Assembly (NCBI RefSeq): GCF_002222615.2
Contig: NZ_CP022412.2
Span: 744,001 to 808,000 of the forward strand
Direction of reading: 5' to 3'
From: Bacteroides caccae
Lineage (GTDB): Bacteria > Bacteroidota > Bacteroidia > Bacteroidales > Bacteroidaceae
Length of the DNA: 64,000 nucleotides
The notes below the pieces were generated by a model. It saw nothing but the letters and a program-made list of their open reading frames with translations. It did no database searches and had not been told where the DNA came from. Shown one piece after another: positions 1 to 64,000 of this stretch. The position numbers were made by a program, and so were the translations under genes. Numbering within the stretch: the stretch's first letter is position 1; each line of letters opens with the position of its first letter.

Positions 1-85
1 CAAACGGACAATCACACGGATAGAAGGAAGCATTATGATACTCTGCTATGTAGCATATACCGTGGTATTGATTTATAATACATAG
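1..85 (+). CDS. C-terminal end of a calcium/sodium antiporter (partial)
   Basis: Only the last ~27 codons are present, read in the frame starting at base 2 and ending in TAG at 83-85. They give a short hydrophilic stretch containing TRIEGSIM followed by a hydrophobic helix (ILCYVAYTVVLIY). This resembles the last transmembrane helix of the CaCA-family exchangers of the YrbG type, which end with an R-x-E-G motif and a final helix. The call rests on a short fragment; another membrane protein cannot be excluded. It is convergent with the DUF4832 gene that follows. Confidence 0.5.
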   Translation, partial: KRTITRIEGSIMILCYVAYTVVLIYNT

Positions 86-104
86 ATAAAAAGTAAACTA
101 ACAT

Positions 105-1673
105 TTATTTCACCTCGACAATCGTCAATACATTAACGCCATATTTTCCGTCATCGGATATCGCCCAGGTAGTATCCCCATTCGCACAACGGATAGCGTA
201 ACGGGAATTATATTTCAGCCTTTCCGAACCGTCCGGTATCCACAGCCCTAACCTATATTTTCCGGGAGCAACCGAATCCGGCAATCTGAGAGACAAATCA
301 ACGGAATGCGTCAACGGCGTATATGTAGAATCTTCCGGCTGGAACGGTTGCCAGTCCAACGGATTTGCTTCGGTCGGAAATTCCATGACTTTCCCTTTAT
401 CGTCAATCAGTACGAAATAGACCGGATGTTCGCCAAACACAGTAGCAAACCCTCTATTTATCAAACTCAGGTTCAGGAGATTGTCTTTTCCTGCTTCCAA
501 CGCTTTCGGCATCCGAAGAGATTGCAGTTCAATCCGATACCCCAAATGATCGCGTATATAATCGAACATATTACGTTCCACCTTCGTACCATCTTTCTTT
601 TGGAAATAACTGTCGGATACAGGCATATGATGCTGATGCAAAGAATCTTCCGTTATCATGGTTTTCTTCCAGACTACCATTGAATATTCAGGAGGATTAT
701 TCTCGTCAAACTTATTATTGGGGTGTTGTTCCTTATAATTATGTATCACGCTCAATGAGGTGAAGTGCTGGAGGAACAGACGTCTTGCTGTCTGCAATCC
801 GTCAATAATCCAACCCGCCGAAGGACTGTCGGGATCGGCACCTACACTCCAGAATCCCCAAGGCAACTCGCCATCGACCACCAAATAAGGCGATTCTTTG
901 ACAATCTGGTCAAAGTTATCAGTCCCCTCATGCATTTCCGCATCCCAACGATCCGGACGTATCACAATAAAATCATCATGAAACGAAAGCCTCTTATATA
1001 ACTCCGGCTTATCTTTCAGCAGATTCTTAAACATAGGAAGCCTTACCTGTACCTGCCTTTCTTCGGGAGCCACCGAAAGAAGCTTTTCCAAAATAGCAGT
1101 TTTCGTTTCATCCGAGTTCTCCAGTCCTTGAACAGAGCTGTGCCATTCTCCCCAAGCACCCACCATACCGGCCTGTACCACCAGAATCAGGTCTTTATTT
1201 TTCTCCAGAAAAGGTTTCAACTGGTCCAGATGTTCCAATATCTGCTCTCCGGTAGGCCCGACCGCCGCTCTCCCCATAAAATCCCGCTCGTAGGCAAAAC
1301 GTAATACCGCCTTCTTTCCTTGTTTCTGCAATTCATCAAAATACACCTGCATCGTATTAAGATTCTCTTCCGACAGTTTTTCACCTATCAGATAAGTAAG
1401 ATAGAAATAGCTCTGGGCAAGCGAAACACTATCCGCCACGTATTTGGCAGACAGTTCCAACAGTTCTTTTGTCGGACTGTCTTTTTCTTTTTTCACATCT
1501 ACCGCCGTCTCCAACCGGAAACCTCGTCCGGGATTATAGATTCCGTTTTCACCGCGCGTATCATCTACACAAATTCCACGAAAATCAAGGACCTGCTGCG
1601 AATTGCCGCAACTACTTGCCAGCACAACAAACAAAGCAGCTACCATACTGCCATACATCCAATTCTTCTTCAT
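105..1673 (-). CDS. DUF4874/DUF4832 domain lipoprotein
   Basis: 522 residues. The N-terminus is a lipoprotein signal with lipobox LASSC (Cys22), so export and lipid anchoring are expected. The mature part opens with the N-P-G-R-G-F motif (IYNPGRGF) usual for DUF4874, then a TIM-barrel-like region with GAWGEWH, then the DUF4832 C-terminal part with a beta-rich tail. These proteins occur in polysaccharide-utilisation loci and look like glycosidase relatives, but their activity is not established. It is divergent from the phosphodiesterase-like gene at 1.9 kb. A TATATTTG element on the minus strand just upstream fits a Bacteroides promoter. Both genes share the intergenic region with the repeated GTATCAG box, so it may belong to the same regulon. 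Confidence 0.8.
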   Translation of the reverse strand: MKKNWMYGSMVAALFVVLASSCGNSQQVLDFRGICVDDTRGENGIYNPGRGFRLETAVDVKKEKDSPTKELLELSAKYVADSVSLAQSYFYLTYLIGEKLSEENLNTMQVYFDELQKQGKKAVLRFAYERDFMGRAAVGPTGEQILEHLDQLKPFLEKNKDLILVVQAGMVGAWGEWHSSVQGLENSDETKTAILEKLLSVAPEERQVQVRLPMFKNLLKDKPELYKRLSFHDDFIVIRPDRWDAEMHEGTDNFDQIVKESPYLVVDGELPWGFWSVGADPDSPSAGWIIDGLQTARRLFLQHFTSLSVIHNYKEQHPNNKFDENNPPEYSMVVWKKTMITEDSLHQHHMPVSDSYFQKKDGTKVERNMFDYIRDHLGYRIELQSLRMPKALEAGKDNLLNLSLINRGFATVFGEHPVYFVLIDDKGKVMEFPTEANPLDWQPFQPEDSTYTPLTHSVDLSLRLPDSVAPGKYRLGLWIPDGSERLKYNSRYAIRCANGDTTWAISDDGKYGVNVLTIVEVK

Positions 1674-1753
1674 AGTAATATTTTTGTTTATGCGGGCAAA
1701 TATATAACATTTCGCAACACCACCACTCTTTACAGCCCATTTCGCGCAGTAAA

Positions 1754-1837
1754 GTATCAGTTTGAGATAAAAAATGCAAAAGTATTAGTTAATGCTAAGA
1801 TTGTATTTGTTCCACCAACAGAATAACTCTACCTTTG
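1754..1837 (+). promoter_or_regulatory. Promoter with two tandem GTATCAG-N7-TAAAAT-like operators
   Basis: A Bacteroides promoter, TTTG (1806-1809), 20-base spacer, TACCTTTG (1830-1837), is preceded by GTATTAG-N7-TAAGAT at 1782-1801, ending 4 bases before the -33 TTTG. A second copy, GTATCAG-N7-TAAAAA, lies exactly 28 bp upstream (1754-1773). The same box occurs at the same position in three other promoters of this locus (3047, 5881, 11509), which points to one shared transcription factor. Confidence 0.7.
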
Positions 1838-1908
1838 TCTAATAAAATAATACATGAGAAAACTTAATTCATTAAACCTACAATATTAATTACTTAATGG
1901 AAAATATC

Positions 1909-2826
1909 ATGAATAGACAAAACGCTTTTACGCTACTTGCTACATTCGCACTGCTTTTTTGTTTCACATTCTCCTGCAATGCCAAAGGAAAAGACAAAGC
2001 CAAACATGTTGTTCTCATCGGACTGGACGGTTGGGGAGCTTACAGCTTGCCTAAAGCAGACATGCCCAATGTCAAGAGACTAATGGAAGACGGAGCTTAC
2101 ACGCTCAAAAAACGCTCGGCACTTCCTTCGTCCAGTGCTATCAACTGGGCATCCATGTTTATGGGAGCCGGTCCCGAACTTCACGGATACACCGAATGGG
2201 GATCTAAAACTCCGGAACTTCCGTCACGTGTTTTAAACAAGAATGGAATCTTCCCCACTATCTTCCAATTACTGCGTGATGCCCGTCCGAAAGCAGAGAT
2301 CGGCTGTCTGTATGAATGGAACGGAATCAAGTATTTAGTAGATACACTTTCTCTAAGTTATCATTATCATGTGGCCGATTACAACAAGACTCCCAAAGAG
2401 TTAGGCAATATGGCATCTGCTTACATAAAGGAGAAACATCCGACTCTTGTTGCTATCTGCTATGATAGTCCCGACCATACCGGACACACTGAAGGACATG
2501 ACACTCCCGCATATTATGAGAAACTCAAGGAGTTGGATACTTATGTCGGCCAGATTGTCCAGGCCGTAAAAGATGCAGGCATCCTTGATGACACTATTTT
2601 CATATTGACTTCCGACCATGGAGGCATCAAGAAGGGTCACGGCGGCAAAACAATGCAAGAAATGGAAACAGCTTTCATCATTTCCGGTAAGAATATTAAA
2701 AAAGGACTTCGTTTTGATGATGTAAGCATGATGCAATATGATGTAGCTTCTACAATAGCTCACATTTTCAACCTCGAACAACCACAAGTCTGGATAGGTA
2801 GACCAATGAAGATTGTTTTCAAATAA
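1909..2826 (+). CDS. Alkaline-phosphatase-superfamily phosphodiesterase/pyrophosphatase-like lipoprotein
   Basis: About 305 residues from ATG 1909; an in-frame ATG at 1897 is possible, but the later start gives a cleaner signal peptide. Lipobox-like FTFSC (Cys23) suggests a lipoprotein. The fold is type I phosphodiesterase/nucleotide pyrophosphatase: metal-binding LIGLDGWG at the start of the domain, a nucleophile region SSSAINWASMF, then PDHTGHTEGH and SDHGGIKKGHGG, which supply the Asp/His metal ligands. The substrate is unknown; a phospho- or sulfo-substituted glycan or a nucleotide sugar are both possible. It is a single-gene unit with its own promoter and a strong terminator at 2855-2890. 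The promoter box links it to the GH30/GH130, SusCD and symporter genes. Confidence 0.8.
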   Translation: MNRQNAFTLLATFALLFCFTFSCNAKGKDKAKHVVLIGLDGWGAYSLPKADMPNVKRLMEDGAYTLKKRSALPSSSAINWASMFMGAGPELHGYTEWGSKTPELPSRVLNKNGIFPTIFQLLRDARPKAEIGCLYEWNGIKYLVDTLSLSYHYHVADYNKTPKELGNMASAYIKEKHPTLVAICYDSPDHTGHTEGHDTPAYYEKLKELDTYVGQIVQAVKDAGILDDTIFILTSDHGGIKKGHGGKTMQEMETAFIISGKNIKKGLRFDDVSMMQYDVASTIAHIFNLEQPQVWIGRPMKIVFK

Positions 2827-2854
2827 TCGCTTTGAGATTATATACTGGAAAGGG

Positions 2855-2890
2855 AAAGGAGAAACTGGAAACAAAACCAGTTTCTCCTTT
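2855..2890 (+). terminator. Intrinsic terminator after the phosphodiesterase gene
   Basis: Perfect 14-bp stem (2855-2868 with 2877-2890), 8-base loop, then a T-rich run. It lies 28 bases after the stop codon. The remainder of the ~317-base gap to the GH30 gene is AT-rich and holds the GH30 promoter. Confidence 0.85.
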
Positions 2891-3046
2891 TATTTTCTCT
2901 CTTTTTTAAAAAAATAAACTATATCTTACAATACGACATCTTTACAAAATGAAATTGATTCCTAACACACACGTTTGAAAATCAAGTCATTCTTTGGATT
3001 AAATTAAGTCGCTATTTTACTTATCTCTATGTTTTTTGATATAATT

Positions 3047-3102
3047 GTATCAGCAAATGATAAAATCCTATTTGCTCACAACTCAACAACGCGATACTTT
3101 TG
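3047..3102 (+). promoter_or_regulatory. Promoter and GTATCAG-N7-TAAAAT operator of the GH30-GH130 unit
   Basis: GTATCAG (3047-3053), 7 bases, TAAAAT (3061-3066), 4 bases, -33 TTTG (3071-3074), 20 bases, -7 TACTTTTG (3095-3102). The same order and spacing occur upstream of the phosphodiesterase and symporter genes. Start codon at 3144. Confidence 0.75.
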
Positions 3103-3143
3103 CAACAAATTATTCTCTCATTTTACAACTAAAATTCTGAAAT

Positions 3144-4622
3144 ATGAAATTATATTATATCCTCGCCTTCGGTACACTATTATGTAGTCAGCTTTGCTCA
3201 AGTGCCTCTGCTGCTATGGCCTCAGAAGAGCCGTACAATTCCGGTATCGTCATCAGATGGAAGGATTGCAAACAAAGAATAGACGGATTCGGAATAGCCC
3301 AGGCTGGCTGGGCAAAAGAATTGTTCGCCTTCAAAAATAGAGAGCAAGTCATGGACAAAATGTTCGGTAAAGATGGATTGCGCTTGAATATTCTAAGAGG
3401 AGAGATATTCCCGCATTATTGGGAGAATGAAACAGACAAGGATTTTAACCTTAACGACGACATCCATATCGAATTGAGCGATTCTGATTTCATCAACAAA
3501 TCCGATGATTTATTAAGACGAGGACAGTTATGGCTTACGTTAAAAGCTAAAAATAAATACCACATCAGCAAATTAGTATTCTCCACATGGAGTGCTCCTG
3601 CTTGGATGAAAAGTAATGGCAAGGTTTCAAATGGTCGGCTCAAAACAGAATGTTATACAGATTTTGCTAATTATCTTGCCGCTTTCTACAACGCTTACAA
3701 ATCTAAAGGCATTGCACCTTATGCTATATCACCATCCAACGAGCCCGGTTATGCAGCCCCTTGGAACTCTTCCTTATGGACAGCAGACGAAATGGGAAAA
3801 TTCATCACCTCATATCTCGGTCCAACCTTTCGAAAAGAGAATATTCCTGCCAAAATCATATTTGGAGAAAATCCTTTATGGGCTGTTTATATGCCTCAAT
3901 TAAAAATGGTTTCATCCAAAGACTTCACTGATACAATTCTTCAGAACTATCCCGAAGCCAAAGATTTCAATCTCATTGCTGCCGGGCATGGCTATAGCTT
4001 ATCACCCGATATAATGCCAATAAAAGTAGATAAAGAATATCTTAAAACAGCTATTCTACCATTTGAAATGGCAGAAAAAGCCGATATACCGGTATGGATA
4101 ACAGAAATAAGCGATGTAAATCCACTCGACATCTCCATACATGACGGACTGAAGTGGGCTGTTACTTTTCACAATTATCTTACAAAAGCAAATGTAAACG
4201 CAATTATATGGTGGGGAGGAGCCATGCCAACATCCAATAATGAAAGTCTCATTATTTTAGATAAAAACAGAAAAGATTTTCTATTATCTAAAAGATATGA
4301 TATTTTTGGAAACTTTTCTCGCTACATCCCTGAAGAGAGTACACGGATACAAGTAACCCAGTCTAGCGGCATTCCTCTTTTAATATCTGCATATAAAAAA
4401 GACGATGAGTATACTCTTGTAACAATCAATTCATCTAAACAGACAATTCAGACCAGCCTTCGTTTGGATGGAGCAAATATAAATGGCCTATTAAAACAAT
4501 ATATAACCAATGAAGATAACAGTTGGACAGAAATGGCAATTGTACAGGAGAACAAAGAATATTATAACCTTACAATACCGCCATATAGTGTTGTCACATT
4601 TGTTGGAAAGGTCCGTTTATAA
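3144..4622 (+). CDS. Glycoside hydrolase family 30 enzyme, exported
   Basis: 492 residues with an N-terminal signal (hydrophobic to about residue 25; Cys residues near the cleavage site make lipid anchoring possible but uncertain). The GH30 (clan GH-A) barrel starts with QRIDGFGIAQAGWA. The general acid/base is probably Glu200 in SPSNEPG at strand beta4, and the nucleophile Glu321 in VWITEIS at beta7. The small C-terminal beta domain typical of GH30 follows (about 400-492), ending in PPYSVVTFVG. Known GH30 activities include beta-1,6-glucanase, glucosylceramidase-like and xylanase; the subfamily cannot be fixed by eye. It is followed after 34 bases by a cytoplasmic GH130 phosphorylase, suggesting that its product is imported and then phosphorolysed. 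Confidence 0.85.
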   Translation: MKLYYILAFGTLLCSQLCSSASAAMASEEPYNSGIVIRWKDCKQRIDGFGIAQAGWAKELFAFKNREQVMDKMFGKDGLRLNILRGEIFPHYWENETDKDFNLNDDIHIELSDSDFINKSDDLLRRGQLWLTLKAKNKYHISKLVFSTWSAPAWMKSNGKVSNGRLKTECYTDFANYLAAFYNAYKSKGIAPYAISPSNEPGYAAPWNSSLWTADEMGKFITSYLGPTFRKENIPAKIIFGENPLWAVYMPQLKMVSSKDFTDTILQNYPEAKDFNLIAAGHGYSLSPDIMPIKVDKEYLKTAILPFEMAEKADIPVWITEISDVNPLDISIHDGLKWAVTFHNYLTKANVNAIIWWGGAMPTSNNESLIILDKNRKDFLLSKRYDIFGNFSRYIPEESTRIQVTQSSGIPLLISAYKKDDEYTLVTINSSKQTIQTSLRLDGANINGLLKQYITNEDNSWTEMAIVQENKEYYNLTIPPYSVVTFVGKVRL

Positions 4623-4656
4623 TCCCTCGTTTGTAACACCCGTTAAATAAAAAGTT

Positions 4657-5856
4657 ATGCCTACTTATACCGAACAAAAATTTAGAAAATTCAAAGAATC
4701 ATATTTTCGACTTCTAACTCGTAAAAATCTGGAAGATAAAAGTCATTACAACGGAATATTTCAACGTTACTTATATCCTGTTATCACAGCAGAACATATC
4801 CCTTTAGAATGGCGTTATGACTTAAATCCCCAAACAAATCCATGGTTAATGGAAAGGATTGGTGTTAATGCCACTATGAATTCGGGAGCCATCAAGTGGA
4901 AAGGAAAATATCTTATGGTGGTCCGCGTAGAAGGAAACGACCGTAAGTCATTCTTTGCCATTGCTGAAAGCCCTAATGGAATCGATAATTTTCGTTTCTG
5001 GGAATATCCGATACGACTACCGGATACTGATCCGACAGAGACAAATGTCTACGATATGCGCCTGACAGCACACGAAGACGGTTGGATTTATGGTATTTTC
5101 TGTAGCGAAAGCCTTGACCCGGACGCAGCTCCGGGCGATTTGTCGTCTGCCATTGCAAAAGCAGGTATCGTCCGCACCAAAGACCTGAAGAATTGGGAAC
5201 GTTTGCCGAATCTGATTTCCAAAAGCCAGCAACGCAATGTCGTTCTGCATCCAGAATTTGTTAACGGAAAATACGCATTGTACACTCGTCCACAAGATAG
5301 TTTTATTGACGCCGGAAACGGCGGAGGTATCGGCTGGGCACTCATTGATGATATGACTCATGCAGAAGTGAAAGAAGAGACTATCATCAACCACCGCCAC
5401 TACCACACTATAAAAGAGGTGAAAAACGGCGAAGGACCTCATCCTGTCAAAACCACAAAAGGATGGCTACATCTCGCCCACGGGGTTCGTGCCTGTGCTG
5501 CTGGTCTACGTTATGTACTTTATCTGTATATGACCTCTTTGGAAGACCCGACAAGAATCATCGCTGAACCAGGAGGATATTTGCTGGCTCCGATAGACGG
5601 AGAAAGAATAGGTGATGTATCCAATGTGCTCTTCTCCAATGGCTGGATTGCGGACGAGGACGGGACAGTATATATCTATTACGCTTCTTCCGACACCCGT
5701 ATGCACGTGGCAACTTCGACTATTGACAGACTAACGGATTATTGCCTCCACACACCTGTTGACGGTTTACGTTCAGCTGCTTCCGTGGAAAACATTTGTA
5801 AGCTCATAGAGTCAAACAAAATCGTCACAGGAGAAACGAAACAAATTTATCTTTAA
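4657..5856 (+). CDS. GH130 beta-mannoside phosphorylase, 4-O-beta-mannosyl-glucose phosphorylase type
   Basis: 399 residues with no signal peptide, so cytoplasmic. The five-bladed propeller of GH130 is indicated by [20 protein letters not shown] near the start and VYDMRLT with the likely general acid Asp133; the phosphate-binding basic residues are expected further on ([21 protein letters not shown]). Length and the position of the catalytic Asp agree with the characterised Bacteroides mannosylglucose phosphorylases of subfamily GH130_1, which split mannosyl-glucose with phosphate to mannose-1-phosphate and glucose. The exact disaccharide used here is not known. It is co-transcribed with the GH30 gene (34-base gap). 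Confidence 0.82.
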
Positions 5857-5880
5857 AAGCAAAATGAATTTGATAGAATA

Positions 5881-5937
5881 GTATCAGCATAAGTTAAAAT
5901 AAGTCTACACTACAAACAAGGCAATCATTTAAATTTG
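5881..5937 (+). promoter_or_regulatory. Promoter and GTATCAG-N7-TAAAAT operator of the SusCD unit
   Basis: GTATCAG (5881-5887), 7 bases, TAAAAT (5895-5900), 29 bases, -7 TAAATTTG (5930-5937). No good TTTG is seen at the -33 position, which would fit dependence on an activator bound at the adjacent box. SusC starts at 6079, leaving a ~140-base AT-rich leader. Confidence 0.65.
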
Positions 5938-6078
5938 CACTATATAAAATAAATGTATAAACCTTTAAAAATGCAGCCTATATGAAAAGAAATGAAACAA
6001 AATATGGATGATACCTTTAATCCATACTCTAATACAGAGAAACTATAAAATATGTATATAATTTAAATAAAAGAAAAC

Positions 6079-9000
6079 ATGAAAAATGAAAAGCACAAAG
6101 TAAACTCTTTAGTTAAAAGAGTTTGTTTGGTTCTGTCCCTTTTGACTCCCGGTAGTAGCATGATGGTAATTGCTAGTGACGAAATAGCGATTGTGCAGCA
6201 AACGGGAAACATCACAGTAACAGGAACCGTAGTCGACCAAACAGGAGAACCCGTCATCGGCGTAAATGTCCTAGTAAAAGGAAGTACCAATGGAACAATC
6301 ACTGATATAGACGGCAAATTCTCGCTTAAAGGCGTCTCCCCCAATTCTATCCTCACAGTGTCCTACATTGGATATAAGACAGAAACCGTCAACCTCAATG
6401 GAAAGAAAGTCCTCCAGATAATACTAAAGGAAGACTCAGAAATGCTGAATGAAGTCGTAGTAGTGGGTTACGGTACCCAGAAAAAAGTAAATATGTCAGG
6501 AGCCGTAGACGCGGTATCTTCTAAAGTACTAGAAAACCGTTCGCTATCCAATGCTGGGCTCGGTTTGCAAGGAGCTGTACCCAACCTCAACATTACAGTC
6601 ACGGATGGTAATGCCAATTCCTCGCCGAAATATAATATTCGCGGTATTGGTTCCATCAACAGTGATTCGGCCGAACCCTTGATTCTAGTAGACAACATTC
6701 CCGTCACAGCCGACGAGTTCTCCCGTATGAATGCTAACGACATCGAAAACGTATCTGTACTGAAAGACGCTTCATCAGCAGCTATCTACGGTGCACGTGC
6801 TGCATTCGGCGTAATTCTAGTCACTACCAAATCTGCAAAATCGGAGAAAATCAGCGTAGCTGTCAATGCTTATTACTCAACACGTAAAATCACACGCCTG
6901 CCCGAACATGTGACCGATCCATATCAAGTAATGACCATCCAGAATCAAGCACGTACGTACAGTTTCTACACAGAAGAACAAATGGCGGAAGCCCAAAAGC
7001 GCGTTAACGACCCGTCGCTACCAGCAGTCATAGTAGACCCGAGCGACCCGAACAAATGGGCTTACTACGGACAGACGGACTGGATGGACGAAACCTACAA
7101 AAATGCAGCACCTTCCTACACTGTCAATTTCAACATTGCCCAGCGTACCAAAAAAGCTGGCTATTACCTTTCTGGCGAATACTACCGCCAAGATGGTATG
7201 TTCAAGAAAGGTAACGACATCTACGACCGTTACAATATGCGTGCTAAAGTAGATTTCCAACTCACCAACTGGCTGAACATCAGCAATAATACATCGTTTG
7301 CATTCCGCAAATACGACAAACCTAACATCGATATGGAAAGTTTCTTCCACGAGGTGAACCGCAAAAGTACGCTCGACGTAGTAAGAAACCCGGACGGAAC
7401 ATATACCAAATCTGGAGGTGCCATACTGGGACTGCTAGAGAATGGAGGACGTTCCGTCAACGACCGACGTGACTTTTCCACCACGTTTGCCGCTACCATC
7501 GACCTGTTGAAGGATGTATGGCAAATCAAAGCAGACGCCACCTTCCGCCGCGACAGCGAACGTACACGTAGAGCATCTTTGCCCTACTCCTACAAGCAAG
7601 GACCAGAAATGGCACTGGAACAGAACACAACTACAAGCTCTGCCCGTAACGACTCGCAGTTCTACGATAACAATGTATTCAATATATATACTGATTTCCA
7701 CAAGACTTTTGCCGGCCAACACTTTGTACAAGCAATGGTAGGTTTTAACCAAGAAAACACACGTACCAACAGCTACTGGTCGAGCAGAGATCAACTAATC
7801 AGTACCTCTTTCCCAACTATCGAGCTTGCCACCGGTACTGTCAAAACCAGCGAAAGTATTACTGACTGGTCTGTTCGCGGAGCCTTCTTCCGCCTGAACT
7901 ATGTATTTGACAATCGCTACATCGTTGAGTTTAACGGCAGGTACGACGGTTCCTCCCCCTTCCCGAAGAACGACCGTTACAGCTTTTTCCCTTCTGTTTC
8001 TGCCGCATGGAACGTTTCACAAGAAAAGTTCATGGAAAATCTAAAAAACAAAATAGGACTGAACACAATGAAATTGCGTGGTTCTTACGGTAGCTTAGGT
8101 AATCAGAACGTAGGTGCATACGCCTTCTCTCCACAGATGAAAGCAGAAGAAAGCAAATGGATTCTGGACGGAAAAAAACCACTTCAGGTTATCATGCCAG
8201 GTATCGTATCCAGCTCACTGACTTGGGAACAGGTGCGTACTATCAATGGTGGTATCGACTTAGGCTTCCTCAACAATCGTCTGACAGCTGGTTTTGATTA
8301 CTACGTACGCTACACCGAAGGCATGCTGACCAAAGGAAAATCCCTTCCCAGTGTATTAGGTACCAGCGAACCGAAAGAAAACGCTGCTGACCTGAAAACC
8401 CGTGGTTGGGAACTTTCATTGGCATGGAGAGACCAGTTCAACTTAGCAGATTCACCCTTCAGCTATGGCGTACGTTTCATCATCTCGGACAGCCGCTCAT
8501 TCATCACCAAGTTCGATAACTACGTTTGGGACACGGACAAGAACGGTAACAAAATTCGTACCTCCATTTGGACAAACGACAATCATTATGTAGGTAAAGA
8601 ATTGGGTGAAATCTGGGGATTAACTACTGAAGGATTCTTCCAGAACGAAGAAGAACTTGCTAACCATGCTGACCAGACCAAAGTAGGTGAAGATGATATG
8701 GGCTACAAGTTCTACGTAGGTGACCTGAAGTTCAAAGATATCAACGGTGACAAAGAAATCAGTAACGGCAAAGGAACTCTCGCCGATCCGGGCGACTTCA
8801 AAAAAATCGGTAACAGTTCCATACGCCTCCCCTATAGCATTGACATGGATGCCAATTGGAAAGGATTTGACCTACGCATCTTCTTGCAAGGCATAGGCAA
8901 AAGAGACTGGTACGCTGGTGGCGGTAACCACTATTTCTGGGGTATTTATGCCCAACCTTGGACTAACGTACAGAAAGGTAACCTCGATCACTGGACACCC

Positions 9001-9318
9001 GAAAACCGCAATGCCTACTTCCCTCGTGTGAAGCCTTATATTGCAGAAAGTACCGGTTCCGAGCTTGCTTGCCCTCAGACCAAATACCTACAAGACGCTT
9101 CCTATCTACGTCTGAAGAATGTAACCTTTGGCTACACACTACCCAAAACATGGACTAGCAAAGTAGGTATCGAACGCGTACGCTTCTACTTCAGCGGTGA
9201 AAACCTGTGCGAGTTACAACATCTGAAAGCCAACCTCGACCCGGAAGCCTTGGATTCAAGCAGCAAAACCTACCCGTTGCAGCGTTCCTTCACATTTGGT
9301 GTTAACTTGAATTTCTAA
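6079..9318 (+). CDS. SusC/RagA-type TonB-linked outer membrane transporter
   Basis: 1079 residues. After the signal region comes a carboxypeptidase-regulatory-like domain (ITVTGTVVDQTGEPVIGVNV, about residues 45-120), then the TonB-dependent plug beginning near NEVVVVGYGTQKK with the family signatures IRGIGSIN and DASSAAIYGARAAFGVILVTTK, and a long beta-barrel ending in a terminal aromatic strand (FTFGVNLNF). This is the outer-membrane importer of a SusCD complex and takes up oligosaccharides with energy from TonB. SusD follows after 19 bases. There is no N-terminal anti-sigma-interacting STN domain, so control by a hybrid two-component or similar regulator is more likely than an ECF sigma factor. 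Confidence 0.95.
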   Translation: MKNEKHKVNSLVKRVCLVLSLLTPGSSMMVIASDEIAIVQQTGNITVTGTVVDQTGEPVIGVNVLVKGSTNGTITDIDGKFSLKGVSPNSILTVSYIGYKTETVNLNGKKVLQIILKEDSEMLNEVVVVGYGTQKKVNMSGAVDAVSSKVLENRSLSNAGLGLQGAVPNLNITVTDGNANSSPKYNIRGIGSINSDSAEPLILVDNIPVTADEFSRMNANDIENVSVLKDASSAAIYGARAAFGVILVTTKSAKSEKISVAVNAYYSTRKITRLPEHVTDPYQVMTIQNQARTYSFYTEEQMAEAQKRVNDPSLPAVIVDPSDPNKWAYYGQTDWMDETYKNAAPSYTVNFNIAQRTKKAGYYLSGEYYRQDGMFKKGNDIYDRYNMRAKVDFQLTNWLNISNNTSFAFRKYDKPNIDMESFFHEVNRKSTLDVVRNPDGTYTKSGGAILGLLENGGRSVNDRRDFSTTFAATIDLLKDVWQIKADATFRRDSERTRRASLPYSYKQGPEMALEQNTTTSSARNDSQFYDNNVFNIYTDFHKTFAGQHFVQAMVGFNQENTRTNSYWSSRDQLISTSFPTIELATGTVKTSESITDWSVRGAFFRLNYVFDNRYIVEFNGRYDGSSPFPKNDRYSFFPSVSAAWNVSQEKFMENLKNKIGLNTMKLRGSYGSLGNQNVGAYAFSPQMKAEESKWILDGKKPLQVIMPGIVSSSLTWEQVRTINGGIDLGFLNNRLTAGFDYYVRYTEGMLTKGKSLPSVLGTSEPKENAADLKTRGWELSLAWRDQFNLADSPFSYGVRFIISDSRSFITKFDNYVWDTDKNGNKIRTSIWTNDNHYVGKELGEIWGLTTEGFFQNEEELANHADQTKVGEDDMGYKFYVGDLKFKDINGDKEISNGKGTLADPGDFKKIGNSSIRLPYSIDMDANWKGFDLRIFLQGIGKRDWYAGGGNHYFWGIYAQPWTNVQKGNLDHWTPENRNAYFPRVKPYIAESTGSELACPQTKYLQDASYLRLKNVTFGYTLPKTWTSKVGIERVRFYFSGENLCELQHLKANLDPEALDSSSKTYPLQRSFTFGVNLNF

Positions 9319-9337
9319 ATCTGTAAACAATAACAAT

Positions 9338-11125
9338 ATGAAAACATTAAAATATATTCTTTCAGCGAGCATTAGCCTGGTATTTCTCACAGCCTGCAAC
9401 GACAGCTTTCTGGAAAAGTATCCGGAAACCGAACTGAATGAAGAAGCCTTCTTCCAAACTCCGGAAGACATGGCAATCTACCTGAACAACTCCTATAAAG
9501 ATTTGCCATACGGATCGGACGACCTCTATTCCGACAATATCGGTGGTTATACAGCAAGCCACGAAGTATACAGTATGCTGCATGGAACCATCAACGAAAA
9601 TACCGTAGGCGGCTGGAGTAAAGACGAAGATAAAGACTGGTACAACTTGCGCAAAGCCAATGTATTGCTAGTAAATGCACATAAGGTGAAAGGTGAACAG
9701 ACAGATATCGACCACTACATCGGCGTAGCACGTTTCTTTCGTGCCAATTTCTATTTCAAAATGCTAAAAAGATACGGTGCCGCTCCTTGGTACGATCATC
9801 CATTGAGTACAAATGATCCTGATCTATACAAAGGAATGGACAGTCGCGAACTGATAGCCGATAAAATCATGGAAGACTTGGAATTTGCAGCCAAGAACAT
9901 CAAAGCCATTGAAAGCCGTACCTACATTAACAAATGGGCAGCCTACAGCCTGCTGGCACGATTTGCTTTGCATGAAGGTACCTTCCGTAAGTACCATACA
10001 GAACTGAATTTGACAAATACCGCCAATAATTTTCTCGAAAAAGCCGTATGGGCAACCGGAGAAATCATGAAAGCCGGATTTGAAATCACCGGAAAAGGAG
10101 CAGAAGGTTATCGAGCCCTCTTCACAGGTGACCTGAAAGGTAACAAGGAAATCATCCTCTATGCCGACTACGACCGCACATTAGGACGCGGTAGTAACAC
10201 TCCCTCAGTTGTAGATTGGATGTGGCACCTAAGCCGCAGTTTAGCAGACAGTTATCTCAAGTTAAACGGTTCCCCCGCCACCTCCGACCCTAATTACGCG
10301 ACAAAGACCTACAATGAAATGTTTGACGATAGAGATCCTCGTATGGCAGAAACTATCATGCCGGCAGGATTCATCAAAGCCAATGAATCACTGCCTACCG
10401 TAGCCAAACTAGATTACGGATACTTGCCTCAGTTGAAATATTACCCTCGTACAGCGGAACTGAACAGTGGATATGATGCAGGCTACAATGACATCGTTAT
10501 TTTCAGATATGCAGAAACACTACTCATTAACGCGGAAGCAAAAGCAGAACTGGGTACAATCAAACAGGAAGACTTGAATGCAACAGTCAACCTATTGAGA
10601 AAGCGTGTAGGCATGCCAGATTTAAAACTCGATGTAGCCACTGACCCAAAACTCACAGTCCAATATCCTGCCGTAACCGGTACACTGGCCAATGTAATTC
10701 TAGAAATACGCCGCGAACGCCGTGTAGAACTGGCCTGCGAAGGTCTTCGTTATGATGATTTGATGAGATGGAAAGCCGGCAAATTGCTCGAAGGTCCTGC
10801 CGAAGGTGTGTATATTCCTGCATTCGGAGCTTACGACGTCACTGGTGATGGTGAGAACGATATTGCCATACTAGAATCTCCCGACAAAACAGCCGGACTA
10901 ACCGAAAATGAACTGTCAAAATTGCAAAAGACTTATTACCTGGTAGATAAAGACGGCAAAAAGGGAAACATCTATCTGAGTGAAGGTAACAAAGGAAACA
11001 TCCGTTTCACAATTGACCAAGGCAATCCACCCAGATTCGATGAAACAAAGTATTACTATTTTCCTATTCCGTTCAGCGAAATACAGCTTAACCCGAATTT
11101 GGAACAACCTTCGGGCTGGCGATAA
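9338..11125 (+). CDS. SusD/RagB family surface glycan-binding lipoprotein
   Basis: 595 residues with lipobox FLTAC (Cys20), followed by NDSFLEKYPETELNEEAFFQ, the standard SusD opening. TPR-like helices follow, and the C-terminal SusD signature IRRERRVELACEGLRYDDLMRW is present. It forms the lid of the SusC transporter on the cell surface. It ends with YYFPIPFSEIQLNPNLEQPSGW, also typical. It is translated from the SusC message (19-base gap) and followed by a large hairpin-forming repeat at 11152-11220. Confidence 0.95.
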   Translation: MKTLKYILSASISLVFLTACNDSFLEKYPETELNEEAFFQTPEDMAIYLNNSYKDLPYGSDDLYSDNIGGYTASHEVYSMLHGTINENTVGGWSKDEDKDWYNLRKANVLLVNAHKVKGEQTDIDHYIGVARFFRANFYFKMLKRYGAAPWYDHPLSTNDPDLYKGMDSRELIADKIMEDLEFAAKNIKAIESRTYINKWAAYSLLARFALHEGTFRKYHTELNLTNTANNFLEKAVWATGEIMKAGFEITGKGAEGYRALFTGDLKGNKEIILYADYDRTLGRGSNTPSVVDWMWHLSRSLADSYLKLNGSPATSDPNYATKTYNEMFDDRDPRMAETIMPAGFIKANESLPTVAKLDYGYLPQLKYYPRTAELNSGYDAGYNDIVIFRYAETLLINAEAKAELGTIKQEDLNATVNLLRKRVGMPDLKLDVATDPKLTVQYPAVTGTLANVILEIRRERRVELACEGLRYDDLMRWKAGKLLEGPAEGVYIPAFGAYDVTGDGENDIAILESPDKTAGLTENELSKLQKTYYLVDKDGKKGNIYLSEGNKGNIRFTIDQGNPPRFDETKYYYFPIPFSEIQLNPNLEQPSGWR

Positions 11126-11151
11126 GTAATTCTCCACAATTTTCAAATTAT

Positions 11152-11220
11152 AGGCACAGATTTCATAGATTTTGCAGCTCTGATAAAATGAAAGAACTGA
11201 AATCTATGCAATCTGTGCCT
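11152..11220. repeat. Long imperfect inverted repeat after SusD (possible dispersed repeat or terminator)
   Basis: Two 21-bp arms (11152-11172 and 11200-11220) match with one mismatch around a 27-base loop. Each arm contains GGCACAGATT, with outer extensions that also pair partly. It may stop the SusCD transcript. Just after it, TTTGAAGATTATCAyGTATCTT (written here with y for C or T at one base) occurs both at ~11225 and at ~16752, suggesting a shared dispersed element. The rest of the 396-base gap to the symporter is AT-rich and ends in the symporter promoter. Confidence 0.6.
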
Positions 11221-11508
11221 GAATTTTGAAGATTATCATGTATCTTTTCTAACTTTAACGATGTGCAACATAGCGCTAAAAATGCCTAAACCTCAAAGAA
11301 GAACAATAGCAGAGATATGTTTTCCCCTTGAATGTCTATTAGACGGATTCTTCTCACGAAATATAACATTGTGCAGATAAAAGAAATATTCAAATATACT
11401 CCGGCTTTCTCATTTTATTTCTTATAAGTAAAGTACTATTTTGTCAATTATTAAAGATATAGTACAAAATCAAGGTAACATAAGAAGAATACCGGAGATT
11501 TCAACATA

Positions 11509-11564
11509 GTATCAGAATGAGCTAAAATAATATTTGTTTCCTTGCTTCTTTCCCCCTACCTTTG
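11509..11564 (+). promoter_or_regulatory. Promoter and GTATCAG-N7-TAAAAT operator of the symporter unit
   Basis: GTATCAG (11509-11515), 7 bases, TAAAAT (11523-11528), 4 bases, -33 TTTG (11533-11536), 20 bases, -7 TACCTTTG (11557-11564). Spacing is identical to the GH30 promoter. Confidence 0.75.
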
Positions 11565-11607
11565 CAGCAAAGAAGATACAATATATAAATCGATTCAAAA
11601 TAATAAT

Positions 11608-13485
11608 ATGAAATTACACACTACCGACCTTCTTATCATATGCGCCTATCTTATCGCTATGATTGTCATCGGTCTCATTCTTAAAAAACGGGCAGCCCAG
11701 AATATGGACTCCTACTTCTTAGGTGGAAAATCATTGCCTTTCTATATGTTGGGATTATCCAACGCCTCCGGAATGTTCGATATTACGGGCACAATGCTAA
11801 TGGTATACTGGGCATTCGCTTATGGTTTCAAAAGTCTTTGGATTCCCTGGTTATGGCCGGTGTTCAACCAAATATTCCTAATGGTTTACTTATCCGTGTG
11901 GCTGCGCCGTTCGAACGTTCTCACCGGTGCCGAATGGATTAAAACCCGTTTCGGAAAAGGGAAAGGTTCTACTCTTTCACATACGATTGTTATCGTATTC
12001 GCATTACTTAGCGTACTCGGTTTTTTAAGTTACGGGTTCATAGGTATTGGTAAATTTATGGAGATATTCATCCCTTGGGAAGTAGTATCTCCATTTATTC
12101 CTTTCAATGTTCCTGCAGAATATGTTCCTCATGTATATGGTATTTTCTTTACTACCATCGCCACATTCTATGTGATGCTCGGCGGAATGCTGAGTATCGT
12201 ATGGACAGATGTCGTTCAGTTTCTGATAATGACCGTGGCAGGCATCGTTATTGTCGTCATTGGTATGCAGATGGTGGCACCGGACATGATTCACTCATTT
12301 GTTCCTGCCGGCTGGGATTCGCCCTTCTTCGGCTGGACACTTGATATCGACTGGAGCAGCCGGATGAATCTCCTTACCGAGCGAATGGCCAACGAGCCTT
12401 ACAGTCTGATAAGCATATTTGTTATGATGGCGTTGCTGAAAGGAATCTTTATGAGCATGGCTGGTCCCGCTCCTAACTATGATATGCAGAAGATTCTGTC
12501 CTGCAAGTCTCCGAAAGAAGCGGCAATGATGAGTGGTTCTGTATCTGTGGTGTTATTAATCCCCCGCTACCTGATGATTATGGGATTCGCATTGCTGGCT
12601 ATTTACTTCTTCAAGGAAGACGGCGGAATGACACAAATGGAAGTTACACGAACGGACTTTGAGACGATTCTTCCTCACTTGATTACCCGTTATGTACCTT
12701 CCGGATTAGCTGGTCTGTTATTGGCGGGACTACTGGCAGCGTTCATGTCTACTTTCGCTTCAACGGTGAATGCGGCTCCTGCATATATCGTGAATGACAT
12801 TTATCTGAAATACATCAATCCGAAAGCGAGTGTAAAAACGCAGATACGCAGCAGTTATGTGATTTCTGTTGCAGTGGTAGTGGTCAGCACCGTTATCGGA
12901 TTCTTTCTGAAAGATATTAATGAAATCTTCCAATGGATTGTAGGTGCACTCTTTGGTGGATACATCGCAGCCAACGTACTCAAATGGCATTGGTGGCGTT
13001 TCAACGGCGAAGGCTATTTCTGGGGAATGACTGCCGGAGTAATAGCGGCAATCGTCATGAAATTCACTGTTCCCGACGCATGGGTATTGTATTTCTTCCC
13101 CGTTCTGTTCGGGGTTTCCCTGATAGGATGTATCGCCGGAACGTATAGCGCACCTCCGACTGACGAAGAGACACTGATCAACTTCTACACCCGTGTCCGC
13201 CCATGGGGCTGGTGGAAACCGATAGAAGAAAAAGCATTGGCGCGTTATCCTCATATCCAGCCGAACAAGAACTTCAAAAGGGATGCTTTCAACGTAGCAA
13301 TCGGTATCATCTGGCAATGTGCGCTTACTATCATTCCGATGTATCTCGTTGTCCGCGAGCAACTGGGGCTCTGGAGCTCTATCGCTTTGCTTTTAGTCAC
13401 CACACTCATACTAAGGAAGACTTGGTACAAACCTTTGTGCAAAGAAGAAGCACGTTACAATGAAGAAATGAAACAAGTGAAATAA
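11608..13485 (+). CDS. Sodium/solute symporter family (SSS) inner-membrane transporter
   Basis: About 625 residues from ATG 11608. An upstream in-frame start at 11542 lies inside the promoter -7 region, so the later ATG is preferred. The protein has about 13-14 hydrophobic segments and the SSS pattern: DSYFLGGKSLPFYMLGLSNASGMFD at helix 1 and SGLAGLLLAGLLAAFMSTFASTVN around the sodium-binding helix 8. It would bring the monosaccharide or oligosaccharide product into the cytoplasm with sodium; the substrate is inferred only from context (GH30, GH130). It is followed after 44 bases by the phosphoesterase gene, probably one operon. Confidence 0.85.
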   Translation: MKLHTTDLLIICAYLIAMIVIGLILKKRAAQNMDSYFLGGKSLPFYMLGLSNASGMFDITGTMLMVYWAFAYGFKSLWIPWLWPVFNQIFLMVYLSVWLRRSNVLTGAEWIKTRFGKGKGSTLSHTIVIVFALLSVLGFLSYGFIGIGKFMEIFIPWEVVSPFIPFNVPAEYVPHVYGIFFTTIATFYVMLGGMLSIVWTDVVQFLIMTVAGIVIVVIGMQMVAPDMIHSFVPAGWDSPFFGWTLDIDWSSRMNLLTERMANEPYSLISIFVMMALLKGIFMSMAGPAPNYDMQKILSCKSPKEAAMMSGSVSVVLLIPRYLMIMGFALLAIYFFKEDGGMTQMEVTRTDFETILPHLITRYVPSGLAGLLLAGLLAAFMSTFASTVNAAPAYIVNDIYLKYINPKASVKTQIRSSYVISVAVVVVSTVIGFFLKDINEIFQWIVGALFGGYIAANVLKWHWWRFNGEGYFWGMTAGVIAAIVMKFTVPDAWVLYFFPVLFGVSLIGCIAGTYSAPPTDEETLINFYTRVRPWGWWKPIEEKALARYPHIQPNKNFKRDAFNVAIGIIWQCALTIIPMYLVVREQLGLWSSIALLLVTTLILRKTWYKPLCKEEARYNEEMKQVK

Positions 13486-13529
13486 AAAGAAATAATTAGC
13501 TTAACACACTAAAAACCAGAGGACTGACC

Positions 13530-15995
13530 ATGAAAAGATTATCTGTTATCCTAGTATCATTTTTACTATATCTGCCACTAAGCGCTCAATTTAAAGGAAC
13601 AGTCTATGTCGACACCGACCAATCAGGACTATTTAATAAAGGTGATAAACCGCTGGCGGGAGTTATGGTAACAGACGGCTTGAACGTAGTAAAAACAGAT
13701 AAGAAAGGTCGGTTCTCTTTACCCGGATTCGATAAAACAAGATTTATCAGCATTACAACTCCCGCCGGATTTGAAACGGAGCAATTCTATCTTTCCACCA
13801 AAGAGAATAGAAAAAGCTACGACTTTATCTTAACTGAAAGTGAACGGACAAAAGCCAGGGAACATTCTTTCGTTCAAATCACCGATACCGAAGTGACCGG
13901 TGGAATGGGACGTTGGGTAACTGACCTTCAGCAATATGTAAAGAATGAAAAGCCCGCTTTCCTGATTCATACCGGAGACATCTGTTACGAACCGGGGCTG
14001 ACAATGCATAACCAAATAGTGAACGCACAGACAATGGATTGCCCCGTTTACTACTGCATCGGCAATCACGACTTAGTGAAAGGTAGCTATGGCGAAGAGC
14101 TTTATGAATCTCTCTATGGTCCGACGTGGTACTCATTTGATATGGGTAACGTTCATTATGTAGTCACCCCAATCGACCACGGAGACCACCCGACTAATTA
14201 TACTCAAAAAGATGTATACAACTGGCTGAAGAATGACCTTGCCATGATGAAGAAAGAACAGGCATTGATCCTCTTCAACCATGACCTGTTTACCGCAAGT
14301 GACACATTCGTATTCAAAGCCGATAAAGAGCATACACTTGACCTACGTGCTTTCAATACAAAAGCCCAAATCTACGGACACATGCACTACAACTATGTCC
14401 GCAATCAAAACGGAATCTATACAATCTGTACCGGTACATTGGATAAAGGCGGTATTGATCATTCTCCTTCTTCTTTCAGAGAAATAAAAGTAGACGGCAA
14501 TGACAATATCACAACGCAACTACGGTATACCTTCATCGAGCCGCAGATTGCCATAGTCTCCCCGATGAACAATCAAATTTCCGCAGCTACCGGAGACCGG
14601 CTTCCTGTTTCTGTCAATACCTATCATGCACAGGCTAAAACATCACACGTCTCCTACATCCTAAGCGATATAGAGAATAATCAGGAGATAGCCAAAGGCA
14701 ACCTTATCTCCCTCACCGACTGGAACTGGAGCAGAGACATTCAAATGCCTGCGAATGAAAACGGAAGAAAGCTACAACTCACAGTAACTTCATTCTTTAA
14801 TGACGGCAAGAAAGCAACCGCCACCAGCCGATTCACTTATCAAAAAGACTTCAAGCCGGCTACAATCCCGGGCGAGGACTGGAATACCCTGCTTCAAAAT
14901 GCCGCACACTCCGGAGGAATCAATAATTCTCAAATCAAGCTCCCCCTGCAACTGCAATGGACAGCCAACACAGGCAGCAACATCTTCATGGCTTCCCCTA
15001 TTATCGCCGGACAGAAAGTATTTATCGCTACCACCGATGACAATATACCACTGAACACATTTGTCTGTGCATTCGATTTCAATTCCGGCAAACTGTTATG
15101 GAAATTCCGCACGGCAAACTCGGTGAAGAACACAATTGCCTATGAAAACGGAATTGTAATAGCACAGGACGCTGCCTGCAATCTGTACGCTTTGGATGCA
15201 GAATCCGGAAAATTACTCTGGAAACAATATATCAAACTGAACAGCTATCCTTACTTAACGGAAGGAATAACAATAGATAAAGGAGTAGTCTACGCCGGAA
15301 TTGGTGCCGGACTATCCGCCTATGACTTAAAGACAGGACAAACAATATGGATTAACAAGGACTGGAGACAACGGGAAGGTGCTACTACAACGCTAACTGT
15401 TGCCGGAAATGTATTAGTCAGCGGAACTCAATGGGGAGGATTATACGGTAACGACATTCACACCGGAAAACAACTCTGGAAACTCTCTGATAACGGACTT
15501 CGTAACCGGGGAGCCTCTCCGGTCTATAAAGACGGGAAATTATGGATCATCTCCTCCAAAAGCTTCTTCGTCATAGAACCGCAAACCGGAAAAGTACTCC
15601 AACAGAAAGAGTTGTCAGCCAACCTGGACGTAACATCCACACCACTTATTACCGAACAGGAAATTATCTTCGGCACTGCCGACCGCGGAGTTTTCGCACT
15701 GGACAAAGCTACGCTTTTCAATAAATGGAGAGCAGAGACTTTGCCTTCGCTGGTATACACAGCTCCTTATTCCACCACTCCGCAAGCCGGAGTAGAAACA
15801 AGCCCAGTGGCATCACAAGGAGTTATTTACATCGGAGCTTCCGATGGTTATCTATATGCTATCGACCGGACAACGGGAATTATAAAAGACAAATATAATC
15901 TCGGAGCACCGATATTCTCAACCGTAGCCGTATCAGGAAACCGGATGATTGTCTGTGACTTTGCAGGAAATGTTTATTGCTTTATATCAAAATAA
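13530..15995 (+). CDS. Exported calcineurin-like phosphoesterase fused to a PQQ-type beta-propeller
   Basis: 821 residues with a signal peptide (about 1-19). Domain order: an N-terminal SdrD B/CNA-like small domain (GTVYVDTDQSGLFNKGDKPLAGVMV, about 24-100); a metallophosphoesterase domain with QITDTE, HTGDICYE, IGNHD, LFNHD and YGHMHYN supplying the two-metal site (about 110-320); a C-terminal Ig-like stretch; then a PQQ-like propeller of several blades with repeated FNSGKLLWK, AESGKLLWKQ and KTGQTIWI units (about 470-821). The substrate is not known. The fusion suggests a periplasmic phosphatase with a large binding platform. It ends 2 bases from the convergent ORF6N gene. Confidence 0.8.
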   Translation: MKRLSVILVSFLLYLPLSAQFKGTVYVDTDQSGLFNKGDKPLAGVMVTDGLNVVKTDKKGRFSLPGFDKTRFISITTPAGFETEQFYLSTKENRKSYDFILTESERTKAREHSFVQITDTEVTGGMGRWVTDLQQYVKNEKPAFLIHTGDICYEPGLTMHNQIVNAQTMDCPVYYCIGNHDLVKGSYGEELYESLYGPTWYSFDMGNVHYVVTPIDHGDHPTNYTQKDVYNWLKNDLAMMKKEQALILFNHDLFTASDTFVFKADKEHTLDLRAFNTKAQIYGHMHYNYVRNQNGIYTICTGTLDKGGIDHSPSSFREIKVDGNDNITTQLRYTFIEPQIAIVSPMNNQISAATGDRLPVSVNTYHAQAKTSHVSYILSDIENNQEIAKGNLISLTDWNWSRDIQMPANENGRKLQLTVTSFFNDGKKATATSRFTYQKDFKPATIPGEDWNTLLQNAAHSGGINNSQIKLPLQLQWTANTGSNIFMASPIIAGQKVFIATTDDNIPLNTFVCAFDFNSGKLLWKFRTANSVKNTIAYENGIVIAQDAACNLYALDAESGKLLWKQYIKLNSYPYLTEGITIDKGVVYAGIGAGLSAYDLKTGQTIWINKDWRQREGATTTLTVAGNVLVSGTQWGGLYGNDIHTGKQLWKLSDNGLRNRGASPVYKDGKLWIISSKSFFVIEPQTGKVLQQKELSANLDVTSTPLITEQEIIFGTADRGVFALDKATLFNKWRAETLPSLVYTAPYSTTPQAGVETSPVASQGVIYIGASDGYLYAIDRTTGIIKDKYNLGAPIFSTVAVSGNRMIVCDFAGNVYCFISK

Positions 15996-15997
15996 AC

Positions 15998-16627
15998 TTA
16001 TTCCTCATTATCGTAATGTATAAACCCAATCGGTCGTCGATGCTTTGATTTCAGAGATTCCGTTTTTTCTTTATCGGCCAATTCTGATAAAGCCAGATAA
16101 ATACTATCCAATTCCTTCCGGGTATCTTCACTGAGGTCGTTTATGGCTTCCAAAGTCTCCTCGCCGATTTGGTTAATCATTGCGAATGCTTTACTTCCTT
16201 GACTTTCCAGTTCTTGTATGCGCTGTCTCAGTTCGTCTATTTCTTGATTCTTGGTATCACTGACCAAGACATATTGACGAATACTGACAAAGGCACGCAT
16301 AATATTAATATTGACCTTAATAGCAACTGTTGAATGCAGAACGCTTGAAAGCATGGCTACCCCCTGTTCCGTAAACGCAAATGGAGTGTAAGCACTAAAA
16401 TTATATTGGGGTATCCCAATTTGGGATACCCTACTGGACAACAAGCAGTTAGCCTCTTCATTTGTCAATTCAAACATGAAATCATCTGGAAAACGTTCCA
16501 TATTACGCCTCACAGCACGCTTCAATAACCGTGTTTCTGTTCCATAGAGTTCCGCCAAATCAAAATCAAGCATTACCTTCTGTCCCCGAATCTCATATAT
16601 CTTATTCTGAATAATTTGTAGTTCCAT
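15998..16627 (-). CDS. ORF6N (KilA-N-like) domain protein
   Basis: 209 residues. The N-terminal ORF6N domain (about 1-90; IYEIRGQKVMLDFDLAELYGTETRLLKRAVRRN and FTEQGVAML) is the DNA-binding domain common in phage and chromosomal Bacteroidetes genes. It is followed by a coiled-coil-like region (about 120-200) rich in Glu, Gln and Leu. Its cellular role is not established. The upstream minus-strand promoter is CAAAGGTA (16651-16658, TACCTTTG in sense) with a TTG 19 bases away at 16678-16680. Confidence 0.8.
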   Translation of the reverse strand: MELQIIQNKIYEIRGQKVMLDFDLAELYGTETRLLKRAVRRNMERFPDDFMFELTNEEANCLLSSRVSQIGIPQYNFSAYTPFAFTEQGVAMLSSVLHSTVAIKVNINIMRAFVSIRQYVLVSDTKNQEIDELRQRIQELESQGSKAFAMINQIGEETLEAINDLSEDTRKELDSIYLALSELADKEKTESLKSKHRRPIGFIHYDNEE

Positions 16628-16745
16628 GATATGTGTTATAGTATTTCGAACAAAGGTAGCCCTAAATTCAGTTTAAACAACTACTAATTGCTTTTTATTT
16701 TCCAAAACCGACCTGCCTCTCACACAGTTTTTGCCACCCTCTGCG

Positions 16746-16775
16746 TTGTACTTTGAAGATTATCACGTATCTTTG
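16746..16775 (+). promoter_or_regulatory. Promoter of the GNAT-parE-coaD-S41 gene run
   Basis: TTG (16746-16748), 19 bases, TATCTTTG (16768-16775), 25 bases before the ATG at 16800. The promoter lies in sequence similar to that following the SusD repeat (~11225). Confidence 0.6.
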
Positions 16776-16799
16776 CTTCCTCAATCATAAATACGAGAT

Positions 16800-17936
16800 A
16801 TGGCTATTACAATCAAGAAAGTCTCTACAAAGAGAGAACTTAAGAAATTTATCCGTTTCAATTACAGAATGTACAAGGGCAATCCGTACTCCGTCCCCGA
16901 CCTTTACGACGATATGCTCAATACATTTAACAAGCGTAAGAATGCAGCATTCGAATTCTGTGAAGCAGATTATTTTCTGGCATACCAGGATGACAAGATC
17001 GTAGGACGTGTAGCCGCCATTATCAACAACCGTGCCAACGAGAAATGGGGTTGCAAGAACGTCCGTTTCGGGTGGATAGACTTCATTGACGACCCTGAAG
17101 TATCCTCCGCTCTCATCAAAACAGTAGAAGACTGGGGAAAGGAACGGGGCATGACTCACATTGCCGGACCTCTCGGATTCACCGATTTCGATGCGGAAGG
17201 TATGCTGATTGAAGGTTTCGACCAACTCAGCACCATGGCCACTATCTACAACCACCCCTACTATCCCGTACACATGGAGAAACTCGGCTTCGAGAAAGAC
17301 GCCGACTGGGTGGAATACAAAATCTATATCCCGGACGCCATTCCCGACAAGCACAAGCGTATCTCCGAACTGATTCAACGAAAATACAACCTCAAGATAA
17401 AAAAATATACCTCCGGGAAAAAAATAGCCAAAGACTACGGACAGGAAATATTCGAACTGATGAACGAAGCGTACAGCCCGCTCTACGGCTACTCTCCGTT
17501 GACGCAGCGACAAATCAACCAGTACGTAAAGATGTACCTCCCGATACTCGACCTGCGAATGGTGACTCTTATCACCGATGCCGATGACAAACTGGTTTGC
17601 GTAGGTATCTCCATGCCGTCGCTTGCCGAAGCGCTGCAAAAGTCACACGGACGTCTGCTGCCGCTCGGATGGTTCTATCTGTTGAAAGCATTATTCATGA
17701 AACGACGTGCGAAAATGCTTGATTTACTACTTGTTGCCGTGAAACCGGAATACCAGAATAAAGGTGTTAACGCTTTGTTATTTTCCGATTTAATTCCGGT
17801 TTATCAAAAATTAGGTTTTATCTTTGCGGAAAGCAACCCCGAACTGGAACTGAACGGAAAGGTTCAGGCACAATGGGATTACTTTGAGACTCAACAACAT
17901 AAGCGCCGCCGTGCGTTCATCAAAGAGATAAAATAA
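16800..17936 (+). CDS. GNAT-fold N-acetyltransferase-like protein
   Basis: 378 residues, cytoplasmic. A GNAT-like core is suggested by [34 protein letters not shown], and a C-terminal [23 protein letters not shown] segment that matches the acetyl-CoA-binding V-x-P-x-x-Q/R-x-x-G pattern. The substrate is not recognised. The gene is conserved in the order shown here in front of the topoisomerase IV B subunit (10-base gap), so it is probably co-transcribed with it. Confidence 0.7.
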
Positions 17937-17946
17937 AAAAACAGCT

Positions 17947-19824
17947 ATGGAAGAGAACGAATTGATACCTGTAGACAACAACAATGCAGTAGAGTACACT
18001 GACGACAACATCCGCCACCTGAGCGACATGGAACATGTGCGCACACGCCCCGGTATGTATATCGGTAGGCTGGGCGACGGTGCACATGCCGAAGACGGAA
18101 TCTATGTCCTCCTGAAAGAAGTGATTGACAACAGTATTGACGAGTTCAAGATGCAAGCCGGTAAGAAAATCGAGATTACCGTTGAAGAAAACCTTCGTGT
18201 CAGTGTGCGTGACTACGGACGAGGCATTCCGCAAGGAAAGCTGATTGAAGCCGTCAGTATGCTGAATACCGGTGGTAAGTACGACAGCAAGGCATTTAAG
18301 AAAAGCGTCGGGTTGAACGGTGTCGGTGTGAAAGCCGTCAACGCACTGAGCTCCCGTTTCGAGGTACGCAGTTACCGCGACGGGAAAGTCCGCATCGCCA
18401 CTTTCTCCAAAGGTACCCTGCTGACTGATGAAACGCAGACCACCGAAGAAGACAACGGAACTTATATCTTCTTCGAACCGGACAATACATTATTCCTGAA
18501 TTATTGTTTCAAGCCCGAATTTATCGAGACCATGCTACGTAACTATACGTACCTCAACACAGGGCTTGCCATTATCTATAACGGTCACCGCATCCTGTCA
18601 CGTAACGGTCTTGTAGACCTGCTGAATGACAACATGACGGCAACCGGCCTCTACCCTATCATCCACCTGAAAGGAGAAGACATCGAAATAGCCTTCACCC
18701 ACACCGGACAATACGGAGAAGAATATTACTCCTTCGTCAACGGTCAGCACACCACCCAGGGAGGTACTCACCAGAGTGCTTTCAAGGAACATATCGCCCG
18801 TACTATCAAAGAGTTCTTCAACAAGAACATGGATTATACGGACATCCGCAACGGACTCGTTGCCGCCATTGCCGTCAACGTGGAGGAACCGATCTTCGAG
18901 AGCCAGACCAAGACGAAGCTGGGTTCTACCAACATGGCGCCCGGCGGCATGACCGTCAATAAATACGTAGGCGACTTCATCAAACTGGAAGTGGACAACT
19001 TCCTCCACAAGAATGCGGACGTAGCCGAAGCTATCCAGCAAAAGATACAGGAATCGGAAAAGGAACGTAAAGCCATTGCAGGCGTAACGAAACTGGCCCG
19101 CGAACGTGCCAAGAAAGCTAACCTGCATAACCGCAAACTGCGTGACTGCCGTATCCACCTCAACGACCCGAAAGGAAAAGGGCTGGAAGAAGATTCCTGC
19201 ATCTTCATCACCGAGGGAGACTCTGCAAGCGGTTCCATCACCAAGAGCCGTGATGTCAACACACAAGCGGTATTCAGCCTCCGTGGTAAACCGTTGAATT
19301 CTTTCGGGCTGACAAAGAAAGTGGTGTACGAGAACGAAGAATTCAACCTGCTCCAGGCAGCCCTGAATATAGAAGACGGAATCGAAGGACTGCGTTACAA
19401 CAAAGTGATTGTAGCAACTGATGCCGATGTGGACGGTATGCACATCCGCCTGTTGCTGATTACCTTCTTCCTGCAATTCTTCCCCGACCTTATCAAGAAG
19501 GGACACGTATACATCTTGCAGACTCCTCTGTTCCGTGTACGCAACAAGAAAAAGACGCTCTATTGTTACAGCGAGGAGGAACGCGTCAATGCTATCAATG
19601 AACTAAGCCCGAATCCGGAAATCACCCGATTCAAAGGATTGGGAGAGATCTCACCGGACGAGTTCAAGCACTTTATCGGCAAAGATATGCGCCTGGAACA
19701 AGTGACATTGCGCAAAACGGACGCAGTAAAAGAACTACTGGAATTCTACATGGGTAAAAACACCATGGAACGACAGAACTTTATTATAGACAACTTGGTT
19801 ATTGAAGAAGACTTGGCATCATGA
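17947..19824 (+). CDS. parE: DNA topoisomerase IV subunit B (ParE)
   Basis: 625 residues. The GHKL ATPase is at the N-terminus with the [24 protein letters not shown] and [14 protein letters not shown] motifs; the transducer domain follows; the TOPRIM domain has TEGDSASGS and [10 protein letters not shown]. The length lacks the large insert of some GyrB proteins and agrees with ParE-type proteins. With ParC it would decatenate chromosomes. Its TGA stop overlaps the coaD start (ATGA at 19821-19824), showing translational coupling. Confidence 0.9.
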
Positions 19825-20276
19825 GAAAAGCAATATTCCCGGGTACATTCGACCCTTTCACCATCGGACATTATTCGGTAGTGGAACGTGCACTCACCTT
19901 TATGGACGAAATCGTGATAGGAATCGGTATCAACGAAAACAAGAATACGTATTTCCCTATCGACAAAAGAGAGGAAATGATTCGGGAACTCTACAAGGAC
20001 GACCCTCGTATCCGGGTAATGTCATACGATTGTCTGACAATTGACTTCGCACAGGAAGTAGGAGCAAAGTTTATTGTCCGCGGTATCCGCACCGTAAAAG
20101 ACTTCGAATACGAAGAAACGATTGCAGACATCAACCGCAAACTGGCAGGTATCGAAACCATTCTGCTTTTCACGGAGCCGGAACTGACTTGTGTCAGCTC
20201 TACTATTGTACGCGAGCTATTGACCTTTAATAAAGACATCAGCCAGTTTATTCCGAAAGGGATGAAGATCAGTTGA
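19821..20276 (+). CDS. coaD: Phosphopantetheine adenylyltransferase (CoaD)
   Basis: 151 residues, the usual length. The nucleotidyltransferase motif [11 protein letters not shown] is at the start, [15 protein letters not shown] supplies substrate-binding residues, and [12 protein letters not shown] is the C-terminal signature. It makes dephospho-CoA from ATP and 4'-phosphopantetheine. It overlaps parE by 4 bases and precedes the S41 protease by 28 bases. Confidence 0.95.
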
Positions 20277-20304
20277 GAAGAATAGAACCTAAAATAACAA
20301 GATT

Positions 20305-21894
20305 ATGAATAAGATTACAATATACGTTCTCCTGGCTTGCCTATGGACAGTATCAGCCGTACAGGCCCAGAGTTTCGGCTCGCCCGCCATGCGCAAGCTG
20401 CAAATGGCAGAGTTTGCAATCTCCAACTTTTATGTAGATAAAGTAGACGAAGACAAGCTGGTAGAAGAAGCTATCATTAAAATGCTGGCCCAACTCGACC
20501 CGCACTCCACCTACTCGGACGCCGAAGAAGTGAAGAAGATGAACGAACCGCTTCAAGGTAATTTCGAAGGCATCGGCGTACAATTCCAGATGATTGAAGA
20601 TACGCTGTTGGTGGTGCAACCTGTCAGCAACGGTCCTTCCGAGAAAATAGGAATCCTTGCAGGCGATCGTATCATCGCCGTCAACGACAGCGCCATTGCA
20701 GGTGTAAAGATGAGTACGGAAGAAATCATGAAGCGTCTTCGCGGTCCGAAAGGCTCGAAAGTAAACCTGAAAATTGTCCGTCGCGGCGTCCAAGACCCGT
20801 TGGTATTCACCGTAAAAAGAGACAAGATACCTATCCTCAGCCTTGACGCGTCCTATATGATTCAGCCGAAGACAGGCTATATCCGCATCAACCGCTTCGG
20901 GGCAACGACTGCCGAAGAATTCAAGAAAGCAATGAAAGAACTTCAGAAGCAAGGAATGAAGGATATGATTCTCGACTTGCAAGGCAACGGAGGAGGCTAC
21001 CTCAATGCAGCTATCGACCTTGCCAACGAATTTTTGGGTCAAAAGGAATTAATCGTCTACACCGAAGGACGGACTGCCAAACGCAGTGACTTCTACGCCA
21101 AAGGTAACGGCGAGTTCCGTAACGGCCGCCTCATCGTATTGGTAGACGAATATACAGCTTCCGCCAGTGAGATTGTCAGCGGCGCAGTGCAGGATTGGGA
21201 CAGAGGTATCATCGTAGGCCGCCGTTCTTTTGGCAAAGGACTGGTTCAACGCCCGATCGACTTGCCCGACGGCTCAATGATCCGCCTGACGATCGCCCGT
21301 TATTATACTCCCGCCGGCCGCTGCATCCAAAAGCCTTACGACAGCTCGACAGATTACAATAAAGACCTGATAGAGCGCTTCAACCACGGTGAACTGATGA
21401 ATGCCGACAGCATTCACTTCCCCGACTCATTGAAAGTACAGACCAAGAAACTCGGCCGTACCGTTTACGGCGGAGGCGGTATCATGCCGGATTATTTCGT
21501 GCCGATTGACACCACTCTTTACACGGATTATCACCGCAACCTGGTAGCCAAAGGCGCCGTTATCAAATTCACCATGAAGTTTATCGAAGGACACCGAAAG
21601 GAACTGGCCAACAAGTACAAGAAGTTCGAATCGTTTAATGCGAAGTTCATCATAGACGATGATATGCTGGCAACCTTGCGTGAAATGGGTGAGAAAGAAG
21701 GCGTGAAGTTCAATGAAGAGCAGTATCAGAAATCGCTCCCGCTCATCAAGACGCAACTCAAAGCCTTGATCGCCCGCGATCTTTGGGATATGAACGAATA
21801 TTTCCGGGTGATGAATACGACGAACGAAAGTGTACAGAAGGCGTTGGAGATTCTCAATTCGGAGGAATATCAGAAGAAACTGAGAGCAAATTAA
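20305..21894 (+). CDS. S41-family C-terminal processing peptidase
   Basis: 529 residues with a signal peptide (about 1-21). It has a PDZ domain (about 85-165; GIGVQFQMIEDTLLVVQPVSNGPSEKIGILAGDRIIAVN) and the S41 catalytic domain with the Ser in TASASEIVSGA and the Lys in RSFGKGLVQ. It acts in the periplasm on exported proteins and resembles CtpA/Prc. A C-terminal helical extension (about 390-529) is typical of the Bacteroides form. It is the last gene of the parE run. Confidence 0.9.
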   Translation: MNKITIYVLLACLWTVSAVQAQSFGSPAMRKLQMAEFAISNFYVDKVDEDKLVEEAIIKMLAQLDPHSTYSDAEEVKKMNEPLQGNFEGIGVQFQMIEDTLLVVQPVSNGPSEKIGILAGDRIIAVNDSAIAGVKMSTEEIMKRLRGPKGSKVNLKIVRRGVQDPLVFTVKRDKIPILSLDASYMIQPKTGYIRINRFGATTAEEFKKAMKELQKQGMKDMILDLQGNGGGYLNAAIDLANEFLGQKELIVYTEGRTAKRSDFYAKGNGEFRNGRLIVLVDEYTASASEIVSGAVQDWDRGIIVGRRSFGKGLVQRPIDLPDGSMIRLTIARYYTPAGRCIQKPYDSSTDYNKDLIERFNHGELMNADSIHFPDSLKVQTKKLGRTVYGGGGIMPDYFVPIDTTLYTDYHRNLVAKGAVIKFTMKFIEGHRKELANKYKKFESFNAKFIIDDDMLATLREMGEKEGVKFNEEQYQKSLPLIKTQLKALIARDLWDMNEYFRVMNTTNESVQKALEILNSEEYQKKLRAN

Positions 21895-21932
21895 TCCTTA
21901 TCTCTCCCGATAGAAAACACACATTTCTCTTT

Positions 21933-22034
21933 CACCTATCACCGTCGGTAATCAAACGCTTTATTCATCGAGGTTTCCGGCGGTGATAGGTTGTTTCTTA
22001 ACCTATCACCACATCTATCACCTATCACCGCCGG
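21933..22034. repeat. Cluster of ACCTATCACC repeats with mutually exclusive hairpins
   Basis: ACCTATCACC occurs in direct orientation at 21934, 22001 and 22020 and inverted at 21982. The inverted copy (21977-21992) can pair with 22000-22010 (11-bp perfect stem, 7-base loop), with 22020-22034 (15-bp perfect stem), or with 21934-21948 (one mismatch). It lies just downstream of the S41 gene and could end its transcript; competing stems are also seen in attenuators. Confidence 0.6.
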
Positions 22035-22123
22035 ATTACGCTTCGCAATATAGTTCGGACCCTTTCCAAGCATACACAGTCATCATGACAAGGTGAACAA
22101 GTTCCTTAAACAAGCAGGAATAC

Positions 22124-22155
22124 TTTGCTTTTCTCCCTTATATAGTTTATCTTTG
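22124..22155 (+). promoter_or_regulatory. Promoter of the HU-like gene, far upstream
   Basis: TTTG (22124-22127), 20 bases, TATCTTTG (22148-22155): a near-perfect Bacteroides promoter. Transcription would start near 22162, giving a leader of about 290 bases before the ATG at 22454, with the four 22-bp repeats at its 5' end. Confidence 0.7.
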
Positions 22156-22175
22156 CTACCGATATAGTCTACTCA

Positions 22176-22263
22176 CCACAGCCGTGACGAATTCCTGCCA
22201 CGGCCATGACGAGAAGCTACCACAGCCGTGGCAAGTAGTTACCACGGCTGTGACAAATGAACG
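22176..22263. repeat. Four tandem 22-bp repeats with dyad cores
   Basis: Units begin at 22176, 22198, 22220 and 22242. Each opens with CCAC(A/G)GC and contains a CCAC-GGC/GCC-GTGG type dyad of about 12 bp; the distal half (about 10 bp) varies. They lie within the first ~100 bases of the predicted transcript of the HU-like gene. They could be an array of protein-binding sites or a run of small RNA hairpins. The remaining 190 bases to the ATG show nothing recognisable. Confidence 0.8.
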
Positions 22264-22453
22264 ATCAAGGCACCGGAACACAACTATCCTTATGCCTTAA
22301 TCAAAGAATAAAGGCAGGACAACTTATATAAAGCCGCTTGATAACAAACAAACAACAGCTATATAACACAATCCCCTCTAAGTCCCAAAGATTATTAACC
22401 CGGTTTGCAACGACAAAATACGATGTCCTTACAAATAAAATAAATAGAAAATA

Positions 22454-23077
22454 ATGGCAATACAATTTGAATTGTACAAAACTCCCCGTCCCAAGGACGA
22501 GACAGACAAAGAGACATACCACGCACGTGTGGTCAACTTCCAGCATATCGACACGGATTATCTGGCCAGACAAATCCAAACGGCAACTTCACTGACCGAG
22601 GGAGACGTAAAATCTGTCCTCGAATCTCTAAGCCACTTTATGGGGGAGCGGCTCCGGGAGGGGGAAAGCGTCCATTTGGATGGTATCGGTTACTTTCAGA
22701 TAAAGCTGAACAGTCAGGAACCAATCACTTCGCCCAAACTAAAGGCAAACCAAATCAAACTCAAAGCCAACATCAGTTTCAAGGCGGATATCAAACTTAA
22801 AAAGTCGGTAAGCGTCGTACATCTGGAACGAAGCAAACTGAAACGGCATTCAGCCTCCCGCTCGAACGAAGAGGTTGACAAGCTCCTGACAAATTACTTC
22901 AGCAACAACTCGATATTGACGCGCCCCGACTTTCAAGGGCTGTGCAACTTTACCGCTACCACTGCCGCCCGGCACATCAGACGGCTGAAAGAGGAAAAGA
23001 AATTGCAGAATATCAATACATATTATAATCCGATCTATGCGCCGATGCCGGGGTATTATGGCAGGGCGAAGCTATGA
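22454..23077 (+). CDS. HU-related DNA-binding protein with C-terminal extension
   Basis: 207 residues. The N-terminal ~125 residues match the Bacteroidetes histone-like HU-related family (LARQIQTATSLTEGDVKSVLESLSHFMGERLREGESVHLDGIGYFQIKL). The C-terminal ~80 residues (RSNEEVDKLLTNYFSNNSILTRPDFQGLCNFTATTAARHIRRLKEEKKL) look like an added winged-helix-like DNA-binding part. The target is unknown. The long repeat-bearing leader suggests control after transcription starts or autoregulation through the repeats. Confidence 0.8.
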   Translation: MAIQFELYKTPRPKDETDKETYHARVVNFQHIDTDYLARQIQTATSLTEGDVKSVLESLSHFMGERLREGESVHLDGIGYFQIKLNSQEPITSPKLKANQIKLKANISFKADIKLKKSVSVVHLERSKLKRHSASRSNEEVDKLLTNYFSNNSILTRPDFQGLCNFTATTAARHIRRLKEEKKLQNINTYYNPIYAPMPGYYGRAKL

Positions 23078-23107
23078 GAAATACGATCAGAATAGTAAAA
23101 AGAACTT

Positions 23108-23149
23108 GCCTAAAGACAGAAAGTAGTAAAATATTCTCTATCTTTAGGC
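23108..23149. promoter_or_regulatory. Inverted repeat overlapping the sulfatase promoter -7 region
   Basis: GCCTAAAGA (23108-23116) pairs with TCTTTAGGC (23141-23149). The right arm overlaps TATCTTTA (23139-23146), a -7-like element about 65 bases before the sulfatase ATG. It may be the terminator of the HU-like gene or an operator that covers the promoter. Confidence 0.4.
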
Positions 23150-23213
23150 GTACAATAAAAAAATAGATGTAAGCACAAACTTATATTTGAAGAAATGCAA
23201 CACCTATATATCT

Positions 23214-24803
23214 ATGAATAAACTAATACTAACCGGCCTGCTGGCAGCCGGAGCAATGACACACATTCAAGGTGCTCAATTTGCCGGACAAGAAAACCAA
23301 CAACAAGACCCGAAGGATAAAAGCCGGCGGCCCAATATCCTTTTTATCCTGAGCGACGACCATACCTCACAGGCATGGGGAATCTATGGCGGAGTTCTGG
23401 CAGATTATGCTTATAACAGCAATATCCGCCGGCTGGCAAACGAAGGTGTAGTGCTCGACAACTGCTTCTGCACCAACTCTATCTCCGCCCCCAGCCGCGC
23501 CAGTATCCTCACCGGACTTTACAGTCACCGGAACGGGCTTTATACGTTAGCCGATTCGTTGGATACTTCAATTCCCACACTGGCAACCGTCCTGCAAGCC
23601 AACGGCTACAATACCGGACTTGTCGGTAAATGGCATATTAAATCGCAACCGCAAGGGTTCGACTATTATTCCATTTTCTACGACCAGGGAGAATACCGCG
23701 ACCCTACTTTCATCGAAAGCAGCGACCCATGGCCGGGCAACCGTCCGTTCGGCGAGCGCGTGCCCGGTTTCTCCACCGACCTCGTCGCAGAAAAAGCGAT
23801 CAACTGGATCAAGCAGCAGGACAGCAACCAGCCTTTCCTGATGTGCTGCCATTTCAAAGCCACCCACGAGCCATACGACTACCCGACACGCATGGAACAC
23901 CTTTATGACGGAGTCACCTTCCCCGAACCGGAGAACTTCCTCGACTGGGGACCGGAAACGAACGGGCGTTCTTTCCAAGGGCAAACGCTCGAAGAACTGG
24001 GACATCGCTGGCGAGTTGCTTCCAAAGACCCGGACAAGTGGTGGTGCCGCTATCCCGGACTACCTTTCAACACCGACGGAATGCAACGGACCACCGCCCG
24101 GCGTGCAATTTATCAAAAACTGATCCGCGACTATCTGCGTTGCGGAGCCACCATAGACGACAACATCGGCAAACTCCTCAAAACACTGGACGAAATGGGT
24201 ATTGCCGACAACACCATCGTTGTTTATGTCTCCGACCAAGGTTACTTCCTCGGCGAACACGGCTTCTTCGACAAACGAATGTTTTATGAAGAAACCGCCC
24301 GTATGCCCTTCGTCATCCGTTATCCGAAAAAAATCCCCGCCGGGAAACGCCTGAAAGACCTGATACTCAACGTCGACTTTGCACCGACACTGGCCGAATT
24401 TGCCGGAGTGAAAATGGAGAATGTACAAGGACACAGCTTCACCGACAACCTCGAAGGAAAAACTCCGGCAGACTGGCGGAAAGAAATCTATTACCGTTAC
24501 TGGACGAATCACGCTATCCGCCCGGCACATTTCGCTATCCGTTCCGAGCGCTACAAACTCATATTCTATTACGCAAAGAATCTGGACATGACCGATACGG
24601 AAAACTTTGATTTCACTCCTGCATGGGATTTCTATGATTTAGAAGAAGACCCGCACGAGAATCATAATTTGTATAACGATCCGAAATACGCTCCTATCAT
24701 CAGACAGATGAAAAAAGATTTATTGAATCTTCGCAAGGAAGTAGGTGACACCGACGAGAAATATCCGGAGATGCAGGAATTACTGGAGAAGTACTATAAA
24801 TAA
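23214..24803 (+). CDS. S1-family sulfatase of the serine type
   Basis: About 529 residues from ATG 23214; an upstream in-frame TTG (23187) is unlikely. A signal peptide (about 1-21) indicates export. The sulfatase motif is Ser-Ala-Pro-Ser-Arg (from Ser91), so the catalytic formylglycine would be made from serine by an anaerobic maturase (anSME). Metal ligands are in ILFILSDDHTSQ and VSDQGYFLGEHGFFDKR, and GKWHIKS and LDPHENHNL-type segments are also present. The substrate is unknown: a sulfated host or algal glycan. It stands alone, followed by an AraC gene in the same direction, with no adjacent SusCD. Confidence 0.88.
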   Translation: MNKLILTGLLAAGAMTHIQGAQFAGQENQQQDPKDKSRRPNILFILSDDHTSQAWGIYGGVLADYAYNSNIRRLANEGVVLDNCFCTNSISAPSRASILTGLYSHRNGLYTLADSLDTSIPTLATVLQANGYNTGLVGKWHIKSQPQGFDYYSIFYDQGEYRDPTFIESSDPWPGNRPFGERVPGFSTDLVAEKAINWIKQQDSNQPFLMCCHFKATHEPYDYPTRMEHLYDGVTFPEPENFLDWGPETNGRSFQGQTLEELGHRWRVASKDPDKWWCRYPGLPFNTDGMQRTTARRAIYQKLIRDYLRCGATIDDNIGKLLKTLDEMGIADNTIVVYVSDQGYFLGEHGFFDKRMFYEETARMPFVIRYPKKIPAGKRLKDLILNVDFAPTLAEFAGVKMENVQGHSFTDNLEGKTPADWRKEIYYRYWTNHAIRPAHFAIRSERYKLIFYYAKNLDMTDTENFDFTPAWDFYDLEEDPHENHNLYNDPKYAPIIRQMKKDLLNLRKEVGDTDEKYPEMQELLEKYYK

Positions 24804-24942
24804 GATTTCACTACGGAGGACACAGAGTTTTTATAACGGTGCTGTCAACTTTCTGCTCAAACATAAATGAAAGAAAAAGTTCCGTTTTCCGCAAAAAAAC
24901 TTATCTTTGTTCCCGGAAGATAATAATTCACGCATAAAACTC

Positions 24943-25815
24943 ATGCCAAAAGATTCATTTTGCATACAATACACCAACTGCACAGGATGTCCCAATGTCA
25001 ACGAGAACATCCTTGTGTATAGAAACCTACCCAAAGGAGCGCATATCCCGAAGGATAAGTGCACGCAAAACTGTATGCTTTTCATGATAAAAGGCGAATT
25101 ACTTATCAACAGTGAAGAATATCCCGGAAATATCCTGCGCGAAAAGCAATTTATCCTGCAAGCTATCGGCTCGAAAATAGAGTTGCTTGCCCTCACGGAC
25201 GTTGAATACATCGTCTACTGGTTTAATGAGTTACCCCTGCTTTGCGAAGAACGTTACCGTGAAATAACGGAACAGGCAGAAGCACCGCTGACCTACACTC
25301 CGCTGATCATGAGTGAAAGGCTTCATCATCTCATCACCAGTATGCCCGAATTTCTCGGTGAAGAATCACCTTGCAGCAAGTTCATCGAACTGAAATGCAA
25401 AGAGTTGGCTTTCCTCATCACCAATTATTATCCGACGCCTCAATTAAGTTCATTCTTCTATCCGATCAGTACGTACACAAAAAGTTTCCATTATTTTGTA
25501 ATGCAAAACTACAACACGGTGAAGAACGTAGAAGAATTTGCGCATTTGGGAGGTTATACCACCACTACTTTCCGCCGGCTTTTTAAAAACCTCTACGGCA
25601 TACCTGTATACGAATGGATACTGGAGAAAAAGCGGGAAGGCATTCTGGAAGATCTCCAGCGTACCAATATGCGAATTACAGAGATTTGTAACCGCTACGG
25701 TTTCGACTCTCTATCCCACTTCGCACACTTTTGCAAAGACTCTTTCGGCGACACTCCCCGAGCGCTGCGAAAGAAGGCGGCCAACGGTGAAAAAATCGGA
25801 AAGGTTGCCGATTAA
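24943..25815 (+). CDS. AraC-family regulator with N-terminal cysteine cluster
   Basis: About 290 residues from ATG 24943 (the upstream TTG is less likely). The C-terminal two-helix-turn-helix AraC domain spans about 190-280 (NVEEFAHLGGYTTTTFRRLFKNLYG and ITEICNRYGFDSLSHFAHFCKDSFG). The N-terminal cupin-like sensor begins with Cys7, Cys13, Cys16 (C-x5-C-x2-C-P) and Cys40. The second AraC protein of this window (30896-31723) has the same four cysteines at identical spacing, so this is probably a metal- or redox-sensing site. Target genes are not known; frdCAB lies 120 bases downstream. Confidence 0.85.
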   Translation: MPKDSFCIQYTNCTGCPNVNENILVYRNLPKGAHIPKDKCTQNCMLFMIKGELLINSEEYPGNILREKQFILQAIGSKIELLALTDVEYIVYWFNELPLLCEERYREITEQAEAPLTYTPLIMSERLHHLITSMPEFLGEESPCSKFIELKCKELAFLITNYYPTPQLSSFFYPISTYTKSFHYFVMQNYNTVKNVEEFAHLGGYTTTTFRRLFKNLYGIPVYEWILEKKREGILEDLQRTNMRITEICNRYGFDSLSHFAHFCKDSFGDTPRALRKKAANGEKIGKVAD

Positions 25816-25835
25816 GGAATAATTTCTTTAATTCC

Positions 25836-25866
25836 TTGCTCAATCAATCTATTTCCCCTATTTTTG
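25836..25866 (+). promoter_or_regulatory. Promoter of the frdCAB operon
   Basis: TTG (25836-25838), 20 bases, TATTTTTG (25859-25866). The start codon of frdC is at 25936, giving a leader of ~65 bases. Confidence 0.7.
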
Positions 25867-25935
25867 CAGTCCGTAAGAGGTGTAAAACGTTGAAATTTTA
25901 GTTCTAACAATTAAATAATTTAAATTCAATCATTT

Positions 25936-26640
25936 ATGTGGTTAAGTAATTCATCTGTAGGAAGGAAAGTGGTGATGAGCGTTACCGGTATCGCCCTTGT
26001 CCTGTTTCTAACATTTCACATGGCGATGAACCTGGTTGCAATCATCTCGGCTGATGGTTACAACATGGTTTGTGAGTTCCTGGGAGCAAACTGGTATGCG
26101 TTAGCGGCTACCGTAGGACTGGCTGCTCTTTTCGTAATTCACATCATCTATGCCTTCTGGCTGACAATGCAGAATCGCAAAGCGCGTGGTAGCGAACGCT
26201 ATGCAGTGGTTGACAAGCCGAAAACCGTTGAGTGGGCTTCTCAAAACATGCTGGTGTTGGGTCTTATCGTAATCGTAGGCCTTGGCTTACACTTGTTCAA
26301 CTTCTGGGCAAAAATGCAGTTGCCGGAACTGATGCACAACATGGGTATGCACGCCGACACACTGACGTTGGCTTATGCCGCAAACGGTGCTTATCACATC
26401 CAGCAGACTTTCTCTTGCCCGATTTACGTGGTTCTTTACCTCGTTTGGCTGTTTGCTCTGTGGTTCCACCTTACTCACGGTTTCTGGAGCTCTATGCAAT
26501 CACTGGGGTGGAACAACAAAGTATGGATCAACCGTTGGAAATGTATTTCTAACATCTATTCAACGATTGTAGTACTCGGTTTCGCACTCGTAGTAGTGGT
26601 ATTCTTCGCGAAATCACTGATTTGTGGCGGTGCTTGCTAA
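25936..26640 (+). CDS. frdC: Fumarate reductase/succinate dehydrogenase cytochrome b subunit
   Basis: 234 residues with five hydrophobic segments and conserved His residues in FLTFHMAMN, VIHIIYAFW, YHIQQTF and WFHLTHGFW, as expected for the di-haem membrane anchor of the B. subtilis/Wolinella-type enzyme. It takes electrons from menaquinol. In anaerobic Bacteroides the complex works as fumarate reductase, the last step to succinate. First gene of frdCAB (37 bases to the flavoprotein gene). Confidence 0.92.
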   Translation: MWLSNSSVGRKVVMSVTGIALVLFLTFHMAMNLVAIISADGYNMVCEFLGANWYALAATVGLAALFVIHIIYAFWLTMQNRKARGSERYAVVDKPKTVEWASQNMLVLGLIVIVGLGLHLFNFWAKMQLPELMHNMGMHADTLTLAYAANGAYHIQQTFSCPIYVVLYLVWLFALWFHLTHGFWSSMQSLGWNNKVWINRWKCISNIYSTIVVLGFALVVVVFFAKSLICGGAC

Positions 26641-26677
26641 ATAGTAAATTGTAAATGATTAAATTGTAAATAATATT

Positions 26678-28657
26678 ATGATCAAGATAGATTCAAAAAT
26701 TCCAGAAGGCCCGGTGGCTGAGAAATGGACCAACTATAAAGCTCACCAGAAATTGGTGAATCCCGCTAATAAACGTCGTTTGGATATCATCGTTGTGGGT
26801 ACGGGTCTGGCAGGTGCTTCTGCCGCTGCTTCACTCGGTGAAATGGGTTTCAGAGTATTCAACTTCTGTATTCAGGACTCTCCGCGTCGTGCACACTCTA
26901 TCGCTGCACAAGGTGGTATCAACGCAGCCAAGAACTATCAGAATGACGGTGACTCGGTTTACCGTTTGTTCTATGATACAGTAAAAGGTGGTGACTACCG
27001 TGCCCGCGAAGCTAACGTATATCGTCTGGCTGAAGTATCAAACGCTATCATCGACCAATGTGTAGCTCAAGGTGTTCCTTTCGCTCGCGAATACGGCGGT
27101 ACGCTGGACAACCGTTCTTTCGGTGGCGCACAGGTTTCACGTACTTTCTACGCTAAAGGTCAGACAGGCCAGCAGTTGTTGCTGGGTGCTTACTCCGCAC
27201 TGAGCCGTCAGGTAAACGTAGGTACTGTAAAACTTTACACCCGCTATGAAATGCAGGACGTTGTCATCGTTGACGGACGTGCCCGCGGTATCATTGCCAA
27301 AAACCTTGTAACAGGTAAATTGGAACGTTTCGCCGCTCACGCAGTAGTTATCGCTACCGGTGGTTACGGAAACGCTTACTTCCTGTCTACAAACGCTATG
27401 GGTTGTAACTGTACGGCTGCTGTTTCTTGCTACCGCAAGGGTGCCGTATTTGCTAACCCCGCATACGTTCAGATCCACCCGACTTGTATTCCGGTACACG
27501 GTGACAAACAGTCTAAACTGACATTGATGTCCGAATCTCTTCGTAACGACGGTCGTATCTGGGTTCCGAAGAAGAAAGAAGACGCTGTGAAACTCCAGAA
27601 GGGCGAAATCAAAGGAAGCGATATTCCTGAAGAAGACCGCGACTACTACTTGGAACGCCGCTATCCGGCATTCGGTAACCTGGTTCCGCGTGACGTTGCC
27701 AGCCGTGCCGCTAAAGAACGTTGCGACGCAGGTTTCGGTGTAAACAACACCGGTTTGGCCGTATTCCTCGATTTCTCCGAAGCTATCAACCGTTTGGGCA
27801 TCGACGTTGTTCTTCAACGTTACGGCAACCTCTTCGATATGTATGAAGAAATCACCGACGTTAATCCGGGCGAACTGGCAAAAGAAATCAATGGCGTGAA
27901 ATATTATAACCCGATGATGATTTATCCGGCTATCCACTATACAATGGGTGGTATCTGGGTAGACTACGAACTGCAAACCACCATCAAAGGTCTGTTCGCT
28001 ATCGGTGAATGTAACTTCTCCGACCACGGTGCAAACCGCCTTGGTGCTTCTGCATTGATGCAAGGTCTGGCCGACGGTTACTTCGTATTGCCTTACACTA
28101 TCCAGAACTATCTGGCAGACCAGATTACTGTTCCCCGTTTCTCTACTGACCTTCCCGAATTTGCGGAAGCGGAAAAAGCTGTTCAAGCTAAGATCGACAA
28201 GTTCATGAGCATACAAGGTAATGAATCTGTTGATTCTATCCACAAGAAACTGGGTCACATCATGTGGGAATATGTAGGTATGGGACGTACGGCAGAAGGC
28301 TTGAAGAAAGGTATTGCTGCACTGAAAGAAATCCGCAAGGAATTTGAAACCAACCTGTTTATCCCCGGTTCTAAAGAAGGCATGAACGTAGAGCTTGACA
28401 AAGCAATCCGCCTGTACGACTTCATCACAATGGGTGAACTTGTTGCTTACGATGCATTGAACCGTAACGAAAGTTGTGGTGGTCACTTCCGTGAAGAATA
28501 CCAGACTGAAGAAGGAGAAGCCAAACGTGATGACGAAAACTTCTTCTACGTAGCTTGCTGGGAATATCAAGGTGACGATGAAAAGGCTCCGATATTGATC
28601 AAAGAACCGCTGGTATACGAAGCTATCAAGGTTCAGACCCGTAACTACAAGAGCTAA
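26678..28657 (+). CDS. frdA: Fumarate reductase/succinate dehydrogenase flavoprotein subunit
   Basis: 659 residues. The FAD-binding Rossmann motif is [32 protein letters not shown] contains the region of covalent flavin attachment (His just before, in RRAHS). IHPTCIP and the substrate-site region [15 protein letters not shown] are present, as is [17 protein letters not shown]. It lies in the cytoplasmic part of the complex. Codon use is strongly biased, as usual for a highly expressed gene, which creates a long antisense open frame that is not a gene. Confidence 0.95.
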
Positions 28658-28693
28658 TCGGTGAAGTTAAACATTTAAAAGAATTAGAAGACA

Positions 28694-29449
28694 ATGGATA
28701 AAAATATATCATTTACACTGAAGGTATGGCGCCAAGCTGGTCCGAAAGCTAAAGGTGCTTTTGAAACCTACCAAATGAAAGATATTCCCGGTGATACTTC
28801 CTTCCTCGAAATGCTGGATATTCTGAACGAACAGCTCATCAGCGAAAGAAAAGAACCGGTAGTATTCGATCACGACTGCCGCGAAGGTATCTGCGGTATG
28901 TGTTCTCTTTACATCAACGGACATCCGCACGGTCCTGCAACAGGTGCTACTACCTGCCAGATTTATATGCGTCGCTTCAACGACGGTGACACCATTACCG
29001 TTGAACCTTGGCGTTCGGCCGGTTTCCCTGTTATCAAGGACTTAATGGTAGACCGTACCGCTTACGACAAAATCATGCAGGCAGGTGGTTACGTGAGCGT
29101 TCGTACAGGTGCTCCGCAGGATGCCAACGCTATCCTGATACCGAAGCCTGTGGCCGATGAAGCTATGGATGCCGCTTCTTGTATCGGTTGCGGTGCTTGT
29201 GTAGCTGCATGTAAGAATGGTTCTGCTATGTTATTCGTTTCTGCAAAGGTCAGCCAGTTGAACTTGCTTCCGCAAGGTAAACCGGAAGCTTTGCGCCGCG
29301 CAAAAGCCATGTTGTCTAAAATGGACGAACTGGGATTCGGTAACTGTACCAATACTCGCGCTTGCGAGGCGGAATGTCCGAAGAACATCTCTATCAGCAA
29401 CATCGCCCGCTTGAACCGCGACTTCATCATCGCAAAACTGAAAGACTAA
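28694..29449 (+). CDS. frdB: Fumarate reductase/succinate dehydrogenase iron-sulfur subunit
   Basis: 251 residues. The N-terminal [2Fe-2S] ferredoxin domain has [30 protein letters not shown]; the C-terminal domain has [14 protein letters not shown] and [16 protein letters not shown] for the further clusters. It wires FrdA to the haem subunit. Last gene of the operon; a strong terminator follows 49 bases after the stop. Confidence 0.95.
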
Positions 29450-29497
29450 ATTTATTGCTAAGTTTTAAGAGTCGAGGGACAATTTGATTAATGACAG

Positions 29498-29527
29498 AAT
29501 CCCCTGCCGGCATGCCGGCAGGGGATT
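29498..29527 (+). terminator. Intrinsic terminator of frdCAB
   Basis: A perfect 30-bp GC-rich palindrome (15 + 15, centre CA|TG, with the repeated CCGGCATGCCGG core) followed by TTATTCTT. The palindrome has no built-in loop, so a 3-4 base loop would form in its centre. Confidence 0.8.
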
Positions 29528-29554
29528 TATTCTTATCAACACAAAATAATTAAT

Positions 29555-30805
29555 ATGAAACAACTCTTTCTTATCTGTATGACAACAGTATGTCTGCTAT
29601 CGTTTCAAACGATACAAGGACAGCAAGTAGTTCCTGCACAGAGAGCACAAATGATCCCTGCCAAAAAAATGCAAATGACTCTTGCACAACCGGATGGCAT
29701 CGCTTTCCGCGAACTCTCTTTTGCCAGTGCATTGAAAATGGCTAAAGAAGAAAACAAACTACTTTTTGTAGATTGTTTTACCACTTGGTGTGGCCCTTGT
29801 CGAATGTTGTCCAAGGTAGTTTTTAAAGATTCTCTGGTTGCCGATTACTTCAACCGCCATTTTGTCAATCTGAAAATGGATATGGAAAAAGGAGAAGGGA
29901 TAGATATCAGAAAAAAATATGATGTGCGAGGCTATCCCACCCTTCTTTTCCTAAATTCAAGTGGTGAAGTAGTACATCGCCTTCTTGGTGCCGACGAAGC
30001 GTCTGCACTGTTGGAAAAAGTAAAACTGGGAGTAGAGTCCGGCGGAATTTCAGGTCTTAGGAAACGCTATGAAGCGGGTGAGCGTGACTCTGCCTTTGTC
30101 TGCGGATATATCAATGTACTTTCTGCCGCCAACCGTGAAGAAGAGGCGGGAAAAGTAGCTGCTGATTTCTTACAGGGAAAAGAACAGAAAATACTGGAAT
30201 ATGAAGGTTATTTCTCAATATTCTACCGCTATATACATGATATCAACTCCTCGGCATTTTTATATGTGGTAAATCATAAGAAGGAGATAGCCGACAGATT
30301 TCCACAACAAGCTTCTTCGCTCAACCGTAGAATACTTGAAGACTGGATTATCGGCTCTTATACATATCTGAAAGTGGATGAGTCGAAACATTGTACATTC
30401 GACGAACAAGGACTGAATGCTTATGTCACTCGTATGAAACAGATGAATGTAGCAGAAGCCGACATGATAGGCGAAAATCTACGGCTTAACAGAGACGGCA
30501 TTATGAACCAGTGGGACTCGTTTGTAAAACGGGGAGACAAACTACTTGCTTCACACACAATTCTAGGCGATGAAGAACAATTATTGCAGTGGGTGAAATG
30601 GATGAACAAAGCATGTGCAGATATGTCATTACGCGAAAAAGCTACTCAATGGTGCGAAAAAGCTTGTGCAGACTTAATAAAGAAAAACGAAGAGATCAAG
30701 AAAAATCTGCCTCCCGGTGCAATTCCTGCTATTTCTATGATAGATTATAAAGCACAGTTGCTACAAGTAGCAGAAAAATTGAGGAAACCAATGGAGCAGA
30801 ACTGA
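29555..30805 (+). CDS. Exported thioredoxin-fold protein
   Basis: 416 residues with a signal peptide (about 1-22). The thioredoxin domain (about 48-160) has the active site TTWCGPCRML and the cis-proline in VRGYPTLLF. The C-terminal ~250 residues are helical with no recognised domain; in Bacteroides such proteins act in periplasmic disulfide or cytochrome maturation. It follows the frd terminator and is convergent with the second AraC gene. Confidence 0.82.
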   Translation: MKQLFLICMTTVCLLSFQTIQGQQVVPAQRAQMIPAKKMQMTLAQPDGIAFRELSFASALKMAKEENKLLFVDCFTTWCGPCRMLSKVVFKDSLVADYFNRHFVNLKMDMEKGEGIDIRKKYDVRGYPTLLFLNSSGEVVHRLLGADEASALLEKVKLGVESGGISGLRKRYEAGERDSAFVCGYINVLSAANREEEAGKVAADFLQGKEQKILEYEGYFSIFYRYIHDINSSAFLYVVNHKKEIADRFPQQASSLNRRILEDWIIGSYTYLKVDESKHCTFDEQGLNAYVTRMKQMNVAEADMIGENLRLNRDGIMNQWDSFVKRGDKLLASHTILGDEEQLLQWVKWMNKACADMSLREKATQWCEKACADLIKKNEEIKKNLPPGAIPAISMIDYKAQLLQVAEKLRKPMEQN

Positions 30806-30895
30806 GAATCTATAATAAAGCATAAATATAGATAGAGGTTGTCTCAATGTAGAGAGTTCAGCCTCTGTCATTTATCAGCAAATCGTAACTTCTTT

Positions 30896-31723
30896 CTATC
30901 TACGTAAATTACGAGGAGAAGCCCCAAAGGATTTTTTACAGAAATTGGAGAAGTGAGGTAATGACTCAAATCCATATTTATAGCATATTTCAGAGATTGT
31001 ACATTCTGAGTTTTGCAAATCGTCCAAAACGTTTTCCTTGCGGCGTGCCAGCATCCATTCATACACAGGTTCATGAAAGACACTATTGAAAATCCTACGG
31101 AATGTACTGATAGTGTATCCGCCTAATTGTGCCAGTTCTTCTACCGTCTTTACTTTTTTATAATTCTGAATGACAAAACATTGAAAGCCATTTGTATATT
31201 TGGAAAGTGGATGTACCAAGCTCGCAAGATCATAATCGGAGTAGTAGTAACCCAACACAAATGCCAATTCCTTCCGTTTGAGAGACAACAATTCCCGACA
31301 GACTTTATCTCCCTTCAAATAGGTTATAGAGCCATTCAAGAAATATTGTAATTCAGGAATTATTTTTAAAGGGGAATAGATAAGCGGAGGAGATACCTCT
31401 TTCATGATATGATTAAAACGCAAATCGCAAAACAACTCCGGTTGAACGAAACGATAATAAATACATTCGCATTCAGTCATAGCAAGCATCTCAAATTTTG
31501 ATCCGATAGCCTGAAGAATAAACTCACCTTCTCTGAGCATCGTACCTGCATATTCCTGACTATTAACCAGCATCTCTCCCTTCATCAAAAAAAGAATGAA
31601 ATTCTCCTCGCATTTATGCGCAGGCCTATGGAAACCTCGCTGATAAATAATATGAGCAATGGCATTGCTCACAGCTTTTGGACAGTTTTGACAATCCCAA
31701 TTTCCTTGACAGATAGACGGCAT
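30896..31723 (-). CDS. AraC-family regulator, paralogue of the 24.9-kb gene
   Basis: 275 residues. The same layout as the protein at 24943-25815: a sensor with Cys5, Cys11, Cys14 (C-x5-C-x2-C-P) and Cys38, the cupin-like LFLMKGEMLVNSQEYAGTMLREGEFILQAIGSKFEML, and a C-terminal AraC domain (TVEELAQLGGYTISTFRRIF; ISEICYKYGFESLPHFSNFCKKSFG). The two proteins are alike over nearly their full length. It lies directly downstream of the fimbrial operon on the same strand, beyond that operon's terminator, so it could control fimbriae; this is inference. Confidence 0.85.
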   Translation of the reverse strand: MPSICQGNWDCQNCPKAVSNAIAHIIYQRGFHRPAHKCEENFILFLMKGEMLVNSQEYAGTMLREGEFILQAIGSKFEMLAMTECECIYYRFVQPELFCDLRFNHIMKEVSPPLIYSPLKIIPELQYFLNGSITYLKGDKVCRELLSLKRKELAFVLGYYYSDYDLASLVHPLSKYTNGFQCFVIQNYKKVKTVEELAQLGGYTISTFRRIFNSVFHEPVYEWMLARRKENVLDDLQNSECTISEICYKYGFESLPHFSNFCKKSFGASPRNLRR

Positions 31724-31812
31724 ATGTTGGCTTTGCTTGTATTTGTTTTATGTTTCCAACAAAAATATATGAAAGATTTCATATAGCCATAAAAAAAAGG
31801 AGAAAAGTAAAA

Positions 31813-31846
31813 AAGAAGTCATCTCATTTTTCTGAGATGACTTCTT
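31813..31846 (-). terminator. Terminator of the fimbrial operon
   Basis: Perfect 14-bp stem (31813-31826 with 31833-31846) and 6-base loop, followed in the minus-strand sense by a T-rich run (complement of 31795-31812). It lies 62 bases after the fimbrillin stop. Confidence 0.85.
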
Positions 31847-31907
31847 AAAAGTATTTCTAATCTAGAAATAATCCTTCGAAAGCTCAATTTTCAAATCTAG
31901 AAAATTC

Positions 31908-32903
31908 TTACTGAGCCTCGTTTGCTTCCGGCGTTGTTTGAGTATTCCAGTTAGTTACATCTGGAGTAAATGTAACATTTTCAGCTCCTCCTGGTAATAA
32001 AAGAGTATAAAGAATCTTATCACCAGCTCCCCAAACAACATCTTTCAAACTAACTTTTTTCTCTCCATTAAAGACTTCTCCACCACCATATACAGTAGAA
32101 TATGCTATTGTTATTTCTGCATTTTCTCCCAAAGTTTGCGGCATTAACATTAATGCATTATCACCCGTTGCTAAAGTAAGTCCAGAAGTACCTGTAAAAT
32201 CGGTATAAGTTGCATTATACTGATACGATTTAGGAGTAGAAGGACTTGACCAAGTACCTACTACACTCTCAGTAGGATCAACATAAGTAAAATTTCCAGT
32301 ATTATTTATTCCTGACAAAGTAATCTCGGTTACTTTATAAGTAAAACCATCATCCTTCCCTTTTAATTTGAAATTAATCTGGGTCAGGACATGTTTAAAA
32401 TCTAATTTTACAGGTGTACCGGATACTCCCGGTTTGGTTTCATTTTTTGCATAAGCCACGACTAAATCTTCTTGAGAATCAACGATAGTATAAGAAAAAC
32501 TTGGATAACCTGCTTTTGAACTAGTCGGCTTAACATAGCTCACATTAGCCACAGGCGAATATGAAAAGAATTGAATCTTATCCTTTAAAGGCCAGTAATA
32601 AGGCCCAACAGGGTTCATTGTCCATGCTGAGCTATTCCAAGAAACTATCACACCATTCATAAATAGTGTTTCACCCAAAATGGTTTCAGCAGACATATCA
32701 TTATTCTTTGTATTATATGCAAAAACCTTAAACCCACCATTAGTTTTCAAACCTTCTGTCTTCAACTCGCTCGCTCTTGTTGCCTTACTTACTATGGTAG
32801 TAAAGTTAATCTCAGTTTTCTGTCCTTCATTCTCAAATTCTTCATTCTGTGAGCAACTCGTAATTGCCAAAGCAGCTGTTACTGCCAATAAAATCTTTTT
32901 CAT
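31908..32903 (-). CDS. Fimbrillin family (Mfa-like) lipoprotein
   Basis: 331 residues with lipobox ITSC (Cys17), then the opening of a Bacteroidales fimbrillin (EINFTTIVSKATRASELKTEG), including the Arg cleaved by trypsin-like proteases in related pilins. Two beta-sandwich domains are expected, with YYWPLKDKIQFFSYSP and VTLAGINN-type segments between. It would be a pilus shaft or tip subunit that assembles by donor-strand exchange after lipoprotein export. Last gene of a three-gene operon with DUF5119 and DUF3575 proteins. Confidence 0.8.
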   Translation of the reverse strand: MKKILLAVTAALAITSCSQNEEFENEGQKTEINFTTIVSKATRASELKTEGLKTNGGFKVFAYNTKNNDMSAETILGETLFMNGVIVSWNSSAWTMNPVGPYYWPLKDKIQFFSYSPVANVSYVKPTSSKAGYPSFSYTIVDSQEDLVVAYAKNETKPGVSGTPVKLDFKHVLTQINFKLKGKDDGFTYKVTEITLSGINNTGNFTYVDPTESVVGTWSSPSTPKSYQYNATYTDFTGTSGLTLATGDNALMLMPQTLGENAEITIAYSTVYGGGEVFNGEKKVSLKDVVWGAGDKILYTLLLPGGAENVTFTPDVTNWNTQTTPEANEAQ

Positions 32904-32957
32904 AACTGTATCTTTTTAGTTAATAATATTATTCTATTCTGTTTATGCTATTAGGAA

Positions 32958-33953
32958 TCAGTTTACTGGTAATTCAACATTATCTTCTGGTCCCCAACCA
33001 TCAACGTTTCCATTCATTCCTCCACCCCCGTCAGGATTAGGTGGTGTTTCCGGTTTCTCTACTTCAATCTTATCATCAGGTGGCAACTCAATCTCTGGTG
33101 GCGGATCTTGTTTTCCTGCTTCCTCCTCCTCATCTTTTTCAAGCGTACCAATTATTTCAGTAACATCAATCGTCCTTTCCTGTATCGTATTATCAGTTCT
33201 TACAAAACTTAGTATCAACTTTACACTACTTGCTTCTCGATAGACCGGTTCTCCCAACATTGACATTCGCGTCGGTATATCTTTCGCCCCTTTAAAAGCA
33301 GTAAAATGCGCTATTACTTTGCCACCCTCCTTCTTTGCTTCAAAATAAATAGGCTGTGAGTTACACATTCCGCAACCTTTACCTATACAATAGCAATCAG
33401 ACAATCCATTTACACACCCTATAACTGATGTCACATATTCCAGTCCTTTCACCTCTATTGCAAAGGAGTAGTTCTTTATCACCGATTCCAATTTCCAATC
33501 CAAGTGAAACACTTCATCACTTTTCTTTATTTTCAATTCATCAATATTCAACACATATAACGGGTCCGGCGACCAAACCATTTTTTCAGTTCCGGCAATG
33601 CCCAAACCATTACAATATCCCGTATATGCCTCAATCGTTTCATAGGACTCCTCACCTCGGATTCGCACTACTTCCGTGTTATAGTTGTAAGCTACCACCG
33701 AATATCGTCCGGGAGGGACCTTCATCTCCCCGCCTTGTACCGAAAGGTACCTATCCACTTTTCTGCCTTCCCCGTCTTTCGGATAAAATATAATCCGAAC
33801 TCCTTCCGGCAATTCATCTGTTACTCCGGCCCAATCTAACGAGATTTCCACCCCGCTTACAGGATAATCATCCAATACATCGCGACGACTACACCCGGTC
33901 AGCATCAGCAGCGAGGACAGAAGCACAAGAATAATATATCTTGTATCTCGCAT
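32958..33953 (-). CDS. DUF5119 lipoprotein, probable fimbrial anchor/tip-related subunit
   Basis: 331 residues with lipobox LTGC (Cys21). The start of the mature protein (VEISLDWAGVTDELPEGVRIIFYPKDGEG and PPGRYSVVAYNYNTE) is the DUF5119 pattern seen in Mfa2/FimB-type neighbours of fimbrillins. A Cys-rich stretch (CVNGLSDCYCIGKGCGMC) near the middle is unusual and could bind metal or form disulfides. The C-terminal ~50 residues are rich in Pro, Glu and Gly and probably disordered. Start is 7 bases after the DUF3575 gene. Confidence 0.72.
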   Translation of the reverse strand: MRDTRYIILVLLSSLLMLTGCSRRDVLDDYPVSGVEISLDWAGVTDELPEGVRIIFYPKDGEGRKVDRYLSVQGGEMKVPPGRYSVVAYNYNTEVVRIRGEESYETIEAYTGYCNGLGIAGTEKMVWSPDPLYVLNIDELKIKKSDEVFHLDWKLESVIKNYSFAIEVKGLEYVTSVIGCVNGLSDCYCIGKGCGMCNSQPIYFEAKKEGGKVIAHFTAFKGAKDIPTRMSMLGEPVYREASSVKLILSFVRTDNTIQERTIDVTEIIGTLEKDEEEEAGKQDPPPEIELPPDDKIEVEKPETPPNPDGGGGMNGNVDGWGPEDNVELPVN

Positions 33954-33960
33954 AACGTCC

Positions 33961-35238
33961 TTACCTCCTTGTTGTTATCAGCCATACCAGAGAAATTTTC
34001 GCCTTGGTAGGGCCAATAAAGTTATAACGCCCACTATTTGTCCATATAATATCCCCCTCGTAAGGAGTATATTTCTTATATTCCGTTGTCAAATACCCTA
34101 TGCCGAGACTGAACTCAAGTGAAAAATGAAGTGCCAGTTGTCGTGCATACCCGTAAGTCACTCCTGCAGCTCCATAATACTTACCTTGATAACCGTCTCC
34201 CTGTAATTGAAAGTCATATATTCCACCTTCAGCATAAAGCCCGATAAAATGCCCGGTCAACCGATTATGTTTCTGCCTGTTTCCCAACCAGTAACGTCCT
34301 TCCATGCCTCCTGAAAGAAGTTGATAGCAAAAATCATGTTCACTATTCAGCCACCACGGGCATTTGTATTCGGTATTCAAAGACCACCGTTTGCCTAATG
34401 GAATCTCCACTTCTATATTCGGCGCCAATGCCATATCATATAGCAGGTTATTCTTCACTGCAAGTACTGTTTTACTTTTCCCCGGTCCTTCTGCCTCCGA
34501 CATAACTGCCTCACAGGTCTGTTCATTTACACTTTCTCCCACAGACTTATCAGGCTGACTATCCGGAAGCGCCTCTTCCTGTCTTGAAACCAACAACTCG
34601 GAGACAGAAGATACCGGTTCAAAGGTTTCCTTCGCCACTTCCGAGATTTCCCGGACTATTGTAATTTCAGACCGCCTCAACTTAGGAAATACATTGTTGA
34701 CCATGTATCTGTAAGCAGCTCCCTGATTTAACTTACGTAACAATTGTTTCCGTTTTACGATATCATTCTTATGATAATCAATCAATATCAACACTTCCTC
34801 ACGATCCGGCAGGTTAGGGTCAGCTGCCGCTATCTTACGTAACTCTGACCAATTCTCGCCAGCTGAAAAATAATGAATCTTATTAACGTCAATATCCGAA
34901 TGGTATCGTTGTAAAAACTCACTAATCGAATGGTTCCTCTTGGAAATCAAACTTGCATTATAAGACTCATCGCCTTCAGGAGAAACAAAAGTGGTTACAT
35001 TCAAAGCAGTTATATATTTGGTATCCGCATTTCCCGCCAACAAAGAGTCTAACATCATAATCATCCGATTATTACTTTTATAGCGAGAATCAATACAAGT
35101 CCCAGACGCCTCAAAATATATTACTACCTGTCGGGCTGTATCACTTGCAACTGTAAAAAACGGGACCATAGCATATCCACTTTCTGAAAGGCTGAGTAAT
35201 GCCATAAAAAAAGTCAATATATAGGTTCCATGTTTCAT
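33961..35238 (-). CDS. DUF3575 outer-membrane protein with OmpA-like N-terminal part
   Basis: 425 residues with a signal peptide (about 1-23). The N-terminal half (QVVIYFEASGTCIDSRYKSNN with TTFVSPEGDESYN and AGENWSEL) resembles the OmpA-like domain of Bacteroidales fimbrial operons. The C-terminal half is DUF3575 (VKNNLLYDMALAPNIEVEIPLGKRWSLNTEYKCPWW), an eight-strand-type outer-membrane barrel. It probably anchors or assembles the fimbria. First gene of the operon; minus-strand promoter element TATATTTG at 35258-35265. Confidence 0.75.
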   Translation of the reverse strand: MKHGTYILTFFMALLSLSESGYAMVPFFTVASDTARQVVIYFEASGTCIDSRYKSNNRMIMMLDSLLAGNADTKYITALNVTTFVSPEGDESYNASLISKRNHSISEFLQRYHSDIDVNKIHYFSAGENWSELRKIAAADPNLPDREEVLILIDYHKNDIVKRKQLLRKLNQGAAYRYMVNNVFPKLRRSEITIVREISEVAKETFEPVSSVSELLVSRQEEALPDSQPDKSVGESVNEQTCEAVMSEAEGPGKSKTVLAVKNNLLYDMALAPNIEVEIPLGKRWSLNTEYKCPWWLNSEHDFCYQLLSGGMEGRYWLGNRQKHNRLTGHFIGLYAEGGIYDFQLQGDGYQGKYYGAAGVTYGYARQLALHFSLEFSLGIGYLTTEYKKYTPYEGDIIWTNSGRYNFIGPTKAKISLVWLITTRR

Positions 35239-35387
35239 AATTGTTCGTTTCTGTGAGCAAATATAGAAGTTAAGAAATGAATAAAATCATACTTTCAGAA
35301 CAAAATATAGAGTGTGGAAGGTTCTGTGAACCGATTGAAACGATTTTGCAAGTTTGGAAAGGATTAACAGCAGAATATAAACAAAAA

Positions 35388-35430
35388 AGATGCACAGATC
35401 ATCGAACATTTATCGATTCTCTGTGCATCT
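35388..35430 (-). terminator. Terminator of the HU gene
   Basis: 11-bp perfect stem (35388-35398 with 35420-35430, AGATGCACAGA) plus an inner ATCGA/TCGAT pairing, followed in minus-strand sense by TCTTTTTTTG. It separates the HU gene from the fimbrial operon that begins at 35238. Confidence 0.85.
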
Positions 35431-35468
35431 ACAACTCTAAAGCCTTCTTTAAAGCAAAACTAAACTTA

Positions 35469-35966
35469 TTATACTGCCGGATCGGGTGTCACTCCTCCTT
35501 CTCCCTTGCCATCATCGCCAGAACCCGGCTTTCCGCCGGTATTGCCACCGTTGCTACTTCCGTCCGTATAATCTGTTTCAATCTCCGCACGACGCGTAAT
35601 ACTCATGTCCGCCAACGTATCTTTGAATATTTTCCCCGGATAGAATAAAATCTTTCTCTGAACGATTGACTTGGACGAAATTTCCTTTTCTTCATCCGAG
35701 CTTTTTGTACGGATAGTAGGGCTAAAGATTCCGAACTCACCCAACTGAACGCTCTTTCCGTCATCAATATCCTCAGCCATTTTATCTACCAGACCACTGA
35801 CTACCAAATCGACCACTTTCCGATGAACACCACAAAGCTGACTTACTTTGCGACACATCTTTGCAAAATTAACCCTACCGGAACGAACCGATTTTGCTAC
35901 ATACTTTTCGTTTTTGTCTTTGTCAAAACCGAACACTCTTTTTGTTACTACATACTCTAAAGCCAT
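35469..35966 (-). CDS. HU-family DNA-binding protein
   Basis: 165 residues. The HU/IHF-type core spans about 1-120 (VDLVVSGLVDKMAEDIDDGKSVQLGEFGIFSPTIRTKS) in the variant form found in Bacteroidetes, and the C-terminus is a Gly/Asp/Glu-rich low-complexity tail (GSSNGGNTGGKPGSGDDGKGEGG). It is a nucleoid protein. Minus-strand promoter element CAAAGATA (36039-36046; TATCTTTG in sense), 70 bases upstream. Confidence 0.85.
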   Translation of the reverse strand: MALEYVVTKRVFGFDKDKNEKYVAKSVRSGRVNFAKMCRKVSQLCGVHRKVVDLVVSGLVDKMAEDIDDGKSVQLGEFGIFSPTIRTKSSDEEKEISSKSIVQRKILFYPGKIFKDTLADMSITRRAEIETDYTDGSSNGGNTGGKPGSGDDGKGEGGVTPDPAV

Positions 35967-36159
35967 AATCGTTAAAGTTTAAATGGTTAAAAAAATAAAG
36001 GTTATCTGTTTGCCATTCGTTTTGTTTGAATGACTCTGCAAAGATATAACAGGCCGTATACTGTCCAGTCCCCTTTTGTCTCCATTACGTCTCCTTTTTG
36101 GTACTTACAGGTCATTAGATTCAAGTAATAACACACTAGTTATTAACTAGATATACAAA

Positions 36160-36634
36160 TTAATATTTTTTCATGAATACATCATCAAAGTAATCTCTCA
36201 TACTAGATCTAAACACCGCCTCATTCTTAAAATATCCTCCTTTATAAAAATGTACCCGTTTATGCAGTAAACAGGCTAAAATAGCCACATGCAATCTATC
36301 TATCAAATTCATCAACCTTTTTGATAAAAGGAGCAATTGGAGTAATTTCATTTCCCCAAAGACTAATATCCATATTCAAAGCTATATAGTTCTGTTTCCC
36401 GAGACTCTCTCTATCCGTTCTAAAGAAATATCCAGTTTGTTCGGTAGATAAGTTCTCCGAAGTAATTTTGTCAAAAAGATAAAAAGCCATATCATGACAG
36501 AAAAATGCTTGGGAACAATATTGTTTACTCTCATATAAATCTCGACAGAAAAAGGTAACATCAGCAGAATCTAAGCAATACATCAACGTAGAAGGTAAAA
36601 CAACTGTATGCTTAAAAAACTTGTGATAATGACG
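36160..36634 (-). pseudogene. Remnant of a polysaccharide pyruvyl transferase
   Basis: Two adjacent minus-strand frames join into one family pattern. The first (about 36634-36299) reads VVLPSTL, VTFFCRDLYESK, CHDMAFYL and YFFRTDRES; the second (about 36315-36160) reads DRLHVAILACLLHKRVHFY and YFKNEAVFRSSM. Both fit the C-terminal half of capsule-type pyruvyl transferases (TDRLHVAI and S-Y-x-K-N signatures). At the junction, GATAGATAGATT should be GATAGATT: removing one GATA copy restores a continuous frame (EFDRLHVAI). The N-terminal half is missing; a stop (TGA) precedes. It is a dead gene left from a capsule locus. Confidence 0.7.
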
Positions 36635-36652
36635 TCAATCATGCGCATCACA

Positions 36653-36685
36653 TACATGGAGGACATTTTTTTGTCCCCCATGTAT
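36653..36685. terminator. Hairpin after the integrase gene
   Basis: A 12-bp stem with one mismatch (ACATGGAGGACA paired with TGTCCCCCATGT) around a T-rich loop, 19 bases beyond the recombinase stop. There is no clear T-run on the minus strand, so its strength as a terminator is uncertain. Confidence 0.5.
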
Positions 36686-36703
36686 ATAGAGGCCAAGACT
36701 AAC

Positions 36704-37627
36704 TCATGTTATTCCCAAGAAATTACTCATACGGTCAATACACCGTTTCTTTTGATTGAGATTAGGATGAACGTACAGATTAAGTGTCGTTGCCACATTT
36801 GAGTGACCGAGTATGACACTGACAGTTTTATAATCACACTGGCTTTCAATACATCGGGTCGCAAATGTATGCCTAAGTCCATGAAAGACCAAGTGGGGAA
36901 TATCCAATCGTTTTAGCAACCTGCCAAAATAATCACGATAAGAACGAGGCTCTTTAGATTGTATGGAAGTGCCTACCACGTATGGGGATTGAGATTGTTT
37001 CCTTACCATTTTCAACGCTTGGAAAAGCTGTTTGGATATAGGAATCTCACGACAAGAATTCTTGGTTTTTGGGGAAGAGTGAACCCTTTCTGTAGATTTC
37101 AACTCACAGTTATATATTCTGCCTACAGTATGCTGCACGATGACTGTCTTTTGTGCAAAATCCACATCTTCCCATTTCAAAGCACAAACCTCACCGATTC
37201 TCATTCCGGTACAGAGAGCCAACAGTACACCTATATTTTGTGGAGTGGGCTGTTCCAGCAAGTGACGCATCAATATACGCTGATGATTTAATGACAATGT
37301 TGGCGGCAGTTTGTTTTCTGTTTGGGTAGGATATTCGATTTCCCATTCTTCAAAATGGAAAATCCCATGCTTATTCCCATATTTGATAACAGATTTGAGC
37401 ACTGCCACTATATCCCGAACTGTTTTTCTTGCTAATCCGGAAGTACATTTGTCTATCACAAACTGCTGGACATCCTTCTCTGTTATATTTTCCGCAGCGC
37501 CAAATCGTGGCAATAGGTGTGTCTGTAACGTAAGCTGATAAGCACATAGGGTGGAATGCTTCACTATCGGACGTTTTGCATCACACCAAATCTCGGAAAC
37601 TTCGTGAAATGTTTTTTTATTGTTCAT
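36704..37627 (-). CDS. Tyrosine recombinase/integrase
   Basis: 307 residues. An N-terminal SAM-like core-binding domain (about 1-100) precedes the catalytic domain with Arg143 (TGMRIGE), His249 and Arg252 (HGLRHT), His275 (LGHSN) and nucleophile Tyr285 (NLYVHP); the catalytic set is complete. Such genes sit next to capsule loci, integrated islands and invertible DNA in Bacteroides. Here it lies 45 bases after the DUF262-HNH gene in the same direction and about 2-3 kb from the invertible methyltransferase segment, so it is the natural candidate for that inversion. This is inference. Confidence 0.88.
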   Translation of the reverse strand: MNNKKTFHEVSEIWCDAKRPIVKHSTLCAYQLTLQTHLLPRFGAAENITEKDVQQFVIDKCTSGLARKTVRDIVAVLKSVIKYGNKHGIFHFEEWEIEYPTQTENKLPPTLSLNHQRILMRHLLEQPTPQNIGVLLALCTGMRIGEVCALKWEDVDFAQKTVIVQHTVGRIYNCELKSTERVHSSPKTKNSCREIPISKQLFQALKMVRKQSQSPYVVGTSIQSKEPRSYRDYFGRLLKRLDIPHLVFHGLRHTFATRCIESQCDYKTVSVILGHSNVATTLNLYVHPNLNQKKRCIDRMSNFLGIT

Positions 37628-37664
37628 ATTTTGAGAGAATTAATTGATTTAACTCTCTCAAAAT
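37628..37664. promoter_or_regulatory. Inverted repeat immediately upstream of the recombinase start
   Basis: ATTTTGAGAGA (37628-37638) pairs with TCTCTCAAAAT (37654-37664), with further partial pairing of the inner TTAA/TTTAA. It fills the gap between DUF262-HNH and the recombinase ATG. It may be an operator, a recombinase site, or a terminator of the upstream gene. Confidence 0.5.
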
Positions 37665-37672
37665 AATACATT

Positions 37673-38845
37673 TTACCGATTTCCCTTTGAACGGTTATGG
37701 GTTTTACAAAGCATCTCACAATTTTCCATGCTGGTTGCCCCTCCCTTGCTCCATGCAGTCACATGGTCGGCATCCATTTCTGAAAGTTTGTAAATACGGG
37801 TTTTGTTGGCATTATTCCCCAACGCACAGAGCGGACAATTAGAAATTCCTTGTTTCTCAGCCGCTTCGGTCTGACGCTTGTAAGCAGCCCGCTTGGTTGA
37901 TTCTTCAAAGATTCGGACGTCAAGCAGTTTCTTATCCTCTTCTCCACCCAGTACATATTCGTAAATATTTCTGGGACACCGCACACTTTCATCCGCTTGC
38001 AAGGCTTTTACCCGTTCTGTAACATGGACGGTGCTATAAGGGGTGGTATGGTACGTTTCATACAGCCGTCCCCATTCCAAACCGCACATGTCACGCTCTA
38101 CCATAGTAAAGGTAGTTGATACCCAGTCAATCACAGAACGGAAATAACCTTCCAATTCTCCCGTGGAAGGCTCGTGACGGTGTATGCTCATATAGGCGTC
38201 GATGCTCATCCCCTTACTGTCGCAAATCCACCGGAGGGCTTCCGCCAGATAATCCTGCCGTTTCACATCTCCCTTGATATAATGATTCCATTTCTGTATT
38301 TCCGCATTTTGGGAATTACTGAACACCCGCTTGGCTGCATTTACGAACTCGCCCGAATAGATGGCATTGAGCAATTCCTGCTCCTTGAGCGGAATGCCCA
38401 CAATATTGATAGTCTTAAACCACTCTTTTATTTCCTTTTCTTCACCCTCGCATTCATATACCAGCAGAGAGGATTGCATAATCTTTTGTTGCTGTTCTTC
38501 GGGCAATCCCGAGAAATACTGCACGTTATCCGCTTCATTCTTGATGGCGAATTTGCCTGTGATGAACCGGCCGATGGAAGTGATGCGTTGCTGCCCGTCA
38601 AGTACTTCAAATCGTCCGTCCACAGTCCGGTTGAAATAGATTAGTCCGATGGGATAGCCTTTTAGCAGGGATTCTATTACCGCTACATCACGTTTCCCAT
38701 CATTGTAGATGTAATGGCGTTGATACTCGGGTTGGATAGTGAGCCGCCCGTCCAATCCAAACAGACCTTTACCTTCCAATTCGTTGTAGGTAAATCCTTT
38801 ACAGATGTCTTCGACAGTCCATTCTGTATGCAATGTTGTCTCCAT
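37673..38845 (-). CDS. DUF262 (ParB/GmrS-like) protein with C-terminal HNH endonuclease
   Basis: 390 residues. The N-terminal DUF262 domain (about 10-200) has PEYQR and the DGQQR motif at 83-87, which in the ParB/Srx-like fold binds and hydrolyses nucleotide. The C-terminus is an HNH nuclease (about 330-390) with [16 protein letters not shown] and [10 protein letters not shown], all key residues present. DUF262 nucleases (GmrSD, BrxU, SspE) restrict foreign or modified DNA. In this island it follows a BRO-N protein (22-base gap) and a DNA methyltransferase gene, so it may be the effector of a modification-linked defence system. Confidence 0.85.
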
Positions 38846-38867
38846 GATATTGATTCACTTTTTAGGA

Positions 38868-39719
38868 TTATTCTTTTGTGTCTTCTTCTTCCGGAGATGA
38901 ATTGAGCGCAATACCTGTCTTGGCGTTCAGCGGACTGATGACAGCCTTGCCCGTCTTGGCTTCCAACTCCATACGGGCATTGCGGGCAATCTCACCACCG
39001 GCTTCCGCCACATCCATGTGTTCCCGAAATGTCTCCGGATTTTTACTTTCAGATATTTCTTTGGTGGAAAGTTCCGCCAACATATTTAGTACCAATTCCT
39101 TATTGGTCATATTGTCACGTAAGTTCTCTTTTTTCAGACCTTTGAACTGCTTATATTCCTTGGCGGTCATGTCACTCCAAGTCTGATAAATAATATCGGT
39201 CAGCGTAGCAAACTGCACCCCCTCTTGCAATCCGTGCCGCTTCCATTCATCCGTGAGGTCTTTACGAATCTCTATGGATTTGAGACGCTGATTAATCCAA
39301 TTATCCGAATACCCCAACCGCTTATAGTCCACCAGTGCTTGATTGATAGAGAGTTCGGGGTCTTGCATTTGGTTAAGACGTTCAGTCGCCACTTGTGCCA
39401 TCCATTGCTTGAACGGTTCTGCTTTGGGCGATGGAATAGACTGAATCAAACGGAGAAGCTGCTGAGTATCTGCGACATCGGTTAAATACATCTTTCCATC
39501 AGCCGATCTCATTTTCAGTTGACTACAATTTGTAGTCAACTCACTCCCTTCTTTTTTTAAACGTGTTTTCAAGACACTCCAATACTTACGAGGATTAGGG
39601 CTATCGGTTAGGACAGCCACCACATCCACTATGGAAAAGTACCATTTTTCTTCTTTGTCATCCCAAATGGTACGCACTTTCTTGGTTTCAAAAAGCTTGA
39701 TGGCATTATGCTGAGTCAT
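38868..39719 (-). CDS. BRO-N/DinD-like protein
   Basis: 283 residues. The N-terminal BRO domain (about 8-115; KKVRTIWDDKEEKWYFSIVDVVAVLTDSPNPRKYWSVLKTRL) is a DNA-binding domain of phage antirepressors. The remaining part resembles DinD, the damage-inducible protein of E. coli (LGYSDNWINQRLKSIEIRKDLTDEW and ITYQTWSDMTAKEYKQFKGLKKENLRDNMTNKEL-like sequence). The role is not established; DinD inhibits RecA filaments in vitro. Its start lies 28 bases downstream of the left inverted repeat of the invertible segment, so its upstream region would change on inversion. Confidence 0.78.
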   Translation of the reverse strand: MTQHNAIKLFETKKVRTIWDDKEEKWYFSIVDVVAVLTDSPNPRKYWSVLKTRLKKEGSELTTNCSQLKMRSADGKMYLTDVADTQQLLRLIQSIPSPKAEPFKQWMAQVATERLNQMQDPELSINQALVDYKRLGYSDNWINQRLKSIEIRKDLTDEWKRHGLQEGVQFATLTDIIYQTWSDMTAKEYKQFKGLKKENLRDNMTNKELVLNMLAELSTKEISESKNPETFREHMDVAEAGGEIARNARMELEAKTGKAVISPLNAKTGIALNSSPEEEDTKE

Positions 39720-39747
39720 AATATTATATTTTGTCTTTATTTTTAAG

Positions 39748-40134
39748 TTAAAATCTTAGGGATAACCGATAGGCAAAACACATCTTGCTTAAGAACCAAG
39801 AAATACACGAATGTTGACAGCCAAAATACAACGACTTGAATGCGAGAAGCGTTATTAAAGATGGCAGAAGATATATTCCTATGTATGCCCGATTACTCAT
39901 CCGTAAATTATAATCTGATATGTCTGATAAGTACTCTTGCATATACTTGGGTGTAATACTTTCCGTCAACTATATAATAAGTCTCATTTTGAGGAACTTT
40001 AGAATGAAGCAATACCGCTCCATCATTAAGTTTCGTCACTTTGGATTCTTTCCCATGGTGGTCTATTTGAATTTGCTCGGGATAAATCTTAGAAGCTATT
40101 CCATACCAAGTTTTAGTTATCCCTAAGATTTTAA
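39748..40134. repeat. Probable invertible DNA segment bounded by 19-bp perfect inverted repeats
   Basis: TTAAAATCTTAGGGATAAC occurs at 39748-39766 (plus sense) and as its exact complement at 40116-40134, 349 bp apart. The right copy encodes FKILGIT (residues 323-329) of the methyltransferase; the left copy is beyond its stop. Inside the segment the current C-terminal codons (minus strand, 40115-39908) and an alternative C-terminal cassette (plus strand, 39767-39913) are tail to tail, their stop regions overlapping. Inversion would keep the frame at the repeat (ATA AC-) and put the alternative cassette behind residue 329. Confidence 0.85.
39767..39913 (+). pseudogene. Silent alternative C-terminal cassette of the methyltransferase, frameshifted
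   Basis: Read from the repeat in the frame set by GIT, the plus strand gives DRQNTSCLRTKKYTNVDSQ and then meets TGA at 39837. One base further on in phase, the sequence continues as YNDLNARSVIKDGRRYIPMY and ARLLIRKL, ending TAA at 39911-39913. This tail matches the end of the expressed copy (YARVLIRHIRL) and the usual C-terminal pattern of EcoRI-family methyltransferases (LRTKxY, YNDLN, YARxLIR). A single missing base in the A-run at 39823-39826 explains the break. As written, inversion would yield a shortened protein of about 350 residues. Confidence 0.75.
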
Positions 40135-41101
40135 ATTGCTCCGGACAATATTTAATCAGAAATGAGATAGGAACTCCCATCACTCCTTCATAATCTGACG
40201 GAATGGCATCCGTAAAAGGTACTTCAATGGCATCATAATTATCGTAGCGGTCATAGGCAGCTTTGCCTTTCAGTTCCTTATGTTTGGAAAAGCGGAGGTT
40301 GTCTGCCATGCTCATCAGTGACAATGGCTCGTGACGACGACCATGTTCAATACTGGTAAACCAACATGAATTGCCCAATCTGGTATAATTGCCTACATAT
40401 CCTAATCTTGCAGCTTTAGCCCTGTCTTTCTCATCCACTTTAGCTCCTTCAGGAACACCAAAAACCATATCATTTCCATTTCCTGTAGCACCTAACCAAA
40501 CTTTGTTATCTTTTATCAGTGGAAAGACCTCTTTATAAGTGATTGCATTCATATTACCTATTACAGCAAATTTCTTCCCGGCTTCCACAATCCAAGCCAA
40601 GAATTCACGAAACAGGGAGAATGGCGGATTGGTGATGATAAAATCCGCTTCATTGCGAAGCTCGGTAACTTCTTTGCTTCGGAAATCTCCGTCACCTTCC
40701 ATATACTTCCACTCAAGGTCATCAATATTGATACGTCCGTCCCCACTTTTGTCTCGTTCCAAGATGAATATCTTACCTTTCACCTGTGCCTTGGACGGGT
40801 CGAACTGAGGTGCTTCTTGCTCAAACAAAGAGGGCTGATAAGGCGTTTTGTATTTTTTGCTATCCGGCGCATAGCTCGTAGAAATCAGTTTTTTCAAGCC
40901 CAACTCATCGAATTTGGCAGCAAAGTATCGGGTAAAGTTGCTCCATTCTGGATCATCACAAGGAAGAAGCACAATCTTTCCTCGAAACACATCGGGGTCA
41001 TATTCAAGATAGGCGTTCATTTCAATCTCTATGTCATGAAATTGCGTATAGAACTCATCATTCTTAGCCGCCTTAGCTTCTTTTAGATTAGTATTTGCCA
41101 T
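39908..41101 (-). CDS. EcoRI-family adenine-specific DNA methyltransferase with switchable C-terminus
   Basis: 397 residues. The EcoRI-methylase family pattern is clear: KNDEFYTQFHDIEIEMN at the start, a SAM-site region VLLPCDDPEWSNF (about 44-56), and the catalytic NPPF at 158-161 (IITNPPFSLFREF). It would methylate adenine in a specific sequence. No EcoRI-like endonuclease is adjacent; instead BRO-N and DUF262-HNH genes follow. The last 68 residues (330-397) lie inside the invertible segment described at 39748-40134, so the product can have two C-termini. It starts 12 bases after the broken Cro-like gene, with which it probably shares a promoter (TACCTTTG in sense, 41330-41337). Confidence 0.88.
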   Translation of the reverse strand: MANTNLKEAKAAKNDEFYTQFHDIEIEMNAYLEYDPDVFRGKIVLLPCDDPEWSNFTRYFAAKFDELGLKKLISTSYAPDSKKYKTPYQPSLFEQEAPQFDPSKAQVKGKIFILERDKSGDGRINIDDLEWKYMEGDGDFRSKEVTELRNEADFIITNPPFSLFREFLAWIVEAGKKFAVIGNMNAITYKEVFPLIKDNKVWLGATGNGNDMVFGVPEGAKVDEKDRAKAARLGYVGNYTRLGNSCWFTSIEHGRRHEPLSLMSMADNLRFSKHKELKGKAAYDRYDNYDAIEVPFTDAIPSDYEGVMGVPISFLIKYCPEQFKILGITKTWYGIASKIYPEQIQIDHHGKESKVTKLNDGAVLLHSKVPQNETYYIVDGKYYTQVYARVLIRHIRL

Positions 41102-41113
41102 ATGTCTGTTTTT

Positions 41114-41305
41114 TTATTTCGTTAGGTACAAAAGTGTACGCACATCCACATTCAGTATTTCCGCTATCCTGTATAGTACGGTTATAGGCGGTTACACTCT
41201 GTTCGTAGCGTATAGATTGACCATGTTAAAACCTTTACCAAGCCGTTTAGCCAATTCAGTTTGACTAATACCCGCCTCAATCAATGTTTCTTTTATCCGA
41301 TTCAT
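41114..41305 (-). pseudogene. Cro/XRE-like regulator with premature stop codon
   Basis: 63 codons. The frame reads MNRIKETLIEAGISQTELA and KRLGKGFNMVNLYATNRV, then TAA at codon 38 (41192-41194), and continues in the same frame as PPITVLYRIAEILNVDVRTL to a normal stop. The family consensus at that place is Q-P, so a CAA-to-TAA change is the simplest lesion. It would have been a small helix-turn-helix protein like the controller (C) proteins of restriction-modification loci, placed 12 bases before the methyltransferase. Promoter element CAAAGGTA (41330-41337). Confidence 0.75.
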
Positions 41306-41601
41306 TGCGACATCTTCTTTAACTTGTCACAAAGGTATATAATTTTATTGGGTAAACCACTGTGCTCTTAAAAGAAAGTATTTCGTTAATGGCTTATCCA
41401 AAGCTATTTTGGAAAATTCTATTTGTTTTTTCGCCAGCTGATTTTATAAAACTGCCACCGATAGTTCGTACTTTCGAAAAAAATCCCTATATTTGTAAAT
41501 GAAAGAGTTATTTGACAGCATAGCAACGCAAAACGCTGAAATTCGTACAGTTGCAAACTCGTTACCGCTACTTCTCAAATAATTCGCTAAAAGTTTATTT
41601 C

Positions 41602-41911
41602 TCAATCGGTTAAGTCTAACTGACAAAAATCTAAAATAGATAATACAAATTCTTCGATTGCATCCGTAAAATAATTATGTGAATGCCCCCCAAAACCCTA
41701 GAATAATATTATGATTGCCAATATAAAGAATATCTTGTATTCTTTTTTCATACGAACGACTGTCCCCAAAAGTTACTTTATAAAATGACAAATAAAAAGA
41801 ATCTATGCTTTCCCATTCATCTTCTATTGAAAATAGTTTATCATTTGTGCAAAAACCATTCTTAAGTTTATAATAAAAACCTTCATCGTTTATTATAAAC
41901 GGGTCGACAGT
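41602..41911 (-). pseudogene. Frameshifted, N-terminally truncated gene of unknown function
   Basis: The minus strand codes, after two stops at 41912-41917, for DPFIINDEGFYYKLKNG, IEDEWESIDSFYLSFYKVTF and RIQDILYIGNHNIILGFWG, then ends at TAA. Dropping one C from the plus-strand run of six (41686-41691) continues as HSHNYFTDAIEEFVLSILDF and CQLDLTD followed by TGA. The composition is that of a real small acidic protein, perhaps of the immunity-protein kind, but I do not recognise the family. No ATG is available at the 5' end. Confidence 0.55.
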
Positions 41912-41922
41912 TTATTATAAAC
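41888..41922. repeat. Two direct copies of a near-palindromic 13-mer
   Basis: GTTTATTATAAAC at 41888-41900 and again at 41910-41922, separated by 9 bases (GGGTCGACA). It lies exactly at the truncated 5' end of the broken gene at 41602-41911, so it may mark a recombination or attachment junction. Confidence 0.6.
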
Positions 41923-41970
41923 TTTCATATAGCATTTAAGCACTTCCGGACCGAATTTATGCAACAAAAA

Positions 41971-42000
41971 AGGCTGCAAAACTCCTAAAAGTTTGCAGCC
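41971..42000 (-). terminator. Terminator of the DUF4248 gene
   Basis: GGCTGCAAAAC and GTTTGCAGCC form a ~10-bp stem with an A-rich loop, followed in minus-strand sense by a run of Ts (complement of 41961-41970). It lies 28 bases after the DUF4248 stop. Confidence 0.8.
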
Positions 42001-42028
42001 TTAAGCTCTTTGTCGGGTTATTTATACC

Positions 42029-42250
42029 CTAATCCTCATAAGGATCACCTAGATGTTTTGTTATAATCTTATACTGTTTCATCGTCAGATAGCGATGATT
42101 GTAGGGCAGATACCCTGTCGGCATAAGTTCTTTGACCAACGGGTTACAACCTTTAATCCATCGGCTGAGACAACGTACCGCGTTCTTGCTGGTAGTACAC
42201 CCGGGGAAGTACATCACGGCAAGTTCGGCAAAAGCTAAGATTCTTCTCAT
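42029..42250 (-). CDS. DUF4248 small protein
   Basis: 73 residues. The pattern fits DUF4248, a family restricted to Bacteroidetes: an N-terminal helix followed by LAVMYFPGCTTSKNAVRCLSRWIKGC and a C-terminal LTMKQYKIITKHLGDPYED. It resembles a small helix-turn-helix fold, but its function is unknown. A good minus-strand promoter is present (CAAAGATA 42299-42306 and CAA 42327-42329; TTG-N20-TATCTTTG in sense), about 50 bases upstream. It lies at the right edge of the accessory island and has its own terminator. Confidence 0.8.
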   Translation of the reverse strand: MRRILAFAELAVMYFPGCTTSKNAVRCLSRWIKGCNPLVKELMPTGYLPYNHRYLTMKQYKIITKHLGDPYED

Positions 42251-42298
42251 TTCACTTTTAAGTTTTAAATTGTAGTTTTATTGTTGTTATTATACCTA

Positions 42299-42329
42299 CA
42301 AAGATACAACATAAAAAAGCGTTTGTCAA
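42299..42329 (-). promoter_or_regulatory. Promoter of the DUF4248 gene
   Basis: In sense orientation TTG (42329-42327), 20 bases, TATCTTTG (42306-42299). It fits the Bacteroides housekeeping sigma consensus. Confidence 0.65.
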
Positions 42330-42552
42330 GTCATTCGGGCTGTTGAAAAATTAACAAAATAGAAAATACTACCACAACAATATGATTATTAGTTATTTAT
42401 CTGCTTTCAGATTCGACCGGTTCGAAAATCGTCGAACTACTTCCGACAAACCTAAAATTATCTTCCGAAAAAGTGGTATAGAAGTACATCGTGTCCGATA
42501 ACAGTAAAAATCAGTGAAAGAATTTAAAAGAGAAACAAATGCAACAGAATTA

Positions 42553-42584
42553 TTTGGAAGAAATACAATGAAGGCTTACATTTG
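42553..42584 (+). promoter_or_regulatory. Promoter of a predicted small RNA
   Basis: TTTG (42553-42556), exactly 20 bases, TACATTTG (42577-42584). There is no plus-strand coding region downstream until 45.6 kb, and an intrinsic terminator lies only ~65 bases beyond the expected start. Confidence 0.65.
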
Positions 42585-42589
42585 TCATG

Positions 42590-42655
42590 TGATTTTTTTC
42601 ATAGTATTAGATTTAAGGTTAACAAAGGTTGGAGCAAAGCGTTGCTCCTTTTTTT
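42590..42655 (+). ncRNA. Predicted intergenic small RNA, about 65 nt
   Basis: Bounded by the promoter at 42553-42584 and an intrinsic terminator: GGAGCAA (42631-42637), 4-base loop, TTGCTCC (42642-42648), then seven Ts to 42655. The 5' part is AT-rich and unstructured by eye. It opposes the end of dprA (stop at 42670 on the other strand) without overlapping it. There is no sign of a coding frame. The family was not identified. The rest of the 42251-42669 gap holds the DUF4248 promoter and AT-rich sequence. Confidence 0.6.
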
Positions 42656-42669
42656 ATGTTTATGATAAA

Positions 42670-43794
42670 CTAAGCTAATAATTGATACATTCCTCCCACC
42701 AATACACGAATTACACCTTTCATTTCAAGTTCGAAAAGAATTGCATTCATTTTCTGTACAGGAATATCTGCTTCAACAACTAATGTATTAATCTGTAAAT
42801 CTCCTTGTTTCTCCAGAATATCAACCACCTTTTGCTCGTCCTCGGATAAGTCAAGGAAAAGACTGCGTTGCACATTTTCCACTTTCGCCGGATGAGCAGC
42901 AATATCCCAACCCATTGCCGATACAAAATCTTCTGCCGAAAGAAGTAAAGAAGCCTTATTATCCCGAATCAGTTGGTTACAGCCTTTGGAATATTCATCA
43001 TTCAGGCGTCCCGGGAAAGCAAAGCAGTCCCGGTGATAGCCTTCGGCAAGTTCGGCAGTGATTAACGAACCACCCTTCTCGGCAGACTCAATAACAATTG
43101 TAGCGTCACACATACCGGCAACGATACGGTTGCGGCTGACAAAGTTATGGCGGTCGGGATTCGTTCCGGTCAAGAATTCAGTTAACAGCCCACCATTATC
43201 AAGCATATCAATAGCTGTCTTTCGATGCACATAGGGATAGATGCGATCCAAGCCATGGGCAAGAACTCCTACCGTAGAAAGCTGATTGGCTAATGCTGCA
43301 CGATGAGCGTTTATATCGATTCCATAAGCCAAGCCACTGACTACCAAGATATCAGGGCACAGTACTTTCAGATCGTGCAAAAAAGAAGCACAGATACGGG
43401 TTCCATAATCAGTGGCATGACGAGTACCTACCATATTAACGACACGGAGGGCATTCAAATCTGTATTTCCTTTGAAGAAAAGAACAACGGGAGCATCCTC
43501 ACACTCTCTCAATCGGGAAGGATACTCCTCGTCGGTTATGGTCAGGCAACGAATATTATTCTTCTGAACAAAATCAAATTCCTGCTTCGCACGGTCAATG
43601 GCTTGCGGGCAATCCAACGCATTCACTACACGCCGACTTATTCCCGAAACACATTCAAGAAGTGCCTCGCGATTATGGAATATGAACCCGGCACTTCCCG
43701 CCTCGTCCATCAAATGTTTCGCTCCAATATGCCCGATACCAGGCACCATTGTCAAAGCAATACTATAAATTTGTTCTTCTTCGGAGCTATTCAT
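42670..43794 (-). CDS. dprA: DNA-processing protein DprA
   Basis: 374 residues. An N-terminal SAM-like helical domain (GIGHIGAKHL) is followed by the Rossmann-like DprA core (about 70-290) with MVGTRHATDYG, VVSGLAYGIDINAH and the GGSLITA motif, and a C-terminal winged-helix domain (about 310-374; LEKQGDLQINTLVVEADIPVQKMNAILFELEMKG). It loads RecA on single-stranded DNA during uptake or recombination. Its start overlaps the thioesterase stop by 4 bases, so the two are translationally coupled. Confidence 0.92.
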   Translation of the reverse strand: MNSSEEEQIYSIALTMVPGIGHIGAKHLMDEAGSAGFIFHNREALLECVSGISRRVVNALDCPQAIDRAKQEFDFVQKNNIRCLTITDEEYPSRLRECEDAPVVLFFKGNTDLNALRVVNMVGTRHATDYGTRICASFLHDLKVLCPDILVVSGLAYGIDINAHRAALANQLSTVGVLAHGLDRIYPYVHRKTAIDMLDNGGLLTEFLTGTNPDRHNFVSRNRIVAGMCDATIVIESAEKGGSLITAELAEGYHRDCFAFPGRLNDEYSKGCNQLIRDNKASLLLSAEDFVSAMGWDIAAHPAKVENVQRSLFLDLSEDEQKVVDILEKQGDLQINTLVVEADIPVQKMNAILFELEMKGVIRVLVGGMYQLLA

Positions 43795-44192
43795 TTCAGG
43801 TAAGGTGCAAAGACGTTATCAAACAATTCGCTGTCACTCAAACGTCCATTTACTACACATACCGTTTCAACAGTGGATTTCACTACTACTTTATTATCAC
43901 TTTTCCGGAAAATATCCTGATAAAACACATACTTAATGCCTTCTTTCTTCATATATAGCTTGGATACAAATTCATCTCCACTCTTCAACGGAGTTTTGAA
44001 AGCCATATTGATGCGTGCTACTACGGGATCGACTCCCTGCTCATGAAGCGCTGCAAAGCTAACGCCGACCGAGGTCAGAAATTCATGCCGGGTATGTTCC
44101 AGATAATGCTGATAGTTGGCATTATTGACAATACCTTGAAGGTCGCATTCATAATCACGCACCTTCATTTCCAATTCATAGATATAGTTCAT
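43791..44192 (-). CDS. Acyl-CoA thioesterase, 4HBT hot-dog family
   Basis: 133 residues. The hot-dog fold opens with ELEMKVRDYECDLQGIVNNANYQHYLEHTR, in which the Asp of the active-site loop (D-x-x-G-I-V-N/H) is present. FKTPLKSGDEFVSKLYMKKEGIKYVFYQDIFR follows. The substrate is probably a cytoplasmic acyl-CoA thioester; the exact one is unknown. It lies between U32 (37-base gap) and dprA (4-base overlap) in one operon. Confidence 0.85.
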   Translation of the reverse strand: MNYIYELEMKVRDYECDLQGIVNNANYQHYLEHTRHEFLTSVGVSFAALHEQGVDPVVARINMAFKTPLKSGDEFVSKLYMKKEGIKYVFYQDIFRKSDNKVVVKSTVETVCVVNGRLSDSELFDNVFAPYLK

Positions 44193-44229
44193 TTATCGTG
44201 AATTAAAGATTAGAGAATAATGACCGGAG

Positions 44230-45519
44230 CTAGCCTCTTTTCTGTTCGATATCCAGCCCTTTAAACTTTTTCAGTTCTTCGGTAGATACCAGTTTATACA
44301 GTTTGTCACTCGGACGTATCTTATCCGACTTCATAGAGAAATGCTGCCCTTTCTTTACGGTCTGCACCGGTTCCAGATCAACACGCGCTTCATCCAATGT
44401 CATAAAAACAGCGCCGGTAGTCGGTCCTGTAATCAACAGTTTGTCGCCTACGCTAACCTCGGCAGCTTCAACCAAAAACTCGGAGACTCCGATGTTAGAA
44501 AAGTATTTGATCCCTTTTCCCACGTAAATCTTACGTTCCGTTGCCGCCGATCCATAATTGCGGGTCCATTCTCCCAAACGCTGTCCGAGATAGTAGCCGT
44601 CCCAGAAACCACGGTTGAAAACGGTCTTCAGGCGTTCATCCCATGCTGCAATCTTTTCATCAGTAAAGGTATCTTCCAGATAGGCTTTGATAGCTTCTTT
44701 GTAGCATTCCACCACTGTGCGCACATACTCAGGTCCACGGGCACGACCTTCAATCTTGAACACACGCACACCTGCATCCAACATCTTATTCATAAAATGA
44801 ATAGTTTTCAGGTCTTTCGGCGACATGATATATTCGTTATCAATATCCAATTCCACATCCGTTTCCTTATCACGAACGGTATAAGAACGACGACACACCT
44901 GCATACAAGCACCCCGGTTGGCAGAATGGTTCATCTCATGCAAAGAAAGATAGCATTTACCCGAAACAGCCATACAGAGCGCACCATGACAGAACATTTC
45001 AATACGAAGCTGTTCGCCACTCGGACCGCAGATATGTTCTTCCTGTATCTGCCGGTAAATCTCCGCTACCTGTTCCAGATTCAATTCACGGGCCAGTACC
45101 ACTACATCAGCAAACCGGGCATAGAATTTCAACGCTTCTGCATTGGAGATATTCAGCTGGGTGGAAAGATGCACCTCCTGCCCTATCCGGCGGGCATAGT
45201 CCATCACTGCAACATCAGCCGCAATCACAGCCGAAATTCCCGCTTCCTTAGCCGCATCGACAATCGTATGCATTAAAGGAATATCTTTATCATAGATAAT
45301 AGTATTCACCGTCAGGTAGCTTTTCATCCCGTGCTCATCGCACGTGCGGGCTATTTCCCGCAAGTCATCAATCGTGAACGTATTAGCCGAACGGGCACGC
45401 ATATTCAAGTTTTCTATACCGAAATAGATAGAATCGGCACCTGCCTGAATGGCCGCAGCTAGAGATTCGCGCGAACCTACAGGAGCCATAATTTCAAAAT
45501 CTTTCAAACTAAGACTCAT
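44230..45519 (-). CDS. U32-family protein (TrhP/RlhA-like hydroxylase)
   Basis: 429 residues. It has the U32 barrel: IMAPVGSRESLAAAIQAGADSIYFGIENLNMRA, VNTIIYDKDI, and the signature EMFCHGALCMAVSGKCYLS with cysteines that bind an iron-sulfur cluster, plus the RGACMQVCRR motif. Members once called collagenases are now known to hydroxylate tRNA or rRNA with prephenate-dependent chemistry (TrhP, RlhA); a peptidase role is unlikely. It heads the operon with the thioesterase and dprA genes. Confidence 0.85.
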   Translation of the reverse strand: MSLSLKDFEIMAPVGSRESLAAAIQAGADSIYFGIENLNMRARSANTFTIDDLREIARTCDEHGMKSYLTVNTIIYDKDIPLMHTIVDAAKEAGISAVIAADVAVMDYARRIGQEVHLSTQLNISNAEALKFYARFADVVVLARELNLEQVAEIYRQIQEEHICGPSGEQLRIEMFCHGALCMAVSGKCYLSLHEMNHSANRGACMQVCRRSYTVRDKETDVELDIDNEYIMSPKDLKTIHFMNKMLDAGVRVFKIEGRARGPEYVRTVVECYKEAIKAYLEDTFTDEKIAAWDERLKTVFNRGFWDGYYLGQRLGEWTRNYGSAATERKIYVGKGIKYFSNIGVSEFLVEAAEVSVGDKLLITGPTTGAVFMTLDEARVDLEPVQTVKKGQHFSMKSDKIRPSDKLYKLVSTEELKKFKGLDIEQKRG

Positions 45520-45643
45520 AGAATATATACTTATTTGTATCAGTTAAGCAAATGAATGCGTACAAAGGTAGGCTTTTTTCCGTATTTTTGCAGCGAAAAG
45601 AAGAAGTTACTTCAATCATAAACAGCAAATAACAAAATCGTAT

Positions 45644-46639
45644 ATGAAGATTAACCATATAGACTTGGGAAAACATCCTATCCTGCTTGCTCCCATGGAA
45701 GACGTGACCGACCCGGCTTTCCGCCTGATGTGCAAAAAGTTCGGAGCGGACATGGTATATACTGAATTTGTATCGAGTGACGCACTGATACGTGCTGTCA
45801 GCAAGACAGCGCAGAAGTTAAACATCAGTGATGAAGAACGTCCCGTCGCTATTCAGATATACGGCAAAGATACGGAAACCATGGTGGAAGCCGCAAAGAT
45901 TGTGGAACAGGCACAGCCTGATATTTTGGATATTAACTTCGGATGCCCGGTGAAAAGAGTGGCCGGAAAGGGTGCCGGAGCAGGAATGTTGCAGAATATC
46001 CCTCAAATGCTGGAAATTACCCGTGCTGTAGTGGATGCGGTAAAAATCCCCGTAACGGTGAAAACCCGTCTGGGGTGGGACGCCAACAACAAAATTATCG
46101 TAGAGCTGGCAGAACAGTTACAGGATTGCGGTATTGCCGCATTAACCATACACGGTCGTACCCGTGCACAAATGTACACCGGAGAAGCAGACTGGACGCT
46201 GATAGGAGAAGTAAAAAATAATCCGCGGATGCATATCCCGATCATCGGCAACGGGGATGTGACAACGCCTCAACGCTGCAAGGAGTGTTTCGACCGTTAT
46301 GGAGTGGACGCTGTTATGATAGGCCGTGCCAGCTTCGGCCGTCCATGGATATTTAAAGAGATGAAGCATTATCTGGAGACAGGCGAGGAACTGCCGCCAC
46401 TAAGTTTTGAATGGTGCATGGAAGTCCTCCGCCAGGAAGTGATTGACAGTGTAAACTTACTCGACGAACGCAAAGGTATCTTGCACGTACGCCGTCACTT
46501 GGCTGCAAGCCCGTTATTCAAAGGAATCCCTAATTTCCGTGACACCCGCATCGCTATGTTACGTGCCGAGACCAAAGAGGAGCTGTTTCAGATATTTAAT
46601 GAAATACTCACCAACAGAGAAAGTAGCCCGAAAAATTAA
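45644..46639 (+). CDS. dusB: tRNA-dihydrouridine synthase B
   Basis: 331 residues. A flavin-binding TIM barrel begins LLAPMEDVTDPAFR, followed by YTEFVSSDALI, the catalytic Cys in DINFGCPVKRVAGKGAGAGML, the flavin site IPIIGNGDVTTP and VMIGRASFGRPW. It reduces uridines in the tRNA D-loop. Promoter element TATTTTTG lies in the intergenic region (near 45592) shared with the divergent U32 gene. Confidence 0.93.
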   Translation: MKINHIDLGKHPILLAPMEDVTDPAFRLMCKKFGADMVYTEFVSSDALIRAVSKTAQKLNISDEERPVAIQIYGKDTETMVEAAKIVEQAQPDILDINFGCPVKRVAGKGAGAGMLQNIPQMLEITRAVVDAVKIPVTVKTRLGWDANNKIIVELAEQLQDCGIAALTIHGRTRAQMYTGEADWTLIGEVKNNPRMHIPIIGNGDVTTPQRCKECFDRYGVDAVMIGRASFGRPWIFKEMKHYLETGEELPPLSFEWCMEVLRQEVIDSVNLLDERKGILHVRRHLAASPLFKGIPNFRDTRIAMLRAETKEELFQIFNEILTNRESSPKN

Positions 46640-46650
46640 ATACGATATTT

Positions 46651-46693
46651 ATAGCATTGCATCCTTGAAGATAGTATTATGGAGCAATGCTAT
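46651..46693. terminator. Shared terminator hairpin between dusB and the PAP2 gene
   Basis: ATAGCATTGC (46651-46660) pairs with GCAATGCTAT (46684-46693) across a 23-base loop. T-rich sequence follows on the plus strand. It lies between two convergent genes. Confidence 0.5.
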
Positions 46694-46694
46694 T

Positions 46695-47660
46695 TTATTT
46701 GAACATCGGTTGCGCAAACCACTTTTTAAACATCCAAGTTACCATCACATACAACAGGAATGCGGAGAAAAAGCCTACAATAGCATCAATGACATAATGA
46801 GCCTGAATATATACAGTAGCTCCACAAAGCAGCATATAGAAAGGTATCAGGCAAGCAAACAGCTTCTTACTGCCCCGCCATGCCATAATCATCAGAATGG
46901 TAGAAATGCCGACATGCGAACTTGGAAATGCGGCCGTAGGCCGTTCGCCCACTTGTTGGGAGCCTTCCACTAAACTATAAAAGAACCCATGCTGATAGCC
47001 CGGACCGGGAAGCAATTCCTGATGATGATTGAAATAATCACCGATAGCCGGGAAAATTCCTTTAGAAACATTATCAAATCCAATGGCAGGAAAATAGAAT
47101 TGAGGTCCTGCAACAGGTACGAATATATATATCAGATAATAGATAAAGAAGGAAGTGACAAGCACAAAAGACATCTTTTCAAACCACTCGAACCTATAAA
47201 TGAAATAGAATAACGCCACAATCAACATCATCGGATAATAGAAGAAATATCCCATATTGAACGCCTCACTGACCAGAAGATGCGGGAACGTATGACAGAA
47301 CCAGATAGCAGGTTGCCCATTAAAAATAAACTGTTCGGTGATAGCGAAGACATGATCCAGATTCGGAAAGAACCGGTTGAACTCGAAAGTATCCGGATAC
47401 CAGTAAGAAAGCAGGCTCATCTGAATGACGATGCGTACAAACGCCGAAAACTTACAGGGAGCAAGCCGGTAGAGATACATCAACAGAAAAGTCATTGCAG
47501 CAATCATAGCCCTATCCAGCAACATGTGCCATGGATGATCCATTCGCTGAAACAGGAATAGAATCAAAATGGAGGTCAACAGATTATAAATCAATGTAAT
47601 CTTCTCCACAGCAAACAACCCTTTCCGGGTTTCTACTCGCTTAAATAAGTCTAAAGCCAT
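46695..47660 (-). CDS. PAP2-type membrane phosphatase, inositolphosphotransferase-like
   Basis: 321 residues with about six to seven hydrophobic segments. The PAP2 phosphatase motifs are the late SSHVGIS (in RPTAAFPSSHVGIS) and AHYVIDAIVG with the catalytic His; the layout resembles the Aur1/Ipt1-like group that makes inositol phosphoryl lipids in yeast and phosphatidate/sphingolipid phosphatases in Bacteroidetes. The substrate is not settled. The start overlaps the epimerase stop by 10 bases, so the two genes are coupled. Confidence 0.75.
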   Translation of the reverse strand: MALDLFKRVETRKGLFAVEKITLIYNLLTSILILFLFQRMDHPWHMLLDRAMIAAMTFLLMYLYRLAPCKFSAFVRIVIQMSLLSYWYPDTFEFNRFFPNLDHVFAITEQFIFNGQPAIWFCHTFPHLLVSEAFNMGYFFYYPMMLIVALFYFIYRFEWFEKMSFVLVTSFFIYYLIYIFVPVAGPQFYFPAIGFDNVSKGIFPAIGDYFNHHQELLPGPGYQHGFFYSLVEGSQQVGERPTAAFPSSHVGISTILMIMAWRGSKKLFACLIPFYMLLCGATVYIQAHYVIDAIVGFFSAFLLYVMVTWMFKKWFAQPMFK

Positions 47661-48658
47661 CCTTCGTTTTTATACCAGGCAATGGTTTCATGGACTCCCT
47701 TTTCCAAATCATATTCGGGCGCATACCCCAGTTCATTAATTGTCGGGATGATGTCACATTGCCAATTGCGTTGTTTCATTATCTTATATTTATCCGAATT
47801 TAGTGTACTGCTCTTTCCGGAACGTGTAGCAATAAATTCAGCGAGCAAAGATATAACTTTTAGCACAATTAATGGACATTTCAGATGAAGAACAAACGGA
47901 TTACCCAATTCTTTTTGTATCAGGTCCGAAAACGCACGACTCTTATACACATTCCCGTCTGTCAGGAAATACGTTCTACGGGTAACATTTTTCTCTATTC
48001 CCAGGAAAATAGCTTGCACAATGTCTTTCACATAAACAAAAGTAAGGTCTTGACGCCGGAAACCCACCGAGAAATCAACATGCTTCTGAATAGATTTCGC
48101 CATAAGGAAATAATCTGTTTCACGAGGTCCGTAAACTCCCGTAGGACGATAAATGACATAAGGAAAACCGGGAATACTCTGAATATACAGTTCCGCTTTC
48201 AGTTTACTGAACCCATAAGCCGTATTGGGCGCCGGAGTATCATCCGCCTCAATCGGAGTATAATCCTTCTCACGTACAGGACCGAATACACTCAACGTGC
48301 TGATATATATAAACTGCTTCGGAACCATATTCAACGCTTTCAGCGTGTCTATAAAATATTTAGTCTGGAGATAATTGACATAATCAAAAGTCTTTTTGTC
48401 AGAGCATTTGGTGACACCGGCACAATGAATGATATAATCAAACTTGTTATAAGTACCTTTATGCCCGGAGAGTTGGGCGCGAAGTTCATTAGGATGCGCA
48501 AAGTCCAGTTCCAGAAAATGAATCTTCCGGTTTTTCAAATATTTCTTACTGCTCGTAGAACGAATCCCTGCCCACACACCAAACCTTCGTTTCAACGCTT
48601 CCTCTACGATGAAACTTCCTATAAAACCGCTTGCGCCCGTAATTAAAACACTCTCCAT
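47651..48658 (-). CDS. NAD-dependent epimerase/dehydratase family protein (extended SDR)
   Basis: 335 residues. The cofactor motif is TGASGFIGSFIVEEALKRRFG at the N-terminus; the catalytic Tyr and Lys are in NTAYGFSKLKAELY, after the STLSVFGP segment; YRPTGVYGPRETDYFLM is the substrate region. It may act on a nucleotide sugar or, like 3-beta-HSD relatives, on a lipid. The pairing with a PAP2 membrane enzyme suggests a lipid or glycolipid pathway; this is inference. Confidence 0.8.
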   Translation of the reverse strand: MESVLITGASGFIGSFIVEEALKRRFGVWAGIRSTSSKKYLKNRKIHFLELDFAHPNELRAQLSGHKGTYNKFDYIIHCAGVTKCSDKKTFDYVNYLQTKYFIDTLKALNMVPKQFIYISTLSVFGPVREKDYTPIEADDTPAPNTAYGFSKLKAELYIQSIPGFPYVIYRPTGVYGPRETDYFLMAKSIQKHVDFSVGFRRQDLTFVYVKDIVQAIFLGIEKNVTRRTYFLTDGNVYKSRAFSDLIQKELGNPFVLHLKCPLIVLKVISLLAEFIATRSGKSSTLNSDKYKIMKQRNWQCDIIPTINELGYAPEYDLEKGVHETIAWYKNEGWL

Positions 48659-49007
48659 TATTACTCTCTAGGTTCTGCGTGAATATTAATAAAAGTACCT
48701 CACTAAACATTTTCTTGATAATGCCACAAAGATACAATAAATATAAAACAAAAGCCATTTTGCTTTTCTCAATTATTATTTGTCGCACTCAACCCGTTGA
48801 AAAAAAACGATACCCTTTAAATACCACTTAAATACAACGATAAAATTATGAGTTATCCCCAACTTTGTAATATACCTTATCAGAACCAACCTGACCTATT
48901 ACGGAAAATCAAATACAAGACTGCAAAGTTATTTTTCTTTCCTCAAAGTTTCGATAAGGAAAATATTCCTATATCTTTGTAACTAGATATTTTTAAAAGA
49001 CTACATT
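48659..49007. other. Intergenic region between divergent epimerase and rnr genes
   Basis: 349 bases, AT-rich. It holds an epimerase -7 element on the minus strand (CAAAGATA, 48727-48734, TATCTTTG in sense) and the rnr -7 TATCTTTG at 48972-48979, with a weak GTTT at the -33 position. Nothing else is recognised. Confidence 0.6.
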
Positions 49008-51164
49008 ATGGCGAAAAAGAAAGAAAAGAAAGAGAAGAAAGCCGGCAAGAGAATGAGTAAAAAACAGTTAGCCGCGCTATTGATAGACTTTTTCCATGCC
49101 AAACAAAGCGAGACGCTGAGCATGAAATATATTTTCTCAGAGTTACATCTCACCACTCACCCGCAGAAAATGCTATGCGTCGATATTCTTCACGAAATGC
49201 TGGATGATGACTATATCAGCGAAATAGAAAAGGGAAAGTTCCGTCTCAACAATCATGGAACAGAGATGACCGGCACCTTCCAACGGAAAAGTAACGGAAA
49301 GAATTCCTTCATCCCCGAAGGAGGGGGCGATCCTATCTTTGTGGCCGAACGCAACTCGGCCCATGCGATGAACAACGACAAAGTAAAGATCACCTTCTAC
49401 GCCAAACGTAAAAACAAGGATGCCGAAGGGGAAGTAATAGAAATACTGGAACGTGCCAACGATACATTTGTCGGTACACTGGAAGTAGCCAAGTCGTATG
49501 CTTTTCTGGTGACGGAAAACCGCACACTTGCCAATGACATCTTTATCCCGAAAGAAAAGCTGAAAGGTGGTAAAACCGGAGACAAAGCAATTGTGAAAGT
49601 GACCGAATGGCCGGACAAGGCAAAAAATCCTATCGGACAAGTCATTGATATACTTGGCAAAGCCGGTGAAAACACTACGGAGATGCACGCCATTCTTGCC
49701 GAATTCGGTTTGCCTTATGTCTATCCGAAGTCGGTAGAGACAGCGGCAGACAAGATTCCCGCCGAAATTTCAGCCGAAGAGATTGCCAAACGTGAGGACT
49801 TCCGCAAAGTTACCACTTTCACTATTGACCCGAAAGATGCCAAAGACTTCGACGATGCACTTTCTATCCGCAAATTGAAAGAAGGATTGTGGGAAGTAGG
49901 TGTACACATCGCCGATGTGACGCATTACGTGAAAGAAGGAGGAATCATTGACAAAGAGGCAGAAAAACGCGCCACTTCCGTCTATCTGGTGGACCGCACC
50001 ATTCCGATGCTTCCCGAACGATTGTGTAACTTCATCTGTTCCCTCCGCCCGAATGAAGAAAAGCTGGCTTTCTCCGTAATCTTCAATATTACCGAAAAAG
50101 GTGAAGTCAAGGATTCACGCATCGTTCATACGGTTATCAACTCCGACCGCCGCTTTACTTACGAAGAGGCACAGCAAATTATCGAGACAAAAGAAGGAGA
50201 CTTCAAGGAAGAAGTACTCACACTGGATACTATCGCCAAAGCACTTCGCGAAAAACGTTTCTCAGCAGGAGCTATCAACTTCGACCGTTACGAAGTGAAG
50301 TTCGAGATCGATGAGAAAGGGAAACCTATCAGCGTTTACTTCAAGGAGTCAAAAGACGCCAATAAGCTGGTAGAAGAATTTATGTTGCTTGCCAACAGAA
50401 CCGTAGCCGAAAAGGTAGGACGTGTGCCGAAGAATAAGAAAGCCAAAGTGCTCCCTTACCGTATCCACGACCTGCCCGACCCGGAAAAGCTGGAAAACTT
50501 GTCGCAGTTCATCGCCCGTTTCGGCTATAAAGTACGTACAAGCGGTACAAAAACAGATATTTCAAAGTCTATTAACCACCTTCTGGACGATATTCATGGT
50601 AAGAAAGAAGAGAATCTGATTGAAACAGTTTCTATCCGTGCCATGCAGAAAGCGCGTTACTCTACGCATAACATCGGCCACTACGGACTGGCATTCGAAT
50701 ATTACACTCACTTCACCTCACCGATCCGCCGTTTCCCGGATATGATGGTACATCGTTTGTTGACGAAGTACATAAACGGAGGACGCAGCGTATCAGAAGC
50801 CAAATACGAAGACCTCTGCGACCACAGTTCGAACATGGAGCAAATAGCTGCCAACGCTGAACGCGCTTCTATCAAATATAAACAGGTAGAATTTATGAGC
50901 GAACGCTTGGGGCAGATTTACGATGGCGTAATCTCCGGTGTAACCGAATGGGGACTCTACGTAGAACTGAACGAAAATAAATGTGAAGGTTTGGTGCCCA
51001 TCCGCGATCTGGATGATGATTATTACGAATTTGACGAGAAGAACTATTGCCTTCGCGGACGTCGTAAAAACAAGATATATAGTCTGGGAGATGCTATTAC
51101 CGTTCGCGTAGCACGTGCCAACCTTGAGAAGAAACAATTGGATTTTGAATTAATAGAAAAATAA
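49008..51164 (+). CDS. rnr: Ribonuclease R
   Basis: 718 residues. A Lys-rich N-terminus precedes a winged-helix region and cold-shock domains (about 70-220), the RNB catalytic domain with TIDPKDAKDFDDALS (metal-binding Asp cluster) and HYGLAFEYYTHFTSPIRRFPDM, and a C-terminal S1 domain (GQIYDGVISGVTEWGLYVEL). It is a 3'-5' exoribonuclease that degrades structured RNA. A PNPOx-fold gene follows 31 bases later. Confidence 0.95.
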   Translation: MAKKKEKKEKKAGKRMSKKQLAALLIDFFHAKQSETLSMKYIFSELHLTTHPQKMLCVDILHEMLDDDYISEIEKGKFRLNNHGTEMTGTFQRKSNGKNSFIPEGGGDPIFVAERNSAHAMNNDKVKITFYAKRKNKDAEGEVIEILERANDTFVGTLEVAKSYAFLVTENRTLANDIFIPKEKLKGGKTGDKAIVKVTEWPDKAKNPIGQVIDILGKAGENTTEMHAILAEFGLPYVYPKSVETAADKIPAEISAEEIAKREDFRKVTTFTIDPKDAKDFDDALSIRKLKEGLWEVGVHIADVTHYVKEGGIIDKEAEKRATSVYLVDRTIPMLPERLCNFICSLRPNEEKLAFSVIFNITEKGEVKDSRIVHTVINSDRRFTYEEAQQIIETKEGDFKEEVLTLDTIAKALREKRFSAGAINFDRYEVKFEIDEKGKPISVYFKESKDANKLVEEFMLLANRTVAEKVGRVPKNKKAKVLPYRIHDLPDPEKLENLSQFIARFGYKVRTSGTKTDISKSINHLLDDIHGKKEENLIETVSIRAMQKARYSTHNIGHYGLAFEYYTHFTSPIRRFPDMMVHRLLTKYINGGRSVSEAKYEDLCDHSSNMEQIAANAERASIKYKQVEFMSERLGQIYDGVISGVTEWGLYVELNENKCEGLVPIRDLDDDYYEFDEKNYCLRGRRKNKIYSLGDAITVRVARANLEKKQLDFELIEK

Positions 51165-51195
51165 GTTCACCACAAAGGGGAAGCTAACAACCATT

Positions 51196-51675
51196 ATGAA
51201 AACCTTTATCATCGAAGACAAACAAAGAATCGAGTCTATTATTCTTCATTGTGACGTTTGTTTTGTAGGTATAGTCGATATGGAAGGTAATCCATACGTA
51301 GTTCCGATGAACTTCGGTTATGAAGACGGCATTATCTATCTCCACTCCGGGCCCGAAGGCAGTAAAGTGGAAATGTTGGAACACAATAATAATGTCTGTA
51401 TCACTTTTAGTCTCGGACACAAGCTTGTCTATCAGCACGAAAAAGTGGCTTGCAGTTACAGTATGCGTTCTGAAAGTGCGATGTGTCGCGGAAAAGTAGA
51501 GTTCGTTGAAGACATGGAAGAAAAACGTGGCGCATTGGACATTATCATGTGTCATTATACGAATAATGAATTTAATTACTCCGATCCGGCTGTCCGTAAT
51601 GTTAAAGTATGGAAAGTACCGGTAGACCGGATGACGGGAAAAGTATTCGGCCTGCGAGCTGATGAAAAGCCATAG
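51196..51675 (+). CDS. Pyridoxamine 5'-phosphate oxidase-fold flavoprotein
   Basis: 159 residues. A split-barrel FMN-binding fold is indicated by CDVCFVGIVDMEGNPYVVPMNFGYEDGIIYLHS near the start and VCITFSLGHKLVYQHEK with FRSESAMCRGKVEFVED-like sequence (SMRSESAMCRGKVEFVED) after it; this is the NimA/PNPOx-like group often called nitroimidazole-resistance-related. The actual activity is unknown. It ends 2 bases before the GH3 start. Confidence 0.8.
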   Translation: MKTFIIEDKQRIESIILHCDVCFVGIVDMEGNPYVVPMNFGYEDGIIYLHSGPEGSKVEMLEHNNNVCITFSLGHKLVYQHEKVACSYSMRSESAMCRGKVEFVEDMEEKRGALDIIMCHYTNNEFNYSDPAVRNVKVWKVPVDRMTGKVFGLRADEKP

Positions 51676-51677
51676 AT

Positions 51678-54038
51678 ATGAAAAAATTAGTATGTGGACT
51701 TACCTTGTGTCTGTCTGTCGGCAACATCTTTGCCGGCAGTACAAAAGACATATACAAGAAGAATTGGATTGACTTTAATAAGAACGGAGTCAAGGACGTA
51801 TACGAAGACCCTGCCGCTCCTATTGAAGCCCGTGTTGCGGATTTGCTGTCGCAAATGACGCTGGAAGAGAAAACCTGCCAAATGGCTACTTTATACGGTT
51901 CGGGGCGGGTATTGAAAGATGCATGGCCCACTGCCGAATGGTCAAAGGAAATCTGGAAAGACGGTATCGGGAATATTGACGAACAGGCGAACGGATTGGG
52001 TAAATTCGGTTCCGAACTTTCTTATCCGTATGCCAACAGTGTAAAGAACCGCCACGAAATACAACGCTGGTTTGTAGAACAGACACGGTTGGGCATTCCC
52101 GTTGACTTTACCAATGAAGGAATACGCGGATTGTGCCACAATCGGGCTACCATGTTTCCTGCCCAATGCGGACAAGGTGCCACGTGGAACAAGAAACTGA
52201 TCCGAGAAATTGCGAAAGTCACTGCTGATGAGGCAAAAGCGCTCGGATATACCAATATTTACGCCCCGATTCTGGACATTGCCCAAGACCCGCGCTGGGG
52301 ACGGGTAGTAGAGAGTTATGGCGAAGATCCTTATCTGGCAGGCGAACTGGGAAAACAAATGATTCTCGGTCTGCAAGCCGAAGGGCTGGCAGCCACTCCG
52401 AAACATTTTGCCGTCTATAGTATCCCGGTTGGAGGACGTGATGGAGGTACACGTACCGACCCGCACGTGGCTCCGCGTGAGATGAAGACTCTTTATTTGG
52501 AACCCTTCCGCAAAGGAATTCAGGAAGCAGGAGCCTTAGGGGTAATGAGCTCTTATAATGATTATGACGGAGAACCTGTCTCCGGGAGTTATCATTTCCT
52601 TACTGAAATTCTGCGTCAACAATGGGGGTTCAAGGGATATGTAGTATCGGACAGTGAAGCAGTGGAATTCCTGCATACAAAACACCGCATTACCCCGACT
52701 GAAGAAGAAATGGCGGCACAAGTAGTAAATGCAGGACTGAATATCCGCACCAACTTCACCCCGCCACAAGATTTTATCCTCCCTTTACGCCGTGCAATCA
52801 GCGAAGGAAAAATCTCTTTGCATACCCTCGACCAACGTGTAGGTGAAATCTTACGTGTCAAATTTATGTTGGGGCTTTTTGATAATCCGTACCCAGGTGA
52901 TGATCGTCATCCAGAAACGGTAGTACACAATGCCGCTCATCAGGAGGTATCTATGAAAGCGGCTTTAGAGTCTATTGTTCTTCTGAAAAACGAGAATCAG
53001 ATGCTTCCGTTGTCCAAGAGCCTCAACAAAATAGCAGTTATCGGTCCGAATGCAGAAGAAGTGAAGGAACTGACGTGCAGATACGGCCCTGCCCATGCTC
53101 CTATCAAGACTGTATATCAGGGAATCAAAGAATATCTGCCTAATGCAGAAGTCAGCTATGCAAAGGGATGTAACATCATTGACAAGTATTTCCCGGAAAG
53201 TGAATTATACAATGTTCCTTTGGATACACAGGAACAAGCTATGATTAATGAAGCAGTAGAACTGGCAAAAGTTTCGGACATCGCTATTCTTGTATTAGGC
53301 GGAAATGAGAAGACGGTTCGGGAGGAATTTTCCCGTACCAGCCTCGATCTCTGCGGGCGTCAGCAACAGTTGTTGGAAGCTGTTTATGCAACAGGAAAGC
53401 CAGTAGTTTTGGTAATGGTAGACGGAAGGGCAGCAACAATCAACTGGGCCAACAAATACGTTCCCGCTATTGTGCATGCCTGGTTCCCCGGTGAATTTAT
53501 GGGGAATGCTATTGCTAAAGTCCTTTTCGGAGATTACAATCCGGGCGGTCGTCTGGCTGTAACTTTCCCGAAGTCAGTAGGACAGGTTCCATTTGCATTT
53601 CCATTCAAACCCGGCTCCGATTCAAAGGGGAGAGTCCGTGTAGACGGAGTTCTTTATCCTTTCGGATATGGGTTAAGTTACACTACTTTTGAATATTCAG
53701 CCTTGAAGATCTCCAAACCGGTTATAGGTCCACAAGAAAACATGACCCTTTCGTGTATCGTAAAGAATACCGGGAAAAGAGCTGGAGATGAAGTAGTTCA
53801 GCTTTATATTCGGGATGATTTCAGCAGTGTGACTACCTACGACAAGATGTTACGTGGCTTCGAGCGTATTCATTTGCAACCGGGAGAAGAACAGACAATC
53901 AGCTTTACCCTTACTCCTCAAGACTTGGGGTTATGGGACAAGAACAATCAGTTTACGGTAGAACCGGGTAGTTTTTCAATAATGATAGGAGCTTCATCAC
54001 AAGATATACGGTTGAAAGGAAGTTTTGAAGTGCAATAA
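51678..54038 (+). CDS. Glycoside hydrolase family 3 (beta-glucosidase/xylosidase-like), exported
   Basis: 786 residues with a signal peptide (about 1-20). The GH3 barrel includes DEQANGLGKF, TNEGIRG, NIYAPILDIAQDPRWGRVVESYGEDP, KHF and the likely nucleophile Asp325 in VVSDSEAVEFLH. The C-terminal alpha/beta sandwich (KIAVIGPNAEE) and fibronectin-like domain (VQLYIRDDFSSVTTYDKMLRGFERIHL) follow. It removes terminal beta-linked glucose or xylose in the periplasm. It is not next to the SusCD locus here and has no GTATCAG box. Confidence 0.9.
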   Translation: MKKLVCGLTLCLSVGNIFAGSTKDIYKKNWIDFNKNGVKDVYEDPAAPIEARVADLLSQMTLEEKTCQMATLYGSGRVLKDAWPTAEWSKEIWKDGIGNIDEQANGLGKFGSELSYPYANSVKNRHEIQRWFVEQTRLGIPVDFTNEGIRGLCHNRATMFPAQCGQGATWNKKLIREIAKVTADEAKALGYTNIYAPILDIAQDPRWGRVVESYGEDPYLAGELGKQMILGLQAEGLAATPKHFAVYSIPVGGRDGGTRTDPHVAPREMKTLYLEPFRKGIQEAGALGVMSSYNDYDGEPVSGSYHFLTEILRQQWGFKGYVVSDSEAVEFLHTKHRITPTEEEMAAQVVNAGLNIRTNFTPPQDFILPLRRAISEGKISLHTLDQRVGEILRVKFMLGLFDNPYPGDDRHPETVVHNAAHQEVSMKAALESIVLLKNENQMLPLSKSLNKIAVIGPNAEEVKELTCRYGPAHAPIKTVYQGIKEYLPNAEVSYAKGCNIIDKYFPESELYNVPLDTQEQAMINEAVELAKVSDIAILVLGGNEKTVREEFSRTSLDLCGRQQQLLEAVYATGKPVVLVMVDGRAATINWANKYVPAIVHAWFPGEFMGNAIAKVLFGDYNPGGRLAVTFPKSVGQVPFAFPFKPGSDSKGRVRVDGVLYPFGYGLSYTTFEYSALKISKPVIGPQENMTLSCIVKNTGKRAGDEVVQLYIRDDFSSVTTYDKMLRGFERIHLQPGEEQTISFTLTPQDLGLWDKNNQFTVEPGSFSIMIGASSQDIRLKGSFEVQ

Positions 54039-54063
54039 ACCCCAATCAATAATATAAATCCAT

Positions 54064-54126
54064 AAGAACCGGTAATAATTTTGTTTTCCTCACTAAAAAG
54101 TGAAACAGAAATTATTACCGGTTCTT
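54064..54126. terminator. Strong bidirectional terminator between GH3 and CotH genes
   Basis: Perfect 18-bp arms (54064-54081 and 54109-54126, containing AAGAACCGGTAATAATTT) around a 27-base loop that pairs in part. It lies between convergent genes with T-rich flanks on either side. Confidence 0.85.
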
Positions 54127-54168
54127 CAGATATCTATTTTCATCTATCAGTTCAACAGATTGATTCTA

Positions 54169-55935
54169 TTAAAGTTTACTGACTTCACTATCTATATAGT
54201 CTGCTCTATTCCTTAACCACGTCTTCAACTCTTTCACTTTTGTATCGAATGAACGAGTATTTTCCCATAATTCACTATTCCTTTCCACAGAGGGTTTAAG
54301 CATTACAGCATAATCATCTACATATTGTAACAATGCATCTAGCTTATTATTCTTGAAATCTTGCCAAGTTCTCTTATATATCGCTTTCACACGGCTATCT
54401 TGTAGAAAGCGTTGGAAAAATGCCGTACCGACTCCATTCATGCTACTTGAAAATAACGGTGTGTTGTAACGTCCAAAATGATTACTCGTACCTTCATAAT
54501 CATACGCCCAATCAAAATCCCAGATAGGTCCCATTACATACTTGCCATTTCCTTCTTTATGGAGAAAAACACTTTTAGGATGATTTATCTCCATGTTGTG
54601 TACCAAGTTAAAGGTTATCAGAAATTTGGCAACCGATTCAATATCAATCATGTCTACATAGCTATTTCCTTCTAACGGTTCTTTTGCAAATTGTGTCGTG
54701 AATGCATTAAAGTCCTTCTTCCAATATTCAAATTGCTCTGTGGTCAAATCAGGGTCTTTCACCATTACAGGGAGGTTAAATGCAGTCGATTTAAACTTAG
54801 GCTCATCATCCCAATAAGAATCAAGTTCCCACATGACACTGTTGTTTTCATCCAAATCTACACGGTTTTCTTTAACCTCTATCTGTTCGGTCAACAAGTA
54901 AGAACCTTTATAAATTCCGTTTAAAACCACATCTACAGGAATTGCATGATTGGTAAAAGGAAGTTCCAGCAGCCGACCTATCTTGAATGCAACCGAATTA
55001 AGCATTAACGTAGGATCAAGATGATTTGCCAACAACACATAATTCTTGGCTTTCCCCAAACCACAGATCTCTGCTTTCTTATTAAGTTTCAGTCGATAAG
55101 GCTTTTTAGGATATCCCCACGTTGAATTGCCGCGTCCCTTTATCTCGGTTTTAACTATACAACTTTCATAAGTACTTTTTCCATTGACAGTCAAAGTTCC
55201 ACTCTCATAAGAGTCTTTACTCTGTATTTCCGAAATAGAAGAATCATCTGTGGTAATGACTAGCAGAGAAACAAGGTCCAATAAGAATTCCATCTTTACC
55301 GTATATTGAAGAATTTCTCCATTCCGCATTATGAACTTATAAATAACCGGAGAAGAAAAGTCATTCTCCGTCACACCACTTATTTGTTCCACATCATCTA
55401 TTAAAACCTTCACTGCATTAGAACTAAACTCTGCCACTAGTTTAGATTGTAAAAACTTATGAAGAGATACAACCTCACCTTTTTCAATCGAACATACAAC
55501 ATCAGCAGTCAAGAATGCATTATTCTTTTTCAAAAAGCGGAAAGCAGAAAGCACTCCGGTATCTTTCAATGCAATTTCCACTGTATATTGCTGTTTACTG
55601 CCATCTTCTGCTTCCACAGTAAAAACCAATGGCTGCGAATAATCATTTGAGGTAACTCCGGATTCCTGCTCAACTCCATTTATCGTGATAGATTTTCCAT
55701 TATATTCGAATACGGCAATTAATGATTTCAAATCATCATACTTATCCAATGGCAATGTAATCACACTCCCCTGAATAGAGGCTTCCACATCATTTGCGAC
55801 CTTACCTTGATTATCACTTTTCAAAATAGAAAAGTTCAGCAATTCCTTCGTTGAAGAGATTGGGGGTTCTTCGTCTTTACAGGCGGAGAATAGTAAGAGA
55901 ATAGTTACTAAAATCCCTAAAGTATTGTTTAACAT
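54169..55935 (-). CDS. CotH-kinase family lipoprotein
   Basis: 588 residues with lipobox LFSAC (Cys19). Two repeated Ig-like (DUF5018-type) domains occupy about 30-210, each ending QQYTVEIAL or LQYTVKMEF with the SGVTENDFSSPV/SGVTSNDYSQPL signature. Then follows a CotH domain (about 225-560) with the hallmark KGRGNSTWGYPKKPYRLKL and WDFDWAYD for metal binding. CotH enzymes are protein kinase-like, with phosphorylation or AMP-type activity on surface proteins; no substrate is evident here. Convergent with GH3. Confidence 0.8.
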   Translation of the reverse strand: MLNNTLGILVTILLLFSACKDEEPPISSTKELLNFSILKSDNQGKVANDVEASIQGSVITLPLDKYDDLKSLIAVFEYNGKSITINGVEQESGVTSNDYSQPLVFTVEAEDGSKQQYTVEIALKDTGVLSAFRFLKKNNAFLTADVVCSIEKGEVVSLHKFLQSKLVAEFSSNAVKVLIDDVEQISGVTENDFSSPVIYKFIMRNGEILQYTVKMEFLLDLVSLLVITTDDSSISEIQSKDSYESGTLTVNGKSTYESCIVKTEIKGRGNSTWGYPKKPYRLKLNKKAEICGLGKAKNYVLLANHLDPTLMLNSVAFKIGRLLELPFTNHAIPVDVVLNGIYKGSYLLTEQIEVKENRVDLDENNSVMWELDSYWDDEPKFKSTAFNLPVMVKDPDLTTEQFEYWKKDFNAFTTQFAKEPLEGNSYVDMIDIESVAKFLITFNLVHNMEINHPKSVFLHKEGNGKYVMGPIWDFDWAYDYEGTSNHFGRYNTPLFSSSMNGVGTAFFQRFLQDSRVKAIYKRTWQDFKNNKLDALLQYVDDYAVMLKPSVERNSELWENTRSFDTKVKELKTWLRNRADYIDSEVSKL

Positions 55936-56026
55936 AGTATTAAATAAAAATGGTTACTTGGCAAATATACGATTTTGCCAAATAACCACCCGATTATTCT
56001 CTCTCTTTTTTCTAAAATTCAGTGTA

Positions 56027-56974
56027 TCATAAAGGATATTCCTCAAAAGCATACAAAATAGTAGACAAATAACGTTCGCCTGTATCGGGCAGCAACGCCA
56101 CAATCATCTTCCCTTCATTTTCCGGGCGTTTTGCCAGTTCTGTCGCCGCATAAACAGCAGCACCCGAAGATATGCCGACCAGCAATCCTTCCAGCTTCGC
56201 CAGTTCACGGCTTGTACGAATGGCATCATCATTCTGCACCCGAATAATTTCATCTACGACGGAAGCCTTGTAAGTCTTCGGAATGAAACCCGCACCGATT
56301 CCCTGAATCTTATGAGGCCCAGGCTTTCCTCCGGAAAGAACCGGCGAATCAGACGGTTCTACCGCTACCACCCTCACACTGGGGTCGCGCATCTTCAATG
56401 CTTCACCTACTCCGCTAACTGTCCCGCCAGTACCCACGCCGGCCACAAAGATATCGACTTTCCCCTCGGTATCTCTCCATATTTCCAGGCCGGTAGTACG
56501 TAAATGCATGGCGGGGTTAGCAGGATTTTCAAATTGTTGTAAGATAACAGAGTCCGGAGTTGCCGCTTTCAGTTCTTCCGCTTTGGCAATTGCTCCTTTC
56601 ATACCATCCGCACCGGGAGTCAGGACCAATTCTGCTCCCAAAGCTTTCAAAAGATTGCGGCGTTCAACACTCATCGTGTCGGGCATTGTCAATATCAACT
56701 TATAACCTTTGGCAGCAGCCACAAAAGCCAGTCCTACTCCGGTGTTGCCACTAGTCGGTTCTATAATAGTAGCTCCCGCTTGCAAAACACCTTTTACCTC
56801 AGCGTCTTCAATCATCGCCAAAGCAATACGGTCTTTAACGCTTCCGGCAGGGTTAAAATATTCAAGCTTCACTACCAGGCGAGCTTTCAAATTCTTACTC
56901 TTATTATAATTACTAAGTTCCAACAACGGAGTGTTACCAACCAGGTCCGTCAATTTTCTTGCTATCTTCTCCAT
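56027..56974 (-). CDS. cysK: Cysteine synthase A
   Basis: About 315 residues from ATG 56974 ([20 protein letters not shown]); the upstream ATG at 56995 is only ~10 bases after the expected transcript start. PLP-binding Lys is in [12 protein letters not shown]; the cofactor phosphate site is [30 protein letters not shown] and GIGAGFIP are also present. It condenses O-acetylserine with sulfide. Minus-strand promoter element CAAAGATA (57012-57019, TATCTTTG in sense). Confidence 0.95.
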
Positions 56975-57077
56975 ATATATCCGTTTTAAATTCATACGTT
57001 TTAATATATGACAAAGATAGCGCGGATTCTGTTCAGGCGAAATACCACAGATGTGGTAATTTCATACCACATCTGTC

Positions 57078-57416
57078 TTACAGAAAATCTGCCCGCATCG
57101 GAGTAAATGTGTCAATCAGCACGCCTGCTTCGAGACAAACACAGCCATGAGGTTTATTAGGAGCCACATAATAGCCATCTCCTGCCGATAGTATTTCTTT
57201 CTGTTCGCCAATCGTTAATTCGAACTTTCCACTTACCACATAAGTAGCCTGACTGTGATGATGTTCGTGCATTGTGCCGACAGCTCCTTTTTCAAACTGC
57301 ACTTTTACCATCATCAACTGTTCGTCATAACCCATTATCTGACGACGGATTCCCGGACCCGGGTTCTCCCACTTCAGTTCCTTTTCAAACTGGAAGACTT
57401 CACTACACATCTTCAT
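57078..57416 (-). CDS. Small cupin-domain protein
   Basis: 112 residues from ATG 57416; the ATG two codons later is also possible, and the upstream TTG is unlikely. A single cupin barrel: GAVGTMHEHHHSQATYVVSGKFELTIGEQ supplies the metal-binding His/His/Glu and the second motif is DGYYVAPNKPHGCVC. It is an unassigned metal-dependent cupin. Promoter CAAAGATA (57448-57455) with CAAA 20 bases away at 57476-57479 (TTTG-N20-TATCTTTG in sense). Confidence 0.82.
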   Translation of the reverse strand: MKMCSEVFQFEKELKWENPGPGIRRQIMGYDEQLMMVKVQFEKGAVGTMHEHHHSQATYVVSGKFELTIGEQKEILSAGDGYYVAPNKPHGCVCLEAGVLIDTFTPMRADFL

Positions 57417-57447
57417 ATTTATCAAATATTAATCTATTAAATAAAAA

Positions 57448-57479
57448 CAAAGATAGCCTTTTAGTCCATTGACAGCAAA
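57448..57479 (-). promoter_or_regulatory. Promoter of the cupin gene
   Basis: In sense orientation TTTG (57479-57476), 20 bases, TATCTTTG (57455-57448). Full match to the Bacteroides consensus. Confidence 0.7.
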
Positions 57480-57617
57480 AAATCTCATAAATTATCCTGA
57501 AATTACTCGACTTAAAACAAGATTGAGTAATGTCTTATTTTTTATGTCAGAATAATCGTTATCTTTGTACGGATCATCTGATATGCATCAATTACATTCA
57601 CTATTAATCTCTCTCTT

Positions 57618-59039
57618 ATGAACACATTGAAAACTGTCTACATAGCTACTATTATCACCGGATTATTCACCGGACTGTTCTTATCTTCTTCCGCATCCGC
57701 GCAAGATATCTCAGGAACTTGGCACGGAAAACTGACTGTTCCCACCGGGTCGCTGACTATCGTATTCCATATCAACCAAGCGGCTCAAGGAACTTATGTA
57801 ACAACGCTCGACAGTCCCGACCAGGGAGCCAACGGCATAAAGACACAAGCTACCTCTTTCAGTGATTCCATATTAACTATTCAGATACCTGTTATTTATG
57901 CTTCCTACAAAGGAAAATTGAAAAGTGACAAAACGATAACCGGAACATTCACACAAGGAATGCCTATCCCATTGAACCTGGAAAAGGGAGAAGCAAGCCG
58001 TCCCAAACGTCCGCAGGAACCTCAACCACCTTTCCCTTATAAAAGTGAAGAAGTTACAGTAAGAAACGAACAGGACGGAATTAACCTTGCGGGGACATTA
58101 ACTCTTCCCGAAAAGGGAAATAAATTTCCGGCAGTAGTGTTGGTGACAGGAAGCGGTGCGCAGAACCGGGATGAGGAGATCATGGGACACAAGCCTTTCC
58201 TAGTCATCGCCGACTATCTGACGAGGAACGGAATCGCCGTATTACGCTGTGATGATCGTGGCACAGCCGCCTCACAAGGCAACCATGCAACAGCCACCAA
58301 CGAGGATTTCGCAACGGACACGGAAGCTGCCATCAATTACCTGCGCGGCAGAAAAGAAATAAACACAAAGAAGATTGGCATTATCGGACATAGCGCAGGC
58401 GGAATCATAGCATTCATCGTAGCTGCCAAAGACCCGGCGATTGCGTTTATTGTTTCATTGGCAGGAGCCGGCGTAAGAGGTGACAGCCTGATGCTGAAAC
58501 AAGTAGAGATGATTTCTAAATCCCAGGGAATGCCGGATGCGTTCTGGCAAGGAACGAAACCGTCGATACGAAACAGGTATGCCATACTGCAACAAGCAGA
58601 CAAAACCACAGATGAACTTCAAAAAGAGTTATATGCAGATGTTACCAAAACCATGTCGTCCGAACAACTGAAAGACTTGAATACCGTACAGCAGATTTCC
58701 TCCCAGATAAGTTCCATGACCTCCCCCTGGTATCTTCATTTTATGAGATATGACCCGGCTAAAGCCATGAAAAAAATAAAATGTCCGGTACTTGCCTTAA
58801 ACGGAGAAAAGGACATTCAAGTGGAGGCGGCTATGAACCTTACGGCTATCCAACAAAGAATCAGCGAGAACGGGAATAAGAATGTAACGGTAAAAGCCTA
58901 CCCGAACTTAAATCATCTGTTTCAAACCTGTGAAAAAGGAACATTGGCGGAGTATGGGCAGCTAGAAGAAACCATTAGCCCAGAAGTTCTAAAAGATATA
59001 ACAGACTGGATTCTTAAACATTCAGGAAAGAGCAATTGA
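57618..59039 (+). CDS. Exported alpha/beta hydrolase
   Basis: 473 residues with a signal peptide (about 1-29). The N-terminal ~110 residues (DISGTWHGKLTVPTGSLTIVFHI) form a small beta-rich domain seen before hydrolases of this group. The hydrolase domain (about 150-473) has the oxyanion region VLVTGSGAQNRDEE, the nucleophile Ser in GIIGHSAGG, and a late His in NLNHLFQ. The substrate is unknown; relatives include ester and peptide hydrolases. A -7 element TATCTTTG at 57560-57567 fits its promoter. Confidence 0.82.
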   Translation: MNTLKTVYIATIITGLFTGLFLSSSASAQDISGTWHGKLTVPTGSLTIVFHINQAAQGTYVTTLDSPDQGANGIKTQATSFSDSILTIQIPVIYASYKGKLKSDKTITGTFTQGMPIPLNLEKGEASRPKRPQEPQPPFPYKSEEVTVRNEQDGINLAGTLTLPEKGNKFPAVVLVTGSGAQNRDEEIMGHKPFLVIADYLTRNGIAVLRCDDRGTAASQGNHATATNEDFATDTEAAINYLRGRKEINTKKIGIIGHSAGGIIAFIVAAKDPAIAFIVSLAGAGVRGDSLMLKQVEMISKSQGMPDAFWQGTKPSIRNRYAILQQADKTTDELQKELYADVTKTMSSEQLKDLNTVQQISSQISSMTSPWYLHFMRYDPAKAMKKIKCPVLALNGEKDIQVEAAMNLTAIQQRISENGNKNVTVKAYPNLNHLFQTCEKGTLAEYGQLEETISPEVLKDITDWILKHSGKSN

Positions 59040-59246
59040 AAAGGCAATCTCTATTAATAAAAAAAACCGCAATAATATTATTATAAACACAATTATTAAA
59101 ATCCATAGTCTTACATACGCAGCATTGTATAAATTGACTTAAATCAAAATATTTCACACCGAACTCACTCTGCCCGATTTTGTTTTACCTTTGCACCCGC
59201 AAAAAAGAAAAAGGTAAAAAGTTACAGGTATCAGGTTAAGTTTGGT

Positions 59247-60389
59247 ATGAAAAAGAGTCTTATCGCATTGGCGTTCGGCACCCTGGGATTAGGTATTGCC
59301 GAATTTGTAATGATGGGTATTTTGCCCGATGTGGCAAAAGATTTAGGGATCAGTATCCCTATGGCGGGACATTTCATTTCCGCTTATGCATTAGGCGTCT
59401 GTGTGGGTGCCCCCGTGTTGACATTAGCCCGCAAATATCCGTTGAAACATATTCTACTGGTATTAGTTACCCTGATTATGATAGGTAATATCTGTGCTGC
59501 AACAGCTCCCAATTATTGGATATTGCTTGCTGCGCGCTTCATCTCCGGACTACCACACGGAGCATATTTCGGTGTCGGCTCCATTGTTGCCGAAAGACTG
59601 GCTGATAAAGGGAAAGGTTCGGAAGCCGTTTCGATTATGATTGCCGGAATGACCATTGCCAACCTATTCGGTGTCCCATTGGGAACTTCTCTCAGCACTA
59701 TGCTTTCCTGGCGTGCCACTTTCCTGTTGGTCGGCATCTGGGGAATCGTTATCCTGTATTACATCTGGCGTTGGGTACCTCACGTAGAAGGCTTGAAGGA
59801 TACCGGCTTTAAAGGACAATTCCATTTCTTGAAGACTCCGGCTCCCTGGCTCATTCTCGGTGCTACGGCGTTAGGCAACGGTGGCGTATTCTGTTGGTAC
59901 AGCTATATCAACCCTATGCTGACGAATATTTCCGGTTTCTCCACCGAAAGTATTACTCCGCTGATGATTCTTGCCGGATTCGGTATGGTCATGGGAAATC
60001 TTATCAGCGGGCGCCTCTCCGACCGCTATACACCCGGAAAAGTGGGAACTGCCGCACAAGCATTAATATGCCTTATGCTACTTCTCATTTTCTTCCTTTC
60101 TCCCTACAAATGGACGGCTGCTATACTGATGTGCCTCTGCACGGCAGGGTTGTTTGCCGTATCCAGCCCCGAACAAATACTGATTATCCGTGTGGCAAAA
60201 GGCGGCGAGATGTTGGGGGCTGCCTGCGTACAGGTCGCATTCAATCTGGGAAATGCCATTGGCGCTTATGCAGGGGGATTGACTGTTAGTGAAGGCTATC
60301 GTTACCCCGCCCTCACAGGTGTTCCTTTCGCACTGACCGGATTCATCCTGTTTCTGATTTTTTATAAGAAATATCAGGCCAGATACTAA
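59247..60389 (+). CDS. MFS exporter of the AraJ/DHA1 type
   Basis: 380 residues with about 12 hydrophobic segments. The start LALAFGTLGLGIAEFVMMGILPDVAKDLGISIPMAGHFISAYALGV is typical of sugar-efflux or drug/proton antiporters of the DHA1 group. Motif A-like sequence occurs between helices 2 and 3 (APVLTLARKYPLKH). The substrate is not known. A -7 element TACCTTTG is at 59186-59193. Confidence 0.83.
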   Translation: MKKSLIALAFGTLGLGIAEFVMMGILPDVAKDLGISIPMAGHFISAYALGVCVGAPVLTLARKYPLKHILLVLVTLIMIGNICAATAPNYWILLAARFISGLPHGAYFGVGSIVAERLADKGKGSEAVSIMIAGMTIANLFGVPLGTSLSTMLSWRATFLLVGIWGIVILYYIWRWVPHVEGLKDTGFKGQFHFLKTPAPWLILGATALGNGGVFCWYSYINPMLTNISGFSTESITPLMILAGFGMVMGNLISGRLSDRYTPGKVGTAAQALICLMLLLIFFLSPYKWTAAILMCLCTAGLFAVSSPEQILIIRVAKGGEMLGAACVQVAFNLGNAIGAYAGGLTVSEGYRYPALTGVPFALTGFILFLIFYKKYQARY

Positions 60390-60586
60390 AGGAGGTAACT
60401 AATTCAAAGTTAGCACATATTTACTCCTCATAGTTAATAAAGTCATGCATAACGAGTACTAATTAATAGTATCCGAACAACTAAATCTTAGAGAGATTAA
60501 GATTAATTTATTTCGCTCGCGTCTTGTATCAACTCATACCATACATATTAGAATTTATCACAATTGCATTTTCTTCCCCTTTTACT

Positions 60587-60615
60587 TGAAAATCAATAAT
60601 TTATTTTTATCTTTG
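60587..60615 (+). promoter_or_regulatory. Promoter of the proline dehydrogenase gene
   Basis: TTG (60587-60589), 18 bases, TATCTTTG (60608-60615). Transcription would begin near 60622 and give a ~200-base leader that carries the 33-codon frame at 60664-60765. The preceding part of the gap (60390-60586) shows nothing recognisable. Confidence 0.55.
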
Positions 60616-60663
60616 TGAGAAGTGTGAGTCTTTCGTTTCTAATCACCTTCAAAAACGACGAAT

Positions 60664-60765
60664 ATGAAACAACAGTATCTGTTCGACTGCTTCTCGCAGC
60701 AAGCGTTGCAAACCCTGCATCGCTACCGTGCTGTTATGTTTAGTCCTACCCTCCGTACTATGTAA
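60664..60765 (+). CDS. Possible 33-residue leader peptide upstream of the PutA-like gene
   Basis: ATG at 60664, stop TAA at 60763-60765, 56 bases before the PutA-like ATG. It reads MKQQYLFDCFSQQALQTLHR then YRAVMFSPTLRTM. It is rich in Gln, Leu and Arg, with one Pro, and its codons resemble those of real genes here. Because it lies within the predicted leader it could couple translation to control of the downstream gene; it may also be chance. No homologue is recognised. Confidence 0.35.
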   Translation: MKQQYLFDCFSQQALQTLHRYRAVMFSPTLRTM

Positions 60766-60821
60766 ATTGCAATTTGAGATTCTTTTTTCACATTTTCTCC
60801 ATTTACATAATTCAGATTCTT

Positions 60822-63800
60822 ATGGACAAACAATATCAACCGACCCTTACCGAAGTACAGGATTGGGTACTTAAACTGTATAATACTTGTGAACAAACGA
60901 TTACGAAAGCCGAACGCCTGGAACAGCATAAATATGCCGTCATGGTGCAGCGCCCGCAAGACAAGAAATTCCTCGTGAAGATGCTCGACGAATCCTCGCA
61001 AATCCGCGACCGGAAGATACTCGCCAAACGTATCAAGACTCTCCTTGACCAGTACGGTGTCCCCGAATTTCTGAACAAACGGGATGCTTTCTTATTCAAA
61101 ATGTATCAGGCATTCGGACATCATTTCGACTTTATCGCTATCCCGATTATCAAAAAACACCTGCGCATGGATACCTCGCAAGTTATTATCAATGAGGAAC
61201 GCCCGCAACTCACGAAGCATCTGGCTACCCGCTTCAAAGAGAAAATCGGGCAGAACGTGAATCTTTTAGGCGAGGTGGTGCTTGGCAACGAAGAAGCCGA
61301 TCACCGCTATCATCACTATCTGGAAGCTCTTGAATCACCCGACATTAATTACATCTCAGTGAAAATATCGGGAATCTACGCGCAGACACACGCTCTGAAC
61401 TACGAAGAAAGTTTCCCGGAACTCGTTTCACGAATGTCCGCGCTTTATCAGAAAGCCATTGATTTTCCTTATACGGACGAAGACGGAATAAAACGCTCCA
61501 AGTTCATCAACCTGGATATGGAGGAATATAAAGACGCCCACTTCACATTGCGCCTCTTCAAAGCAGTACTCAACCTGCCGCAATTCAAGAACTATTCGGC
61601 AGGAATCGTCGTACAGGCTTATCTGCCGGATGCATACGACTTCCAAACCGAGTTGCTGGAATTTGCCAAAGCCCGCGTAGACGGAGGCGGAGCTCCTATC
61701 AAAATGCGTCTGGTGAAAGGCTGTAATCTGGAAATGGAAACGGTTATCTCCTCCCTGAAAGGCTGGCCGAACCCGATTCGTCCTTCCAAAACAGAAGTTG
61801 ACGCCAATTATCTGTGCCTGTTGGAACGTGGACTGATGCCCGAAAATGCCCGGGTTTTACATCTCGGGGTTGCTTCTCATAATCTGTTCTCGATCGCTTA
61901 TGCTTATCTGCTGGCTCAGAAGTATGGGACAACCGGATATATGACCTTCGAAATGCTCGAAGGAATGGCGAATCATCTTTGGAGAGCGCAGTCAATGCTC
62001 GGTAACCGGGTGATTCTATATACTCCGGTAGTGAAAAACGAACATTTCCTGAACGCCGTCTCTTATCTTGTCCGTCGCATGGACGAAAATACAGCACCCG
62101 ACAATTTCCTGACTCACTCCTTCAATCTGAAACCGGATACAAAAGAGTGGGACTTCCTCGCAAAGCAGTTTGAAGAAGCCTATGCTATGAAAGATCACCT
62201 CACGCATGTGTCTCCACGCGTTCAGAACCGTAATCTTCCGTACACTCCCGTCGCCCCATCGGACACAATGCAGAATGAACCGGATACGGACTTCGACTTG
62301 TCACAAAATCAGGAATGGGTGCGCCGTATCTTTGCCAAATGGAAGAAAAGCGGAACGGAAGAACCGGAAATCATTCCTTTACAGATAGGTGCGGAAACAG
62401 TAGTATGCAAAAACCGCTACAAATACCTCGACCGTTGCCAGAATGACGAGGTCTGTATCTGTGAAATGTCACAGGCGGACAGTGCTCAAGTGGAAAAGAT
62501 TATCGAAATTGCCGAGACAGATCCTGCCGGGTGGAGAAAAACCACACTGGAAGAACGCCACCGGATTATGTACGAAGCAGCCAACCGGCTCGCTGATATG
62601 AGGGGTGACCTGATAGGTTGTATGTGTGCCGTAACCGGTAAAACTGTCATTGAAGGTGATGTAGAAGTATCGGAAGCGGTAGATTATGCCCGTTTCTACA
62701 CGACAGCGATGAAGAAATTCGCCGCATTAGATGATATAGAGATAAAACCGAAAGGTACCATATTGGTCATTTCACCGTGGAACTTCCCGTGTGCCATTCC
62801 CGTAGGCGGTATAGTAGCCGGACTGGCGGGAGGAAACACCGTTATCCTGAAACCTGCCACCGTAGCGGCTCCGGTTGCCTGGATGTTCGCCAAAGCTTTT
62901 TGGGATGCAGGTGTACCGAAAGAGGCCTTACAAGTCATCATCACCAACCGGGAAGCGCTGAAAGTGCTGACTACCGCCCCTGCAATCAAGCATATCATTC
63001 TGACAGGAGGAACAGACACCGCCCAGAATATCGCAAGAGCCAATCCGGTAACTCCGCTATCAGCCGAAACGGGAGGCAAAAACGTCATTATCCTCACTGC
63101 ATCGGGCGACCGTGACCATGCTATCATGAACATCGTCGCTTCCGCCTTCGGTAATGCCGGCCAGAAATGTTCCGCCTGCTCTCTGCTATTGGTCGAACGT
63201 TCGGTCTATGAAGACAAGAACTTCCAAAGCAAACTGAAAGATGCGGCAACGAGCCTGAAAGTAGGCAGTGTCTGGAATCCCGGAAATATTGTCGGTCCGA
63301 TGATTACCAATAAGAACGACAAGTTGCTGCAAGCCTTCAACCTCGAACCGGGAGAATCGTGGCTGGTTCCTCCCCGTTTCATCGATGAGAAAGAATATAT
63401 GCTGGCTCCGACCGTGAAATGGGGAGTGAAACCGGAAAACTTCTCTTTCCGAACCGAGTTATTCGGCCCTCTGCTGAGTGTTGCCTGCATCGAGAACCTT
63501 GAAGAAGGAATTAAGTTAGTCAATAGCCTGGATTACGGGTTAACTTCGGGATTACAGAGTCTTGATGAAGAGGAACAAAAGCTGTGGAAAAACTCCGTAA
63601 TAGCAGGCAACCTGTATATCAACCGGGGAATCACCGGAGCAATCGTCAACCGCCAGCCATTCGGTGGAATGAAACTGTCTGCTTTCGGAGGCGGTATCAA
63701 AGCGGGAGGTCCCAATTATTGTACCTGTTTTGTAGAAATCACAGACAAGCCGGACAGCCAGACTGATTACATAGACAGTTATTTCGACGCTTGTGAGGAA

Positions 63801-64000
63801 GAATTTATGGACCCGAGGGATGTTAATAAGCTATACGGAGAACAGAATGTCTTCCGTTACTTACCTTTGAAAAGCATGATTCTACGTCTTTTTCCGGAAG
63901 ACACAGATAGAGAGGTCAATATGATCTCATACGCCTCGGAACTATGTAGAACACCTCTCACTATCAGCTTCGACCCCTCGGATGACCGTACTGCCGCACT
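60822..64000 (+). CDS. Bifunctional proline dehydrogenase / glutamate-semialdehyde dehydrogenase (PutA-like), partial
   Basis: The open frame runs from ATG 60822 past the right end of the window (about 1059 codons seen). The N-terminal proline dehydrogenase barrel (to about residue 430) has VKISGIYAQ, YLPDAYDFQTELLEFAKARVDGGGAPIKMRLVKG and LHLGVASHNLFS. The aldehyde dehydrogenase domain has ILVISPWNFPCAIPVGGIVAGLAGGN, LTGGTDTAQNI, the catalytic-Cys region GQKCSACSLLL and the Glu in SAETGGKN. It oxidises proline to glutamate in two steps with FAD and NAD. The C-terminus is off the window. Confidence 0.9.
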   Translation, partial: MDKQYQPTLTEVQDWVLKLYNTCEQTITKAERLEQHKYAVMVQRPQDKKFLVKMLDESSQIRDRKILAKRIKTLLDQYGVPEFLNKRDAFLFKMYQAFGHHFDFIAIPIIKKHLRMDTSQVIINEERPQLTKHLATRFKEKIGQNVNLLGEVVLGNEEADHRYHHYLEALESPDINYISVKISGIYAQTHALNYEESFPELVSRMSALYQKAIDFPYTDEDGIKRSKFINLDMEEYKDAHFTLRLFKAVLNLPQFKNYSAGIVVQAYLPDAYDFQTELLEFAKARVDGGGAPIKMRLVKGCNLEMETVISSLKGWPNPIRPSKTEVDANYLCLLERGLMPENARVLHLGVASHNLFSIAYAYLLAQKYGTTGYMTFEMLEGMANHLWRAQSMLGNRVILYTPVVKNEHFLNAVSYLVRRMDENTAPDNFLTHSFNLKPDTKEWDFLAKQFEEAYAMKDHLTHVSPRVQNRNLPYTPVAPSDTMQNEPDTDFDLSQNQEWVRRIFAKWKKSGTEEPEIIPLQIGAETVVCKNRYKYLDRCQNDEVCICEMSQADSAQVEKIIEIAETDPAGWRKTTLEERHRIMYEAANRLADMRGDLIGCMCAVTGKTVIEGDVEVSEAVDYARFYTTAMKKFAALDDIEIKPKGTILVISPWNFPCAIPVGGIVAGLAGGNTVILKPATVAAPVAWMFAKAFWDAGVPKEALQVIITNREALKVLTTAPAIKHIILTGGTDTAQNIARANPVTPLSAETGGKNVIILTASGDRDHAIMNIVASAFGNAGQKCSACSLLLVERSVYEDKNFQSKLKDAATSLKVGSVWNPGNIVGPMITNKNDKLLQAFNLEPGESWLVPPRFIDEKEYMLAPTVKWGVKPENFSFRTELFGPLLSVACIENLEEGIKLVNSLDYGLTSGLQSLDEEEQKLWKNSVIAGNLYINRGITGAIVNRQPFGGMKLSAFGGGIKAGGPNYCTCFVEITDKPDSQTDYIDSYFDACEEEFMDPRDVNKLYGEQNVFRYLPLKSMILRLFPEDTDREVNMISYASELCRTPLTISFDPSDDRTAA

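What the first reader, a model, noticed from the sequence alone, without database searches (positions are those of the whole stretch)
39748..40134. Invertible segment that swaps the C-terminus of an EcoRI-family DNA methyltransferase
A perfect 19-bp inverted repeat lies at codons 323-329 of the methyltransferase and 349 bp away beyond its stop. The DNA between encodes two C-termini tail to tail: the current one on the minus strand and, on the plus strand, a different tail (DRQNTSCLRTKKYT, then YNDLNARSVIKDG and YARLLIRKL) that has the EcoRI-methylase C-terminal pattern and ends like the current YARVLIRHIRL. Inversion keeps the frame at the repeat, so the same N-terminal 329 residues would receive either tail. 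Inversion of target-recognition domains is known for type I HsdS subunits and shufflon pilins; I know of no well-described case for an EcoRI-type single-chain methyltransferase. The swapped tail may set sequence specificity or activity, giving an epigenetic switch.
Basis: partly seen in the sequence, partly recalled or inferred. Interest (0 to 1): 0.93.

Follow-up and report, generated by a model that had tools for sequence, protein, structure and literature searches.

The report
Shuffling tail of a DNA methyltransferase
Gut bacteria related to Bacteroides appear to use a dedicated recombinase to flip small DNA cassettes and so give one DNA-methylating enzyme different end pieces, probably changing which DNA sequences the cell marks as its own.

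Summary
The inverted repeat is real, and the flip is visible between isolates. In two Phocaeicola massiliensis records the methyltransferase body is identical over 966 nt, while the 384-nt segment matches at 99.7% inverted but 68.7% direct. The window's exact 319-residue N-terminus occurs with three tail types, and a public protein equals the window's flipped product bar two residues.

Fifteen loci, window included, carry 2-4 tail cassettes around a 13-bp core, in both orientations. Of 50 testable methyltransferase/nuclease loci, all 15 with the adjacent tyrosine recombinase have several tails; all 35 without it have one. Most tails have fixed C-terminal relatives in loci without the recombinase.

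The core system is a gene pair: EcoRI-family methyltransferase and DUF262-HNH nuclease. No nuclease region tracks tail class, so the tail is probably a recognition module and the nuclease probably depends on the methyltransferase or its mark. Inversion rate, specificity and nuclease activity are untested.

Correction: in this genome the silent tail is frameshifted, so a flip gives a truncated 352-aa protein.

The parts
39908..41101 (-). EcoRI-family N6-adenine methyltransferase, 397 aa, tail A in the expressed position
   Evidence: PF13651, 405 bits; PADLOC MTase_II
40122..40134 (-). 13-bp core site at the body/tail junction (right arm of the 19-bp repeat, 40116-40134)
39748..39760 (+). 13-bp core site in front of the silent cassette (left arm of the 19-bp repeat, 39748-39766)
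39908..40121 (-). Expressed tail A (ITKTWYG...YARVLIRHIRL) with its stop codon
39761..39913 (+). Silent tail B cassette, reading frame broken near 39820; intact copies exist in L002 and other relatives
40364..40492 (-). Second variable region of the methyltransferase, V1 (about residues 204-246)
38868..39719 (-). Bro-N protein, present in some of the shufflon loci only; role unknown
   Evidence: PF02498; PADLOC PDC-S13; synteny
37673..38845 (-). DUF262 (GmrSD_N)-HNH nuclease, partner of the methyltransferase
   Evidence: PF03235 and PF01844; PADLOC REase_II; conserved neighbour
36704..37627 (-). Tyrosine recombinase, probable invertase of the cassettes
   Evidence: PF00589; co-occurrence with cassettes; relatives near hsdS pieces

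Best explanation
The locus is a recombinase-driven shufflon that exchanges the C-terminal recognition tail of an EcoRI-family adenine methyltransferase in a two-gene restriction-modification-like system. The tyrosine recombinase at the far end of the operon acts on a 13-bp core that codes for (F)-E/K-I-L-G at the body/tail junction and stands again in front of each silent cassette. Inversion, and gain or loss of cassettes, puts a new tail in frame behind the fixed body of about 328 residues. Shown: cassettes and sites, opposite orientations in isolates, one N-terminus with several tails, co-occurrence with the recombinase. Inferred: that this recombinase does it (about 0.85), that the tail sets the DNA sequence methylated (about 0.7), that the nuclease is aimed or licensed by the methyltransferase or its mark (about 0.5). 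In this strain the only silent tail is frameshifted, so a flip would here give a truncated, probably inactive methyltransferase.
For: L002 and L044: body 966/966 nt identical, segment 99.7% identical inverted, 68.7% direct. The window's 319-aa N-terminus occurs with tails A, B and ISLELG, another N-terminus (35 sequences) with six tail types; P0036 matches the flipped product bar two residues. 15 of 15 loci with the recombinase have several tails, 35 of 35 testable loci without it have one. Site codons GAA ATC TTA do not vary at third positions in 13 shufflon loci but do in 30 fixed-tail loci. 39 of 41 cassette tails match a fixed C-terminus at E<=1e-3, 34 at <=1e-10. Recombinases of about 50% identity lie near HsdS-like pieces in 10 of 12 fetched loci, in both orientations in 8. 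Both models put the junction at the end of the stretch that aligns to the M.TaqI catalytic domain. No nuclease window tracks tail class.
Against: No reads, methylomes or assays were available. The window's and L044's silent tails are broken, and one of L003's seems so. Recombinases of 65% identity or more also occur with no methyltransferase or cassettes found: L097/L085 and L086, and L099 with a broken nuclease. The recombinase-bearing loci are one clade of the nuclease tree, so the 15-against-35 split is about one gain and one loss, not 50 independent cases. L012's core sites differ from the consensus. A second region, V1, also varies, so the tail cannot be the whole specificity story. The tail-B model is of low confidence in the tail.
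Confidence: 0.75

Rival explanations
1. ON/OFF phase variation: the flip mainly switches the methyltransferase between an active and an inactive form, not between specificities.
For: In this genome the flipped product is truncated at 352 aa; L044's silent tail has lost the usual final strand; a 352-aa protein of this kind is in the database (P0036).
Against: 38 of 41 cassette tails look full-length with the final strand (corrected for its pattern's four misses); identical N-termini occur with several full tails; the tails resemble fixed C-termini elsewhere.
Confidence: 0.12
2. The tail is not for DNA recognition but for binding the nuclease or for escaping phage inhibitors, and the sequence methylated stays the same.
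For: The tails are short, 30-80 residues, and a second variable region V1 exists that could carry recognition.
Against: The nuclease does not co-vary with tail class, against docking by tail type. The junction lies where class-gamma enzymes have their recognition domain (the class layout is recalled).
Confidence: 0.15
3. The rearrangements come from general homologous recombination or horizontal exchange of tails, and the recombinase is only an integrase of a mobile element.
For: An 85%-identical recombinase lies in a 5.1-kb contig without cassettes (L097). V1 also exchanges, with no inverted site known there (L013).
Against: L002 and L044 differ by an inversion bounded by the core sites with almost no flanking change. 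Site codons are held fixed. Recombinase and extra cassettes occur together in 15 loci and are both absent in 35.
Confidence: 0.07

Closest known systems
Inverting type I R-M loci (hsdS shufflons such as SpnD39III of Streptococcus pneumoniae; passages of PMC7394358)
   Same: Inverted repeats inside specificity genes, silent copies next to the expressed one, a recombinase gene in the locus, a choice of recognition modules. The window's recombinase is related to ones near HsdS pieces in Bacteroidaceae.
   Different: There a separate S subunit serves methylation and cleavage. Here a single-chain methyltransferase changes its own C-terminus and the nuclease is a separate DUF262-HNH protein; no Methylase_S in the operon. 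The cassettes are 30-80 codons and the core is 13 bp.
Shufflons of plasmid R64 type (recalled; named in passages of PMC5903667)
   Same: Several C-terminal cassettes in both orientations, recombined at short core sites to give one gene alternative C-termini.
   Different: R64 changes a pilus protein (recalled); here a DNA methyltransferase.
Moving recognition domains in Helicobacter pylori types I, III and IIG (passages of PMC7379913)
   Same: Modular exchange of recognition domains among methyltransferases.
   Different: There by gene conversion, per the passage; here by inversion at dedicated sites. V1 in this family may be the ordinary kind.
SspE of the phosphorothioate system (passages of PMC9646914)
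   Same: DUF262 domain with DGQQR plus an HNH nuclease, encoded with a sequence-specific DNA-modifying system; DGQQR in 45 of 45 nucleases here.
   Different: Different mark (phosphorothioate against probable m6A), DUF1524-type nuclease domain there, PF01844 HNH here; dependence on the mark is not tested here.
EcoRI type IIP R-M system
   Same: Methyltransferase family PF13651.
   Different: Partner nuclease is DUF262-HNH, not an EcoRI-like enzyme. In the Helicobacter phage record opened, the partner is annotated as restriction endonuclease EcoRI.

Membership tests
Shufflon (multiple invertible C-terminal cassettes) | Several cassettes in both orientations bounded by repeats of one core site | tested here: met
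   41 sites in 15 loci; the window itself has only two
Shufflon (multiple invertible C-terminal cassettes) | Alternative arrangements of the same locus exist | tested here: met
   L002 against L044; one N-terminus with several tails
Shufflon (multiple invertible C-terminal cassettes) | A locus-linked site-specific recombinase performs the inversion | tested here: inconclusive
   Linked recombinase in 15 of 15 multi-tail loci; its activity cannot be tested here
EcoRI_methylase family PF13651 | Match above the curated cut-off over the full length | tested here: met
   405 bits against 26.4, residues 5-394
Inverting type I R-M (hsdS) | HsdS subunit with Methylase_S domains | tested here: not met
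   None of the four operon proteins matches Methylase_S
Type IIG / IIL combined enzyme | Nuclease and methyltransferase in one chain | tested here: not met
   Separate genes
EcoRI-type IIP R-M system | EcoRI-like endonuclease partner with its own matching recognition | tested here: not met
   Partner is DUF262-HNH; its own recognition, if any, was not assayed
Tyrosine recombinase | Phage_integrase domain with Arg, His-x-x-Arg, His and Tyr | tested here: met
   PF00589, 97.9 bits; motifs located; the residue rule is recalled
GmrSD/SspE-like modification-dependent nuclease | DUF262 with DGQQR plus HNH nuclease | tested here: met
   45 of 45 with DGQQR, 44 of 45 with the HNH pattern used
GmrSD/SspE-like modification-dependent nuclease | Cleavage depends on a DNA modification | not testable with these tools
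   Needs biochemistry

The most novel reading that the evidence does not exclude
A two-gene restriction system of an undescribed type: a DUF262-HNH nuclease with no sequence specificity of its own is aimed by, or licensed by the mark of, a separate EcoRI-family methyltransferase that carries two independently exchangeable recognition modules (V1 in the body, V2 the tail). One clade has captured a recombinase of the kind found near type I hsdS genes and uses it to rewrite V2 within a clone, so that self-marking and restriction change together without self-destruction.
Probability: 0.4. Interest if true: 0.92.

Novelty: new variant of a known kind. Interest (0 to 1): 0.83.

Why it matters
Switching of specificity by inversion is established for type I S subunits, which serve methylation and cleavage alike. 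Here it acts on a free-standing methyltransferase paired with a separate nuclease, which makes a question directly testable: how such a nuclease spares the genome when its partner changes. About ten interchangeable tails, most with relatives that are fixed C-termini elsewhere, are a natural library for reading a recognition code. The proteins occur in common gut species: one cluster bearing a Bacteroides thetaiotaomicron name stands for 761 contigs. They would add a source of methylome diversity and phage-defence variation within a clone.

Tried and rejected
Chance repeat: rejected. Type I hsdS locus: rejected, no Methylase_S in the operon. Tail as docking site matched to the nuclease: not supported. 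Solved relatives by sequence: none at E<=0.01 for either protein; with the alignment, one unrelated dehydrogenase at E 0.63. Foldseek with the tail-A model: none at E<=0.001. VIA-align gave methyltransferase folds in which RNA enzymes rank as high as M.TaqI, so the M.TaqI range is weak support only. Near-identity search of phage records: no match. No tRNA found in the window.

Mistakes mended on the way. The first nuclease tree left three recombinase-bearing rows (L051, L053, L084) unlabelled and gave 5 changes; with the two duplicates dropped and L084 labelled it gave 2; L114 was in neither tree. A pattern put L029 and L016_2 in tail class B; corrected by hand. The final-strand pattern missed YARVLV endings (4 of its 7 misses). 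V1 was parsed in 35 of 54 proteins only. L012's expressed site has more than two mismatches and is not among the 41 sites.

Dropped before counts. Loci lacking either gene (among them L085, L086, L099) are outside the 58 of that table. In one search, 20 of 47 nucleases were left out (tail unclassed, tandem methyltransferases, or no methyltransferase). In one search, 13 of the 15 shufflon loci were in the codon table (L009 and L012 were not), and 30 of 32 fixed-tail loci gave a site. Of the up to 39 recombinase matches, surroundings were fetched for 20 genomes, 12 of them of about 50% identity.

Literature. Ten searches; four gave none or two papers, the others capped lists (for example 20 of 1,683, 15 of 50). 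In the titles and abstract openings listed I saw none on inversion in an EcoRI-family methyltransferase. Of papers I saw passages only: PMC11868660, PMC5903667, PMC7394358, PMC7379913, PMC9646914, PMC4081073. The intragenic-inversion paper of Chanin et al. is not held; its tables or other inverton surveys may list this locus. Supplements were not open.

Full report
Observation. The 19-bp repeat, its geometry and the two tail-to-tail coding tails are as described, and the repeat is far beyond chance. The minus-strand gene is an EcoRI_methylase. The claim that either tail would join the body intact fails in this genome: the silent tail is frameshifted and the flipped product ends at 352 aa. Intact copies of that tail exist in relatives.

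What surrounds it. On the same strand follow a Bro-N protein, a DUF262 (GmrSD_N)-HNH protein and a tyrosine recombinase. PADLOC names the methyltransferase MTase_II, the DUF262-HNH protein REase_II and the Bro-N protein PDC-S13. The methyltransferase plus DUF262-HNH pair is the conserved unit. In one search the nuclease follows the methyltransferase in every locus whose sequence reaches that far, in records named as Bacteroidota, Comamonadaceae, Spirochaetia, Saccharibacteria, Fibrobacter and others (many are metagenome bins). It does so too in three of four annotated plasmid or phage records opened; the fourth, a Helicobacter phage, has an annotated EcoRI nuclease instead. In Bacteroidales the nuclease was found in 11 of 393 genomes and in 10 of 158 genomes of the window's genus, the window's own counted in both. 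In 21 of 27 fixed-tail loci measured the two genes lie within -23 to +8 nt; in 12 shufflon loci measured 186-1242 nt lie between them, room taken by silent cassettes and, where present, Bro-N.

The tail is a module. Among 48 aligned family members mean pairwise identity is 67% in residues 1-328 and 30% beyond; 24 of 37 pairs with over 90% identity in the body have under 45% in the tail. Tails run from a conserved I-L-G strand to a final strand of the Y-x-R-I-L-I kind. AlphaFold2 gives strands at the end of both tails; the tail-A model is confident (mean pLDDT 86.8, tail mostly about 90), the tail-B model is not within its tail (blocks of 49-62, then 86 at the end).

Shufflon. A scan for the core site found 2-4 sites in 15 distinct loci, window included, 41 in all, in direct and inverted orientation. 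By my own grouping there are about ten tail types. 39 of 41 tails have a relative among fixed C-termini at E<=1e-3 and 34 at <=1e-10; some of the weaker ones rest on the final strand alone. Three of 41 look broken, all silent: the window's, L044's and one of L003's. Of 58 methyltransferase/nuclease loci, 15 have recombinase and several tails, 35 have neither, none is mixed, and 8 end too soon to tell. On the nuclease tree this needs two changes, read as one gain and one loss. The loss is L018, where the methyltransferase has an internal stop and a transposase-like gene (recalled resemblance) lies downstream. So the 50 loci are not independent cases. From the recombinase side the picture is less clean: of nine Bacteroidaceae genomes with a recombinase of 65% identity or more, eight have nuclease sequence beside it, one of them broken and with no methyltransferase found (L052/L099), and one has neither (L050/L097). 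A viral contig, L086 (73%), also has neither.

Direct evidence for inversion. L002 and L044, both P. massiliensis, share 966 of 966 nt of body; the segment between sites is 99.7% identical inverted (384 columns, 4 gap positions) and 68.7% direct. L002 has one more cassette of 116 nt. The protein search scored 7999 candidates and listed 120. These with eight locus proteins have 60 distinct N-termini before the site; 11 come with more than one tail string, of which one is a mere point variant and one rests on a chimera-like protein (P0025). The window's N-terminus occurs with tails A, B and ISLELG; another, in 35 sequences, with A, B, QTQGDSG, MCENEDL, ISLELG and NRGVDQD types. P0036 equals the window's flipped product bar two residues. 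P0029 has the window's first 329 residues and tail B, but on a 2.3-kb contig whose far end looks chimeric. Sources are not shown for P0029 and P0036, and cluster sizes are at 90% identity, so they are not counts of one state. Many of these proteins are metagenomic; L002 and L044 are named strains.

Site. In 13 shufflon loci the codons ATC TTA are invariant and GAA varies only in the window (AAA), with no third-position change; 30 fixed-tail loci use many synonyms. The window has the changed base in both copies, as expected if recombining sites must match. L012 departs from the core in its sites. The recombinase has the expected Arg, His-x-x-Arg, His and Tyr motifs (the rule is recalled). Ten of 12 fetched relatives of about 50% identity have HsdS-like pieces nearby, eight in both orientations, two none; Pfam found Methylase_S in the three loci tested.

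The nuclease problem. A passage of PMC7379913 says that in type II systems the two enzymes recognise their sequence separately, and that recognition domains move in types I, III and IIG. A free methyltransferase that changed its sequence would then expose the genome to its nuclease. Here the nuclease is 97-98% identical to the window's in loci whose expressed tails are A, B, D and E. Among 276 distant pairs (33 of one tail class) no nuclease window was more than 0.02 more alike within a class than between classes, against 0.26-0.38 for the methyltransferase tail and about 0.1 for V1. Some loci have two methyltransferases with different tails before one nuclease (L016, L040). So the nuclease most likely lacks a matched recognition domain and is aimed or licensed by the methyltransferase or its mark. 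SspE is a precedent for a DUF262-HNH effector that relies on the host's own mark (passages), and its DGQQR motif is in 45 of 45 nucleases here. This step is inference.

Verdict. I saw no description of it in the held literature, within the limits stated under Tried and rejected.

Noticed in passing
window 40364-40492 and family-wide: Second variable region V1 in the methyltransferase body, at least 9 groups among 35 parsed proteins, assorting independently of the tail.
   Followed up: partly
L016, L040, L035: Two tandem methyltransferases of this family before one nuclease; in L016 and L040 their tails differ.
   Followed up: partly
L097 (G074) / L085: An 85%-identical recombinase in a 5.1-kb contig with an ATPase-like gene and a Dam-like methyltransferase (names by eye), without cassettes.
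   Followed up: no
L102, L103, L104, L105, L107, L108, L109, L111: Recombinases of about 50% identity near HsdS-like pieces in both orientations, apparent type I shufflons of Bacteroidaceae.
   Followed up: partly
L018: Decayed member of the recombinase-bearing clade: internal stop in the methyltransferase, transposase-like gene downstream, no recombinase found.
   Followed up: partly
window 38868-39719: Bro-N protein inside the operon in part of the shufflon loci, matching PADLOC candidate PDC-S13 with 459 bits.
   Followed up: no
window 31908-35966: Fimbrillin-like operon (Mfa_like_1, DUF5119, DUF3575) and an HU-HIG protein beside the island.
   Followed up: no
window 54064-54126: Perfect 18-bp inverted repeat of short span between convergent genes, probably a terminator hairpin.
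   Followed up: no
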